The position numbers and the translations under genes are program-made. The notes beneath the pieces are model-generated. The model was not told where the DNA came from. It worked only from the letters and a program-made list of their open reading frames with translations, and did not search any database. From NCBI GenBank assembly GCA_018266475.1, contig JAFEAI010000054.1:1-39766 (forward strand): a DNA stretch of 39,766 nt. Reading direction: 5' to 3'. The stretch comes from Bacteroidota bacterium. Lineage in GTDB: Bacteria > Bacteroidota > Bacteroidia > Flavobacteriales_F > PHOS-HE28. Positions within the stretch are counted from its first letter, which is position 1, and every line of letters starts with the position of its first letter. Of this stretch, positions 1 through 39,766 are shown piece by piece.

Positions 1-42
1 ACTGACAACTGACAACCGACAACTGACAACCGACAACTGACC
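1..42. repeat. Six tandem heptamers (ACTGACA/ACCGACA)
   Basis: The first 42 bases divide exactly into six 7-base units: ACTGACA, ACTGACA, ACCGACA, ACTGACA, ACCGACA, ACTGACC. The array may extend to the left of the window. It lies directly downstream of the nuoF stop codon on the minus strand. No function is evident; heptamer tandem repeats between genes are seen in several bacterial groups. Confidence 0.85.
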
Positions 43-53
43 ACCCCACGCCC

Positions 54-1409
54 TCAAGCATACGCCCGCTCCGGGTACGGGATCGGCTCCTTCTCGCAGT
101 GCTTGAGGTCCTTCACCTTGGTGGGGTGCGTGGCATGGTACTCAAACTCGTGGCGGAAGTGTCGGATGGAGGCTGCCACGGGCCAGGCGGCGGCATCGCC
201 GAAGGGGCAAATGGTGTTGCCCTCGATGCGGCGCTGGATGTCCCACAGCAGGTCGATGTCGTCCGTGCGCGCCAAGCCGTGCTCCAGGCGGTACAGCACC
301 TTTTCCATCCAGCCGGTGCCTTCGCGGCAGGGGCTGCACTGGCCGCAGCTTTCGTGGTGGTAGAAGCGCGAGTGGTTCCAGGTGGTGCGCACGATGCAGG
401 CACTGTCGTTGAACACGTAGAAGCCGCCGGACCCCAGCATGCTGCCGGTTTGGAAGCCGCCGTCGCTGAGGCTTTCGTAGGTCATCAGCCGCGTTTCGAA
501 CTTGGCCGTGCGGTACAGCAGGTCGGCGGGCAGGATGGGCACGGAGGACCCGCCGGGGATGCATGCCTTCAGGGGCCTGCCGCCGCTGATGCCGCCGCAG
601 TATTCATCGCTGTTCACGAACTCCTCCACAGGCACGCCCAGCTCGATCTCGTACACGCCAGGCTTGTTGATGTGGCCGCTGGCGCTGATCAGCTTGGTGC
701 CGGTGCTCTTGCCGATGCCGATCTTGGCGTACTCCTCGCCGCCGTCGTTGACAATGGGCACCACGGCGCAGATGGTCTCCACGTTGTTCACCACCGTGGG
801 CCGCTGCCACAGGCCCTTCACCGCAGGGAAGGGCGGCTTGATGCGCGGGTTGCCGCGCTTGCCCTCCAGGCTTTCCAGCAGGGCGGTCTCCTCGCCGCAG
901 ATGTAGGCGCCTGCGCCCACATGCACGAAGATGTCCAGGTCGTAGCCGCTGCCCAGGATGTTGCGGCCCAGCCAGCCAGCCGCGCGCGCCTCGGCGATGG
1001 CCTGCTCCAGGATGCGCGCGATGTAGAAGTACTCGCCGCGGATGTAGATGTAGCTGGTGTTCACCCCCATGGCGAAGCTGCTGCAGATCATGCCCTCCAC
1101 CAGCATGTGGGGGATGCGCTCCATGAGGTAGCGGTCCTTGAAGGTGCCGGGCTCGCTTTCGTCCGCGTTCACCACCAGGTGGCGTGGCACGCCTTCGGGC
1201 TTGGCCAGGAAGCTCCACTTCATGCCGGCGGGAAAGCCCGCGCCGCCGCGCCCGCGCAGGCCGCTCTTCTTCACCTCCTCCAGCACCGCCTCGGGGGCCA
1301 TGGTGCGCAGGGCCTTTTCCACGCTGCGGTAGCCGCCATGGGCACGGTAGCCTTCCAGCCCCCGGATGCCGGGCTTGTTGATGTGCTCAAGCAATAGCTG
1401 TCGTCCCAT
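54..1409 (-). CDS. nuoF: NADH-quinone oxidoreductase subunit F
   Basis: This is the NADH- and FMN-binding subunit of respiratory complex I, which accepts hydride from NADH and passes electrons to the iron-sulfur chain. The 451-residue protein shows the glycine-rich nucleotide-binding stretch GRGGAGFPAG (about 53-62), the FMN-site region around NADESEPGTFKDR (81-93), and the 4Fe-4S ligands in ESCGQCSPCREG (353-364) plus a further Cys at 401. I chose the ATG at 1409 because homology begins there; the open frame runs 21 codons further into nuoE. Only one base separates the nuoE stop from this ATG. The normal next gene, nuoG, is expected to the left of the window, after the heptamer repeat. Confidence 0.97.
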   Translation of the reverse strand: MGRQLLLEHINKPGIRGLEGYRAHGGYRSVEKALRTMAPEAVLEEVKKSGLRGRGGAGFPAGMKWSFLAKPEGVPRHLVVNADESEPGTFKDRYLMERIPHMLVEGMICSSFAMGVNTSYIYIRGEYFYIARILEQAIAEARAAGWLGRNILGSGYDLDIFVHVGAGAYICGEETALLESLEGKRGNPRIKPPFPAVKGLWQRPTVVNNVETICAVVPIVNDGGEEYAKIGIGKSTGTKLISASGHINKPGVYEIELGVPVEEFVNSDEYCGGISGGRPLKACIPGGSSVPILPADLLYRTAKFETRLMTYESLSDGGFQTGSMLGSGGFYVFNDSACIVRTTWNHSRFYHHESCGQCSPCREGTGWMEKVLYRLEHGLARTDDIDLLWDIQRRIEGNTICPFGDAAAWPVAASIRHFRHEFEYHATHPTKVKDLKHCEKEPIPYPERAYA

Positions 1410-1410
1410 T

Positions 1411-1980
1411 TCAGGCTGGCGTGTCGATGTGGTCCGTGAAGTTGGTGCGCGATTCCTTGGCCCGCAGCGCATCGATCAGGCGGTCCGCCTTTTCGATGGT
1501 GAGGTGCTCGTGGTATTTCGCGCCGCATTGCAGCATGGGGGCGGTGCCGCAGCTGCCTAGGCATTGCACGGCCCGCAGGGTGAAGAGGCCGTCGCGGGTG
1601 GTTTGCCCGGCCTTGATGCCCAGCTTGTGCTCCAGGTGCTCGATCAGGTCGTCGCTGCCGCGCAGCATGCACGGGGCCGTTTCGCACACGTCCAGCACGT
1701 GCTTGCCCACGGGCTCCAGGTGGAACATGCTGTAGAAGGTGGCCACCTCGTACACCTCCACGTATTGGATGCCCAGCAGGCTGGCCACGGCGTCCATGGC
1801 GGGCACGCTCAGCCACCCGTCGTTGTCGGCCTGCGCGATGTGCAGCAGGGGGATCAGCGCGCTCTTGGGGTGCTCCGCAGGGTAGTGCGTGATCACCTCC
1901 TTGCATTCGGCAAGCGCTTTTTCGCTGAAGGCGAAGGGGGCAATGCCAGCATTGCCGGGGGGGTGTGTTGCGTGCTCCAT
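1411..1980 (-). CDS. nuoE: NADH-quinone oxidoreductase subunit E
   Basis: This is the 24-kDa thioredoxin-like 2Fe-2S subunit of complex I, partner of NuoF in the NADH-oxidising arm. The 189-residue protein has the expected four ligands, Cys99 and Cys104 (CETAPC) and Cys140 and Cys144 (CLGSC). The ATG at 1980 gives a normal family length; a longer frame reaching 2097 only reads through the toxin gene in another frame. It lies directly downstream of a toxin/antitoxin pair rather than of nuoD. Its ATG overlaps the toxin's frameshifted stop codon by one base (TGATG); if the toxin frameshift is removed, the gap becomes 43 bases. Confidence 0.96.
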   Translation of the reverse strand: MEHATHPPGNAGIAPFAFSEKALAECKEVITHYPAEHPKSALIPLLHIAQADNDGWLSVPAMDAVASLLGIQYVEVYEVATFYSMFHLEPVGKHVLDVCETAPCMLRGSDDLIEHLEHKLGIKAGQTTRDGLFTLRAVQCLGSCGTAPMLQCGAKYHEHLTIEKADRLIDALRAKESRTNFTDHIDTPA

Positions 1981-2288
1981 CAGTGCATTGGTGCAAAGGA
2001 ATGCAGAATCGCCGCGATATTGCTCATTTGCGGTAGATATCCCTGCGGTGGCCCACCTTCCGGACGTTCTATGACGCGGACCGTGTCGTCCATGCAATAG
2101 ATCACGCGGTAATCACCGGTGCGGATCCGCCAAAGCGGCTCACGGCTTCCAGCAAGCTTTTTGCTTCCTGCGGGGCGGGGGTCCGTTGCAAGGGCCATGA
2201 TCGCTGGAAGCAGGCGGGCCACGGTGGTCTTGGAAAGAGTGCGGATCTCCTTGGCGGCCGGCTTGCTGATTTCGATGCGGTAGGTCAA
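1980..2288 (-). CDS. RelE/ParE-family toxin, probably frameshifted at its C-terminus
   Basis: The 102-residue frame begins with TTG and matches the RelE/ParE ribonuclease-toxin fold: an N-terminal helical pair, then GSREPLWRIRTGDYRVIYCM (about 47-66), the typical central strands. RelE family members usually end near residue 85-90 with a segment such as VGHRRxVYR. Here that segment (VGHRRDIYRK, then TGA at 2024-2026) is present but in the next frame; the annotated frame instead runs on to the nuoE start. Removing one G within the GAAGGTGGG stretch near 2055 would give an 87-residue canonical toxin. So the gene is either an inactivated toxin or a sequencing error. The TTG start overlaps the antitoxin stop by four bases (TTGA). 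Confidence 0.8.
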   Translation of the reverse strand: MTYRIEISKPAAKEIRTLSKTTVARLLPAIMALATDPRPAGSKKLAGSREPLWRIRTGDYRVIYCMDDTVRVIERPEGGPPQGYLPQMSNIAAILHSFAPMH

Positions 2289-2467
2289 AGCTTGCCGTCC
2301 GCTTTCAGGAGCCGTTGAAGTTCTTCCAGGCTGATCTTATCCGTATCCTTCCGGCTTTCGGCGATGATCAGGTCAAAGAGGTCTTCCATGGCCTCCTCTT
2401 CCCGGATGTCCAGCTCGTCCAGGTCGATCTGGATCAGGCGGCGGTGCCTTGCCTCGTCGTACAACAT
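2285..2467 (-). CDS. Small acidic antitoxin paired with the RelE-like toxin
   Basis: This 60-residue acidic protein (Glu/Asp-rich, for example IDLDELDIREEEAMEDLFD) precedes the RelE-like toxin and overlaps it by four bases, the usual arrangement for a type II antitoxin. I do not recognise the antitoxin family, and no DNA-binding motif is obvious. I chose the ATG at 2467 over the in-frame ATG at 2482 because AAAGGAGT (2472-2479) sits with GGAG five bases upstream, an unusually good ribosome-binding site for this phylum. The pair lies between nuoD and nuoE and is transcribed with them. Confidence 0.75.
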   Translation of the reverse strand: MLYDEARHRRLIQIDLDELDIREEEAMEDLFDLIIAESRKDTDKISLEELQRLLKADGKL

Positions 2468-2471
2468 GCTT

Positions 2472-2479
2472 ACTCCTTT
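2472..2479 (-). promoter_or_regulatory. Strong Shine-Dalgarno site of the antitoxin gene
   Basis: The minus strand reads AAAGGAGT here, with GGAG five bases before the ATG at 2467. Bacteroidota genes mostly lack clear Shine-Dalgarno sites, so this one helps decide the start and hints at efficient antitoxin translation or a foreign origin. Confidence 0.6.
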
Positions 2480-2503
2480 CATTGTCCGCTAGTGGGCTTC
2501 AGA

Positions 2504-2511
2504 TAAAGGTA
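2504..2511 (-). promoter_or_regulatory. Possible -7 promoter box for the toxin/antitoxin pair
   Basis: The minus strand reads TACCTTTA, one base from the Bacteroidota -7 consensus TAnnTTTG, with a TTTTCG stretch about 18 bases upstream. It lies in the 77-base gap between the nuoD stop and the antitoxin start, so the pair and the downstream nuoEF may have their own promoter. Confidence 0.4.
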
Positions 2512-2544
2512 GGTCATTTCCCGGCACTGCGAAAAGCTCAGGTC

Positions 2545-3783
2545 TTACGCATCGAGTTCGCCGGCGATCACGTTCATGCTGCTCATGGTGAGGATGGCAT
2601 CGCTGAGCATGCCGCCCTTGATGATCTCCGGATAGGCCTGGTAGTAGATGAAGCAGGGGCGGCGGAAGTGTACGCGGAACGGGTTGCGCCCGCCATCGCT
2701 GACGATGTAGAAGCCGAGCTCGCCGTTGCCGCCCTCCACGCAGTGGTAGATCTCGCCCACGGGCACTTCCACCTCGCCCATCACGATCTTGAAGTGATAG
2801 ATCAGCGCCTCCATGTCGTTGTACACTTCCTGCTTGGGCGGCAGCACCCAGTCGGGCACATCGGCGCGGTAGGTGGACTTGTCGGCGATCTTGTCCAATT
2901 TCTCCAGGGCTTGGCGGATGATGGAGAGGCTTTGGCGCATTTCCTCCTGCCGCACGGTGAAGCGGTCGTACACGTCGCCGCTCTTGCCCACGGGGATGGC
3001 GAAGTCGAAATCCTGGTAGGAGCTGTAGGGGTCGGCCACGCGCACGTCATAATCCACGCCGGCGGCGCGCAGGTTGGGGCCGGTGAGGCCGTAGGCCAGT
3101 GCGCGGTCGGCAGGGATGGGCCCGCAGTTGATGGTGCGGTCCATGAAGATGCGGTTGCGCACCAGCAGCGCGTCGAACTCGTCCAGCACGGCGGGAAATT
3201 CCTTGAGGATGGCGCGGATGCGCTGCCAGGCCAGGTCGCTGAAGTTGCGCTCGAAGCCGCCTATGCGGCCCATGTTGGTGGTGAGGCGCGCGCCGCAGAT
3301 CTCCTCGTAGATCTCATAGATCTTCTCCCGCCACTGGTACACGTACAGGAAGGGCGTGGTGGCCCCGGCATCCTGGCTGATGATGGTGTTGCAGATGATG
3401 TGGTCGGTGATGCGCGAGAGCTCCATGATGATCACGCGCATGTATTCCACGCGCTTGGGCAGCTCGATGCCCAGGAGCTTTTCCACCGCCATGTGCCAGC
3501 CCATGTTGTTGATGGGGGCGCTGCAGTAGTTCATCCGGTCGGTGAGGGTGGTGATCTGGTAGAACGGCCTGCGTTCGCAGATCTTCTCGAAGGCGCGGTG
3601 GATGTACCCGATGGTCTGCTCGGTCTCCAGGATGATCTCGCCGTCCATGGTGAGCACGTTCTGGAAGATGCCGTGGGTGGCCGGGTGCGTGGGGCCGAGG
3701 TTGAGCGTGGTGAGCTCGCGCAGGCCGTCGCCCGCCACCTGGTCTTCCTTCCACAGGTCCTGTTGCTTGGTCGCTTGGCTCAT
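2545..3783 (-). CDS. nuoD: NADH-quinone oxidoreductase subunit D
   Basis: This is the 49-kDa subunit of complex I, forming the quinone-reduction site with NuoB. The 412-residue protein begins its conserved part with LNLGPTHPATHG (28-39) and keeps the hydrogenase-large-subunit-like core (MNYCSAPINNMGWHMAVEKL region) and the C-terminal IIAGELDA-type end. The ATG at 3783 overlaps the nuoC stop by four bases (ATGA), which argues for coupled translation; the upstream open frame to 4101 is only nuoC read in another frame. nuoE normally follows at once, but a toxin/antitoxin pair intervenes here. Confidence 0.97.
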   Translation of the reverse strand: MSQATKQQDLWKEDQVAGDGLRELTTLNLGPTHPATHGIFQNVLTMDGEIILETEQTIGYIHRAFEKICERRPFYQITTLTDRMNYCSAPINNMGWHMAVEKLLGIELPKRVEYMRVIIMELSRITDHIICNTIISQDAGATTPFLYVYQWREKIYEIYEEICGARLTTNMGRIGGFERNFSDLAWQRIRAILKEFPAVLDEFDALLVRNRIFMDRTINCGPIPADRALAYGLTGPNLRAAGVDYDVRVADPYSSYQDFDFAIPVGKSGDVYDRFTVRQEEMRQSLSIIRQALEKLDKIADKSTYRADVPDWVLPPKQEVYNDMEALIYHFKIVMGEVEVPVGEIYHCVEGGNGELGFYIVSDGGRNPFRVHFRRPCFIYYQAYPEIIKGGMLSDAILTMSSMNVIAGELDA

Positions 3784-4292
3784 CGTCCGAAGTATCTGTC
3801 GTCCTTGTCCTCGCGCGTGGGGTCTTCCAGCGGATAGTCCTTGCGCAGGGGGAATGCGGGGAAGTCCTCCATGTTCAGGATGCGCTTCAGGTTGGGGTGC
3901 CCGGTGAAGTGGATGCCGAAGAAATCCCAGGTCTCCCGTTCCATCCAGTTGGCGGTGGGCCACAGGTCGGTGGCGGTGGGCAGCTTGGCGTCGTGCAGGG
4001 CCACGTGCGTTTTCACGCGGATGCGGTGCCCGTGGCGCATGCTGTGCAGGAAGTACACCGCGCCCAGCTCCAGCTCCAGCCCCGGGAAGTGCATGCCGCA
4101 CAGGGAGGTGAGGAAGTTGAAGTCCAGCCCGTCGCGCAGGAAGGCGAGCACCTCATGCACCTTTTCCTTGGGCACCGTGAAGCATACGGTGTCGTACAGG
4201 CGTTCGTGGGTGAAGCTCCCGGTGCCGAAGCGTTCGGTGAGCTTGTCGACCGTGAGCTGGTCACGTTCTGCTTTGATGGTGAAGGCTGGCAC
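3780..4292 (-). CDS. nuoC: NADH-quinone oxidoreductase subunit C
   Basis: This is the 30-kDa peripheral-arm subunit of complex I. The 170-residue protein carries the family signature ERETWDFFGIHFTGHPNLKRI (about 118-138) and the C-terminal FPLRKDYPLED segment. It starts three bases after the nuoB stop and ends with a four-base overlap onto nuoD. NuoC and NuoD are separate genes here, not the fused NuoCD of enterobacteria. Confidence 0.97.
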   Translation of the reverse strand: MPAFTIKAERDQLTVDKLTERFGTGSFTHERLYDTVCFTVPKEKVHEVLAFLRDGLDFNFLTSLCGMHFPGLELELGAVYFLHSMRHGHRIRVKTHVALHDAKLPTATDLWPTANWMERETWDFFGIHFTGHPNLKRILNMEDFPAFPLRKDYPLEDPTREDKDDRYFGR

Positions 4293-4295
4293 GGC

Positions 4296-4880
4296 TTAGT
4301 CGATCTTGTACTTGGTGAGCAGGTCCTCGTATTCCTTGCTGTAGCGGCGGCGCAGGCCCTCGTTCTGGGCCAGTTGCTGGATCTGCATGATGCCGTCGAT
4401 CACTTGCTCGGGGCGGGGCGGGCAGCCGGGCACGTACACGTCCACGGGGATCACCCGGTCGATGCCCTGCAGCACGCTGTAGGTGTCGAAGATGCCGCCG
4501 CTGCTGGCGCATGCGCCCATGCTCAGCACCCATTTGGGCTCGGCCATCTGGGTGTATACCTCGCGCAGCACGGGCGCCATTTTCTTGGCGATGGTGCCCA
4601 TCACCATCAGCAGGTCGCTTTGCCGGGGGCTGAAGCTGAGCCGCTCCATGCCGAAGCGCGCCAGGTCGTAGTGCGAGCTCATCAGGCTCATGAACTCGAT
4701 GCCGCAGCAGCTGGTGGCGAAGGGCAGCGGCCACAGGCTGTTCTTGCGGGCCATGCCGATCACTTTGTCCGCGCTGGTGGCGAAGAAGCCCTGGCCCGTG
4801 TAGCCGGGGGGGCCTTCCTGCAGGATGGTGGGCCGCTCGCGCTTGGGCGCTGCCGCCGCCTGGTCTTTCTGGTTGCTCAT
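4296..4880 (-). CDS. nuoB: NADH-quinone oxidoreductase subunit B
   Basis: This is the PSST subunit of complex I and carries the terminal 4Fe-4S cluster N2, which reduces quinone. The 194-residue protein shows all four ligands: the tandem Cys58-Cys59 (TSCCGIEFM), Cys124 (MGACASSGG) and Cys153 (VPGCPPRPE). The N-terminal ~30 residues are variable and Ala-rich. It starts four bases after the nuoA stop. Confidence 0.97.
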   Translation of the reverse strand: MSNQKDQAAAAPKRERPTILQEGPPGYTGQGFFATSADKVIGMARKNSLWPLPFATSCCGIEFMSLMSSHYDLARFGMERLSFSPRQSDLLMVMGTIAKKMAPVLREVYTQMAEPKWVLSMGACASSGGIFDTYSVLQGIDRVIPVDVYVPGCPPRPEQVIDGIMQIQQLAQNEGLRRRYSKEYEDLLTKYKID

Positions 4881-4884
4881 GTGC

Positions 4885-5247
4885 TTATTCCCACTTCAGT
4901 GCGCCCTTCTTGATCACGTAGAAGAAACCCGCCAACACAAAGGCCAGGAACACCAGCATTTCCGCCAGGCCGAACCAGCCGAGGGATTTGAAGGTGACCG
5001 CCCAGGGGTACAGGAAGATCACCTCCACGTCGAAGAGCACGAAGAGGATGGCGATCAGGAAGTATTTCACGCTGAAGGGCGCACGGGCGTTGCCGTGCTG
5101 CTCGATGCCGCACTCGAAGCTTTCGTCCTTGTGGCGCCCCCCGCGCTTGGGCCCGGCCCATGCGGCAAAGCCCAAGGCCGTGCCCACGAAGCCGGCCGCA
5201 ATGAGGACCTGGATGATCACCGGGAGAAAGTCGTGCGGAGCGCCCAT
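4885..5247 (-). CDS. nuoA: NADH-quinone oxidoreductase subunit A
   Basis: This is a small inner-membrane subunit of complex I. The 120-residue protein has three membrane segments (about 8-30, 60-82, 88-112) and the conserved loop with KDESFECGIEQHG (40-52) and the FDVEVIFLYPWA motif in the second segment (about 72-83). It is the first gene of the nuo operon; a promoter-like box lies about 48 bases upstream. Confidence 0.97.
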   Translation of the reverse strand: MGAPHDFLPVIIQVLIAAGFVGTALGFAAWAGPKRGGRHKDESFECGIEQHGNARAPFSVKYFLIAILFVLFDVEVIFLYPWAVTFKSLGWFGLAEMLVFLAFVLAGFFYVIKKGALKWE

Positions 5248-5294
5248 CTTGCCTTGAAATTGCGTGCGAACCTACGGTGCCCGCGCGTGCCTTG

Positions 5295-5302
5295 CAAAGG
5301 TA
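5295..5302 (-). promoter_or_regulatory. Probable -7 promoter box of the nuo operon
   Basis: The minus strand reads TACCTTTG, an exact match to the Bacteroidota -7 element TAnnTTTG, 47 bases before the nuoA ATG. I see no clear TTTG -33 element. The rest of the 94-base gap shows nothing else. Confidence 0.5.
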
Positions 5303-5341
5303 ACGGTCAGGATGTGATCCCGCCTGCGCCCCGGGCGGGCC

Positions 5342-7132
5342 TCACCGCGGCTCCCATACTTCCACGCGCAGGTCCTTCACCCGCCAGGGCCCGCCGTGCT
5401 CGTTCCACAGGTACACCTTCAGGTTGTCTTCCGGGGCGCGCACCTCCGGCGTCAGGTAGTCCAGGGTAAGCGGTACCCACGCATTCCGGGTGCCGGGCGG
5501 AATGGTCCACCGGCGCGTCCGGTACTGGTAGGTCTGCCCGTGGTGGTGGAAGGTGGCCACCAGCACGGGGGGGGGCTCCTTGGGCAGGCTGTCGCCCACC
5601 CACAGCAGGGCGGAGGCACGCAGCCAGGCGTGGTCCTTGGCGGTGAGCCGGGCAAAGGGGACATCGGGACCGGGCGACCAGGGCACTTCGGCACTGAGGT
5701 GAAAGCTGCTGTCGGGCTGGTCGGGGAAGGTGAAGTGGCAAAGTTCACGCACCGTGTAGCGGTCTTCCCCCGTAAAGTGCGCTTCCTCCGAGGCGGAGCG
5801 GTCCACCAGCAGCAGGTCGCCGGCCCCGGCAGGCACGGCGGTGCGCCCGAAGATGGCCGCGTAGTAGGCGCGGGTGACGCGGTCGCGCGGCAGTATGCCC
5901 TGCCGCCATTGCCAGGTTTGGAAGAGGTTGAGCAGCACCATGCCGCCCACCGCCATTGCGGCGGGCAGCCGCAGGGCCTTTTGGCGGAACAGGGCTTGCA
6001 GGGCAAAGCCTAAGGGGATGGCCAGCACGGTGTAGGCCGGTACCATGGAGCGCGAGCTGAAGGAACCGCCGGCGTACCACCAGGTGCTCCAGGCGGAAAC
6101 CACCCACAGGTCGGCCACGACAAAGGCCAGCACGGCCCAAAAGGCCCGGCGGGCACGCCGGAACATGAACGCCAGGCCAAGCAGGGCAAGGAACATCAGG
6201 GGCGTGTACAGCAGCCACCCCTTGCGGAAGCTGAAGAGGAATTTGCCCAGGTGCGGCGGAAGGAAGTCGAAGCCTTCGCCGGGGTTCACGTAGGAGTAGA
6301 AGAGCCAATGGCCGGTAACGGCATGCCAGTAGAGGAGCTGCGGTGATGCGGCCGCCACGAAGGCGGCGCCGGCGGCGGCCACCTGTGCGGGGTGCTCCCT
6401 CAGCAGCCTCCACTTGCCGCGCCACCGGGCTTCACCGGCAGGCAGCCACAGCAGCGGGATCAGCAGCACCACGCCCTCGGAAGGGCGCACCAGCGTGATC
6501 AGCCCTGCCGCGGCGCCTGTGAGCAGTGCGGTGCGCATGCGGGGCTGTTCATGCCACCGGATGGTGCCCCACAGCACCAGGGCGTACAGCAGGAAGAGGG
6601 GCGTGTGCGTCAGCAGGGTGCCGTCCCAGGCGGTCAGTTGCAGGTAGTTGGTGCCGAAGACCACCAGCAGGACCAGTGCGGCCGCCCAGGTGTCGCTGAA
6701 GAACCGGAGCAGCACCTTGCGGAAAATGAACAGGCCCAGCAAGGCATACAGCAGGCAGCCATAGGCTGCGGCATATTGGTAGGGGGGCGAAAAGCCGTCG
6801 GCCGCAAAGCACAGGCGCGGCGCTGCGAGGTGCGCGGCGAGGAAGAAGGGCGCATACAGCACCGCCATGCCCGCGCTGTACTTGATCACGCGCTTGCCGT
6901 CCGGTACGTCCACCAATTGGTACAAGGTTGCCGATGGTTCGTAGCGGTCCATCACCTGGTCCAGCCAGGCATGGTCCTGCAGCCCGATGTCGTGGTGGAT
7001 CACCGAGGCCGGCAGGTAGAGGTAGTAGCCGAAGACATCCCAGGTGAGCGCGTGCCTTGGGGGCAGGGCGGAACGCAGCACCACCAGCGCCAGGCAGCAG
7101 AACAAAACGGCGTACAGCGACCGGCGGTGCAT
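5342..7132 (-). CDS. Polytopic membrane protein, GT-C glycosyltransferase-like
   Basis: The 596-residue protein has an N-terminal membrane anchor (about 5-23), then an aspartate-containing loop WDVFGYYLYLPA (31-42) and about ten further hydrophobic segments up to roughly residue 420. This is the layout of GT-C-fold glycosyltransferases and mannosyltransferases, in which an Asp in the first external loop is catalytic. The last ~170 residues are soluble and probably periplasmic. A C9 tract inside the gene (Pro codons, about 5567-5575) could slip. I cannot assign a substrate. The neighbouring 493-residue gene is similar in plan, so the two may serve the same glycan or lipid. Confidence 0.6.
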   Translation of the reverse strand: MHRRSLYAVLFCCLALVVLRSALPPRHALTWDVFGYYLYLPASVIHHDIGLQDHAWLDQVMDRYEPSATLYQLVDVPDGKRVIKYSAGMAVLYAPFFLAAHLAAPRLCFAADGFSPPYQYAAAYGCLLYALLGLFIFRKVLLRFFSDTWAAALVLLVVFGTNYLQLTAWDGTLLTHTPLFLLYALVLWGTIRWHEQPRMRTALLTGAAAGLITLVRPSEGVVLLIPLLWLPAGEARWRGKWRLLREHPAQVAAAGAAFVAAASPQLLYWHAVTGHWLFYSYVNPGEGFDFLPPHLGKFLFSFRKGWLLYTPLMFLALLGLAFMFRRARRAFWAVLAFVVADLWVVSAWSTWWYAGGSFSSRSMVPAYTVLAIPLGFALQALFRQKALRLPAAMAVGGMVLLNLFQTWQWRQGILPRDRVTRAYYAAIFGRTAVPAGAGDLLLVDRSASEEAHFTGEDRYTVRELCHFTFPDQPDSSFHLSAEVPWSPGPDVPFARLTAKDHAWLRASALLWVGDSLPKEPPPVLVATFHHHGQTYQYRTRRWTIPPGTRNAWVPLTLDYLTPEVRAPEDNLKVYLWNEHGGPWRVKDLRVEVWEPR

Positions 7133-7183
7133 GGCGCAATTTAGGCTGTGCGTATGGTCAAAGGGGGGCCTTGGGCGAGGCCC

Positions 7184-8665
7184 TCAACTGTCAGAGAATC
7201 GCCCCACACGCGGGGTCAGCTTCACATGCACCAATTGGTAGGGCCTGCGGGGAAGATTGAAATAGAACGTATCCAAGGGCGCGGGAACATCCCATTGCCA
7301 CGGAAGATAAAGGAAAGCCCCGGGATCGTTCAGTCCGGGTTCCTTGCCAACCGGGCCGTCATAAATAAAGATGGTGCGGGCAGTATCCGCCATGCACCGG
7401 CTCAGCATCAAGGCATCAATGCTCGTTGCCCATCCAGAGAACTCCAGGTCTGTCCCCTTCATATCCGCTTTGGAAACAAGGATTTTGGAAGCACGTGCTC
7501 CTTCCTTCCCGAAAATATGGGTTAACACAGCCAATCGTTTGCCATAATACCGGGAATGCATCCCGATGTTGATGAACGCTTGCACCATGATCAATGCGGC
7601 CAATATCGTGAAGGCATGCTTCCACCGGTGTTCGGTGCATAATGCGGCAAAGGGTAGTGCCAGCATGAAAACGCCGGGCATGAAGGACTTTTCCATCATC
7701 GCCTCGCCGCTGCCGTCCGGAAAGGTAAGTATCGTGATGCCCCAGAACACCGCAGCCGATGACAGCGTAAGCAGCAGTATATACCAAGGCCGCAGGAATA
7801 CTAACAGGGCTATCAGGATCACCACCACTGCCACGTATTCGTTCTTCAAGTATTGTTTGATGAACCAAATAGGGAACAAGTCCCAGAACCGCTGCAGGTT
7901 GGCGGAACTGTGCAGCAGGGTGTCGTACTGCTGGCTATCATACGAACTTTCCGGCAGGGACAACATGCGCACGGCAAAATAGACTGCACACAGCACCAAG
8001 ATCCCGAGGCCATCGGCGATCTTTATTTTGCCGCTGAAAAGGGCGAATAGCGTTACAAAGCCCACGGTAAAAAGTGCATTGGGATGCGTAAAGAGGCACC
8101 AAAGCACAATGAGGGCCACTAACGCGTGGCGCCAGGCAGATCGCGCCCCGGCCCATAACCATGTCAGGGAGGCGTACAGCAACCCCGAAAGTGCAAGGAG
8201 CAGGTGTGTTTCAGTGGTGGCATGGCAGAAGGAATCCCCGACGCCCACTACAAGGGAAAGCATGATGGCCAATGCGGCCTGCGGCGACCCGAACACCTGC
8301 CGGCTAAGCACGATGCAGAGCCCGTACGTTCCGGCAAGCCCCGAGGAATAAAGCAGCAACAAGGCTTTCATCGGCAGGTGCAACAGTATCCCGGCCACAA
8401 CGGGCACTTGGGTAATAAACATGCCGTAACGGGCTTCTTGGAAAAAGAAGCCGCGCCCTTGTATCGAATTGAACAACTGGTAGCTGCAGTCTGAATTGAG
8501 GATCCGTTCAGGCGCCAGCACCACGGCCATTGCCCAATAGACCAAAAATCCCCAATAGGCCAGCGGCACCCGGCCGATCCATGTTCCAGGCCATCCTGCC
8601 CGTCCGCCATTGCCGGCACCGAGCAGGCTCGCCCAATGGCGGTGAACGGCGGTAGGGGAGGCCAT
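7184..8665 (-). CDS. Polytopic membrane protein, possibly GT-C-like
   Basis: The 493-residue protein has a first hydrophobic segment at about 34-52, then the loop ILNSDCSYQLFNSIQG with Asp59, and about nine further membrane segments to roughly residue 390, ending in a soluble tail. An acidic residue in the first loop and the overall topology recall GT-C enzymes, but no decisive motif is visible and it could be another membrane family. It starts 50 bases after the accC stop and ends 51 bases before the start of the 596-residue gene, so it may be co-transcribed with both. Confidence 0.5.
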   Translation of the reverse strand: MASPTAVHRHWASLLGAGNGGRAGWPGTWIGRVPLAYWGFLVYWAMAVVLAPERILNSDCSYQLFNSIQGRGFFFQEARYGMFITQVPVVAGILLHLPMKALLLLYSSGLAGTYGLCIVLSRQVFGSPQAALAIMLSLVVGVGDSFCHATTETHLLLALSGLLYASLTWLWAGARSAWRHALVALIVLWCLFTHPNALFTVGFVTLFALFSGKIKIADGLGILVLCAVYFAVRMLSLPESSYDSQQYDTLLHSSANLQRFWDLFPIWFIKQYLKNEYVAVVVILIALLVFLRPWYILLLTLSSAAVFWGITILTFPDGSGEAMMEKSFMPGVFMLALPFAALCTEHRWKHAFTILAALIMVQAFINIGMHSRYYGKRLAVLTHIFGKEGARASKILVSKADMKGTDLEFSGWATSIDALMLSRCMADTARTIFIYDGPVGKEPGLNDPGAFLYLPWQWDVPAPLDTFYFNLPRRPYQLVHVKLTPRVGRFSDS

Positions 8666-8715
8666 TTGTGGTTCACGCCAACGCCGGATCTTGCTTCAGC
8701 TCGGCGCGGCCGCGC

Positions 8716-10059
8716 TCATGGTTTTACTAGCTCGAAGTTCTCCATGAACTTGGTGGTGAAGTTCCCCGAGCGGAACTTTTCGTCCTGCATCAGCTGCAGG
8801 TGCAGCGGAATGGTGGTGTGTACGCCCTCGATGACGTATTCGCTGAGGGCACGCTCCATTTTGGCCAGGGCCTCCTCGCGCGTTTGCGCGCTTACGATCA
8901 GCTTGCCGATCATGCTGTCGTAGTTCGGCGGAATGGTGTAGCCCGCGTAGGCATGGGTGTCGATGCGCACTCCGTGGCCGCCAGGGCTGTGGTAGCTGGT
9001 GATCTTGCCGGGGTTGGGGCGGAAGTCGTGGAAGGGGTCCTCGGCGTTGATCCGGCATTGGATGCTGTGCCGGGTGGGCTCGTAGTTCAGGCCGCTGATG
9101 GGGATGCCGGCGGCGATCTTGATCTGCTCGCGCACCAGGTCGAAGTCGATCACCTCCTCGGTGATGGTGTGCTCCACCTGGATCCGCGTGTTCATCTCCA
9201 TGAAGTAGAAGTTGCGATCCTTGTCCACCAGGAACTCCACGGTGCCCACGCCTTCATAGTTCACGCTGGCGGCGGCCTTTATGGCGGCCTCGCCCATCTT
9301 CTTGCGCAGCGCCTTGGTCATGAAGGGGCTGGGTGTTTCCTCCAGCAGCTTCTGGTGGCGGCGCTGGATGCTGCAGTCGCGCTCGCTCATGTGGCAGAAG
9401 GTGCCGTACTGGTCGCCGGCGATCTGGATCTCGATGTGGCGCGGCTCCTGGATGTACTTCTCCATGTACATGCCCGGGTTGCCGAAGGCGGCCCCGGCCT
9501 CCTGGCTGGCGGTTTCAAAGGCATGGTCGAACTCTTCCTCCTTCCACACCAAGCGCATGCCTTTTCCGCCGCCGCCGGCAGTGGCCTTCAGGATCACCGG
9601 GTAGCCGATGCGCTTGGCCTCCGCCTTGGCCAGGGCATTGTCCTCCACCAAGCCCTCGGTGCCGGGCACGCAGGGCACGCCGGCGGCAAGCATGGTCTTC
9701 TTGGCGCTGGCCTTGTCGCCCATGGCCTCTATCTGCTCGGGCAGTGCGCCGATGAACTTGATGTTGTGCTCCTGGCAGATGCGGCTGAACTTGGCGTTCT
9801 CGCTCAGGAAGCCGTAGCCCGGATGGATGGCGTCCGCGTTGGTGATCTCCGCGGCGGCGATGATCCGGCTCATGTTCAGGTAGCTGTCCTTGCTGGCCGG
9901 GGGGCCTATGCACACGGCCTCGTCGGCAAAGCGTACCGGCAGGCTGTCGCGGTCGGCGGTGCTGTATACCGCCACCGTCTTTATGCCCATTTCGCGGGCG
10001 GTGCGGATCACGCGAAGGGCGATTTCGCCGCGATTGGCTATGAGGATCTTCTTGAACAT
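8716..10059 (-). CDS. accC: Acetyl-CoA carboxylase, biotin carboxylase subunit
   Basis: It uses ATP and bicarbonate to carboxylate the biotin on AccB, the first half of malonyl-CoA synthesis. The 447-residue cytosolic protein has the ATP-grasp glycine loop [15 protein letters not shown] (158-172), the bicarbonate and catalytic region [16 protein letters not shown], and [15 protein letters not shown] near the active site. Start and length match the family. It follows accB after an 82-base gap that holds a hairpin repeat. Confidence 0.98.
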
Positions 10060-10075
10060 GCTCGCTCAGTAATTT

Positions 10076-10132
10076 ACCGCAAAGACGCCAAGGGCGCAAA
10101 GCCTGAACGAGCTGCTTGGCGTGCTTTGCGGT
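10076..10132. repeat. Intergenic inverted repeat between accB and accC
   Basis: The left arm ACCGCAAAGACGCCAAG (10076-10092) pairs with CTTGGCGTGCTTTGCGGT (10115-10132) with a single bulged base, around a 22-base loop. It would form a stable stem in the accB-accC message. It could set the AccB:AccC ratio by partial termination or RNA processing, or be a dispersed repeat. There is no U-tract after the stem. Confidence 0.7.
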
Positions 10133-10141
10133 GGAATGCAA

Positions 10142-10639
10142 TTAGGCTGGATCCACCAGGAACAGCGGCTGGTCGTACTCCACCGGCTTGGCGTCGTCCA
10201 CCAGCACCTTCACGATCTTGCCGCTTACCTCGCTCTCGATCTCGTTGAAGAGCTTCATGGCCTCGATGATGCAGAGGGTCTTGCCCGGCTTGATCGCGTC
10301 GCCCACGTTCACGAACAGGGGCTTGCCGGGGCCGGCCGAGCGGTAGAAGGTGCCGATCATGGGCGCCTTCACGGTGATGTACTTGGCCTCGGCCGCAGGG
10401 GCTGGCGCGGGGGCGGCGGCTGCGGGCAGCGGTGCCGCAGGCGCGGGTGCCGGGGCGGCGGCGGGCTGCGGTGCCGGCGCGTATTGCGGAGGAGCCGCCA
10501 CATAGTGTACCGCCGGTTCCTTGCTGGCGGTCTTTATGGTGAGCTTGAAGTCCTTCTGCTCGATCTCCACTTCGCTTACGCCGCTCTTGGCGACGAATTT
10601 GATCAGGTCCTGGATCTGGGTGATGTTCATGGGTTCCAT
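10142..10639 (-). CDS. accB: Acetyl-CoA carboxylase, biotin carboxyl carrier protein
   Basis: It carries the covalently bound biotin that shuttles carboxyl between AccC and the carboxyltransferase. The 165-residue protein has an N-terminal domain (1-40), an Ala/Pro-rich linker (about 49-83) and the biotinyl domain with the motif EAMKL, Lys129 being the biotinylation site. The family motif is usually EAMKLMNEIE; here it is EAMKLFNEIE. Either the ATG at 10639 or the in-frame ATG at 10630 could be used. Confidence 0.97.
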   Translation of the reverse strand: MEPMNITQIQDLIKFVAKSGVSEVEIEQKDFKLTIKTASKEPAVHYVAAPPQYAPAPQPAAAPAPAPAAPLPAAAAPAPAPAAEAKYITVKAPMIGTFYRSAGPGKPLFVNVGDAIKPGKTLCIIEAMKLFNEIESEVSGKIVKVLVDDAKPVEYDQPLFLVDPA

Positions 10640-10685
10640 GGAATTGGTGCCCGCAAGGGAGGGCCAAGGTAGAAAAGTCGGCGGT

Positions 10686-11678
10686 TCAGGAGCCGTAGGC
10701 CCACTTCACCAGCACGGCGCCCCAGGTGAAGCCCCCGCCAAAGGCGGATAAAATGAGGTTGTCGCCCTTTTTCAGGCGGTTTTCCCACTCCCACAGGCAA
10801 ATGGGGATGGTGCCCGAGGTGGTGTTGCCGTACTTGTGGATGTTGAGCATCACCTTGCTTTCGTCAAGGCCCATGCGGTGGGCGGTGGCGTCTATGATGC
10901 GCTTGTTGGCCTGGTGCGGCACCAGCCAGGCCACGTCCTCGGCGCGCAGCCCGTTCTTTTCCATGATCTCGGCGCTTACGCCGGCCATGTTGGTGACGGC
11001 GAACTTGAACACGGCCTTGCCTTCCTGGTACACGAAGTGCTCGCGGGCCTCCACGGTCTGTATGCTGGCCGGGCGCATGCTGCCGCCGGCCTTTTGGTGC
11101 AGGTATTGGCAGCCGCTGCCGTCGCTGCGCAGGATGCTGTCCACCACGCCCAGGCCCTCGCCATTGGGCTCCAGCAGCACGGCACCGCCCCCGTCGCCGA
11201 AGATGATGCAGGTGGCGCGGTCCGTGTAGTCGATGATGCTGGACATCTTGTCGGCGCCCACCACCACCACCTTGCGGCATTTGCCGGTTTCAATGAACTG
11301 TGCGCCGGTGGTAAGCCCGTAGAGGAAGCCCGAGCAGGCGGCGTTGATGTCGAAGCCCCAGGCGTTGCGGGCGCCCACCTTGTCGCAGATGATGTTGGCC
11401 GTGGCCGGGAACTGCATGTCCGGGGTTACCGTGCAGCAGATCAGCAGGTCGATCTCCAGGGGGGAGATGCCCCGCTTGGCGCACAGGCCCTTCACGGCCT
11501 CCGCGGCCATCACGCTCACGCCTTGGTCCTTGCCCTTGAGGATGCGCCGTTCCTTGATGCCGGTGCGCTCGGTGATCCAGGCGTCGTTGGTGTCCACCAT
11601 GGTCTCCAGGACGGCGTTGCTGAGCACGAACTCCGGCAGGTGGGCGTGTACGGCGGTGATGGCGGCGGTGGTCTTCAT
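10686..11678 (-). CDS. fabH: 3-oxoacyl-[acyl-carrier-protein] synthase III
   Basis: It condenses acetyl-CoA with malonyl-ACP to start fatty-acid synthesis. The 330-residue protein shows the full catalytic triad: Cys115 (NAACSGFLYG), His255 (WLVPHQANKR) and Asn285 (HKYGNTTSGT). I chose the ATG at 11678 because it begins the conserved first strand; the open frame to 11738 overlaps the plsX end and adds only low-complexity residues. Confidence 0.97.
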   Translation of the reverse strand: MKTTAAITAVHAHLPEFVLSNAVLETMVDTNDAWITERTGIKERRILKGKDQGVSVMAAEAVKGLCAKRGISPLEIDLLICCTVTPDMQFPATANIICDKVGARNAWGFDINAACSGFLYGLTTGAQFIETGKCRKVVVVGADKMSSIIDYTDRATCIIFGDGGGAVLLEPNGEGLGVVDSILRSDGSGCQYLHQKAGGSMRPASIQTVEAREHFVYQEGKAVFKFAVTNMAGVSAEIMEKNGLRAEDVAWLVPHQANKRIIDATAHRMGLDESKVMLNIHKYGNTTSGTIPICLWEWENRLKKGDNLILSAFGGGFTWGAVLVKWAYGS

Positions 11679-11721
11679 GGGCGGCGGGGTGCCCGGTGGC
11701 CGCCGGGCGCGGCTTACTTCT

Positions 11722-12690
11722 TCAGGCAGGCTGTTCAAAGGCTTCCTGGATGCGCCTGTGCAGTTGGCTTTCCACCACTTTGCGGGTGAGCAGCAGCATG
11801 TTCTTCACGGTGTTCTCGTTGCTGATGCCGTGGCCGATCATCACGGTGCCCTCCACGCCCAGCACGGGCGTGCCGCCGTAGTTCTGGTAGTCGAAGCGCT
11901 CCAGGAAGGGGTCGTTGCCGCCGCGTTGTTTCACCAGGTCGTGGAAGGCCTCCAGGGCCTTGAGCACCACGTTGCCGGTGAACCCGTCGCAGACCACCAC
12001 GTCGGCCTTGTCCATGAACAGGTCGCGCCCCTCCACGTTGCCGATGAAGTTGAAGCGGTCGGTGCCCTTCATCAGGGCGTGGGCGGCCAGGGTAAGGGCG
12101 TTGCCCTTTTTTTCCTCCTCGCCGATGCTCAGCAGGCCCACCTTGGGGGTGGGGATCCGGTACACGTGCTTGGCATAGAGCGAGCCCAGCAGGCCGAACT
12201 GGAAGAGCATTTCGGGCTTGCAGTCGGCGTTGGAGCCCACGTCCACCATCAGCCCGAAGCGGCCGTCGGCCTTGGGCAGTATGCTGGTGATGCACGGGCG
12301 CATCACGCCGGGCATGGGCTTTAGCACCATTACGCTGCCCACCAGCATGGCACCGGTGTTGCCGGTGCTGGCAAAGGCGTCCAGCTTGCCGGCCTTCAGC
12401 AGCTGGAAACCGATGGAGATGCTGCTTTCGGGCTTGGCCACCAGCGCCTTGCTGGCGTGGTCGCCCATGGTGATGTCGTCCCGGCTGGCCACGATGTCGA
12501 AGCGGCTTGCATCGGCCCCTTCGGCATGCAGGCGGCCGCGGATGGCCTCCTCATTGCCGATCAGCACTATGCGCACCGCTTCGGGCAGCTCTTTTGCCGC
12601 CAGTATGGACGCGCGCACCGGCACCGAGGGGCCGTGGTCGCTGCCCATGATGTCCAGGCCGATCCGCATACCTTGTTGCGGGGTGGTCAC
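11722..12690 (-). CDS. plsX: Phosphate acyltransferase PlsX
   Basis: It converts acyl-ACP to acyl-phosphate for PlsY-dependent phospholipid synthesis at the membrane. The 322-residue protein has the N-terminal IGLDIMGSDHGP (10-21, usually DAMGGDxxP), ASTGNTGAML (about 108-117), VDVGSNADCKPEMLFQFG (about 149-166) and CDGFTGNVVLKALEA. The start may be the ATG at 12690 or the one at 12669. It sits in the classical rpmF-plsX-fabH block. Confidence 0.96.
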   Translation of the reverse strand: MTTPQQGMRIGLDIMGSDHGPSVPVRASILAAKELPEAVRIVLIGNEEAIRGRLHAEGADASRFDIVASRDDITMGDHASKALVAKPESSISIGFQLLKAGKLDAFASTGNTGAMLVGSVMVLKPMPGVMRPCITSILPKADGRFGLMVDVGSNADCKPEMLFQFGLLGSLYAKHVYRIPTPKVGLLSIGEEEKKGNALTLAAHALMKGTDRFNFIGNVEGRDLFMDKADVVVCDGFTGNVVLKALEAFHDLVKQRGGNDPFLERFDYQNYGGTPVLGVEGTVMIGHGISNENTVKNMLLLTRKVVESQLHRRIQEAFEQPA

Positions 12691-12699
12691 GGCTGTGCC

Positions 12700-12891
12700 T
12701 TAGGCTTCGGAAGACTTGGTGCTCACCACCTTGCCGCGGTACATCAGGTCGTCGCCCACCTTGTAGGCGCGATGGCGCAGGTGTACTTCGCCCGTGGTGC
12801 TGCAAGTGCTCAGCGTGGCCGTGGCGGCACCTTGGTGGGTGCGGCGCTTGGCCGTGCGGGTCTTCGAAAATCGGCGTTTTGGATTTGGCAT
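12700..12891 (-). CDS. rpmF: Large ribosomal subunit protein bL32
   Basis: This 63-residue ribosomal protein shows the bL32 N-terminus MPNPKRRFSKTRTAKRRTH and a basic body; the second half CSTTGEVHLRHRAYKVGDD matches Bacteroidota L32. Only one of the zinc-type cysteines remains. It ends ten bases before plsX begins. Confidence 0.97.
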   Translation of the reverse strand: MPNPKRRFSKTRTAKRRTHQGAATATLSTCSTTGEVHLRHRAYKVGDDLMYRGKVVSTKSSEA

Positions 12892-12913
12892 CGTGTCAGG
12901 AATGAATGGCGCT

Positions 12914-13423
12914 TCAGGCGCCCTTTTTCTTCAGTTCGTTCAGTTTGGCCCAGCGGGGATCGGGTTCGTGCGGCACCAGCACTTGGTCCAGCGCTTGGGT
13001 CACCTCGGGGTCGCATTGCCCCTCGGGGTGTACATGGCGGATGGGCAGGTGCAGGCGGATGCACTCGTAGATGTAGTGGGTGAGGTTGATGGCGTGCGCG
13101 TCTGGGGCCAGGCTCACCAGCTCGTCCTCGTCGGTTTCCTCTTCGCCGGTAAGCTTGAAGATCTGCCGTTGGTCGCCCTTTACCGGCTGCTCCATGGGGG
13201 TGTTGCAGTGGTCGCACAGCATGCGCACGCGACCGTCCACATGGATCAGGGCCACCAGGAGGTTGTTGTTTTTCTCCAGGTCCACCCGCACATCGGCTTC
13301 GCCGCCCAGGAACTCCTCATCGCCGCAGGCGCTGAAAAAGGCATCGCCCAGCGCGAAGTGGAAGCGGTGCGCGCCGTCCTTCAGGCCGGTGAAGGCGATG
13401 GTATGTTCTGGCCGCGGTTCCAT
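12914..13423 (-). CDS. DUF177 (YceD-like) protein
   Basis: Proteins of this family are encoded next to rpmF in most bacteria and are linked to 23S rRNA accumulation. The 169-residue protein has the CxxC pair Cys70-Cys73 (MLCDHC), an acidic stretch EEETDEDE (94-101) and the C-terminal DPRWAKLNELKKK motif that is typical of the family. I chose the ATG at 13423 for its normal length and because homology begins there; a much longer open frame upstream is only pdxA read in another frame. Confidence 0.92.
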   Translation of the reverse strand: MEPRPEHTIAFTGLKDGAHRFHFALGDAFFSACGDEEFLGGEADVRVDLEKNNNLLVALIHVDGRVRMLCDHCNTPMEQPVKGDQRQIFKLTGEEETDEDELVSLAPDAHAINLTHYIYECIRLHLPIRHVHPEGQCDPEVTQALDQVLVPHEPDPRWAKLNELKKKGA

Positions 13424-13459
13424 GGGGGCAGGGGGAGGATCCTCCGAAAATGGACCGGC

Positions 13460-13467
13460 AAATGTAA
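13460..13467 (-). promoter_or_regulatory. Probable -7 promoter box of the DUF177-rpmF-plsX-fabH-accBC cluster
   Basis: The minus strand reads TACATTTG, an exact TAnnTTTG match, 36 bases before the DUF177 ATG, with TTG about 22 bases upstream as a candidate -33 element. It falls in the 98-base gap after pdxA. Confidence 0.55.
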
Positions 13468-13521
13468 TGCGTCCGGGCTTTGGCGGCGCAACTGCGTGCT
13501 GGGCGGGCTTTGGGTGCGGGG

Positions 13522-14625
13522 TCAGGCTTCCTTCCGCCCCTTTTTTTCCTTTTCGCGCTTTTGGGGCTGCAAGGGGTTGGCGGTCATGGCTTTCCAGCGT
13601 TCGCGGTGGTGCAGTACGTCGCAGGCTATCCACACGGCCTGCCGGAAGGATCCCTCGTCGGCCACGCCCTTGCCGGCGATGTCCAGGGCGGTGCCATGGT
13701 CGGGGCTGGTGCGCACCACGGGCAGCCCGGCGGTGAAGTTCACCCCGTGGCCGAAGCTGAGGGCCTTGAAGGGGGCCAGGCCCTGGTCGTGGTACATGGC
13801 CAGCACACCGTCGAAATGGGCGTAGGTGCCGTTGCCGAAGAAACCGTCGGCGGGGTAGGGGCCCAGGGCGGTGATCCCCTCGTCGTTCAATTTGCGCACG
13901 GCGGGCAGGATGCGCTCCTTGTCTTCGCTGCCCAAGGTGCCGCCGTCGCCGGCATGGGGGTTCAGGCCCAGTATGGCGAGCTTGGGCCCGTCTATGCCGA
14001 AGTCGCGTTCCAGGCTTTGGTGCAGCAGCCGGGCCTTGGCCAGGATGCGCTCGGTGGTGATGGCCTGGGCCACGTCCTTCAGGGGGATGTGGCCGGTCAC
14101 GGTGCCCACGCGCAGGTTTTCGCTCACCAGCAGCATCAGCACCTGGGTATCGCCCCCGGCCAGGTGGGCCAGGTATTCGGTGTGGCCGGGAAAGGCGAAG
14201 CCCGCCTGCTCCATGGCGTGCTTGTCGATGGGTGCGGTCACCAGCACGTCCACCTTGCCTGCGGCCAGGTCGGCGGCGGCGGCTTCCAGGCTTTTTATGG
14301 CGTAGCCGGCCAGCGTGCCCGATGCGGTGCCGGGCTCCAAGGGAACGTCCTCGTCCCACACGTGTACCACGTTGAACTTCCTGGGAATGGCCTCCTGGGC
14401 GGTCGCCACGCCGTTGATCTGCATTTGCTCGGCACCACCGATGGCCTTGCGGGCCAGGCTTACGGCCTTGGCGCCGCAGTAGAGCACCGGCGTGATGTCC
14501 TGCAGCATGCGGGGGTCCTCAAAGGTCTTCAGCACCACCTCCAGGCCAATGCCGTTGAGGTCGCCGCAACTGATTCCCACGCGCACGGGGCCTTCGCTCA
14601 TCGGTCGGTCTGGTTGTTGGTTCAC
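13522..14625 (-). CDS. pdxA: 4-hydroxythreonine-4-phosphate dehydrogenase
   Basis: It oxidises 4-phosphohydroxy-L-threonine in the DXP-dependent pathway to pyridoxal 5'-phosphate. The 367-residue protein has the metal and substrate residues of the family: PGHTEYLA (146-153), TGHIPL (177-182), GLNPHAGDGG (220-229) and MYHDQGLAPFK (277-287). The GTG at 14625 overlaps the aminopeptidase stop by four bases (GTGA); an in-frame ATG at 14601 would give 359 residues and also fits the conserved start. Confidence 0.95.
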   Translation of the reverse strand: MNQQPDRPMSEGPVRVGISCGDLNGIGLEVVLKTFEDPRMLQDITPVLYCGAKAVSLARKAIGGAEQMQINGVATAQEAIPRKFNVVHVWDEDVPLEPGTASGTLAGYAIKSLEAAAADLAAGKVDVLVTAPIDKHAMEQAGFAFPGHTEYLAHLAGGDTQVLMLLVSENLRVGTVTGHIPLKDVAQAITTERILAKARLLHQSLERDFGIDGPKLAILGLNPHAGDGGTLGSEDKERILPAVRKLNDEGITALGPYPADGFFGNGTYAHFDGVLAMYHDQGLAPFKALSFGHGVNFTAGLPVVRTSPDHGTALDIAGKGVADEGSFRQAVWIACDVLHHRERWKAMTANPLQPQKREKEKKGRKEA

Positions 14626-16055
14626 TGGGCCGCAGCGCGGCGCTTGAGGTAGTGGTAGAGCAGGCGCACGCCCACGCCGGTGCCGCCCTTGGGGCGGTAG
14701 TGGTCGCGCTTGTCCAGGAAGGCGGTGCCCGCAATGTCCAGGTGGATGAAGGGCCTGGTGGTGAACCGCTGCAGGAACTTGCCGGCGGTGATCTGCCCGG
14801 CCAGGGCCCCTCCGATGTTCTTCAGGTCGGCGATGTCGCTCTTGAGCTCTTCGCCGTATTCCTCCCAGAAGGGCATGGGCGCCAGGCGTTCGAAGCAGTG
14901 GTCGGCGGCTTGGTGCAGCCGGGTGAAGTGTGCTTCCGGTGCGGTGCCCATCACCACGGAGCCCTGGGTGCCTATGGCACGCGCGGCGGCCCCGGTGAGG
15001 GTGGCCACGGTGAAGATGGTTTCGGCGCCATGGCGTTCGGCGTAGCTCAGGGCATCGGCCAGGATCAGGCGGCCTTCGGCGTCGGAGTTCAGGTTTTCCA
15101 CGGTGAGGCCGCTGTGCATGCGCAGCACGTCACCAGGGGCGAAGGCCCGCCCGCCGGGGCGGTTGTCCGTGCAGGGGGCCAGGGCCACCACATGCACCGG
15201 CAGCTTGCGCTTGGCCGCAGCGGCAATGGCGCCGATCACGGCACCCGCGCCGGCCATGTCGCACTTCATGGCGTCCATGCTGTTGGGGGTGGGCTTCAGG
15301 CTGAGGCCCCCGGTGTCGTATACCACACCCTTGCCCACCAGCACCACGGGCTGCTTGTTCACCGCGCCCTTGGGCTTCCATTCCATTATGATGAACGCGG
15401 GCGGGTCGATGCTGCCCTGGTTCACCGCCAACAGCCCGCCCATGCGCTCGGCCTCGATCTGCTTCCTGCTCAGCACCTTCACGCCGAACCCATGGGATTT
15501 CCCGAGCTTTATGGCCTCCTCGCCCAATTGCACCGCGCTCAAGTGCGAAGCGGGCTCGTTCACCAGGTCGCGCACGGTGCAAACGGCCTGGCACAGGTCC
15601 GTCAGCTCTTCCAGGTCGGCGGCCTTTACTTCCGGGGCCACCAGTGCCAGCTTCCCCAGCGGGCGCGGCTGCGTACCGGTCTTGTGCCGGGTGAACGTGT
15701 AGGCGCCCAAGGCCGCGCCTTCCAGCAGTGCCAGGGTAGGGGCCGGGTTGTCCTGCAGGCTTACCACCTGGGCCTCCTCGCGCTTGGCGGCGGCCAGTTT
15801 CAGGGCCATTTCATTGCCGGCCCGCCGTGCTTTTTCCAGTTGTTGCGGCATTTCGCCCCCGCGTACCTGGTGTACCAGCACAAGGCGGCCGCTGATGTCG
15901 CACACGGCCACGGGCCGCTCTTCCTTCAGTTGCTCCAGGAGGTACTGGCGGTCGTTGCGCTCCAGGCCCAGCTCCCGCAGCCGGGCGGGGTCGGATAGCA
16001 ACACCAGCAGGTCCTTGGCGCCGGACGGGCGGTTGGTCTTGGTGATCTGTAGCAT
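14622..16055 (-). CDS. pepA: Leucyl aminopeptidase (M17)
   Basis: This is a cytosolic two-metal exopeptidase of family M17 that removes N-terminal residues from peptides. The 477-residue protein shows GKGVVYDTGGLSLKP (241-255) with the metal-binding Lys242 and Asp247, MKCDMAGAGAV (263-273), and the signature NSDAEGRL (323-330), where most members have NTDAEGRL. I chose the ATG at 16055; the longer frame to 16238 adds only repeat-derived residues. It overlaps pdxA by four bases, so the two are co-translated. Confidence 0.94.
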   Translation of the reverse strand: MLQITKTNRPSGAKDLLVLLSDPARLRELGLERNDRQYLLEQLKEERPVAVCDISGRLVLVHQVRGGEMPQQLEKARRAGNEMALKLAAAKREEAQVVSLQDNPAPTLALLEGAALGAYTFTRHKTGTQPRPLGKLALVAPEVKAADLEELTDLCQAVCTVRDLVNEPASHLSAVQLGEEAIKLGKSHGFGVKVLSRKQIEAERMGGLLAVNQGSIDPPAFIIMEWKPKGAVNKQPVVLVGKGVVYDTGGLSLKPTPNSMDAMKCDMAGAGAVIGAIAAAAKRKLPVHVVALAPCTDNRPGGRAFAPGDVLRMHSGLTVENLNSDAEGRLILADALSYAERHGAETIFTVATLTGAAARAIGTQGSVVMGTAPEAHFTRLHQAADHCFERLAPMPFWEEYGEELKSDIADLKNIGGALAGQITAGKFLQRFTTRPFIHLDIAGTAFLDKRDHYRPKGGTGVGVRLLYHYLKRRAAAQ

Positions 16056-16093
16056 GGCGGGGCTTCCGTGTTGAAGGGCGCTGAACGGGTGGC

Positions 16094-16101
16094 CGAAGAT
16101 A
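16094..16101 (-). promoter_or_regulatory. Possible -7 promoter box of pepA-pdxA
   Basis: The minus strand reads TATCTTCG, one base from TAnnTTTG, 39 bases before the aminopeptidase ATG. Confidence 0.35.
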
Positions 16102-16183
16102 GGTGCCTGTGCGGCAGGGTGCGGCACGGCGGGCAGGGCTATTGGGTATAACGCGCCCGCAGGGCGCGCCATCCAAAAGAATT

Positions 16184-16283
16184 CAAACCACGGATGGACC
16201 ACCGATGAACACGGATCATGGACCCACCTGCCAAGCAAACCAACCCTCCCTATCCGTGTGCATCCGTGTGGATCCGTGGTTCA
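16184..16283. repeat. Dispersed-type inverted repeat with ATCCGTG motifs
   Basis: The left arm (16184-16215) contains ACCACGGATGG and GAACACGGAT; the right arm (16252-16283) contains ATCCGTGTGCATCCGTG and GGATCCGTGGT. The two arms are imperfect reverse complements around a ~36-base spacer. Sequences built from ATCCGTG/CACGGAT words recur between genes in many bacterial genomes. It lies in the gene-free stretch 16056-16445, which otherwise holds only the next repeat. Confidence 0.7.
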
Positions 16284-16330
16284 AGACAGTGCGTGAATGC
16301 GCCGCCATGCGCATGGATAAGACCCGATAG

Positions 16331-16422
16331 CCCCCAATTCGCGCAATCGTCCTTCGCTCGTGCGCTTGTGCTCCCCAACGGATGGAGCGGGCACGAGCGG
16401 AGGCGCTCGCGCCAGAGAATGG
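16331..16422. repeat. ~92-bp dispersed repeat, copy A
   Basis: This is the first of three near-identical copies (A 16331-16422, B 17296-17388, C 34133-34224), all in the same orientation. Each begins with a C-run and AATTCGCGCAATCG, then CGCTCGTGC and, about 35 bases on, its exact complement GCACGAGCG, followed by GCTCGCGCCAGAGAA. The paired arms form a hairpin. Copy A lies just downstream of the PIN toxin gene. Confidence 0.85.
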
Positions 16423-16445
16423 CGGAAGCAACCGTTGCAAGCAAG

Positions 16446-16937
16446 TTACTTTTTCCGGCGTTGCCCTTTGGAAACATACCGCGCGGACCCAGCATGTGCC
16501 TTGAATGCATGAAGTGCTTCGGCGGCATCCAACAAGGGCGGTGATACGTTCGGGAAATCCGCCTTATTGTTCGTTACCAGTCCATCCAAGCGGCCCGATC
16601 CCATCGCTGCCGAATATTGTGCCCCGTCCTCCAGGTCCAGGAATCCGCTGTTCGCCGACCAGGCAAAATCGGAGCGTTCCATCGGGACTACCTCCACAAC
16701 CTGCAATATCTGCAAGATTGCATACCTGACCCTGTTCAATTGCGGACCCGGCTTTCTCGCGCTCTTCTTTTTCTGCAATACATACAAGACCGTTGCAAGC
16801 GTGGCCGGCGTGACCAGTATTTCAGCTTTGCGGTGGAAGCCGAGGTCTATGAAATCACGTGCTTCCTGGTGAAGTGGTGGCCTTGCCAGCAGATGGTCCA
16901 AGATTATGTTGGTGTCAATCCAATACCTCGGAATCAT
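16446..16937 (-). CDS. PIN-domain toxin
   Basis: PIN-domain toxins are metal-dependent ribonucleases that stop growth by cutting RNA. The 163-residue protein has the first acidic residue in YWIDTNIILD (Asp8), an acidic cluster FLDLEDGAQYSAA (Asp101, Glu103, Asp104) and the last motif LVTNNKADF (Asp127), the arrangement of type II PIN toxins in Bacteroidota. Its ATG overlaps the antitoxin stop by four bases (ATGA). The pair lies between repeat copies A and B. Confidence 0.85.
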   Translation of the reverse strand: MIPRYWIDTNIILDHLLARPPLHQEARDFIDLGFHRKAEILVTPATLATVLYVLQKKKSARKPGPQLNRVRYAILQILQVVEVVPMERSDFAWSANSGFLDLEDGAQYSAAMGSGRLDGLVTNNKADFPNVSPPLLDAAEALHAFKAHAGSARYVSKGQRRKK

Positions 16938-17227
16938 GCACGGCTCCTTTTGTGTTTGTGCTGCTCCATCATGCGCTTGTAATGCTTGGTCTTTCGCAAT
17001 TCCTCACCGGCCCGATCGTCGGCTTCAAAATCTTCATCACTGAACCAATCCGCAAAGGCTCCGGCCAGTTCATATAGGCCCGAATGCTCTCCTTCCTTCG
17101 GCGCATCTTCATCTTGTGCCACCAAGCGTTCCACCTCCTTGCTCATGGATGTTTTGCGCTTGCGTCGTTTAAGCTGAAGCTCCGTTACCGTATTCGGCGA
17201 AAGGCTTAACGTGACCTTGCGTTTCAT
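16934..17227 (-). CDS. DUF6364-like antitoxin
   Basis: The 97-residue protein opens with MKRKVTLSLSPNTVTELQLK and a basic stretch RKRKTSMSKEVERLV, which resembles the ribbon-helix-helix-like start of DUF6364 proteins that accompany PIN toxins. The middle is acidic (FSDEDFEADDRAGEE) and the end is basic. Order and a four-base overlap with the toxin support the antitoxin role; autoregulation is expected but no operator could be identified. Confidence 0.75.
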   Translation of the reverse strand: MKRKVTLSLSPNTVTELQLKRRKRKTSMSKEVERLVAQDEDAPKEGEHSGLYELAGAFADWFSDEDFEADDRAGEELRKTKHYKRMMEQHKHKRSRA

Positions 17228-17295
17228 CCTGCGAATGTACGTATGAAAGTAGTGGTATGTTTATTCCTTGCGTTGCTTTCGTCCAAATATGGCAA

Positions 17296-17388
17296 CCCCT
17301 CAATTCGCGCAATCGGCCTTCGCTCGTGCGCTTGCGCTCCCCAAAGGATGGAGCAGGCACGAGCGGAGACGCTCGCGCCAGAGAATGG
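17296..17388. repeat. ~92-bp dispersed repeat, copy B
   Basis: This copy matches A with a few substitutions. It abuts, and apparently truncates, the RHS core fragment to its right: the RHS frame continues up to about 17391 and then reads repeat sequence. Together A and B bracket the toxin/antitoxin pair as direct repeats. Confidence 0.85.
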
Positions 17389-17390
17389 TG

Positions 17391-17617
17391 CTGAACTTGC
17401 CAATGTCGGTGCGCGTGGCCAGGTTGCCCTTTGTGGTGCCGCCCACGGTGCCGTCGTAGGTGTAGCTGATGGCCGGGTTGGATTGTACAATGCCGCCGCT
17501 GGCGTTCACAGTATGCACTTGTGCGCTGGCCAAGCGGTCCAGGCCGTCATACGTAAAAACCTCCTTGCGCAGCTTCTGCTTGTCCCAGCGGTGCAGCAGG
17601 TTACCGGTGCACATCAT
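17391..17617 (-). pseudogene. RHS core fragment, truncated at both ends
   Basis: The ~76 residues include GNLLHRWDKQ, FTYDGLDRLASAQ and SYTYDGTVGGTTKGNLATRT, which are typical RHS-repeat sequence and nearly identical to the start of the RHS gene at 32265-34079. The fragment begins with an ATG overlapping the stop of the preceding small exported gene (ATGA) and ends inside repeat copy B. It lacks the hallmark core end and any tip. It fits the remnant of an older core left behind by cassette exchange. Confidence 0.75.
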
Positions 17618-18243
17618 CGAATACCTTCTTGCTTACAGAGCTTTGCACGCAAATCCTCGCCACATAGGGTAGGGAATAGCCTGGCTGTGCCCTGACAGTT
17701 AAAAATTACCATGCCCTGGCCATATGGGAATGTTGAATTCCGTATTGGTGTAGGAAATATATTCTGAAGCCGCCACTGGTTACTGTGTATGATTATGGGC
17801 ACTCCGCAATGAACTATCATATCAAAATAATAAATCTCAATTGAATTATTTTCTTTTGCAACAATTTTCATAAGAAATCCATTGTCGAATGTGTAAATTC
17901 TACATCCACGTCTGTAGTTTATAATGCAATCTCCGTTTAACATGCCTTTCGATTCGAGTCCGTCGAACTTAGGTATCCATTGCGCATGGCCTTTCTTTGT
18001 TGGCACCTCAGATAGGAAGACCTGAGTAATGTCATGCCCGTTGATATTCACCGAATACCACTTATCGTCAGACTGAACATTATATCCAGAATGGGCAAAT
18101 GGGACTCCATGTCGCTCAGTGAATGTGACATGTTGAATATTGCTGTCTAACGACAACTCTTCACATGTAATTTGTTGCGCTGTGGCATTCAGGCAACAAA
18201 TTGCCAGAATAGGTATTTGTATGCGTCGGCTTATCTGAGACAT
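17614..18243 (-). CDS. Exported protein, candidate immunity partner of the RHS tip upstream
   Basis: The 209-residue protein has a signal peptide (MSQISRRIQIPILAICCLNATAQ) and no domain I recognise. It is clearly richer in A+T than its neighbours. Its ATG overlaps the upstream RHS stop codon by one base (TGATG), so the two are translated together. Position, size and base composition fit an immunity protein for that RHS tip, and the signal peptide would place it in the periplasm. The function is inferred from context only. Confidence 0.6.
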   Translation of the reverse strand: MSQISRRIQIPILAICCLNATAQQITCEELSLDSNIQHVTFTERHGVPFAHSGYNVQSDDKWYSVNINGHDITQVFLSEVPTKKGHAQWIPKFDGLESKGMLNGDCIINYRRGCRIYTFDNGFLMKIVAKENNSIEIYYFDMIVHCGVPIIIHSNQWRLQNIFPTPIRNSTFPYGQGMVIFNCQGTARLFPTLCGEDLRAKLCKQEGIR

Positions 18244-20063
18244 CAGTTGCCAAAAATTAGTTTGTTAAGTAGTTCTGCGTAGCTGGTCCTGAAGATGTCT
18301 GACAAATTACCAAAGTATGGATATTTACCTCCATCAGGTAGTCCGTGATTGAATATGGGTTGTGCCATAAATCCGGCGAGCCCCAATGGGAAACCGGCTC
18401 CGATCGCCCATACAGGCATTGCCAAGTAGCTAGCTACACCAAAACCTGCACCAGGTACAGACGTAATCCCTTGTGAAACAGTTCCGGTCAAATACCTTGC
18501 AATCGTTAAGCCTTGATCTCCGGATGATTCAAATAAGCTACCAATGCGATTCCCGACAAGTGCATTGGAAAGCCATCCTTCTCCCGCCCCAAGGATGATG
18601 TTCGTAACTACACGACCATCTTTAACCCCCATTTGAATAGAGCTATAAGCCCTAGAACCCGCACCATTGAGCATTGCAGTCAGCGAATTCATTTTACCGA
18701 CATTCGACATGGTCATGGCGCGTACCTGTGAATTGCCAACTGGCCCTAGCCAGCCTCCCAACCCTCCGGCAGCCAATCCGATAAGCCCGTTGGCTGCAAT
18801 GTCCCGCGTGCTGCTGCCCATTGCAGCTGAACTGCCGATATTCACACTTGCGGTAAGCAATCCATTGGAGACCATGTTCCATGCAGCGCCGGTGCTACCA
18901 AGCACACCCGCCGAAGTCTGATACCCCGTAATTCCTCCGAGCAGGCTCCATGAACCCGCGCTTGCTGCTGCAGAAAATGCGGCTCCCGCACTTGCGCCCA
19001 AGAGTCCCCCAATGATCATTGAGCTAGCCAGATTGGGGTCACTGTAGTTCCATTGGAATGGATTCATATTGCCCTGATTGATGGCACCGCCTGCATAGCT
19101 TCCAACAACCGCACCGACAATAACAGGCACGAACCAAGCAATCTCCCCGCTCGGATCTGTATACATCATCGGGTTGTTCAATACGTATGCATATCTGTTG
19201 AATCCTTGCGTATTATGCGAACCTTGCACGTAGTTATCCGCGCTGAGCATGCGCCCGTTCAGCGGGTCGTACAGGCGGCCGTTCATGTTGATGAGACTGA
19301 AATGCTCCATGTGCTCGTGGCCGGTATAGCCACGATAGAGCCAAGTCGGCACCTCAGGCACGCCGGTGTAGGCCCATGTTGTAGGGTTGCGCCGGCGGCC
19401 CCAGGCATCGAAGTTCTGCTCGGCAATGATTTCCGGGGGGCCGCTGTTGCCTCCTTCGAGCAGCTCGGGTGAGAAGGTGTGCCGGGTAACCGCCACAATG
19501 CTGCCCAGGTGGTCCTTGTATACGGCGTAGGCCGTTTGTGCCCCGCCGGGTTCGGCCACGATCATGGCGCAGAGGCCATCACCGCCCTGCACGTAAAGCA
19601 CCTTGCGGTCCGTGGCCGGTTGCCCGTTGAAGCGCTGGGTCTCCAGGCCGTGTTCGTCCCAGCGTTCTTCCACGGGCGTGCCGGGGGTGTTCATGTTGCG
19701 CAGCTTGCTGTAGTTGCGCTGCTGGTCGGCATCATACAAGTACTCCAGCTGGTAGGGTATGCCGTATACCGTTTCGGAGATGGTCGAGGGCTGGTGGTAG
19801 CTGGTGTAAGTGATGTTTTGCGTGCTGGGCAGGATGGCCAAGGGCGGATCGTTATAGGGGAAGGGGAAGTTGGCACCGGAAGCACGCGTGATGCGGTGTA
19901 AGCCGTTGGTGCCGAACTTTCCGACGTCGGTGCGCTGAATCAGATCGCCCGCAGTGGTGGTGCCTACACTTCCGTCATAGGTGTACGTAAGGGCAGAAAC
20001 CATGCCGGGGGGGGGGCCGAGGGGGCCACCTTGGACACCGTGACCCTGCGCCCGGTAAGGCAC
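18243..20063 (-). CDS. RHS-repeat protein with variable C-terminal tip (RHS-1), N-terminally truncated
   Basis: The 606-residue frame starts with GTG (an ATG at 20003 is also possible). Residues 24-307 are RHS core, with YDADQQRNYSKLRNM, YKDHLGSIVAVT, EQNFDAWGRRRN, NGRLYDPLNGRMLSADNYV and the core end NNPMMYTDPSGE. Residues 308-606 are the variable tip: glycine/alanine-rich and hydrophobic, of unknown activity and possibly membrane-active. Full RHS proteins of this phylum are far longer with an exported N-terminus; here that part is missing. A run of ten G bases (about 20007-20016) at the start could shift frame. It is followed by the small exported gene with a one-base overlap. Confidence 0.8.
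   Translation of the reverse strand: MPYRAQGHGVQGGPLGPPPGMVSALTYTYDGSVGTTTAGDLIQRTDVGKFGTNGLHRITRASGANFPFPYNDPPLAILPSTQNITYTSYHQPSTISETVYGIPYQLEYLYDADQQRNYSKLRNMNTPGTPVEERWDEHGLETQRFNGQPATDRKVLYVQGGDGLCAMIVAEPGGAQTAYAVYKDHLGSIVAVTRHTFSPELLEGGNSGPPEIIAEQNFDAWGRRRNPTTWAYTGVPEVPTWLYRGYTGHEHMEHFSLINMNGRLYDPLNGRMLSADNYVQGSHNTQGFNRYAYVLNNPMMYTDPSGEIAWFVPVIVGAVVGSYAGGAINQGNMNPFQWNYSDPNLASSMIIGGLLGASAGAAFSAAASAGSWSLLGGITGYQTSAGVLGSTGAAWNMVSNGLLTASVNIGSSAAMGSSTRDIAANGLIGLAAGGLGGWLGPVGNSQVRAMTMSNVGKMNSLTAMLNGAGSRAYSSIQMGVKDGRVVTNIILGAGEGWLSNALVGNRIGSLFESSGDQGLTIARYLTGTVSQGITSVPGAGFGVASYLAMPVWAIGAGFPLGLAGFMAQPIFNHGLPDGGKYPYFGNLSDIFRTSYAELLNKLIFGN
19160..19500. repeat. Near-identical RHS core segment, first of four copies
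   Basis: The stretch encoding from DHLGSIV to the core end is repeated at about 21830-22195, 31565-31840 (partial) and 33165-33530, all in the same orientation. The nucleotide match is very close, for example at the codons for YDPLNGRMLSADNYV. These are the direct repeats that homologous recombination between cassettes could use. Boundaries are approximate. Confidence 0.75.
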
Positions 20064-20129
20064 AAGTGACCGGTTCGCGCCACCGCTCCGGACACTTGCG
20101 CCAGCGGGAGGGGCATCGGCGAGGTGGCA

Positions 20130-20963
20130 TTATTCAAACTTATCAATTGTTACGTTGTCAATGATATAACTGGGATTCTCTACAGTTGAATCTTCTTTAT
20201 TGGAATGTATGATATCAACTAATTCAGAATCACTCACTTGATCGACTGACCACATGTTGAACACTTTTCTTAAGAATCGCATATGTTTCTCTTTCCCGGT
20301 TTTAACCCACCTTTTCACATGTCTATCAACCTGAAGGATTTCTTCGATTTTGAGCGATGGCCTGTCCTGAACAATTCCAAAATACAAGTACTTCTCACCA
20401 CCAATCGCTTTTATCGTTCCTGTTATTTCATGCCATTCCAAATCGGCATTTTTGTTCCAAGGAAAATGCCAAGTACTTCCAGTCGCATTGGCTAATAAGC
20501 TCGGAGCCATGCCATCATCACATTCATCGAGGTCCATAATGGAATCTTGAGATACTTTTAGACCCATCCACGGGTCGCAGGGTACAATAGCATTTGTAGG
20601 ATAATATATCCGCATGGATATGCTTATGGTGTACTTCGTTCCAGAGTCGAGCGGAGCGGACAATTTCATTACTATATGGCTGTATGTGAAGAACGAATGC
20701 GTGAAGTTAACTGGCTCAAACATAATGCATGCCGGTGGAGAGGGACAATTTATTATACTATCCCCATTTATTAGGATAGCAAGATTCCTGAGGGATACTT
20801 GTTCAGGATGGACAGTAATATAGGGCTTCGTGTTGCCGCTGATTGATGAATCGTAAATATAATAGGTATTACTATCGAGGATATCGAAGTAACCATTTAA
20901 CACAACCTGCGAATGGCTAAATAAAGTGGGAAAATATAATATAATTATAAATGTACTACGCAT
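20130..20963 (-). CDS. Exported protein of unknown function, candidate partner of RHS-2
   Basis: The 277-residue protein has a signal peptide (about 1-18) followed by VVLNGYFDI, which resembles the N-terminus of carbohydrate-binding modules in secreted Bacteroidota proteins (NGxFE type). It is A+T-rich compared with flanking genes. Its start overlaps the RHS-2 stop by eight bases. It could be an immunity protein for the RHS-2 tip or a separate secreted protein; no catalytic motif is visible. Confidence 0.55.
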   Translation of the reverse strand: MRSTFIIILYFPTLFSHSQVVLNGYFDILDSNTYYIYDSSISGNTKPYITVHPEQVSLRNLAILINGDSIINCPSPPACIMFEPVNFTHSFFTYSHIVMKLSAPLDSGTKYTISISMRIYYPTNAIVPCDPWMGLKVSQDSIMDLDECDDGMAPSLLANATGSTWHFPWNKNADLEWHEITGTIKAIGGEKYLYFGIVQDRPSLKIEEILQVDRHVKRWVKTGKEKHMRFLRKVFNMWSVDQVSDSELVDIIHSNKEDSTVENPSYIIDNVTIDKFE

Positions 20964-22770
20964 TTAATGGAATGTATATTAGAACTTGGGCATCTATCCA
21001 TGATGGGAGGCCTCCCCCGATTGCAGTAATCCTCAGATTCCCAGGACCAAATGTCATGAACGAATGAACAAACTCAGGAGTACCAGAGTACAGAATCCGT
21101 CCAGCTTGATTTTCGATTTGCACCGCAGTCCCTGCGGGGAAGGAAGTTTCAATCCGAATTTGGACGGCACCTTTTGCGGAATGCATGTCCCTCAGAGTCC
21201 TGGAGCTGGGCAAACCATTCCACCCATCTGGATGTGCAACGCGATTAACATCATGCATGCTCAGATTTTTCCTCGATCCATATCCATAGTTCAATCTATA
21301 AGGGCTTCCTTCTCTGGCAGAAAAGATTCTGTCAGTCTCCTTTATGGGTCGGTTTGGCGTAAAAGACAATCTGCCTCTCCCCACCTGCCCTTCCTTCCCC
21401 GTCCAAAAATTGGCCCCTTGCCGGTTAGCGGCTATTCCCCCTTGAATCCCCCCGAGCAGTCCGCCCGTGAGCGCACCATAAGCACCATCCCGCAAGCCCG
21501 CATTCACAATGTCTTTCGTTGAATTGCCCGCTGCCGCACTGTTTCCCGACCCAAGCAAGAACCCTCCGGCTCCTCCACCGGCCGCACCCGCCAATGCCCC
21601 AGACCCAAATCCAACGGCCGATGCGCTGGAGGTGCCTATTGCACCCGCCCAAAAGCCTCCACCAGCCAATACGGAACTCACTCCCGCGCCCACCCCGGCA
21701 CCGACCAACCCAGCAGCCGCGCCTACGCCAAAGTACCCCAAGCCATCCATGGAAAACTCAGCGCCATGGGCAAGCCAATTCATGGTGCCGCCAATGAGTG
21801 CGGCAATCAGCAACGGGTTCTCCCCCTCCGGATCCGTATACTTCAACGGGTTATTCCCCGCATAGCTGTACCGGTTGTAGCCCTGGGTGCCCAGTGCGCC
21901 CTGCACGTAGTTGTCCGCGCTGAGCATGCGCCCGTTCAGCGGGTCGTACAGGCGGCCGTTCATGTTGATCAAGGAGAAGGGCTCAACATGCTCATGCCCG
22001 GTGTAGCCCCGGTAGAGCCACGAGGGCAGTACGGGCAAGCCGGTGTAGGTCCAGGTGTCGGGGTTGCGGCGGCGGCCCCAGGCATCAAAATTCTGCTCGG
22101 CGATGATCTCCGGCGGGCCGCTGTTGCCGCCCGCCCCGAGCAGCTCGGGTGAAAAGGTGTGCTTGGTCACCGCCACAATGCTGCCCAAGTGGTCCCCACG
22201 CCCGGAACCTGCAACGGCTTCTCTACTGCGGCCCGAAATCGCTGTGGCAGCAAACGCCTTGCTGGCTTTCCTTTCGTCACAATAGCTGAGGCTATTCCTC
22301 CTCAATGAAAGCCTTGCCGCCTTTGCGATTTCGACCCTCGCTACGAGACCCGTTACAGGATCCGGGCGGTACACGGCGTAGGCCGTTTGGGCCCCGCCGG
22401 GTTCGGCCACGATCATGGCGCAGAGGCCGTCGCCGCTCCAGGTCCCCCACCAGTCGGGTTCGCCGCCGATACCTGCGTGGTCGTTGTATGTGAGGTCTGC
22501 CAGGAACCCTGCGCCGATGTCCACGGAGAAGTTCACGTCGGCATCGGCTATCGCGCTGAGCATGTCCGCGCCCGTGGCGGTGCCATCATGCAGGAAGCCC
22601 CAGGCGTAGCTGGCGTCGTCCGTGTCGTCGTGGAAATCCACCACGAGCACGGAGCTGTCGCTGCCGGTGCCCACCCAGAAGGCGATGTCGGAGAGGTTGA
22701 AGGTCTGTGCCTGCAGGGGCGCGGTGGCCAGCAGGGCGATGGCGGAAAGTGAGCGTACGGTCGGTTCCAT
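20956..22770 (-). CDS. Chimeric protein: riboswitch-controlled secreted domain fused to RHS core and tip (RHS-2)
   Basis: The 604-residue protein, read from the ATG at 22770, has a signal peptide (1-22), then a secreted domain (TFNLSDIAFWVGTGSDSS to GGEPDWWGTWSG, 23-113) that belongs to cobalamin-riboswitch-regulated surface proteins of Bacteroidota as far as I can judge. At about residue 113 it joins RHS core (GDGLCAMIVAEPGG). Residues 135-192 are encoded by an inserted hairpin element, after which the RHS core resumes (DHLGSIVAVT) and ends at YTDPEGE (311-317). The tip (318-604) is glycine/alanine-rich, then ends in a soluble part with no domain I recognise. The frame is kept across every junction. 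This could be real recombination or a mis-assembly. Confidence 0.7.
   Translation of the reverse strand: MEPTVRSLSAIALLATAPLQAQTFNLSDIAFWVGTGSDSSVLVVDFHDDTDDASYAWGFLHDGTATGADMLSAIADADVNFSVDIGAGFLADLTYNDHAGIGGEPDWWGTWSGDGLCAMIVAEPGGAQTAYAVYRPDPVTGLVARVEIAKAARLSLRRNSLSYCDERKASKAFAATAISGRSREAVAGSGRGDHLGSIVAVTKHTFSPELLGAGGNSGPPEIIAEQNFDAWGRRRNPDTWTYTGLPVLPSWLYRGYTGHEHVEPFSLINMNGRLYDPLNGRMLSADNYVQGALGTQGYNRYSYAGNNPLKYTDPEGENPLLIAALIGGTMNWLAHGAEFSMDGLGYFGVGAAAGLVGAGVGAGVSSVLAGGGFWAGAIGTSSASAVGFGSGALAGAAGGGAGGFLLGSGNSAAAGNSTKDIVNAGLRDGAYGALTGGLLGGIQGGIAANRQGANFWTGKEGQVGRGRLSFTPNRPIKETDRIFSAREGSPYRLNYGYGSRKNLSMHDVNRVAHPDGWNGLPSSRTLRDMHSAKGAVQIRIETSFPAGTAVQIENQAGRILYSGTPEFVHSFMTFGPGNLRITAIGGGLPSWIDAQVLIYIPLNA
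22199..22368. mobile_element. 170-bp hairpin element with terminal inverted repeats inside RHS-2
   Basis: The ends are imperfect inverted repeats: CGCCCGGAACCTGCAACGG (left) and the complement of the right end, CGCCCGGATCCTGTAACGG. The centre is a perfect hairpin, AATAGC-TGAG-GCTATT (22281-22296), and the inner arms also pair (GAAATCGC with GCGATTTC). Other RHS copies lack it at this site; there they read straight from AVY to KDHLGS. It replaces one Lys codon with 58 codons and keeps the frame. It fits a MITE-like or structured dispersed element; no target duplication could be resolved. Confidence 0.65.
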
Positions 22771-22879
22771 CCTTGTTCGAATTCGCTGTTCAACAAACAC
22801 CCCCAGGATGAAAGGGCCTTCCGCGTACGGCGCCGCACGCATCGGGCTTGCCTTTTTCCTGAAAGCAAACTACCCATGC

Positions 22880-23050
22880 GCTGGTGACAGGTCTTCTGGC
22901 TTGCCCATTCTCCCCGGCGCCTTCCCATCCCTGTTTCCATGGGGACAGTGGCATCGTGCCGGATCGTGCACGGACTTACAGCTTCAGGAAAAGCCCGGGA
23001 TTCACACCCGGTTCCCTATTAACCCCGGTCGTTCGGCGGGGATCATCAGC
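22880..23050 (-). promoter_or_regulatory. Cobalamin riboswitch
   Basis: The minus strand carries the conserved blocks in order: TTAATAGGGAA, CCGGGTGTGAATCCCGGGC, CTGAAGCTGTAAG, GCCACTG, GATGGGAAGGCGCC and the closing GCCAGAAGACCTGTC. These are the hallmarks of the adenosylcobalamin/B12 riboswitch, including the GCCACTG B12-box region. It lies 110 bases before the start of the chimeric RHS-2 gene and on the same strand, so it controls that gene. Boundaries are approximate. Such riboswitches normally repress B12 uptake genes when B12 is plentiful. Confidence 0.93.
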
Positions 23051-23056
23051 GCGGTG

Positions 23057-23064
23057 CGAAAGTA
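23057..23064 (-). promoter_or_regulatory. -7 promoter box of the riboswitch transcript
   Basis: The minus strand reads TACTTTCG, one base from TAnnTTTG, just before the start of the riboswitch, which places transcription start near 23050. The divergent plus-strand gene starts at 23088, so the two promoters share this short region. Confidence 0.45.
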
Positions 23065-23087
23065 CACCGCATGCCGATCTTGGCCGC

Positions 23088-23669
23088 ATGCGACCGACCA
23101 AGGCCACCGTGGTGGCGCACCTGGAACAGTTGCTCGCGGAACGGTTGTCCGCGAGCAAGGAGGCCATCACGACCACCCGCGCGTCCTTTGCCGGCGACAC
23201 GAAGAGCAGCGCTGGCGACAAGCACGAGGTGGGCCGCGCCATGGTGCAGCAGGAGCTGGACAAGCTCGAGGCGCAGCGTGCCCATCTGCTCGCCTTGCAG
23301 GGCGAGCTGGGGCGCGTGCCGAAGGACGGGAGCTTCATGCGCGTGGCGTTCGGCAGCCTGGTGACCACCGATCAAGGCATGTACTTCATCGCCATCGGCC
23401 TGGGGCCCGTGCAGGTCGATGGGCACACCTGCTACGCCATCTCGCTCGCGTCGCCGATCGGGCAGCTGCTTCACGGCAAAGCCGCGGGTGATGCCGTTTC
23501 GTTCAACGGGCGGCGGATCGTGCTGCAGCCCGAGGCGGGTGTGTCGCTCTACACGGCCAATGGCAATGCCGTGATGCTGACCTTCAACTACTACTGGGGC
23601 TTTGAGACCAAGGACCTGGATGCGCAGAGCTTCCTGGCGGTGGGCCTGGCCTATGCCTTCGGTGATTGA
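23088..23669 (+). CDS. GreA/GreB-like C-terminal domain protein with an unrelated beta-barrel-like tail
   Basis: Residues 1-147 match the ~155-residue Bacteroidota family often misnamed 3-oxoacyl-ACP synthase and related to the GreA/GreB elongation-factor fold: a coiled N-terminal half with ETKSSAGDKHExGRAM-type sequence (DTKSSAGDKHEVGRAM, 37-52) and a C-terminal half with YFIAIGLG, ISLASPIGQLLHGKAAGD and FNGRRIVL. Family members stop there. Here 45 more residues follow (148-193, EAGVSLYT to GLAYAFGD), with alternating hydrophobics and a final aromatic like the last strands of an outer-membrane barrel. I chose the ATG at 23088; the longer frame is riboswitch sequence. Confidence 0.7.
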   Translation: MRPTKATVVAHLEQLLAERLSASKEAITTTRASFAGDTKSSAGDKHEVGRAMVQQELDKLEAQRAHLLALQGELGRVPKDGSFMRVAFGSLVTTDQGMYFIAIGLGPVQVDGHTCYAISLASPIGQLLHGKAAGDAVSFNGRRIVLQPEAGVSLYTANGNAVMLTFNYYWGFETKDLDAQSFLAVGLAYAFGD

Positions 23670-23688
23670 CCCACTGTTCCATTCACGT

Positions 23689-23721
23689 GAAAGGGCGGTC
23701 CTTGGGCCGCCCTTTCGTTTT
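23689..23721 (+). terminator. Rho-independent terminator
   Basis: GAAAGGGCGG (23689-23698) pairs exactly with CCGCCCTTTC (23707-23716) around an 8-base loop, followed by GTTTT. It lies 20 bases after the GreA-like stop. Confidence 0.8.
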
Positions 23722-23935
23722 CCGAGTGGGCCGTCCTGCTGAACACGACCTGGGTGGCCGAGCCATGTGCATGCATGCGTTCGATGATCGTCCCATCTGC
23801 GCTCCAAGCCTGCATGATTGGTCGTCCGACCCATACTGATAGGTCCAGTTAGGGGCAGCAACGATCAGCTCGGGTGATGCGCCACCACGATGTCTGCGTA
23901 CTGGTTTGGGCATGAAGCTCGCTGCTGGGATCCAT

Positions 23936-23966
23936 GAAAAAGGCCCGGAGGTCATCCGGGCCTTTG
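23936..23966 (-). terminator. Rho-independent terminator of the proline-rich outer-membrane protein gene
   Basis: The minus strand has AAAGGCCCGG (complement of 23956-23965) pairing with CCGGGCCTTT (complement of 23939-23948) around a 7-base loop, then a run of T. It lies 25 bases after the stop at 23991. The rest of the gap 23722-23935 holds nothing I recognise; a frame on the minus strand there is weak. Confidence 0.8.
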
Positions 23967-23990
23967 CACTGTTGAGGAAACTCCTACTGC

Positions 23991-24752
23991 TTAGTTGCGG
24001 GGAGGAGGAGGGGGAGGAGGGGGAGGCGTAGGAGGCATACCCTGCCCTGGTGCCGGTGCTGGCGTTGTGGAGGAGGGTGGTGGTGGCGGAGTGGAACGGC
24101 GTGAGGCACTGCTGCCGCCACCGCGGTTGAAGGTGAAGCACAGGCCGCCGGTGAAGGCGAACTGGTAGATGGAGCTGTAGGTGCTCACGCCCGCGCCGGC
24201 CCCACCGGTGCCGAAGTAAAAGCCACCGCCAAAGCCCTGGACGGGGGAAAGCAACTGCGCGCCAGCCTTGATGCCCACGGAGCTGGAGAGGTTGATCTGC
24301 AGGCCGAGCTTGCCGCCCCAGGCGAACTTCGTGGCCTCATCGTCACCGGTCATCCAACCGCAACCGATGTTGATCCCACCATAACCGCTCACGGCATCGC
24401 TGAACGGCATGCGACCAAGGCCGCCCAGCATGATGTAATGCAGGGTGATGTCATACGGGCCGAACTCGTTGAACCCGCTTCCACCCACGTATGCCTGGGT
24501 CTTCTGGTTCTGGTAGAGCAGCTCGACGGCCTTGTTCGGGCGCACATCGAATTCGATGCTGCCACCGATGTGCTGCCCATCCGCAACACGGCCTTCACTG
24601 TAGGAGTAGCCACCATAGGTGCCGCCCATGGGGAAGCGGTCCTGGTAGGTGTAGCCGGAGAAGATGTTGAGCCGCACGTTCTGGGCGTGCAGCCCGGCGG
24701 CCAGCATGAATGGTGCGGCCAGGGCCAGCAGGGTTCGTTGGTTGATGCGCAT
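23991..24752 (-). CDS. Outer-membrane beta-barrel protein with proline-rich C-terminus
   Basis: The 253-residue precursor has a signal peptide ending at LHAQ (about 1-23), then alternating strands rich in Gly and aromatics (for example GGLGRMPFSDAVSGYGGIN) typical of small porin-like barrels, closing with FAFTGGLCFTFN. After about residue 217 comes an unusual tail of proline runs separated by Ser, Thr and Ala and ending in nine prolines, which is most likely exposed or spans the envelope. I chose the ATG at 24752 because the signal peptide begins there. TACCTTTC about 17 bases upstream is a near-consensus -7 box. Confidence 0.65.
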   Translation of the reverse strand: MRINQRTLLALAAPFMLAAGLHAQNVRLNIFSGYTYQDRFPMGGTYGGYSYSEGRVADGQHIGGSIEFDVRPNKAVELLYQNQKTQAYVGGSGFNEFGPYDITLHYIMLGGLGRMPFSDAVSGYGGINIGCGWMTGDDEATKFAWGGKLGLQINLSSSVGIKAGAQLLSPVQGFGGGFYFGTGGAGAGVSTYSSIYQFAFTGGLCFTFNRGGGSSASRRSTPPPPPSSTTPAPAPGQGMPPTPPPPPPPPPRN

Positions 24753-24888
24753 GGGTAGCGGTTGTATGGCCGAAAGGTAAGTGGGGAATAGCGATGCTGG
24801 ATGACGGTGATCAAGATCCACGCCCGAGCCTCAGAGCCGCGCCGGTTTTGCATGCTGTGGGAAGGTCATCGGCTACATTCGCTCCGTC

Positions 24889-26082
24889 ATGGCCAAGTGC
24901 ATCCTGTTCGTTGTGCTCGCCGTGCTCGGCTGTCTTGGAACCCAGGTGTCCGAAGCCCAGCCGATGCAGGACACCATTCCGCATACCGTGGTGCATGAGG
25001 TGCTGCACAACACCGAATCGCTCCGCGCGCTGAGCTTCGAAGCGGGTCCCATGAAGTTCGTGCCGTTCATCGCACCGAGCTACACCCCGGAGATGAAGTT
25101 CCTGCTCACGGCCGGGGGGCTCATCACCTTCACCTTCGACCGCAAGGACCCCGGGTTGCTCCGGTCCTCCATCCCCTTCTCCTACGGGAAGAGCACCAAC
25201 GGCTCCACGCAGCTCTCCATCAAGGCCAATCTGTATTTCCGGGACGACAAGTTCCGCCTCACTGGCGAGATCTGGCACAAGGATATGCCGGATAACTACT
25301 ACGGTGTGGGCTATGACGCTGGGCGACGTACACCTCGGTCGGACAGCACCAGTGCCTATCACCGCAACTGGCGGCGGATCTATGGCAAGTTCGTGTGGCA
25401 GTTCAAGCAGAGGTACTTCATCGGTGGCATTTATGATTTCAATTCCACCAAGGCGAGCGAGCTGAACCCTCTGATGCAGCAGGACGCGGACATGCTGCAG
25501 TACGGTGATACCCTGGAGAACCGGGGCCTTGGCGTGGTGTGGCAGTTCGACAGCCGGGATGTTCCGGTGAACGCCTACACGGGACTCTTCCTGGACATGA
25601 GCGTGATCAAGTATGGCAGGGCCTTGGGAGCGGCGAGTGATTTCTGGGTGATCGACCTGGACTACCGGCAGTATGCGCCGGTGGGCCGGCGACGAACGGT
25701 GGCCTGGGAGGTACGCAGCCGGGGATGTTTGGGCGATGTGCCGTGGACGGAGCTATCCCAGATCGGTACCCCGTGGGACCTGCGGGGATATACCTGGGGC
25801 CAATACCGCGATGAACTGATGGTCTACGCCATGGGTGAGTACCGCCACATGTTCAACCGGCGCACGCCGAACAAGCACGGCAGCATGGACAGCCGGCTGG
25901 GGTTCGCCACCTGGATCGGATTCGGTGCCGTGGCGCCGGACATCGCCTCCATTCCGAACCTGCTGCCGAACGCCGGCATCGGTTTGCGCTTCGAGACCGA
26001 GAAGCGCTCCAATGTGCGCCTGGACTATGGGGTGGGCCTGAACAGTAACGCGTTCTACGCCACGTTCTACGAGGCTTTTTAA
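24889..26082 (+). CDS. BamA/TamA-like outer-membrane protein
   Basis: The 397-residue protein has a signal peptide (1-23) and lacks the POTRA domains of true BamA; it consists almost wholly of a surface-antigen (D15-like) barrel. Recognisable features are GGLITFTFDRKDPGLLRSSIP (about 76-96), the strand pair with LGVVWQFDSRDVPVNAYTGLFL (about 212-233) and the final strands RLDYGVGLNSNAFYATFYEAF ending in Phe. It probably sits in the outer membrane as a porin or assembly relative. TACATTCG about 16 bases upstream resembles a -7 box. Confidence 0.7.
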   Translation: MAKCILFVVLAVLGCLGTQVSEAQPMQDTIPHTVVHEVLHNTESLRALSFEAGPMKFVPFIAPSYTPEMKFLLTAGGLITFTFDRKDPGLLRSSIPFSYGKSTNGSTQLSIKANLYFRDDKFRLTGEIWHKDMPDNYYGVGYDAGRRTPRSDSTSAYHRNWRRIYGKFVWQFKQRYFIGGIYDFNSTKASELNPLMQQDADMLQYGDTLENRGLGVVWQFDSRDVPVNAYTGLFLDMSVIKYGRALGAASDFWVIDLDYRQYAPVGRRRTVAWEVRSRGCLGDVPWTELSQIGTPWDLRGYTWGQYRDELMVYAMGEYRHMFNRRTPNKHGSMDSRLGFATWIGFGAVAPDIASIPNLLPNAGIGLRFETEKRSNVRLDYGVGLNSNAFYATFYEAF

Positions 26083-26219
26083 CCCGCAGAGGTGCCAGGC
26101 CGGTCGGATGCACGAAGCACGGCGCAAGGGCAGGACGTGTGCCTTCCGGGGCGACCGACCTTCATGAGACCCGTCAGGAGATCGCCCCTTTCGCCGGCCT
26201 CCCGTTCCAGTTTCCTGGC

Positions 26220-26987
26220 TCAGAAGGCGTAGCCCACCTTGATGCCGTACCGGTATCCCAGGCTGTTGCGGTCGATGGTGGTGCTCCCCGTGGTGGAGAG
26301 GTCGATGTTCATATCGGTCACATCACGACCGAGCCTGTCCTCGATGGCCTGGGCCAGGTCGCTATACAATTCCCCTTCACCCTGCAGGTCGGCCTTCACC
26401 TTCAGCGTATAGAGCGACCAGCGCGGTGCGAAGAAGATGGCATCGATGGCCAGACGGTCTTTCAGACAGAGGAATTGATAGCCGAGCGCAGGTCCCACCC
26501 CGAACTCGATCAGGTCGATCCGGAGGTCAGTGTCGATACGTCCGCCAGCATTGTCGCCTGTGGCCACGGCCGAGATGGCTGCGGTATAGCGCGTGTCGCT
26601 GTATCGGAGATAGGCGCCCAGGTACAACCCTCGCGGTGCAGGACGCTTGTCGCTTTTCTCGATGTACCACTTCACTTCCGGGGTGATGTAATAACCGGTG
26701 AGCTCGCGATCCGCCCCGAAGGTGATGTGCTCAGCGTTCAGGTCGAACAGCCCGCTGGGCGTCAGCGGGAGCATGTAGCTCACGGTCAGGGCCACGGACC
26801 AATCGGGGTTCAATACCCGTTCATAGTTGAGGGAGATGGCCTGGATGAAGGTGGAGGTAAGGCCCAGTTTCAACACATTCCTGCGGGTGATGAAGCCCAC
26901 ACTGTCCGGTTGTGCGGCCAGGGGCTGGGCCAGGAGAAGTGCGGGAAGAAGCAACGGAGAAAGGCGGAACAGGCGCATGGTGAACAA
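26220..26987 (-). CDS. Outer-membrane beta-barrel protein
   Basis: The 255-residue protein has a signal peptide (about 1-26) and an alternating-strand barrel, ending GYRYGIKVGYAF with the terminal Phe of outer-membrane proteins. The pattern resembles DUF3575-type proteins but I could not confirm it. Starts at 26987 or 26978 are both possible. The left end of the IS256 element lies only 18 bases upstream of 26987, so its native promoter has been separated from it. It faces the D15-like gene tail to tail across a 137-base gap that holds no clear terminator. Confidence 0.65.
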   Translation of the reverse strand: MFTMRLFRLSPLLLPALLLAQPLAAQPDSVGFITRRNVLKLGLTSTFIQAISLNYERVLNPDWSVALTVSYMLPLTPSGLFDLNAEHITFGADRELTGYYITPEVKWYIEKSDKRPAPRGLYLGAYLRYSDTRYTAAISAVATGDNAGGRIDTDLRIDLIEFGVGPALGYQFLCLKDRLAIDAIFFAPRWSLYTLKVKADLQGEGELYSDLAQAIEDRLGRDVTDMNIDLSTTGSTTIDRNSLGYRYGIKVGYAF

Positions 26988-26996
26988 AGCTCGTCC

Positions 26997-27004
26997 GAAT
27001 TTAT
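26997..27004. repeat. Target-site duplication, left copy (GAATTTAT)
   Basis: GAATTTAT precedes the IS256-family left end here and is repeated at 28391-28398 directly after the right end. An 8-base duplication is what IS256-family elements make. Confidence 0.85.
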
Positions 27005-28390
27005 GAGACTGTTTAGTAAAGTGTGTCAGGCCGGATTGCGAACTTCAACACCTGACCAATGGAAGAGAAGCCGGACAAGTTCGATTACGAGGCCTTCGAG
27101 AAGGAGGCCATGAAGCAACTGTTGCTGGGCAAGCCCCTGAGCGGCAGCGATGGGGTGCTGACCCCGCTGGTGAAGCGACTGATGGAGGCCTCGTTACGGG
27201 GCGAGCTGAGCGCGCACCTGGCCGAAGAGCCGCCGGGCGGCAACCGCCGCAATGGCCATGGGCGCAAGCGGGTGAAGACCGCACACGGGGAGGTGGAGAT
27301 CGCCACCCCGCGCGACCGGGCGGGCACCTTCGACCCGGTACTGCTGCCCAAGCGTGAGCGCGTGCTGAACGCGGAGCTGGACATGAAGATCATCAAGCTC
27401 TACGGGCTTGGGATGAGCCAGCGTGACATCAGTGACCATGTGCGCGACCTGTATGGCATCGAAGTGAGCGAGGCCACTATCAGCGCGGTGACCGACCAGG
27501 TGATCGCCGATGTACAGGCTTGGCGGCAGCGGCCCTTGGAGGCGCGCTATGCGATCGTGTGGCTCGATGCGATCCACTTCAAGGTCAAGCAGGAAGGGCG
27601 CGTGTTGAACAAGGCCGTGTACACCGCCCTGGGCGTGGGCCCCGATGGCCACAAGGACCTGCTGGGCCTGTACGTGGGGCAGAGCGAAGGGGCCAAGTTC
27701 TGGCTGAGCGTGCTGGGCGATCTGCGCCAACGCGGCGTGGAGGACATGCTGATCGCATGCATCGACAACCTGAGCGGCTTCTCCGAGGCGATCTCCTTGG
27801 TGTACCCACAGAGCGACATCCAGCTGTGCATCGTGCATCAGGTGCGTAATACCCTGAAGTACGTGAGCTACAAGCACTACAAGGAAGTGGTCAAGGACAT
27901 GCGGGCCATTTACCGCGCCCCCAATGAGCAGCAAGCCTTGCATGCCCTGGAGGTCTTCAGCGACAAATGGCACGAGCGCTACCCGCAAGCAGTGAACTCT
28001 TGGCGCACGAACTGGCCGCTGCTGGCCAGCCAGTACCGCTACAGCGAGCGCATCCGGCGGCTCATCTACACCACGAATCCCATCGAGGGCTTCCACGCTC
28101 AGCTGCGCAAGTACACCAAGACCAAGCGCGTCTTCGACAACGACATGGCCCTGCTCAAGCTGCTCTACCTGGCCCAGCAGCGCATCGTGGAGAAAATGGC
28201 AGCCAAGCCCATCTTCGCTTGGAGGGAGATAGCCGCCGAGCTACGCCTGCTCTTCGGCCCACGCTTCGATCCACAGGCTACCAACATCGATCAACAGGCT
28301 ATGAGTCTCCCCCGGACCCCCTCGTTCAGAACCCAACAACATCAACATCATCAGCAATAAAGGTGATGACACACTTTATCTAACAGACCC
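27005..28390 (+). mobile_element. IS256-family insertion sequence
   Basis: The 1386-base element has imperfect terminal inverted repeats: GAGACTGTTTAGTAAAGTG at the left, and the right end read in reverse is GGGTCTGTTAGATAAAGTG, with 19 of 24 terminal bases identical when extended through GTGTCA. It is flanked by the direct 8-base repeat GAATTTAT, showing one clean and recent insertion. It carries one transposase gene. Confidence 0.93.
27059..28360 (+). CDS. IS256/Mutator-family transposase
   Basis: The 433-codon frame gives a 432-residue transposase. The DDE catalytic residues are visible as Asp170 (IVWLDAIHFKVK), Asp236 (ACIDNLSGF) and Glu343 (TTNPIEGFHAQLR), with the family's CIVHQVRN (257-264). 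The N-terminal third holds the DNA-binding region. Length and motifs suggest an intact enzyme. Confidence 0.95.
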   Translation: MEEKPDKFDYEAFEKEAMKQLLLGKPLSGSDGVLTPLVKRLMEASLRGELSAHLAEEPPGGNRRNGHGRKRVKTAHGEVEIATPRDRAGTFDPVLLPKRERVLNAELDMKIIKLYGLGMSQRDISDHVRDLYGIEVSEATISAVTDQVIADVQAWRQRPLEARYAIVWLDAIHFKVKQEGRVLNKAVYTALGVGPDGHKDLLGLYVGQSEGAKFWLSVLGDLRQRGVEDMLIACIDNLSGFSEAISLVYPQSDIQLCIVHQVRNTLKYVSYKHYKEVVKDMRAIYRAPNEQQALHALEVFSDKWHERYPQAVNSWRTNWPLLASQYRYSERIRRLIYTTNPIEGFHAQLRKYTKTKRVFDNDMALLKLLYLAQQRIVEKMAAKPIFAWREIAAELRLLFGPRFDPQATNIDQQAMSLPRTPSFRTQQHQHHQQ

Positions 28391-28398
28391 GAATTTAT
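28391..28398. repeat. Target-site duplication, right copy (GAATTTAT)
   Basis: Right-hand copy of the 8-base duplication made by the IS256-family insertion. Confidence 0.85.
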
Positions 28399-28477
28399 GG
28401 ATCGTGGATCATTGATACCGGTCACTTTTTGACGCCCGCGAACACGTACCTTGGCCGTCCCAAACACTTCTATCCTC

Positions 28478-28942
28478 ATGCGTAAGATCCTTGCCGCCCT
28501 CGCTCTTTTCGTGGGCCTTTCCGCCACCGCCCAGAACTACAACGACCTTGTGGAGGTGGTGCGTTCCGACATGCGCACCGAGCACCGCGCCATCGTCATG
28601 TCCAGCCTGGGCCTCACGGAGGCACAGAGCGCCCTGTTCACCCCGATCTTTGATGAGTATTCCAGCGCGCTGAAGAAGCACTGGGACAAGCGCATCCAGT
28701 TGATCAAGGATTACGCGGCCAAGTACGAGACCATGAACGATGAGGCGGCCGCCGGTTTCATGAAGCGGATGAGCTCTCTGGAGAAGGAGGGTATGGCCCT
28801 GCGTGAGTCCTATGCCAAGAAAGTGGCCAAGGTGCTGCCCACCACGGTGGCTGCCCGCTGGATGCAGGTTGAGCGCCGCCTTAACCAGGTGGTGGAGCTC
28901 CAGCTCGCCAGCGAGATCCCGCTGATGCCGACCCGCCGCTAA
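28478..28942 (+). CDS. Exported helical protein, Spy/LTXXQ-like
   Basis: The 154-residue protein has a signal peptide (MRKILAALALFVGLSATAQ) and an all-helical, charged mature part (ALKKHWDKRIQLIKDYAAKYE) that resembles periplasmic Spy/CpxP-type chaperones, but without a clear LTxxQ motif apart from LTEAQ (about 46-50). I chose the ATG at 28478 over the frame start at 28451 because it begins the signal peptide. TTTTTG and TACCTTGG upstream form a possible promoter. Before the IS256 insertion it was divergent from the outer-membrane protein gene at 26220-26987. Confidence 0.65.
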   Translation: MRKILAALALFVGLSATAQNYNDLVEVVRSDMRTEHRAIVMSSLGLTEAQSALFTPIFDEYSSALKKHWDKRIQLIKDYAAKYETMNDEAAAGFMKRMSSLEKEGMALRESYAKKVAKVLPTTVAARWMQVERRLNQVVELQLASEIPLMPTRR

Positions 28943-28964
28943 GCCGGGACCTTACATCTATTGA

Positions 28965-28986
28965 AGAGGGGCCTTTGCGCCCCTCT
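28965..28986. terminator. Possible terminator hairpin
   Basis: AGAGGGGC (28965-28972) pairs exactly with GCCCCTCT (28979-28986) around a 6-base loop, 22 bases after the preceding stop. There is no T-run after it on the plus strand, so termination is uncertain. Confidence 0.45.
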
Positions 28987-29038
28987 AAAACCCACGCAGG
29001 GTCTCCGTCTTCGGGATCCTGCGAAGGCTGGAGACACC

Positions 29039-29305
29039 TCAGGCCGCAACAGTTGTTCTGCCATTCCCTGCCAATACAGGCTTCAGACCTTTCAGCAAAT
29101 GCGGCAAGAGGCACAAGAAGAACACCAGTTCAACACGGCTTCTGTATTGGGGGCGACCGAGCATGCGTGTATGGAACAGCACCAACAGCAACCACCACTG
29201 CCTTACAGTCCTGGTCCGGCGCTCCATCCAATTGAGAATGGGGTCGGCGATGTATCTCACAATAAGATAGTCCCTGATCCAGATGAGGATTGCTTCCATG
29301 GTCAT
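29039..29305 (-). CDS. Small protein of unknown function
   Basis: The 88-residue frame alternates hydrophobic and basic residues (WWLLLVLFHTRML, FFLCLLPHLLKG) and could be a small membrane-associated protein. A perfect TAnnTTTG box (TAGCTTTG, 29317-29324) lies 11 bases before the ATG. It is otherwise unrecognised, and the IS3 element's left end is only 40 bases upstream, so it may be the remnant of a longer gene. The region 28990-29038 shows nothing else. Confidence 0.35.
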   Translation of the reverse strand: MTMEAILIWIRDYLIVRYIADPILNWMERRTRTVRQWWLLLVLFHTRMLGRPQYRSRVELVFFLCLLPHLLKGLKPVLAGNGRTTVAA

Positions 29306-29316
29306 TGTGCTTCAAA

Positions 29317-29324
29317 CAAAGCTA
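29317..29324 (-). promoter_or_regulatory. Possible -7 promoter box
   Basis: The minus strand reads TAGCTTTG, an exact TAnnTTTG match 11 bases before the 88-residue frame. No -33 element is clear; it would lie in the IS3 end. Confidence 0.35.
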
Positions 29325-29402
29325 CCACAGCTGCAATAACAGACTGTAAGCACCCCCTGAAACAGGTGCAGGTGAAAGTAGAAACACCTAACCTTGATCA
29401 GG

Positions 29403-29669
29403 ATGAAGAAGAGCAGATTCACCGAGGCGCAGATCGTTGGGATGCTGCGCGAGCATGAGGCGGGAAAGAAGGTGGCGGACCTGTGCCGGGAGCACGGTGT
29501 GAGCCAGCCCACGTTCTACCAGTGGAAGGCCAAGTACAGCGGCCTGGACGCCAACCAGCTCAAGGAGTTCAAGGAGCTGAAGGCCAAGTATGCCCGGCTG
29601 GAGAAGATGTACACCGAGGCGCAGATGGACCGTCAGGTGCTTAAGGAGATCATCGAGGGAAAGTTGTAG
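29403..29669 (+). CDS. IS3-family OrfA (helix-turn-helix)
   Basis: The 88-residue protein has the IS3 OrfA helix-turn-helix ([21 protein letters not shown] and [19 protein letters not shown]) and a C-terminal leucine-zipper-like coil. An in-frame TTG at 29394 is an alternative start. Near its end the heptamer GGGAAAG (29657-29663) is in the right frame for a -1 ribosomal slip into orfB. Confidence 0.93.
29657..29663 (+). promoter_or_regulatory. Candidate -1 ribosomal frameshift heptamer in IS3
   Basis: GGGAAAG fits the X XXY YYZ pattern with the zero frame reading GGA AAG; a -1 slip enters the orfB frame before the orfA stop at 29667. Typical IS3 signals are A-rich, so this would be a weaker variant. 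Confidence 0.5.
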
Positions 29670-29692
29670 GCCCGGACGATAAGCGAGAGATC

Positions 29693-30589
29693 GTGCGCCG
29701 ACTGGTCGAACAGCGCCAGTACAGCGAACGCCGGGCCTGCAAGCTGTTGGTCTTGAGCGCGAGCGTGTACCGCTACGTGCCCAAGGAGAAGAACGATGCG
29801 GAGGTGATCGAACACATGATGCGGGTGGCGGAGAGCGAGGCGCAGTGGGGCTTCTCGATGATACGGATCCACATGCGCAACGAGGGCTGCAAGGCCAACA
29901 AGAAGCGTCTGCATCGGATCTACAAGGAGTGCAAGTTGCCCCAGCGCAAACGCACCAAACGCCGTATCCCCGAGCGGGTGAAAGACCCGATCGTGCTGCC
30001 CATCGGGCCGAACATCACCTGGAGCATGGACTTCATGCATGATGCCTTAGTGACGGGTCGCAAGTACAGGACCTTCAATGTGATGGACGACTTCAACCGG
30101 GAGGCCTTGTGCATCGCGGTGGACACATCCCTGCCCGCCCCCCGGGTGATCAGGGAGCTGGAGCAGCTCATCGAATGGCGTGGGAAACCCGAGCGCCTGC
30201 GGATGGATAACGGACCGGAGTTCATCGCGCAGGCGATGAAGGAATGGGCCGCGGCCAAGAGCATAGAGTTCATCTACATCCAACCCGGTCGCCCCATGCA
30301 GAACGGCTTGATCGAGCGCTTCAACAGGACTTACCGGACCGAAGTACTGGACGCTTGGATCTTCGAGTCTCTGGAGCAGGTCAGACAGATGACCCAGGAG
30401 TGGATGTGGCGCTACAACCATGTGCGCCCACACGCTTCGCTGCTCCGCCTCTCGCCCCGTGCGTTCCTGTTGAAATGTGGACAACTCCCTGCCCACTACG
30501 CAGGCTCACGCGCGGACTTCCCCACAGTTCAACAGGACATCCACAACACCACCACACCAAAAAGTACCTTTACAATGCACTGCGCCTAA
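29693..30589 (+). CDS. IS3-family OrfB transposase
   Basis: The 298-residue product, from the GTG at 29693, has the rve integrase core: Asp113 (TWSMDFMHD), Asp172 (LRMDNGPEF) and Glu208 ([12 protein letters not shown]), the D-D(35)-E spacing. The frame is open back to 29645, so it can be made as an OrfAB fusion by a -1 shift. The C-terminus [11 protein letters not shown] matches the family, followed by a ~40-residue tail. Confidence 0.93.
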
Positions 30590-30654
30590 AATGGGGGTGC
30601 TTACACCAATAGTAGACCAAGCATCCAAGCCAAGTATCGCCGGAACATCGCGAT

Positions 30655-31776
30655 TCAGTAGAGTGTCCAAGGGTTGGAGCCCAACACCTGCCAGAAGGGC
30701 ATTGTCGGTGTACCCAGGCCGGTGTTGAAGTACGGCGAACTCCGGGTGATGAAATGATGCACACCGTTTTGGAAGAAGTCCTGAACCCAAGGCGCACTTA
30801 TACCTGTTCGGCTTACGGTAAAGCCGTCCGAATAGCCGAGATACAGACCCGCCCAGACCCTGGAACCGCTGGAGTATGTCCCCGCCGCATGCGTGCTCGG
30901 TTGTTTGCGCAGGAAACTGTCCCACATGGATTGATAGGTGGCATTTTCTCCTTTGAGGCCCTTGAATTCACCAATTGGCGGCTCAGTGGTGAACATATTG
31001 ATGCCCATGGAATATTGCCCCACGCCCACCTCGAAAGCCGCCGTGCGGTACCAATCACTGCCAAACCACGCATCATTGGTCATGCGCAAACTGAAGTCGC
31101 CATTGCTGTACCCCACTTGCCAGTTCCATTGCGCGGCATTGCCGCCGAAGCGGGTGATGCCCAATGAAACGCCACCTACTTCCACCCCACCACCCAAACG
31201 GGGGGAACCATCCGCCCCCATGCCCCCGCTTATGCCGATGGTCACATCCCCAAAGTCGTACGAAATAGACCGGGTTACATAGGGCCCACCAAAGCCAATT
31301 CCGAAGCCCAATCCCGTGCTCACATTGCCATCCTTTCTGCCATACCCGAATTCCAGTCCCAGGTTCAGCGGGTTGATGCCGAAGGACATGCCGCCATTGG
31401 CCCCTATGCGGCCATGGACCTTCAAGCTATTGCCCAAGCCCGACATGGAAGCGGAAGTATTGGAATAGGCTTGCCCCAGCGGGTTGGAAACGCCATTGAT
31501 CAGGTTGCTGAGGTACTCTGCGGTCATGCTCAGTGCGAAGAAGGGGATTGCCACGAACTCCCCGCTCGGATCCGCATACTTCAACGGGTTGTTCCCCGCA
31601 TAGCTGTAGCGGTTGTAGCCTTGGGTGCCCAAGCCGCCCTGCACGTAATTGTCTGCGCTGAGCATGCGCCCGTTCAGCGGGTCGTACAGGCGGCCGTTCA
31701 TGTTGATCAGGGCAAAGGGCTCAAGGTGCTCGTGCCCGGTGTAGCCCCGGTAGAGCCAGGCGGGCGGGTTGGGCAC
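30655..31776 (-). CDS. Orphan RHS fragment with polymorphic toxin type 23-like tip (RHS-3)
   Basis: The 373-residue frame from the GTG at 31776 has the end of the RHS core (NGRLYDPLNGRMLSADNYV, then NNPLKYADPSGE, 1-73) and a tip (74-373). The tip resembles the Bacteroidota polymorphic toxin type 23 family: repeated glycine/aromatic strands, then NGDFSLRMTNDAWFGSD, YRTAAFEVGVGQYSMG, a late APWVQDFFQNGVHHFI and a final SNPWTLY. RHS homology continues upstream to about 31840 (EQNFDAWGRRRN), and the frame is open to 31858 directly after the stop of the lipoprotein gene, but no ATG is present. It appears to be a 5'-truncated, displaced cassette. The IS3 right end lies 50 bases after its stop and no partner gene follows. 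Confidence 0.7.
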   Translation of the reverse strand: MPNPPAWLYRGYTGHEHLEPFALINMNGRLYDPLNGRMLSADNYVQGGLGTQGYNRYSYAGNNPLKYADPSGEFVAIPFFALSMTAEYLSNLINGVSNPLGQAYSNTSASMSGLGNSLKVHGRIGANGGMSFGINPLNLGLEFGYGRKDGNVSTGLGFGIGFGGPYVTRSISYDFGDVTIGISGGMGADGSPRLGGGVEVGGVSLGITRFGGNAAQWNWQVGYSNGDFSLRMTNDAWFGSDWYRTAAFEVGVGQYSMGINMFTTEPPIGEFKGLKGENATYQSMWDSFLRKQPSTHAAGTYSSGSRVWAGLYLGYSDGFTVSRTGISAPWVQDFFQNGVHHFITRSSPYFNTGLGTPTMPFWQVLGSNPWTLY

Positions 31777-31860
31777 CGAGGTGTAGAGCCAGGTGTCGGG
31801 GTTGCGGCGGCGGCCCCAGGCATCGAAGTTCTGCTCCCCGTAGATCTGTGCATTTAAGTG

Positions 31861-32262
31861 TTACTTGAATAGTTGAATTTGAAGTCTCGGCTCGGCTTTT
31901 AGGAGCGAAAATGCGAATAACGTATCTTCAATGCTATTGGGATAGATTGTGAGCATATAGCTAAGGTCGGATTCTTTCCATTCATTTACGGAATCTTTGG
32001 TTATTTGGTCCATTGCATACCGCATGTCTGAAGTGGATATACCGATCGTGTAATTTTCTGCGAGGGTGCCATGTAGATCAATTCCGACATCTTTAGAAGT
32101 CAATAGTTCAATCGGGTCCGTGAGATCAATACCTGTCTTTCTAATTGTCAATTGCTTGAAGTAGTTAAGGTCAGTTGGTGGTTGTTGGTCACACGATATC
32201 ATGAAAACAACCAACATGCATAATGCCAAAGCATATACTTTGATAGTTAATCGGCCAATCAT
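31861..32262 (-). CDS. Lipoprotein, candidate immunity partner of RHS-4
   Basis: The 133-residue protein begins MIGRLTIKVYALALCMLVV and has a lipobox around Cys24 (FMISC), so it should be lipid-anchored in the envelope. The rest is A+T-rich and unrecognised. I chose the ATG at 32262, two bases after the RHS-4 stop; the longer frame to 32388 lies inside RHS-4. Position and composition fit an immunity protein, and a lipoprotein anchor suggests it blocks a toxin in the periplasm or membrane. Confidence 0.6.
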   Translation of the reverse strand: MIGRLTIKVYALALCMLVVFMISCDQQPPTDLNYFKQLTIRKTGIDLTDPIELLTSKDVGIDLHGTLAENYTIGISTSDMRYAMDQITKDSVNEWKESDLSYMLTIYPNSIEDTLFAFSLLKAEPRLQIQLFK

Positions 32263-32264
32263 CG

Positions 32265-34079
32265 TTATGGGTTTATTGGAGCTGTTCCGAATAGCAGAAT
32301 TGGAAATGGCACTCCTATTGTACCACCAGGCGTATGGATCGCATGTCCAATCACCGTGGCGATATTTCGCCAAAAATATCCCTTCCATGGACGCATATTA
32401 AAATCATACATTTCAAATCCCAAGTATGAGTGAACGGAACTCCTATCATTGGATAGACTTAGTGCTAATGTTCCATATACCATGTTATCGGATAAATTGC
32501 TACCGTATCCACCCAAGAGATTGAATTCCGTATATGGTTGCGTGAGGCTGAAATCCGATGAGCCAATGCCGCTCAGGTCGATCGTTGAAAGGGGAGTTGA
32601 CAATGGCGCGCCATAGCCATGCTGGTAGTGCCACCAGGCTTGCCCCCAATTGATGCCATTGGGGTGCGTGTAAGTGATGCCCCCGCCTTCTAAAGAGGCT
32701 TGAAGCAGTTCACGCCCATGGACCATGTAGCTTCGGCCCTGCTCGGTATTGCCATAGATCAGGCCTGCCACACTGCCAATTGCTGCCCCTATGCCAGCGT
32801 AATAGCCACCAACTTGGTTGGCAATGTGTGTATCCCAGTTTGAATTCATCAGGCCGACACCAAAGCCCGTGGCATAACCGGCTACGGCTCCGGCTGTACC
32901 CATGGATAGGCCAAATGCGGCAACAGATCCGTTGGTGAATGCGGAGAATAGCCCTGTCCCGGACAAGGCCATTCCCGCATGCATGGCCCCAATTCCTGCA
33001 CCGGCGCCGACGACGGCTCCAATGCCTATGCCAGCCCAGGTCTTTCCCGAGTTGTAGTCCCATTTCCCCGGATTCCATTCGCCACCATTTGCACCGGAAC
33101 CACCCAAATACCCGAAAATCGCTCCGCCGATCAGTGCGGCAACGACTACCGGGTTCTCCCCGCTCGGATCCGTATACTTCAACGGGTTATTCCCCGCATA
33201 GCTGTACCTGTTGTATCCCTGGGTGCCCAAGCCGCCCTGCACGTAGTTGTCCGCGCTGAGCATGCGCCCGTTGAGCGGGTCGTACAGGCGGCCGTTCATG
33301 TTGATCAAGGAGAAGGGCTCAAGGTGCTCATGCCCGGTATAGCCCCGGTACAGCCAGGCGGGCGGGTTGGGCACCGAGGTGTAGAGCCAGGTGTCGGGGT
33401 TGCGGCGGCGGCCCCAGGCATCGAAGTTCTGCTCGGCCATGATCTCCGGCGGGCCGCTGTTGCCGCCCCCGAGCAGCTCGGGTGAGAAGGTGTGCTTGGT
33501 CACCGCCACAATGCTGCCCAAGTGGTCCTTGTATATCGCGTAAGCCGTTTGGGCCCCGCCTGGTTCGGCCACGATCAAGGCGCAGAGGCCGTCGCCGCCC
33601 TCCACGTAGAGGATCTTGCGGTCCGTGGAAGGGTTGCCGTTGAGGCGCTGGGTCTCCAGGCCGTTTTCGTACCAGCGTTCCTCCACGGTGCTCTGGGTGG
33701 TCATGTTGCGCAACTTGCTGTAGTTGCGCTGCTGGTCCGCGTCGTAGGTGTATTCCAATAGATAGGAAGTACCGCCGATGGTCTCGGAGAGGCTGGCAGG
33801 CTGGTGGAAGCTGGTGTAGGCGATGGCCTGCGGGCCGGGTGTGATGGCCAAGGGCGGGTCATCAAAAGGGAAGGGGTAGTCGGCCCCGGTGGCTGAGGTG
33901 ATGCGGTGGAAGCTGTTGGTGCTGTACTTGCCGATGTCGGTGCGCGTGGCCAGGTTGCCCTTTGTGGTGCCGCCCACGGTGCCGTCGTAGGTGTAGCTAA
34001 TGGCCGGGTTGGATTGCAGGATGCCGCCGCTGGCGCGATTCCTGATTTTGTTCGGTTTATGCAGTGAGGCGCATACCAT
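32265..34079 (-). CDS. RHS-repeat protein with variable C-terminal tip (RHS-4), N-terminally truncated
   Basis: The 604-residue protein from the ATG at 34079 has about 16 unrelated residues, then RHS core from ASGGILQSNPAISYTYDG (17-34) to NNPLKYTDPSGE (297-308), with YKDHLGSIVAVT and EQNFDAWGRRRN between. The tip (309-604) has long Gly/Ala-rich hydrophobic stretches (AVVGAGAGIGAMHAGMALSG) and a soluble end (YLGFEMYDFNMRPWKGYFWR); I do not recognise its activity. Its N-terminal junction with non-RHS sequence lies near 34031. It is followed by the lipoprotein gene after two bases. Confidence 0.8.
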   Translation of the reverse strand: MVCASLHKPNKIRNRASGGILQSNPAISYTYDGTVGGTTKGNLATRTDIGKYSTNSFHRITSATGADYPFPFDDPPLAITPGPQAIAYTSFHQPASLSETIGGTSYLLEYTYDADQQRNYSKLRNMTTQSTVEERWYENGLETQRLNGNPSTDRKILYVEGGDGLCALIVAEPGGAQTAYAIYKDHLGSIVAVTKHTFSPELLGGGNSGPPEIMAEQNFDAWGRRRNPDTWLYTSVPNPPAWLYRGYTGHEHLEPFSLINMNGRLYDPLNGRMLSADNYVQGGLGTQGYNRYSYAGNNPLKYTDPSGENPVVVAALIGGAIFGYLGGSGANGGEWNPGKWDYNSGKTWAGIGIGAVVGAGAGIGAMHAGMALSGTGLFSAFTNGSVAAFGLSMGTAGAVAGYATGFGVGLMNSNWDTHIANQVGGYYAGIGAAIGSVAGLIYGNTEQGRSYMVHGRELLQASLEGGGITYTHPNGINWGQAWWHYQHGYGAPLSTPLSTIDLSGIGSSDFSLTQPYTEFNLLGGYGSNLSDNMVYGTLALSLSNDRSSVHSYLGFEMYDFNMRPWKGYFWRNIATVIGHAIHTPGGTIGVPFPILLFGTAPINP

Positions 34080-34132
34080 GGCGAACGTGCAAGGTACGAC
34101 TTCGGTGGCTTGCAATTCATTTCCGTTAAACT

Positions 34133-34224
34133 CCCCCCCAATTCGCGCAATCGTCCTTCGCTCGTGCGCTTGTGCTTCCCAAGGGATAGAGCGGGCACGA
34201 GCGGAGACGCTCGCGCCAGAGAAC
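34133..34224. repeat. ~92-bp dispersed repeat, copy C
   Basis: This third copy begins with a run of C and AATTCGCGCAATCG and ends GCTCGCGCCAGAGAA. It lies between the RHS-4 start and the surface-protein gene. Copies B and C face the same way and bracket the whole RHS/IS region. The rest of the gap 34225-34329 has only a possible promoter (GAACTTTG near 34315). Confidence 0.85.
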
Positions 34225-34329
34225 CGGGGCCATTGCCCGATAGCATAGCGGGCAACGGTACCGGCGATCCAGGGAGCGGCGGGCTATAATGCGGCGCGGA
34301 TCGCGGAAATCGCGAACTTTGCCTGTTCC

Positions 34330-36987
34330 ATGAAGGTGATCCGCATCCTTGCCGCCCTTGCGCTGTGCTGCTGGGGCTTTGCGGTGCGCGCCACGCACAA
34401 CGAAGCGGGCGAGATCCTGGTGTGCCATGTGGGCGGGCCGGGGAGCCTTACCTACGAGGTCACCATCATCACCTACACCAACCCGAACTCGCCGGCGGAC
34501 CGGCCCGAGTTCATTGTGACCTGGGGCGATGGCACGCCGCAGGACACCATTCCGCGCAATGCGGTGAACGTGATCACGGTGGGCGGCATCCTTACGCAGC
34601 GCAACCTGTACATCCGGCAGCACGTGTACCCCGGCCCGGGCGTGTACCTGCTGCAGTACATAGACCCCAACCGCGTGGCCGACGTGGTGAACATTCCGGG
34701 CTCGGTGAACGTGCCCATGTGCGTGCAGACGCAGATCGTGATCAGTGTGGCCGGCAACGATTGCAGCCCGCGCTTCCTGAACCCGCCGATACAGAACGCC
34801 TGCTTGGGGCAGCCGTGGATACACAACCCCGGCGCCTATGATACGGACGGCGACAGCCTCTCCTTTGAGCCCATGGTGTGCTTGGGCGGCGACCTGTCCA
34901 TCCCTGCGGACGGCCTTGGCGATCCCATTCCGGGGTACCAGTTCCCGAACCAGGTGATGCCCGGGGCCAACAACCAGTATTCCATTGATCCCGTAACGGG
35001 CACCATCACGTGGAACGCGCCGCAGCAGAACGGCATCTACAACATCGCCTTCCGGGTGCGGGAGTGGCGCATGATCAACGGGCAGTGGGTGTGCATAGGC
35101 TGGGTGGAGCGCGATATGCAGGTGATCGTGGGCCCGTGCAACAACCATCCGCCGGTGATCGCCGCCGTGCATGACACGTGCGTGGAGGCGGGCACCCTGC
35201 TGACGTTCGGGGTGCAGGCCACCGACCCGGACGCGGGCCAGACCATTACGCTGGACGCCTTCGGGGCGCCCTTCCAAGCGGCGAGCTCGCCGGCGGTGTT
35301 CACCTCCAGCCCCGCGCAAAATATCGTGTTCGGCAATTTCTCGTGGAGCACCAACTGCACCCATGTGCGGCAACAACCCTGGCAAGTGGTGTTCAATGCG
35401 CGGGACAACTATCCGCAGGTGCAATTGCAGGATTACAAAACGATGAACATCACCGTGGTGGCCCCCGCCCCGCAACATCCGCAGGCCGTGCCGCAGGGCG
35501 CCGCCATGCTGCTGTCCTGGGATGCCAGCGTGTGCGCCAACGCCACGGGCTACCGCATCTACCGCAGGGCCGGCTCGTACGGATATGTGCATGGCCACTG
35601 CGAAACAGGCGTGCCCGCCTATACCGGCTACCAGTACATCGGCAGCACCAGCGGGCTGAACGGCACCGGCTATACCGATACGGGCCTGGCCTTCGGGATC
35701 CGCTACTGCTACATGGTGGTGGCCACCTTCCCCGACGGGGCGCAGAGCTACGCCAGCGAGGAGTTCTGCAACATGCTGCAGCGCGACCTGCCCATTATGA
35801 CGCATGTGAGCGTGGGAACCACCGGCAATGCCAACGGGGTGGACACGGTGCGGTGGAGCAATGCGTACGACCTGGACACGTTGCAGTTTCCCGGGCCCTA
35901 TCTCTTCAAGCTGTACCGCGGCAGCGGATATGCCACGGCCGCGCAACTGGTACACACCACCGCCGCATCCGCCTTCCTGGCCAGCCCGGACACCGCCTTC
36001 CTGGACCAGGGGCTGGACACCCGCAGCGGCGTGCATGCCTACCGCGTGGAACTGTATGCCAACGGCGGCAGTACGTTGGTGGGGTCGGGCAATACGGCCT
36101 CCTCGGTGTTCATCACCGCCGAGCCCAACGACCAGCGGATCACCCTGCACATCAACTACAGCACACCGTGGCACAACACGCAGTTCGCCGTGTACAGGCA
36201 AGTGGCGGGCGTGTTCACCCTGATCGGATCGGCCACGCAACCCCTGTACGTGGATTCCGGGCTGGTGAACGGATCCAGCTACTGCTATTACGTGAAGGCC
36301 ATCGGGGCCTATGACAACCCCGCGCTCCCCGCGCCTTTGGTGAACTACAGCCAGGAGGTGTGCGCCACGCCGGTGGACCTTACCCCGCCATGCCCGCCCT
36401 CGCTTTCCTTGGTGAACGACTGCGAACTGCCGCTGAACACGCTCACCTGGAACAACCCCAACAACAGCTGCGCGCACGACACCTACCGCTACAACATCTA
36501 CTTCACCGACAGCATGGGCGGGCCCCTGGTGCTGATCCACACCATCACCGGCGCGGAGGACACCACCTTTGCGCACCATGACGGGCTGTCGGTGGCGGGC
36601 TGCTATGTGGTGACCGCCATTGACACGGCCGGAAATGAAAGCGCCTTCAGCAACCGGGTGTGCGGGGACAATTGCCCCGAATACACCCTGCCCAACATCA
36701 TCACCCCCAACGGCGACCGCGTGAACGACCTGTTCATTCCGTTCCCGTACCGCGGCGTGAAGGAGATCGACCTGCAGGTGTTCAACCGCTGGGGGCAGCT
36801 GGTGTTTTCCACCCATGACCCGGACATCCGGTGGAACGGCACGCTGGACAACACCGGCGCACCCGTGCCGGACGGCGTGTACTTCTACGTCTGCAAGGTG
36901 TTCTTCAAGCGCTTGAACGGCGCCGTGCCGGAGGTGTTGAAGGGAACCCTGCAGATCACCGGCGGAAACCACGCGCAGCACAACTGA
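34330..36987 (+). CDS. Secreted surface protein with T9SS type B (gliding-motility-associated) C-terminal domain
   Basis: The 885-residue protein has a signal peptide (about 1-21), then repeated Ig-like and fibronectin-like domains: a cadherin-like part with YDTDGDSLSF and NHPPVIAAVHD, and several segments with YRIYR or YRVEL motifs. The last ~100 residues (from about 777, LPNIITPNGDRVNDLFIPF) match the CHU_C/gliding-motility-associated C-terminal domain that sends proteins through the type IX secretion system. It probably acts on the cell surface in adhesion or binding. Its stop overlaps the riboflavin synthase start by one base (TGATG). Confidence 0.85.
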   Translation: MKVIRILAALALCCWGFAVRATHNEAGEILVCHVGGPGSLTYEVTIITYTNPNSPADRPEFIVTWGDGTPQDTIPRNAVNVITVGGILTQRNLYIRQHVYPGPGVYLLQYIDPNRVADVVNIPGSVNVPMCVQTQIVISVAGNDCSPRFLNPPIQNACLGQPWIHNPGAYDTDGDSLSFEPMVCLGGDLSIPADGLGDPIPGYQFPNQVMPGANNQYSIDPVTGTITWNAPQQNGIYNIAFRVREWRMINGQWVCIGWVERDMQVIVGPCNNHPPVIAAVHDTCVEAGTLLTFGVQATDPDAGQTITLDAFGAPFQAASSPAVFTSSPAQNIVFGNFSWSTNCTHVRQQPWQVVFNARDNYPQVQLQDYKTMNITVVAPAPQHPQAVPQGAAMLLSWDASVCANATGYRIYRRAGSYGYVHGHCETGVPAYTGYQYIGSTSGLNGTGYTDTGLAFGIRYCYMVVATFPDGAQSYASEEFCNMLQRDLPIMTHVSVGTTGNANGVDTVRWSNAYDLDTLQFPGPYLFKLYRGSGYATAAQLVHTTAASAFLASPDTAFLDQGLDTRSGVHAYRVELYANGGSTLVGSGNTASSVFITAEPNDQRITLHINYSTPWHNTQFAVYRQVAGVFTLIGSATQPLYVDSGLVNGSSYCYYVKAIGAYDNPALPAPLVNYSQEVCATPVDLTPPCPPSLSLVNDCELPLNTLTWNNPNNSCAHDTYRYNIYFTDSMGGPLVLIHTITGAEDTTFAHHDGLSVAGCYVVTAIDTAGNESAFSNRVCGDNCPEYTLPNIITPNGDRVNDLFIPFPYRGVKEIDLQVFNRWGQLVFSTHDPDIRWNGTLDNTGAPVPDGVYFYVCKVFFKRLNGAVPEVLKGTLQITGGNHAQHN

Positions 36988-37580
36988 TGTTCACCGGCAT
37001 TGTGGAGGAAGTGGGCGAGGTGGCGGAAGTGGGCTCCGCCGGGAGCAACAAGGACTATTGGATAAAGGCGGCCATGGCCGGTGAACTGCGCGTGGACCAA
37101 AGCGTGGCGCACAATGGCGTGTGCCTTACCGTGGTGGAAAAGGCCGGGGGCCGCTACCGCGTGACGGCGGTGGAAGAGACCTTGCAGCGCAGCAACATAG
37201 GCGCGCTGCGGCCCGGCGACGGGGTGAACCTGGAGCGCAGCCTGCGCGCGGGCGACCGCCTGGACGGCCACATTGTGCAAGGCCATGTGGACGCAATGAC
37301 CGTCTGCCGCTCCGTGGAGGAGCGCGCCGGCAGCTGGTGGTGTACCTTCGGGCTGCCGCCACAGGCCGGGCTGCTGGTGGAAAAAGGCTCCATCTGCCTG
37401 AACGGCGTGAGCCTTACCGTTGCGGCCCTGGCGGCGGATGCCTTCAGCGTGGCCGTGATCCCGTACACGCATGCGCACACCACCTTCCGCACGCTGCGCC
37501 CGGGGCACGCCGTGAACGTGGAGTTTGATGTGCTGGGCAAGTACGTGCAGCGGCTGATGGCCGGCCGCCTTCCCGCGTAG
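36987..37580 (+). CDS. ribE: Riboflavin synthase, alpha chain
   Basis: It dismutates two molecules of 6,7-dimethyl-8-ribityllumazine to riboflavin. The 197-residue protein has the two homologous lumazine-binding halves, each with its signature: MFTGIVEEVG at the start and HNGVCLTVV (about 43-51), then GHIVQGHVDA (about 93-102) and LNGVSLTVA in the second half. The ATG at 36987 overlaps the preceding stop codon, so translation may be coupled to an unrelated surface-protein gene. Confidence 0.95.
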   Translation: MFTGIVEEVGEVAEVGSAGSNKDYWIKAAMAGELRVDQSVAHNGVCLTVVEKAGGRYRVTAVEETLQRSNIGALRPGDGVNLERSLRAGDRLDGHIVQGHVDAMTVCRSVEERAGSWWCTFGLPPQAGLLVEKGSICLNGVSLTVAALAADAFSVAVIPYTHAHTTFRTLRPGHAVNVEFDVLGKYVQRLMAGRLPA

Positions 37581-37600
37581 CACAGCACCTTGCCGCCCAA

Positions 37601-37766
37601 CACTGGCGCGTCCGCGCTCGTGCCTGTTCGGTTTGCATGGAGTGCGGGCATTCATGAATTGAAGTGTCCGCCGGACCACGTGCAGGAAGTCGCTTTTCAA
37701 ATGGGACACGAGCGTGGACGCTCGCGTCAGTGAAGGGACACGAGCGTGAACGCCCGCGTCAGTGAA
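37601..37766. repeat. Repeat cluster: two 32-bp direct copies and one inverted copy
   Basis: Positions 37703-37734 and 37735-37766 are two adjacent 32-base copies with three differences, each starting GGGACACGAGCGT and ending CGCGTCAGTGAA. Around 37601-37622 the same motif occurs inverted (CACTGGCGCG...CGCTCGTGCC). The core CACGAGCG-x-CGCTCGCG-x-CAG is shared with the ~92-bp repeats A-C, so all belong to one dispersed family. The cluster fills the 222-base gap between ribE and the M1 peptidase. Confidence 0.75.
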
Positions 37767-37802
37767 GAGGACCTGGGGGTTATTCCCAAAGGCGGCTTGG
37801 CA

Positions 37803-39719
37803 TTACTGCTTCACGAAGCGCGCCCGCATCAGCCCTTGCTTCCCCTGCACTTCCAGCACGTACTGCCCGGGCGCAAGCTTGGACACGTCCAGGCTCTGCG
37901 CCCCTGCGCTGTTGTGCAGCACCGGCCGCCCCAGGGCGTCCAGCACGCGCACGCTGTGCTGCTGCACGGGCGCGGAGAAATGCCAGTTGATCCGGTCGGT
38001 GGCGGGGTTGGGGTGAAGCAGGACCACCGGGCCGGCGCCGGGCCCGCCCACCTGCGTCACCACGTCCTGGGCGCTGATCAGCCAGATCTCCGGGTCGAAC
38101 TGCACGGAATCCACCGTGAAGGGCAGGTGGAAGTTGAAGGATTGGCTGTTGACCGTGTTGTTCAGCACCACGGTGGTGTCCTGGCCGCCGGGTCCGAAGA
38201 ATTTCAACGGCACGGGCAAGGCAAAGAAGCTGACCGATGGATGGGAGGTGACCTGGGAGAGGTTCACCGCTACCGCGCCGGCCGCATCCTGCGACCATAC
38301 GGTGGTGTAGGAGGGGTACCCCTCGCCGGTGTACCAGTCTGCAAAGAAGCCCGTGAGGTCGAGCCCCGATGCGGCCTCCAAGTGGCCCTGCAGGTCGGCG
38401 GTGGTGGCGGTGCGGTAGGCCAGGGCAGGGTCGTCCAGGTAGTTGCGCAGCCCGGCATAGAAGGCGCTGTCGCCGCAGAGCCAGCGCAGCATGTGGATCA
38501 CCATGGCTCCCTTGTTGTAGGTGAGGCGGCCGCTGAAGAGGCGGTTCTGGTCCAAGGTATCGGTGCAAAAGACGCTGCCGCCGGGCTGGCTGGTGATGTT
38601 GTTGACGAGCCCGCGCTTCCAGATGGGCCAGTACACGGGGGCCAGGTGCTCGTAGGCCAGGCCGCTGAGGTAGGTGGCGAAGCCCTCGTTCAGCCACAGC
38701 TCGGCCCAGCTGCTGCAGGTCACCTTGTCGCCGAACCACTGGTGGGCCAGTTCGTGGTTGAGCACTTCGGGCCAGTATCCGCCCACGAAGCTCATGGTCT
38801 GGTGCTCCATGCCGCCGCCCCAATTGAACTGGGCGTGGCCGTATTTTTCCCGTGCAAAGGGATAGTCGCCGAAGAGCTGGTCGTACAGCGTGATCGTGGG
38901 CAGCAGGCCGGTGGCGCCGTTGACGGCATCGTTGTAGTTCTCGGGGTAGGCATAGGTGAGCACCAGCAGGTCGCCGGTGGCGATGGGTGCGTACTGTTCG
39001 TTCACTTGGTAGTTGGTGACGGCCACGCCCACCAAGTAGGGGTCGATGGGGTAGCGGTGGCGCCAGTGCCAGGTCACCTGGTTGCCCGTGGTGTCGCCGC
39101 CCATCAGCAGGCCGTTTCCGGCGGCCCGGTTGCCAAGCGGCACGGTCACGTAGGTGTCCATGGAGTCGATCTTGTCGTTGAGGTCGTCCTTGCACGGCCA
39201 CCAGTCCTTTGATCCGTAGGGTTCGCTCAGGGTCCACAGCACCGGCACGCCGGCATGGCTTTCGGTGGCGAAGCTGCCGAAGCCGGTGGTGGGCGGCTGG
39301 CCCTGGTAGGTTACGGTGAGGGAATCAAGCTGTCCGGCGGGCAGCGTGGCGGGCAAGTTGATCGTCAGCAGGTCGCCGGGACCATGGCTGAAGGCTACGG
39401 GAGCACCGTGCATCTGCACGGCGGTTACCTGCAGGCTGTCGCTGAGGTCCAGCACCACGGCATCCAAGGGCGCGGTGGCGGTGAACCAAGAAGTGACGGA
39501 CCCGCTGATGTGGCGCACGGCCGGGTCCAGTGTCCAGTGGCAGCGCGCATATTTCATGTCGAAGCCGCGGACAGGCGGCCCGCCGCTGCGCAGAACGCCG
39601 GGGAATGGCCGGCATTTCTCACGTTCGGCGATGCGCCCGATGGCATCGCGGTCGTAGGCGGGCTGGGCCAGGGCGGGTGCGGTGGCCAGGGCAAGGAGCA
39701 AGGCTGGAAGGTGGCGCAT
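37803..39719 (-). CDS. Secreted M1-family aminopeptidase with T9SS-like C-terminal sorting tail
   Basis: The 638-residue protein has a signal peptide (about 1-19). The zinc site is intact: His322, Glu323 and His326 (NHELAHQWFG) with Glu345 (LWLNEGFATY). The substrate-binding motif is GGMEH (302-306), a variant of GAMEN common in secreted M1 peptidases of this phylum. The last ~80 residues (about 560-638; LLHPNPATDRINW and VLDALGRPVLHN) match the T9SS type A sorting domain. It probably degrades peptides outside the cell or on the surface. Confidence 0.92.
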   Translation of the reverse strand: MRHLPALLLALATAPALAQPAYDRDAIGRIAEREKCRPFPGVLRSGGPPVRGFDMKYARCHWTLDPAVRHISGSVTSWFTATAPLDAVVLDLSDSLQVTAVQMHGAPVAFSHGPGDLLTINLPATLPAGQLDSLTVTYQGQPPTTGFGSFATESHAGVPVLWTLSEPYGSKDWWPCKDDLNDKIDSMDTYVTVPLGNRAAGNGLLMGGDTTGNQVTWHWRHRYPIDPYLVGVAVTNYQVNEQYAPIATGDLLVLTYAYPENYNDAVNGATGLLPTITLYDQLFGDYPFAREKYGHAQFNWGGGMEHQTMSFVGGYWPEVLNHELAHQWFGDKVTCSSWAELWLNEGFATYLSGLAYEHLAPVYWPIWKRGLVNNITSQPGGSVFCTDTLDQNRLFSGRLTYNKGAMVIHMLRWLCGDSAFYAGLRNYLDDPALAYRTATTADLQGHLEAASGLDLTGFFADWYTGEGYPSYTTVWSQDAAGAVAVNLSQVTSHPSVSFFALPVPLKFFGPGGQDTTVVLNNTVNSQSFNFHLPFTVDSVQFDPEIWLISAQDVVTQVGGPGAGPVVLLHPNPATDRINWHFSAPVQQHSVRVLDALGRPVLHNSAGAQSLDVSKLAPGQYVLEVQGKQGLMRARFVKQ

Positions 39720-39766
39720 GGGGATGCAAGGTAGGGCGGACAGCTGGCTTATTGGACGTGCAGGGC

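Follow-up and report, generated by a model that had tools for sequence, protein, structure and literature searches.

It seems likely that the nuo operon described here has acquired a type II toxin–antitoxin (TA) pair by insertion between nuoD and nuoE, and that this pair is now a decaying passenger whose toxin gene is frameshifted. The window (the whole 39,766-nucleotide stretch of DNA that was analysed, contig JAFEAI010000054.1 of GCA_018266475.1) forms a single contig in the genome assembly (283 contigs, 97.9% complete) of a Bacteroidota bacterium. Its minus strand carries, in order, nuoA-B-C-D, a 65-aa ORF, a RelE/ParE-like ORF and nuoE-F. The gene nuoA lies at 4885–5247, nuoD (for the 49-kDa subunit; PF00346, 2.2e-103; 75–94% identical to its congeneric counterparts) at 2545–3783, with its TAA stop codon at 2545–2547, and an intact nuoE (PF01257, 1.9e-53) at 1411–1980. 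Complex I is otherwise present in this genome, as far as tested; nuoH and three antiporter-type matches are on other contigs. From the end of nuoD, the intervening DNA consists of a 62-bp spacer (2483–2544) containing a putative promoter, an intact gene for the 65-aa putative antitoxin (2285–2482), and the toxin-like ORF (1980–2288), all read in the same direction as the nuo genes.

The toxin-like ORF, of 102 aa, begins with TTG in a 4-base overlap with the antitoxin stop, and it matches the RelE/ParE family profile (PF05016, ParE_toxin, 3e-6; 28.2 bits against a cut-off of 23) over residues 5–72 only. The family-like part occupies codons 1–74 (2067–2288), and the profile of the toxin family also matches RelE/RelG chains in the PDB. 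Intact members in the genus are 85–87 aa long and end in a tail with a conserved Arg and Tyr. A like tail, VRKVGHRRDIYRK, is encoded together with its stop at 2024–2065, in a frame other than that of the window ORF, so that the family-like stop codon (2024–2026) is out of frame; the assembled gene is frameshifted near codon 74, where alignment with the intact copy of a congener (G001, Flavobacteriales MAG SJ123, contig JADLAI010000082.1) reveals a one-base difference in length. It is because of this frameshift that the ORF runs on through an aberrant tail (1980–2066) to end at 1980, its TGA (1980–1982) sharing one base with the nuoE ATG. The missing tail matters: its Arg and Tyr align with R81 and Y87 of Escherichia coli RelE, residues that take part in catalysis and whose double mutation (R81A/Y87F) almost abolished cleavage (PMC2807027). 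As these residues have been lost from the frame, the window toxin is probably inactive, and we would regard it as a broken relative of the RelE/ParE superfamily rather than a working member. The full-length domain with Arg and Tyr in frame, absent from the window copy, is found in the G001 relative (a match of the intact relative to TIGR02385 falls below that model's cut-off). Thus the RelE-like toxin described in an earlier note on this DNA stands as regards homology, but not as an intact gene, and addiction to the pair in the window genome becomes doubtful.

Could the frameshift be an error of sequencing or assembly, so that the nuo operon in fact holds an intact and active TA module, like that of G001? 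The evidence for it comes from a single MAG assembly, and if that is wrong the toxin could be active. The out-of-frame tail is complete and well conserved right up to its stop, which suggests that either the damage happened recently or there is none, and the G001 copy is itself intact. Against this, nuoA-F and the other long ORFs inspected (not an exhaustive set) are open, there is no long homopolymer at the site, the number of contigs suggests a short-read assembly, and further copies in the genus are also broken by stops or truncation (one each in G009, C131, and G001, C37, and another in G002). On balance we think an error rather unlikely. A quite different view is that the frameshift was an act of domestication that killed the toxin and, by ending the ORF on TGATG, restored stop/start coupling into nuoE. 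The shifted ORF does terminate precisely at the TGATG overlapping nuoE, and such an overlap is the common nuoD-nuoE state in the genus, but we estimate that about one frameshift in four would reach the TGATG without meeting an earlier stop, and we consider domestication very improbable.

The 65-aa product of the upstream gene is 68–69% identical to its G001 counterpart and 38–52% identical to eight other partner proteins, and the 4-base overlap between the two genes of the pair recurs in nearly all pairs of the genus in which a partner was identified. A small, upstream, overlapping and co-conserved partner gene is what is expected of a type II TA system, and it is from position and co-conservation alone that we call the protein a putative antitoxin. 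It has no named-family match in NCBIfam or PADLOC, and in Pfam only a sub-cut-off match to DUF1307; comparison with PDB sequences gave no significant match (best E 0.24), and its predicted structure (pLDDT 81, pTM 0.41) gave no Foldseek match at E ≤ 0.001. The partner is patchily distributed; a search of 247 genomes of the class found it in 22. Taken together, the two genes would constitute a type II TA module with a partner of unnamed family. Whereas the toxin family gives a whole-length profile match to the RelE/ParE type II toxins (PF05016; E. coli RelE, Mycobacterium tuberculosis Rv2866 and the archaeal RelE-type 1wmi), the window copy differs from these in being frameshifted before the Arg/Tyr tail, and its partner is not recognizably RelB.

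The pair also appears to have its own promoter, as the earlier note had proposed from a near-consensus box. The putative −7 element TACCTTTA (2504–2511, minus strand) lies 29 nt 5′ of the antitoxin ATG and has one mismatch to TAnnTTTG, the Bacteroidota −7 consensus (PMC9723704). Taken alone it is weak, since about 0.2 of shuffled sequences contain such a box. Among 32 homologues (which are related, and hence not independent), 21 carry TAnnTTTG in the 60 nt that precede the antitoxin gene (shuffled mean 0.28), at distances of either 12–13 or 22–29 nt, and the window box falls at a distance where the homologues keep the motif. A promoter belonging to the pair is therefore supported by the comparison of homologues, and not by the window alone. 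A scan for promoters of the sigma-70 type gave no match, as expected for Bacteroidota.

How unusual is it to find genes between nuoD and nuoE? The junction could be read in 29 of the 45 genomes of the genus. In 20 of these the two genes overlap by 1 or 4 bases, and in four more they are separated by small gaps (1 base in G028, 7 in G004, 39 in G032 and 45 in G020), giving 24 species with no gene in between. The remaining five junctions hold gene-sized inserts: the TA pair in the window and in G001, a gene for a GxxExxY/PDDEXK_3 protein in G039, and a Kazal-like small ORF in G042 and G024 (the G042 product matches Kazal below the Pfam cut-off, the G024 product not at all). The G024 ORF (L036) is a homologue of the G042 one in which most cysteines have been replaced, and it is apparently decaying. 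No gap of more than 154 bp was present among 28 measured junctions of more distant Bacteroidota. Because the junction without the pair is the common state, we infer that the direction of change was insertion. The GC3 of the TA pair is 0.74, compared with 0.88–0.93 for the nuo genes. Flanking direct repeats (ATGC, noted by eye) are only 4 bases long, too short to be called a target-site duplication. In one further genome (G021, L040) nuoE has no preceding nuoD, the latter being on a different contig, and the operon is apparently split at this point. A Bacteroidetes MAG (L090) was considered as a further case of a pair between nuoD and nuoE and was rejected: its intact TA relative (4787–5252, plus strand) follows a nuoABCD string with no adjoining nuoE.

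The presence of a RelE-like gene and a small partner on the same strand between the two nuo genes, as described in the earlier note, is upheld; the pair is rare among relatives and its toxin homology is real, the opposite of what would have told against it. A mis-joined contig, which the note had also raised, is improbable, given the homologous pair that a second species carries at this junction. The note's functional interpretation has fared less well. It held that the pair might gain stability by sitting where its deletion would damage complex I, and the location inside a conserved operon, with a nuo gene on either side, together with the occupation of one junction by two related pairs, is in keeping with this. 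Junctions lacking the pair are nevertheless the norm, the toxin is broken in the window assembly, and six congeners that are at least 90% complete (G010, G014, G019, G025, G037 and G041) gave no nuoD and no nuoE match at the thresholds applied, one of them, G010, being a single contig of 99% completeness. On the strength of these six, complex I is dispensable in the genus, and nothing found here shows transcription of the operon to be dependent on the antitoxin. Retention of the pair by such self-protection seems to us extremely improbable.

If the pair was inserted, was it inserted once? A tree of the toxins alone left the place of the window copy unresolved, and it was a joint antitoxin–toxin tree of 80 pairs that placed the window and G001 pairs as sisters (support 100/91). 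In a tree of nuoD plus nuoE, on the other hand, the two hosts fall into separate supported clades, and a tree forcing them together was rejected (AU p = 5e-70, for a host group that was named after the trees had been seen). The nuoD plus nuoE tree needs two changes for the TA pairs and five for all the inserts. Since the TA pairs are sisters and the host nuo genes are not, the simplest history would be that a pair reached this junction twice, whether by insertion or by transfer. The alternative is that the pair was ancestral at this junction in much of the genus and has been lost from most lineages, a history that would be compatible with the decay in the window. The sister relationship of the two pairs suits this history, and their divergence (62% identity) is near that of nuoE (69%), but about ten losses, as counted on the tree, would be needed in place of two gains, and most of these losses would have to have restored a 1–4 bp overlap (though recombination with clean relatives could have done so). 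We see an ancestral pair as having a minor, though not negligible, share of the probability.

In the history that we prefer, a segment of about 564 bp comprising the TA pair and its own promoter would have been inserted at the nuoD/nuoE stop/start overlap in the ancestry of this Flavobacteriales-type species. The pair probably persisted because the site was compatible (same strand, at a gene boundary, with both flanking frames intact), and probably also through its addictiveness while it was active. A later frameshift would then have taken the conserved C-terminal Arg and Tyr out of the toxin frame, leaving a passenger in decay whose antitoxin gene is still intact. Expression of nuoE presumably takes place by read-through from the nuo genes, with or without a contribution from the promoter of the pair.

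The choice of a gene boundary seems to be a property of the TA family. Of the copies in the genus that are outside nuo, ten are followed within 30 nt by a gene in the same direction (as judged by a simple ORF-calling heuristic), and six of the ten overlap the start of that gene by 4 bases; the downstream gene, named by eye, resembles rlmN in three cases and a biotin carboxylase gene in others. Location at a boundary is therefore a habit of the family and nothing special to nuo. It is conceivable that small cassettes (the two related TA pairs, the GxxExxY protein and the Kazal-like proteins) have repeatedly settled at this junction in the genus, that one TA subfamily arrived there on more than a single occasion, and that the site is either targeted or selectively tolerated; we offer the idea tentatively, judging it slightly more apt to prove wrong than right.

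TA modules inside operons have been noted before (PMC6504116; PMC2701414). In Thermus thermophilus, an MNT-HEPN module is present in the lysine biosynthesis operon of strain HB8 and not in that of HB27 (PMC2701414), which is likewise a TA-type pair in a housekeeping operon of one of two close relatives, although the window has a different TA family in a different operon. The decay of chromosomal TA pairs is also documented, and the degenerating systems of E. coli have been reviewed (PMC7167474); these resemble the window pair in being chromosomal and having an inactivated toxin, but the latter lies in a respiratory operon, and its host lineage is an uncultured one of the Bacteroidota. None of the titles or abstracts found by our literature search describes a nuo operon with a TA pair in it. 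As both the decay of TA pairs and their insertion into operons are already known, the repeated use of one junction would be a modest twist, and the understanding of TA systems is unchanged by the window pair. What the locus does provide is a clear TA pair at a place where two genes would normally overlap translationally, together with relatives in which the site is empty: within one genus, a single junction occurs in empty, intact-TA, broken-TA and other-cassette versions, and these form a natural comparison of the tolerance of operons to insertions.

Finally, we draw attention to other features of the window. Two ORFs at 29394–30589 (plus strand) resemble, by eye, a transposase pair of the IS3 type, and near them are long ORFs of lower GC3 resembling RHS-type repeats (one was tested, and had no Pfam match). 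At 16446–17227 (minus strand) is a gene for a PIN-domain protein (PF13470) with a small overlapping upstream gene whose product has a weak match to DUF6364, an arrangement like that of a VapBC pair.
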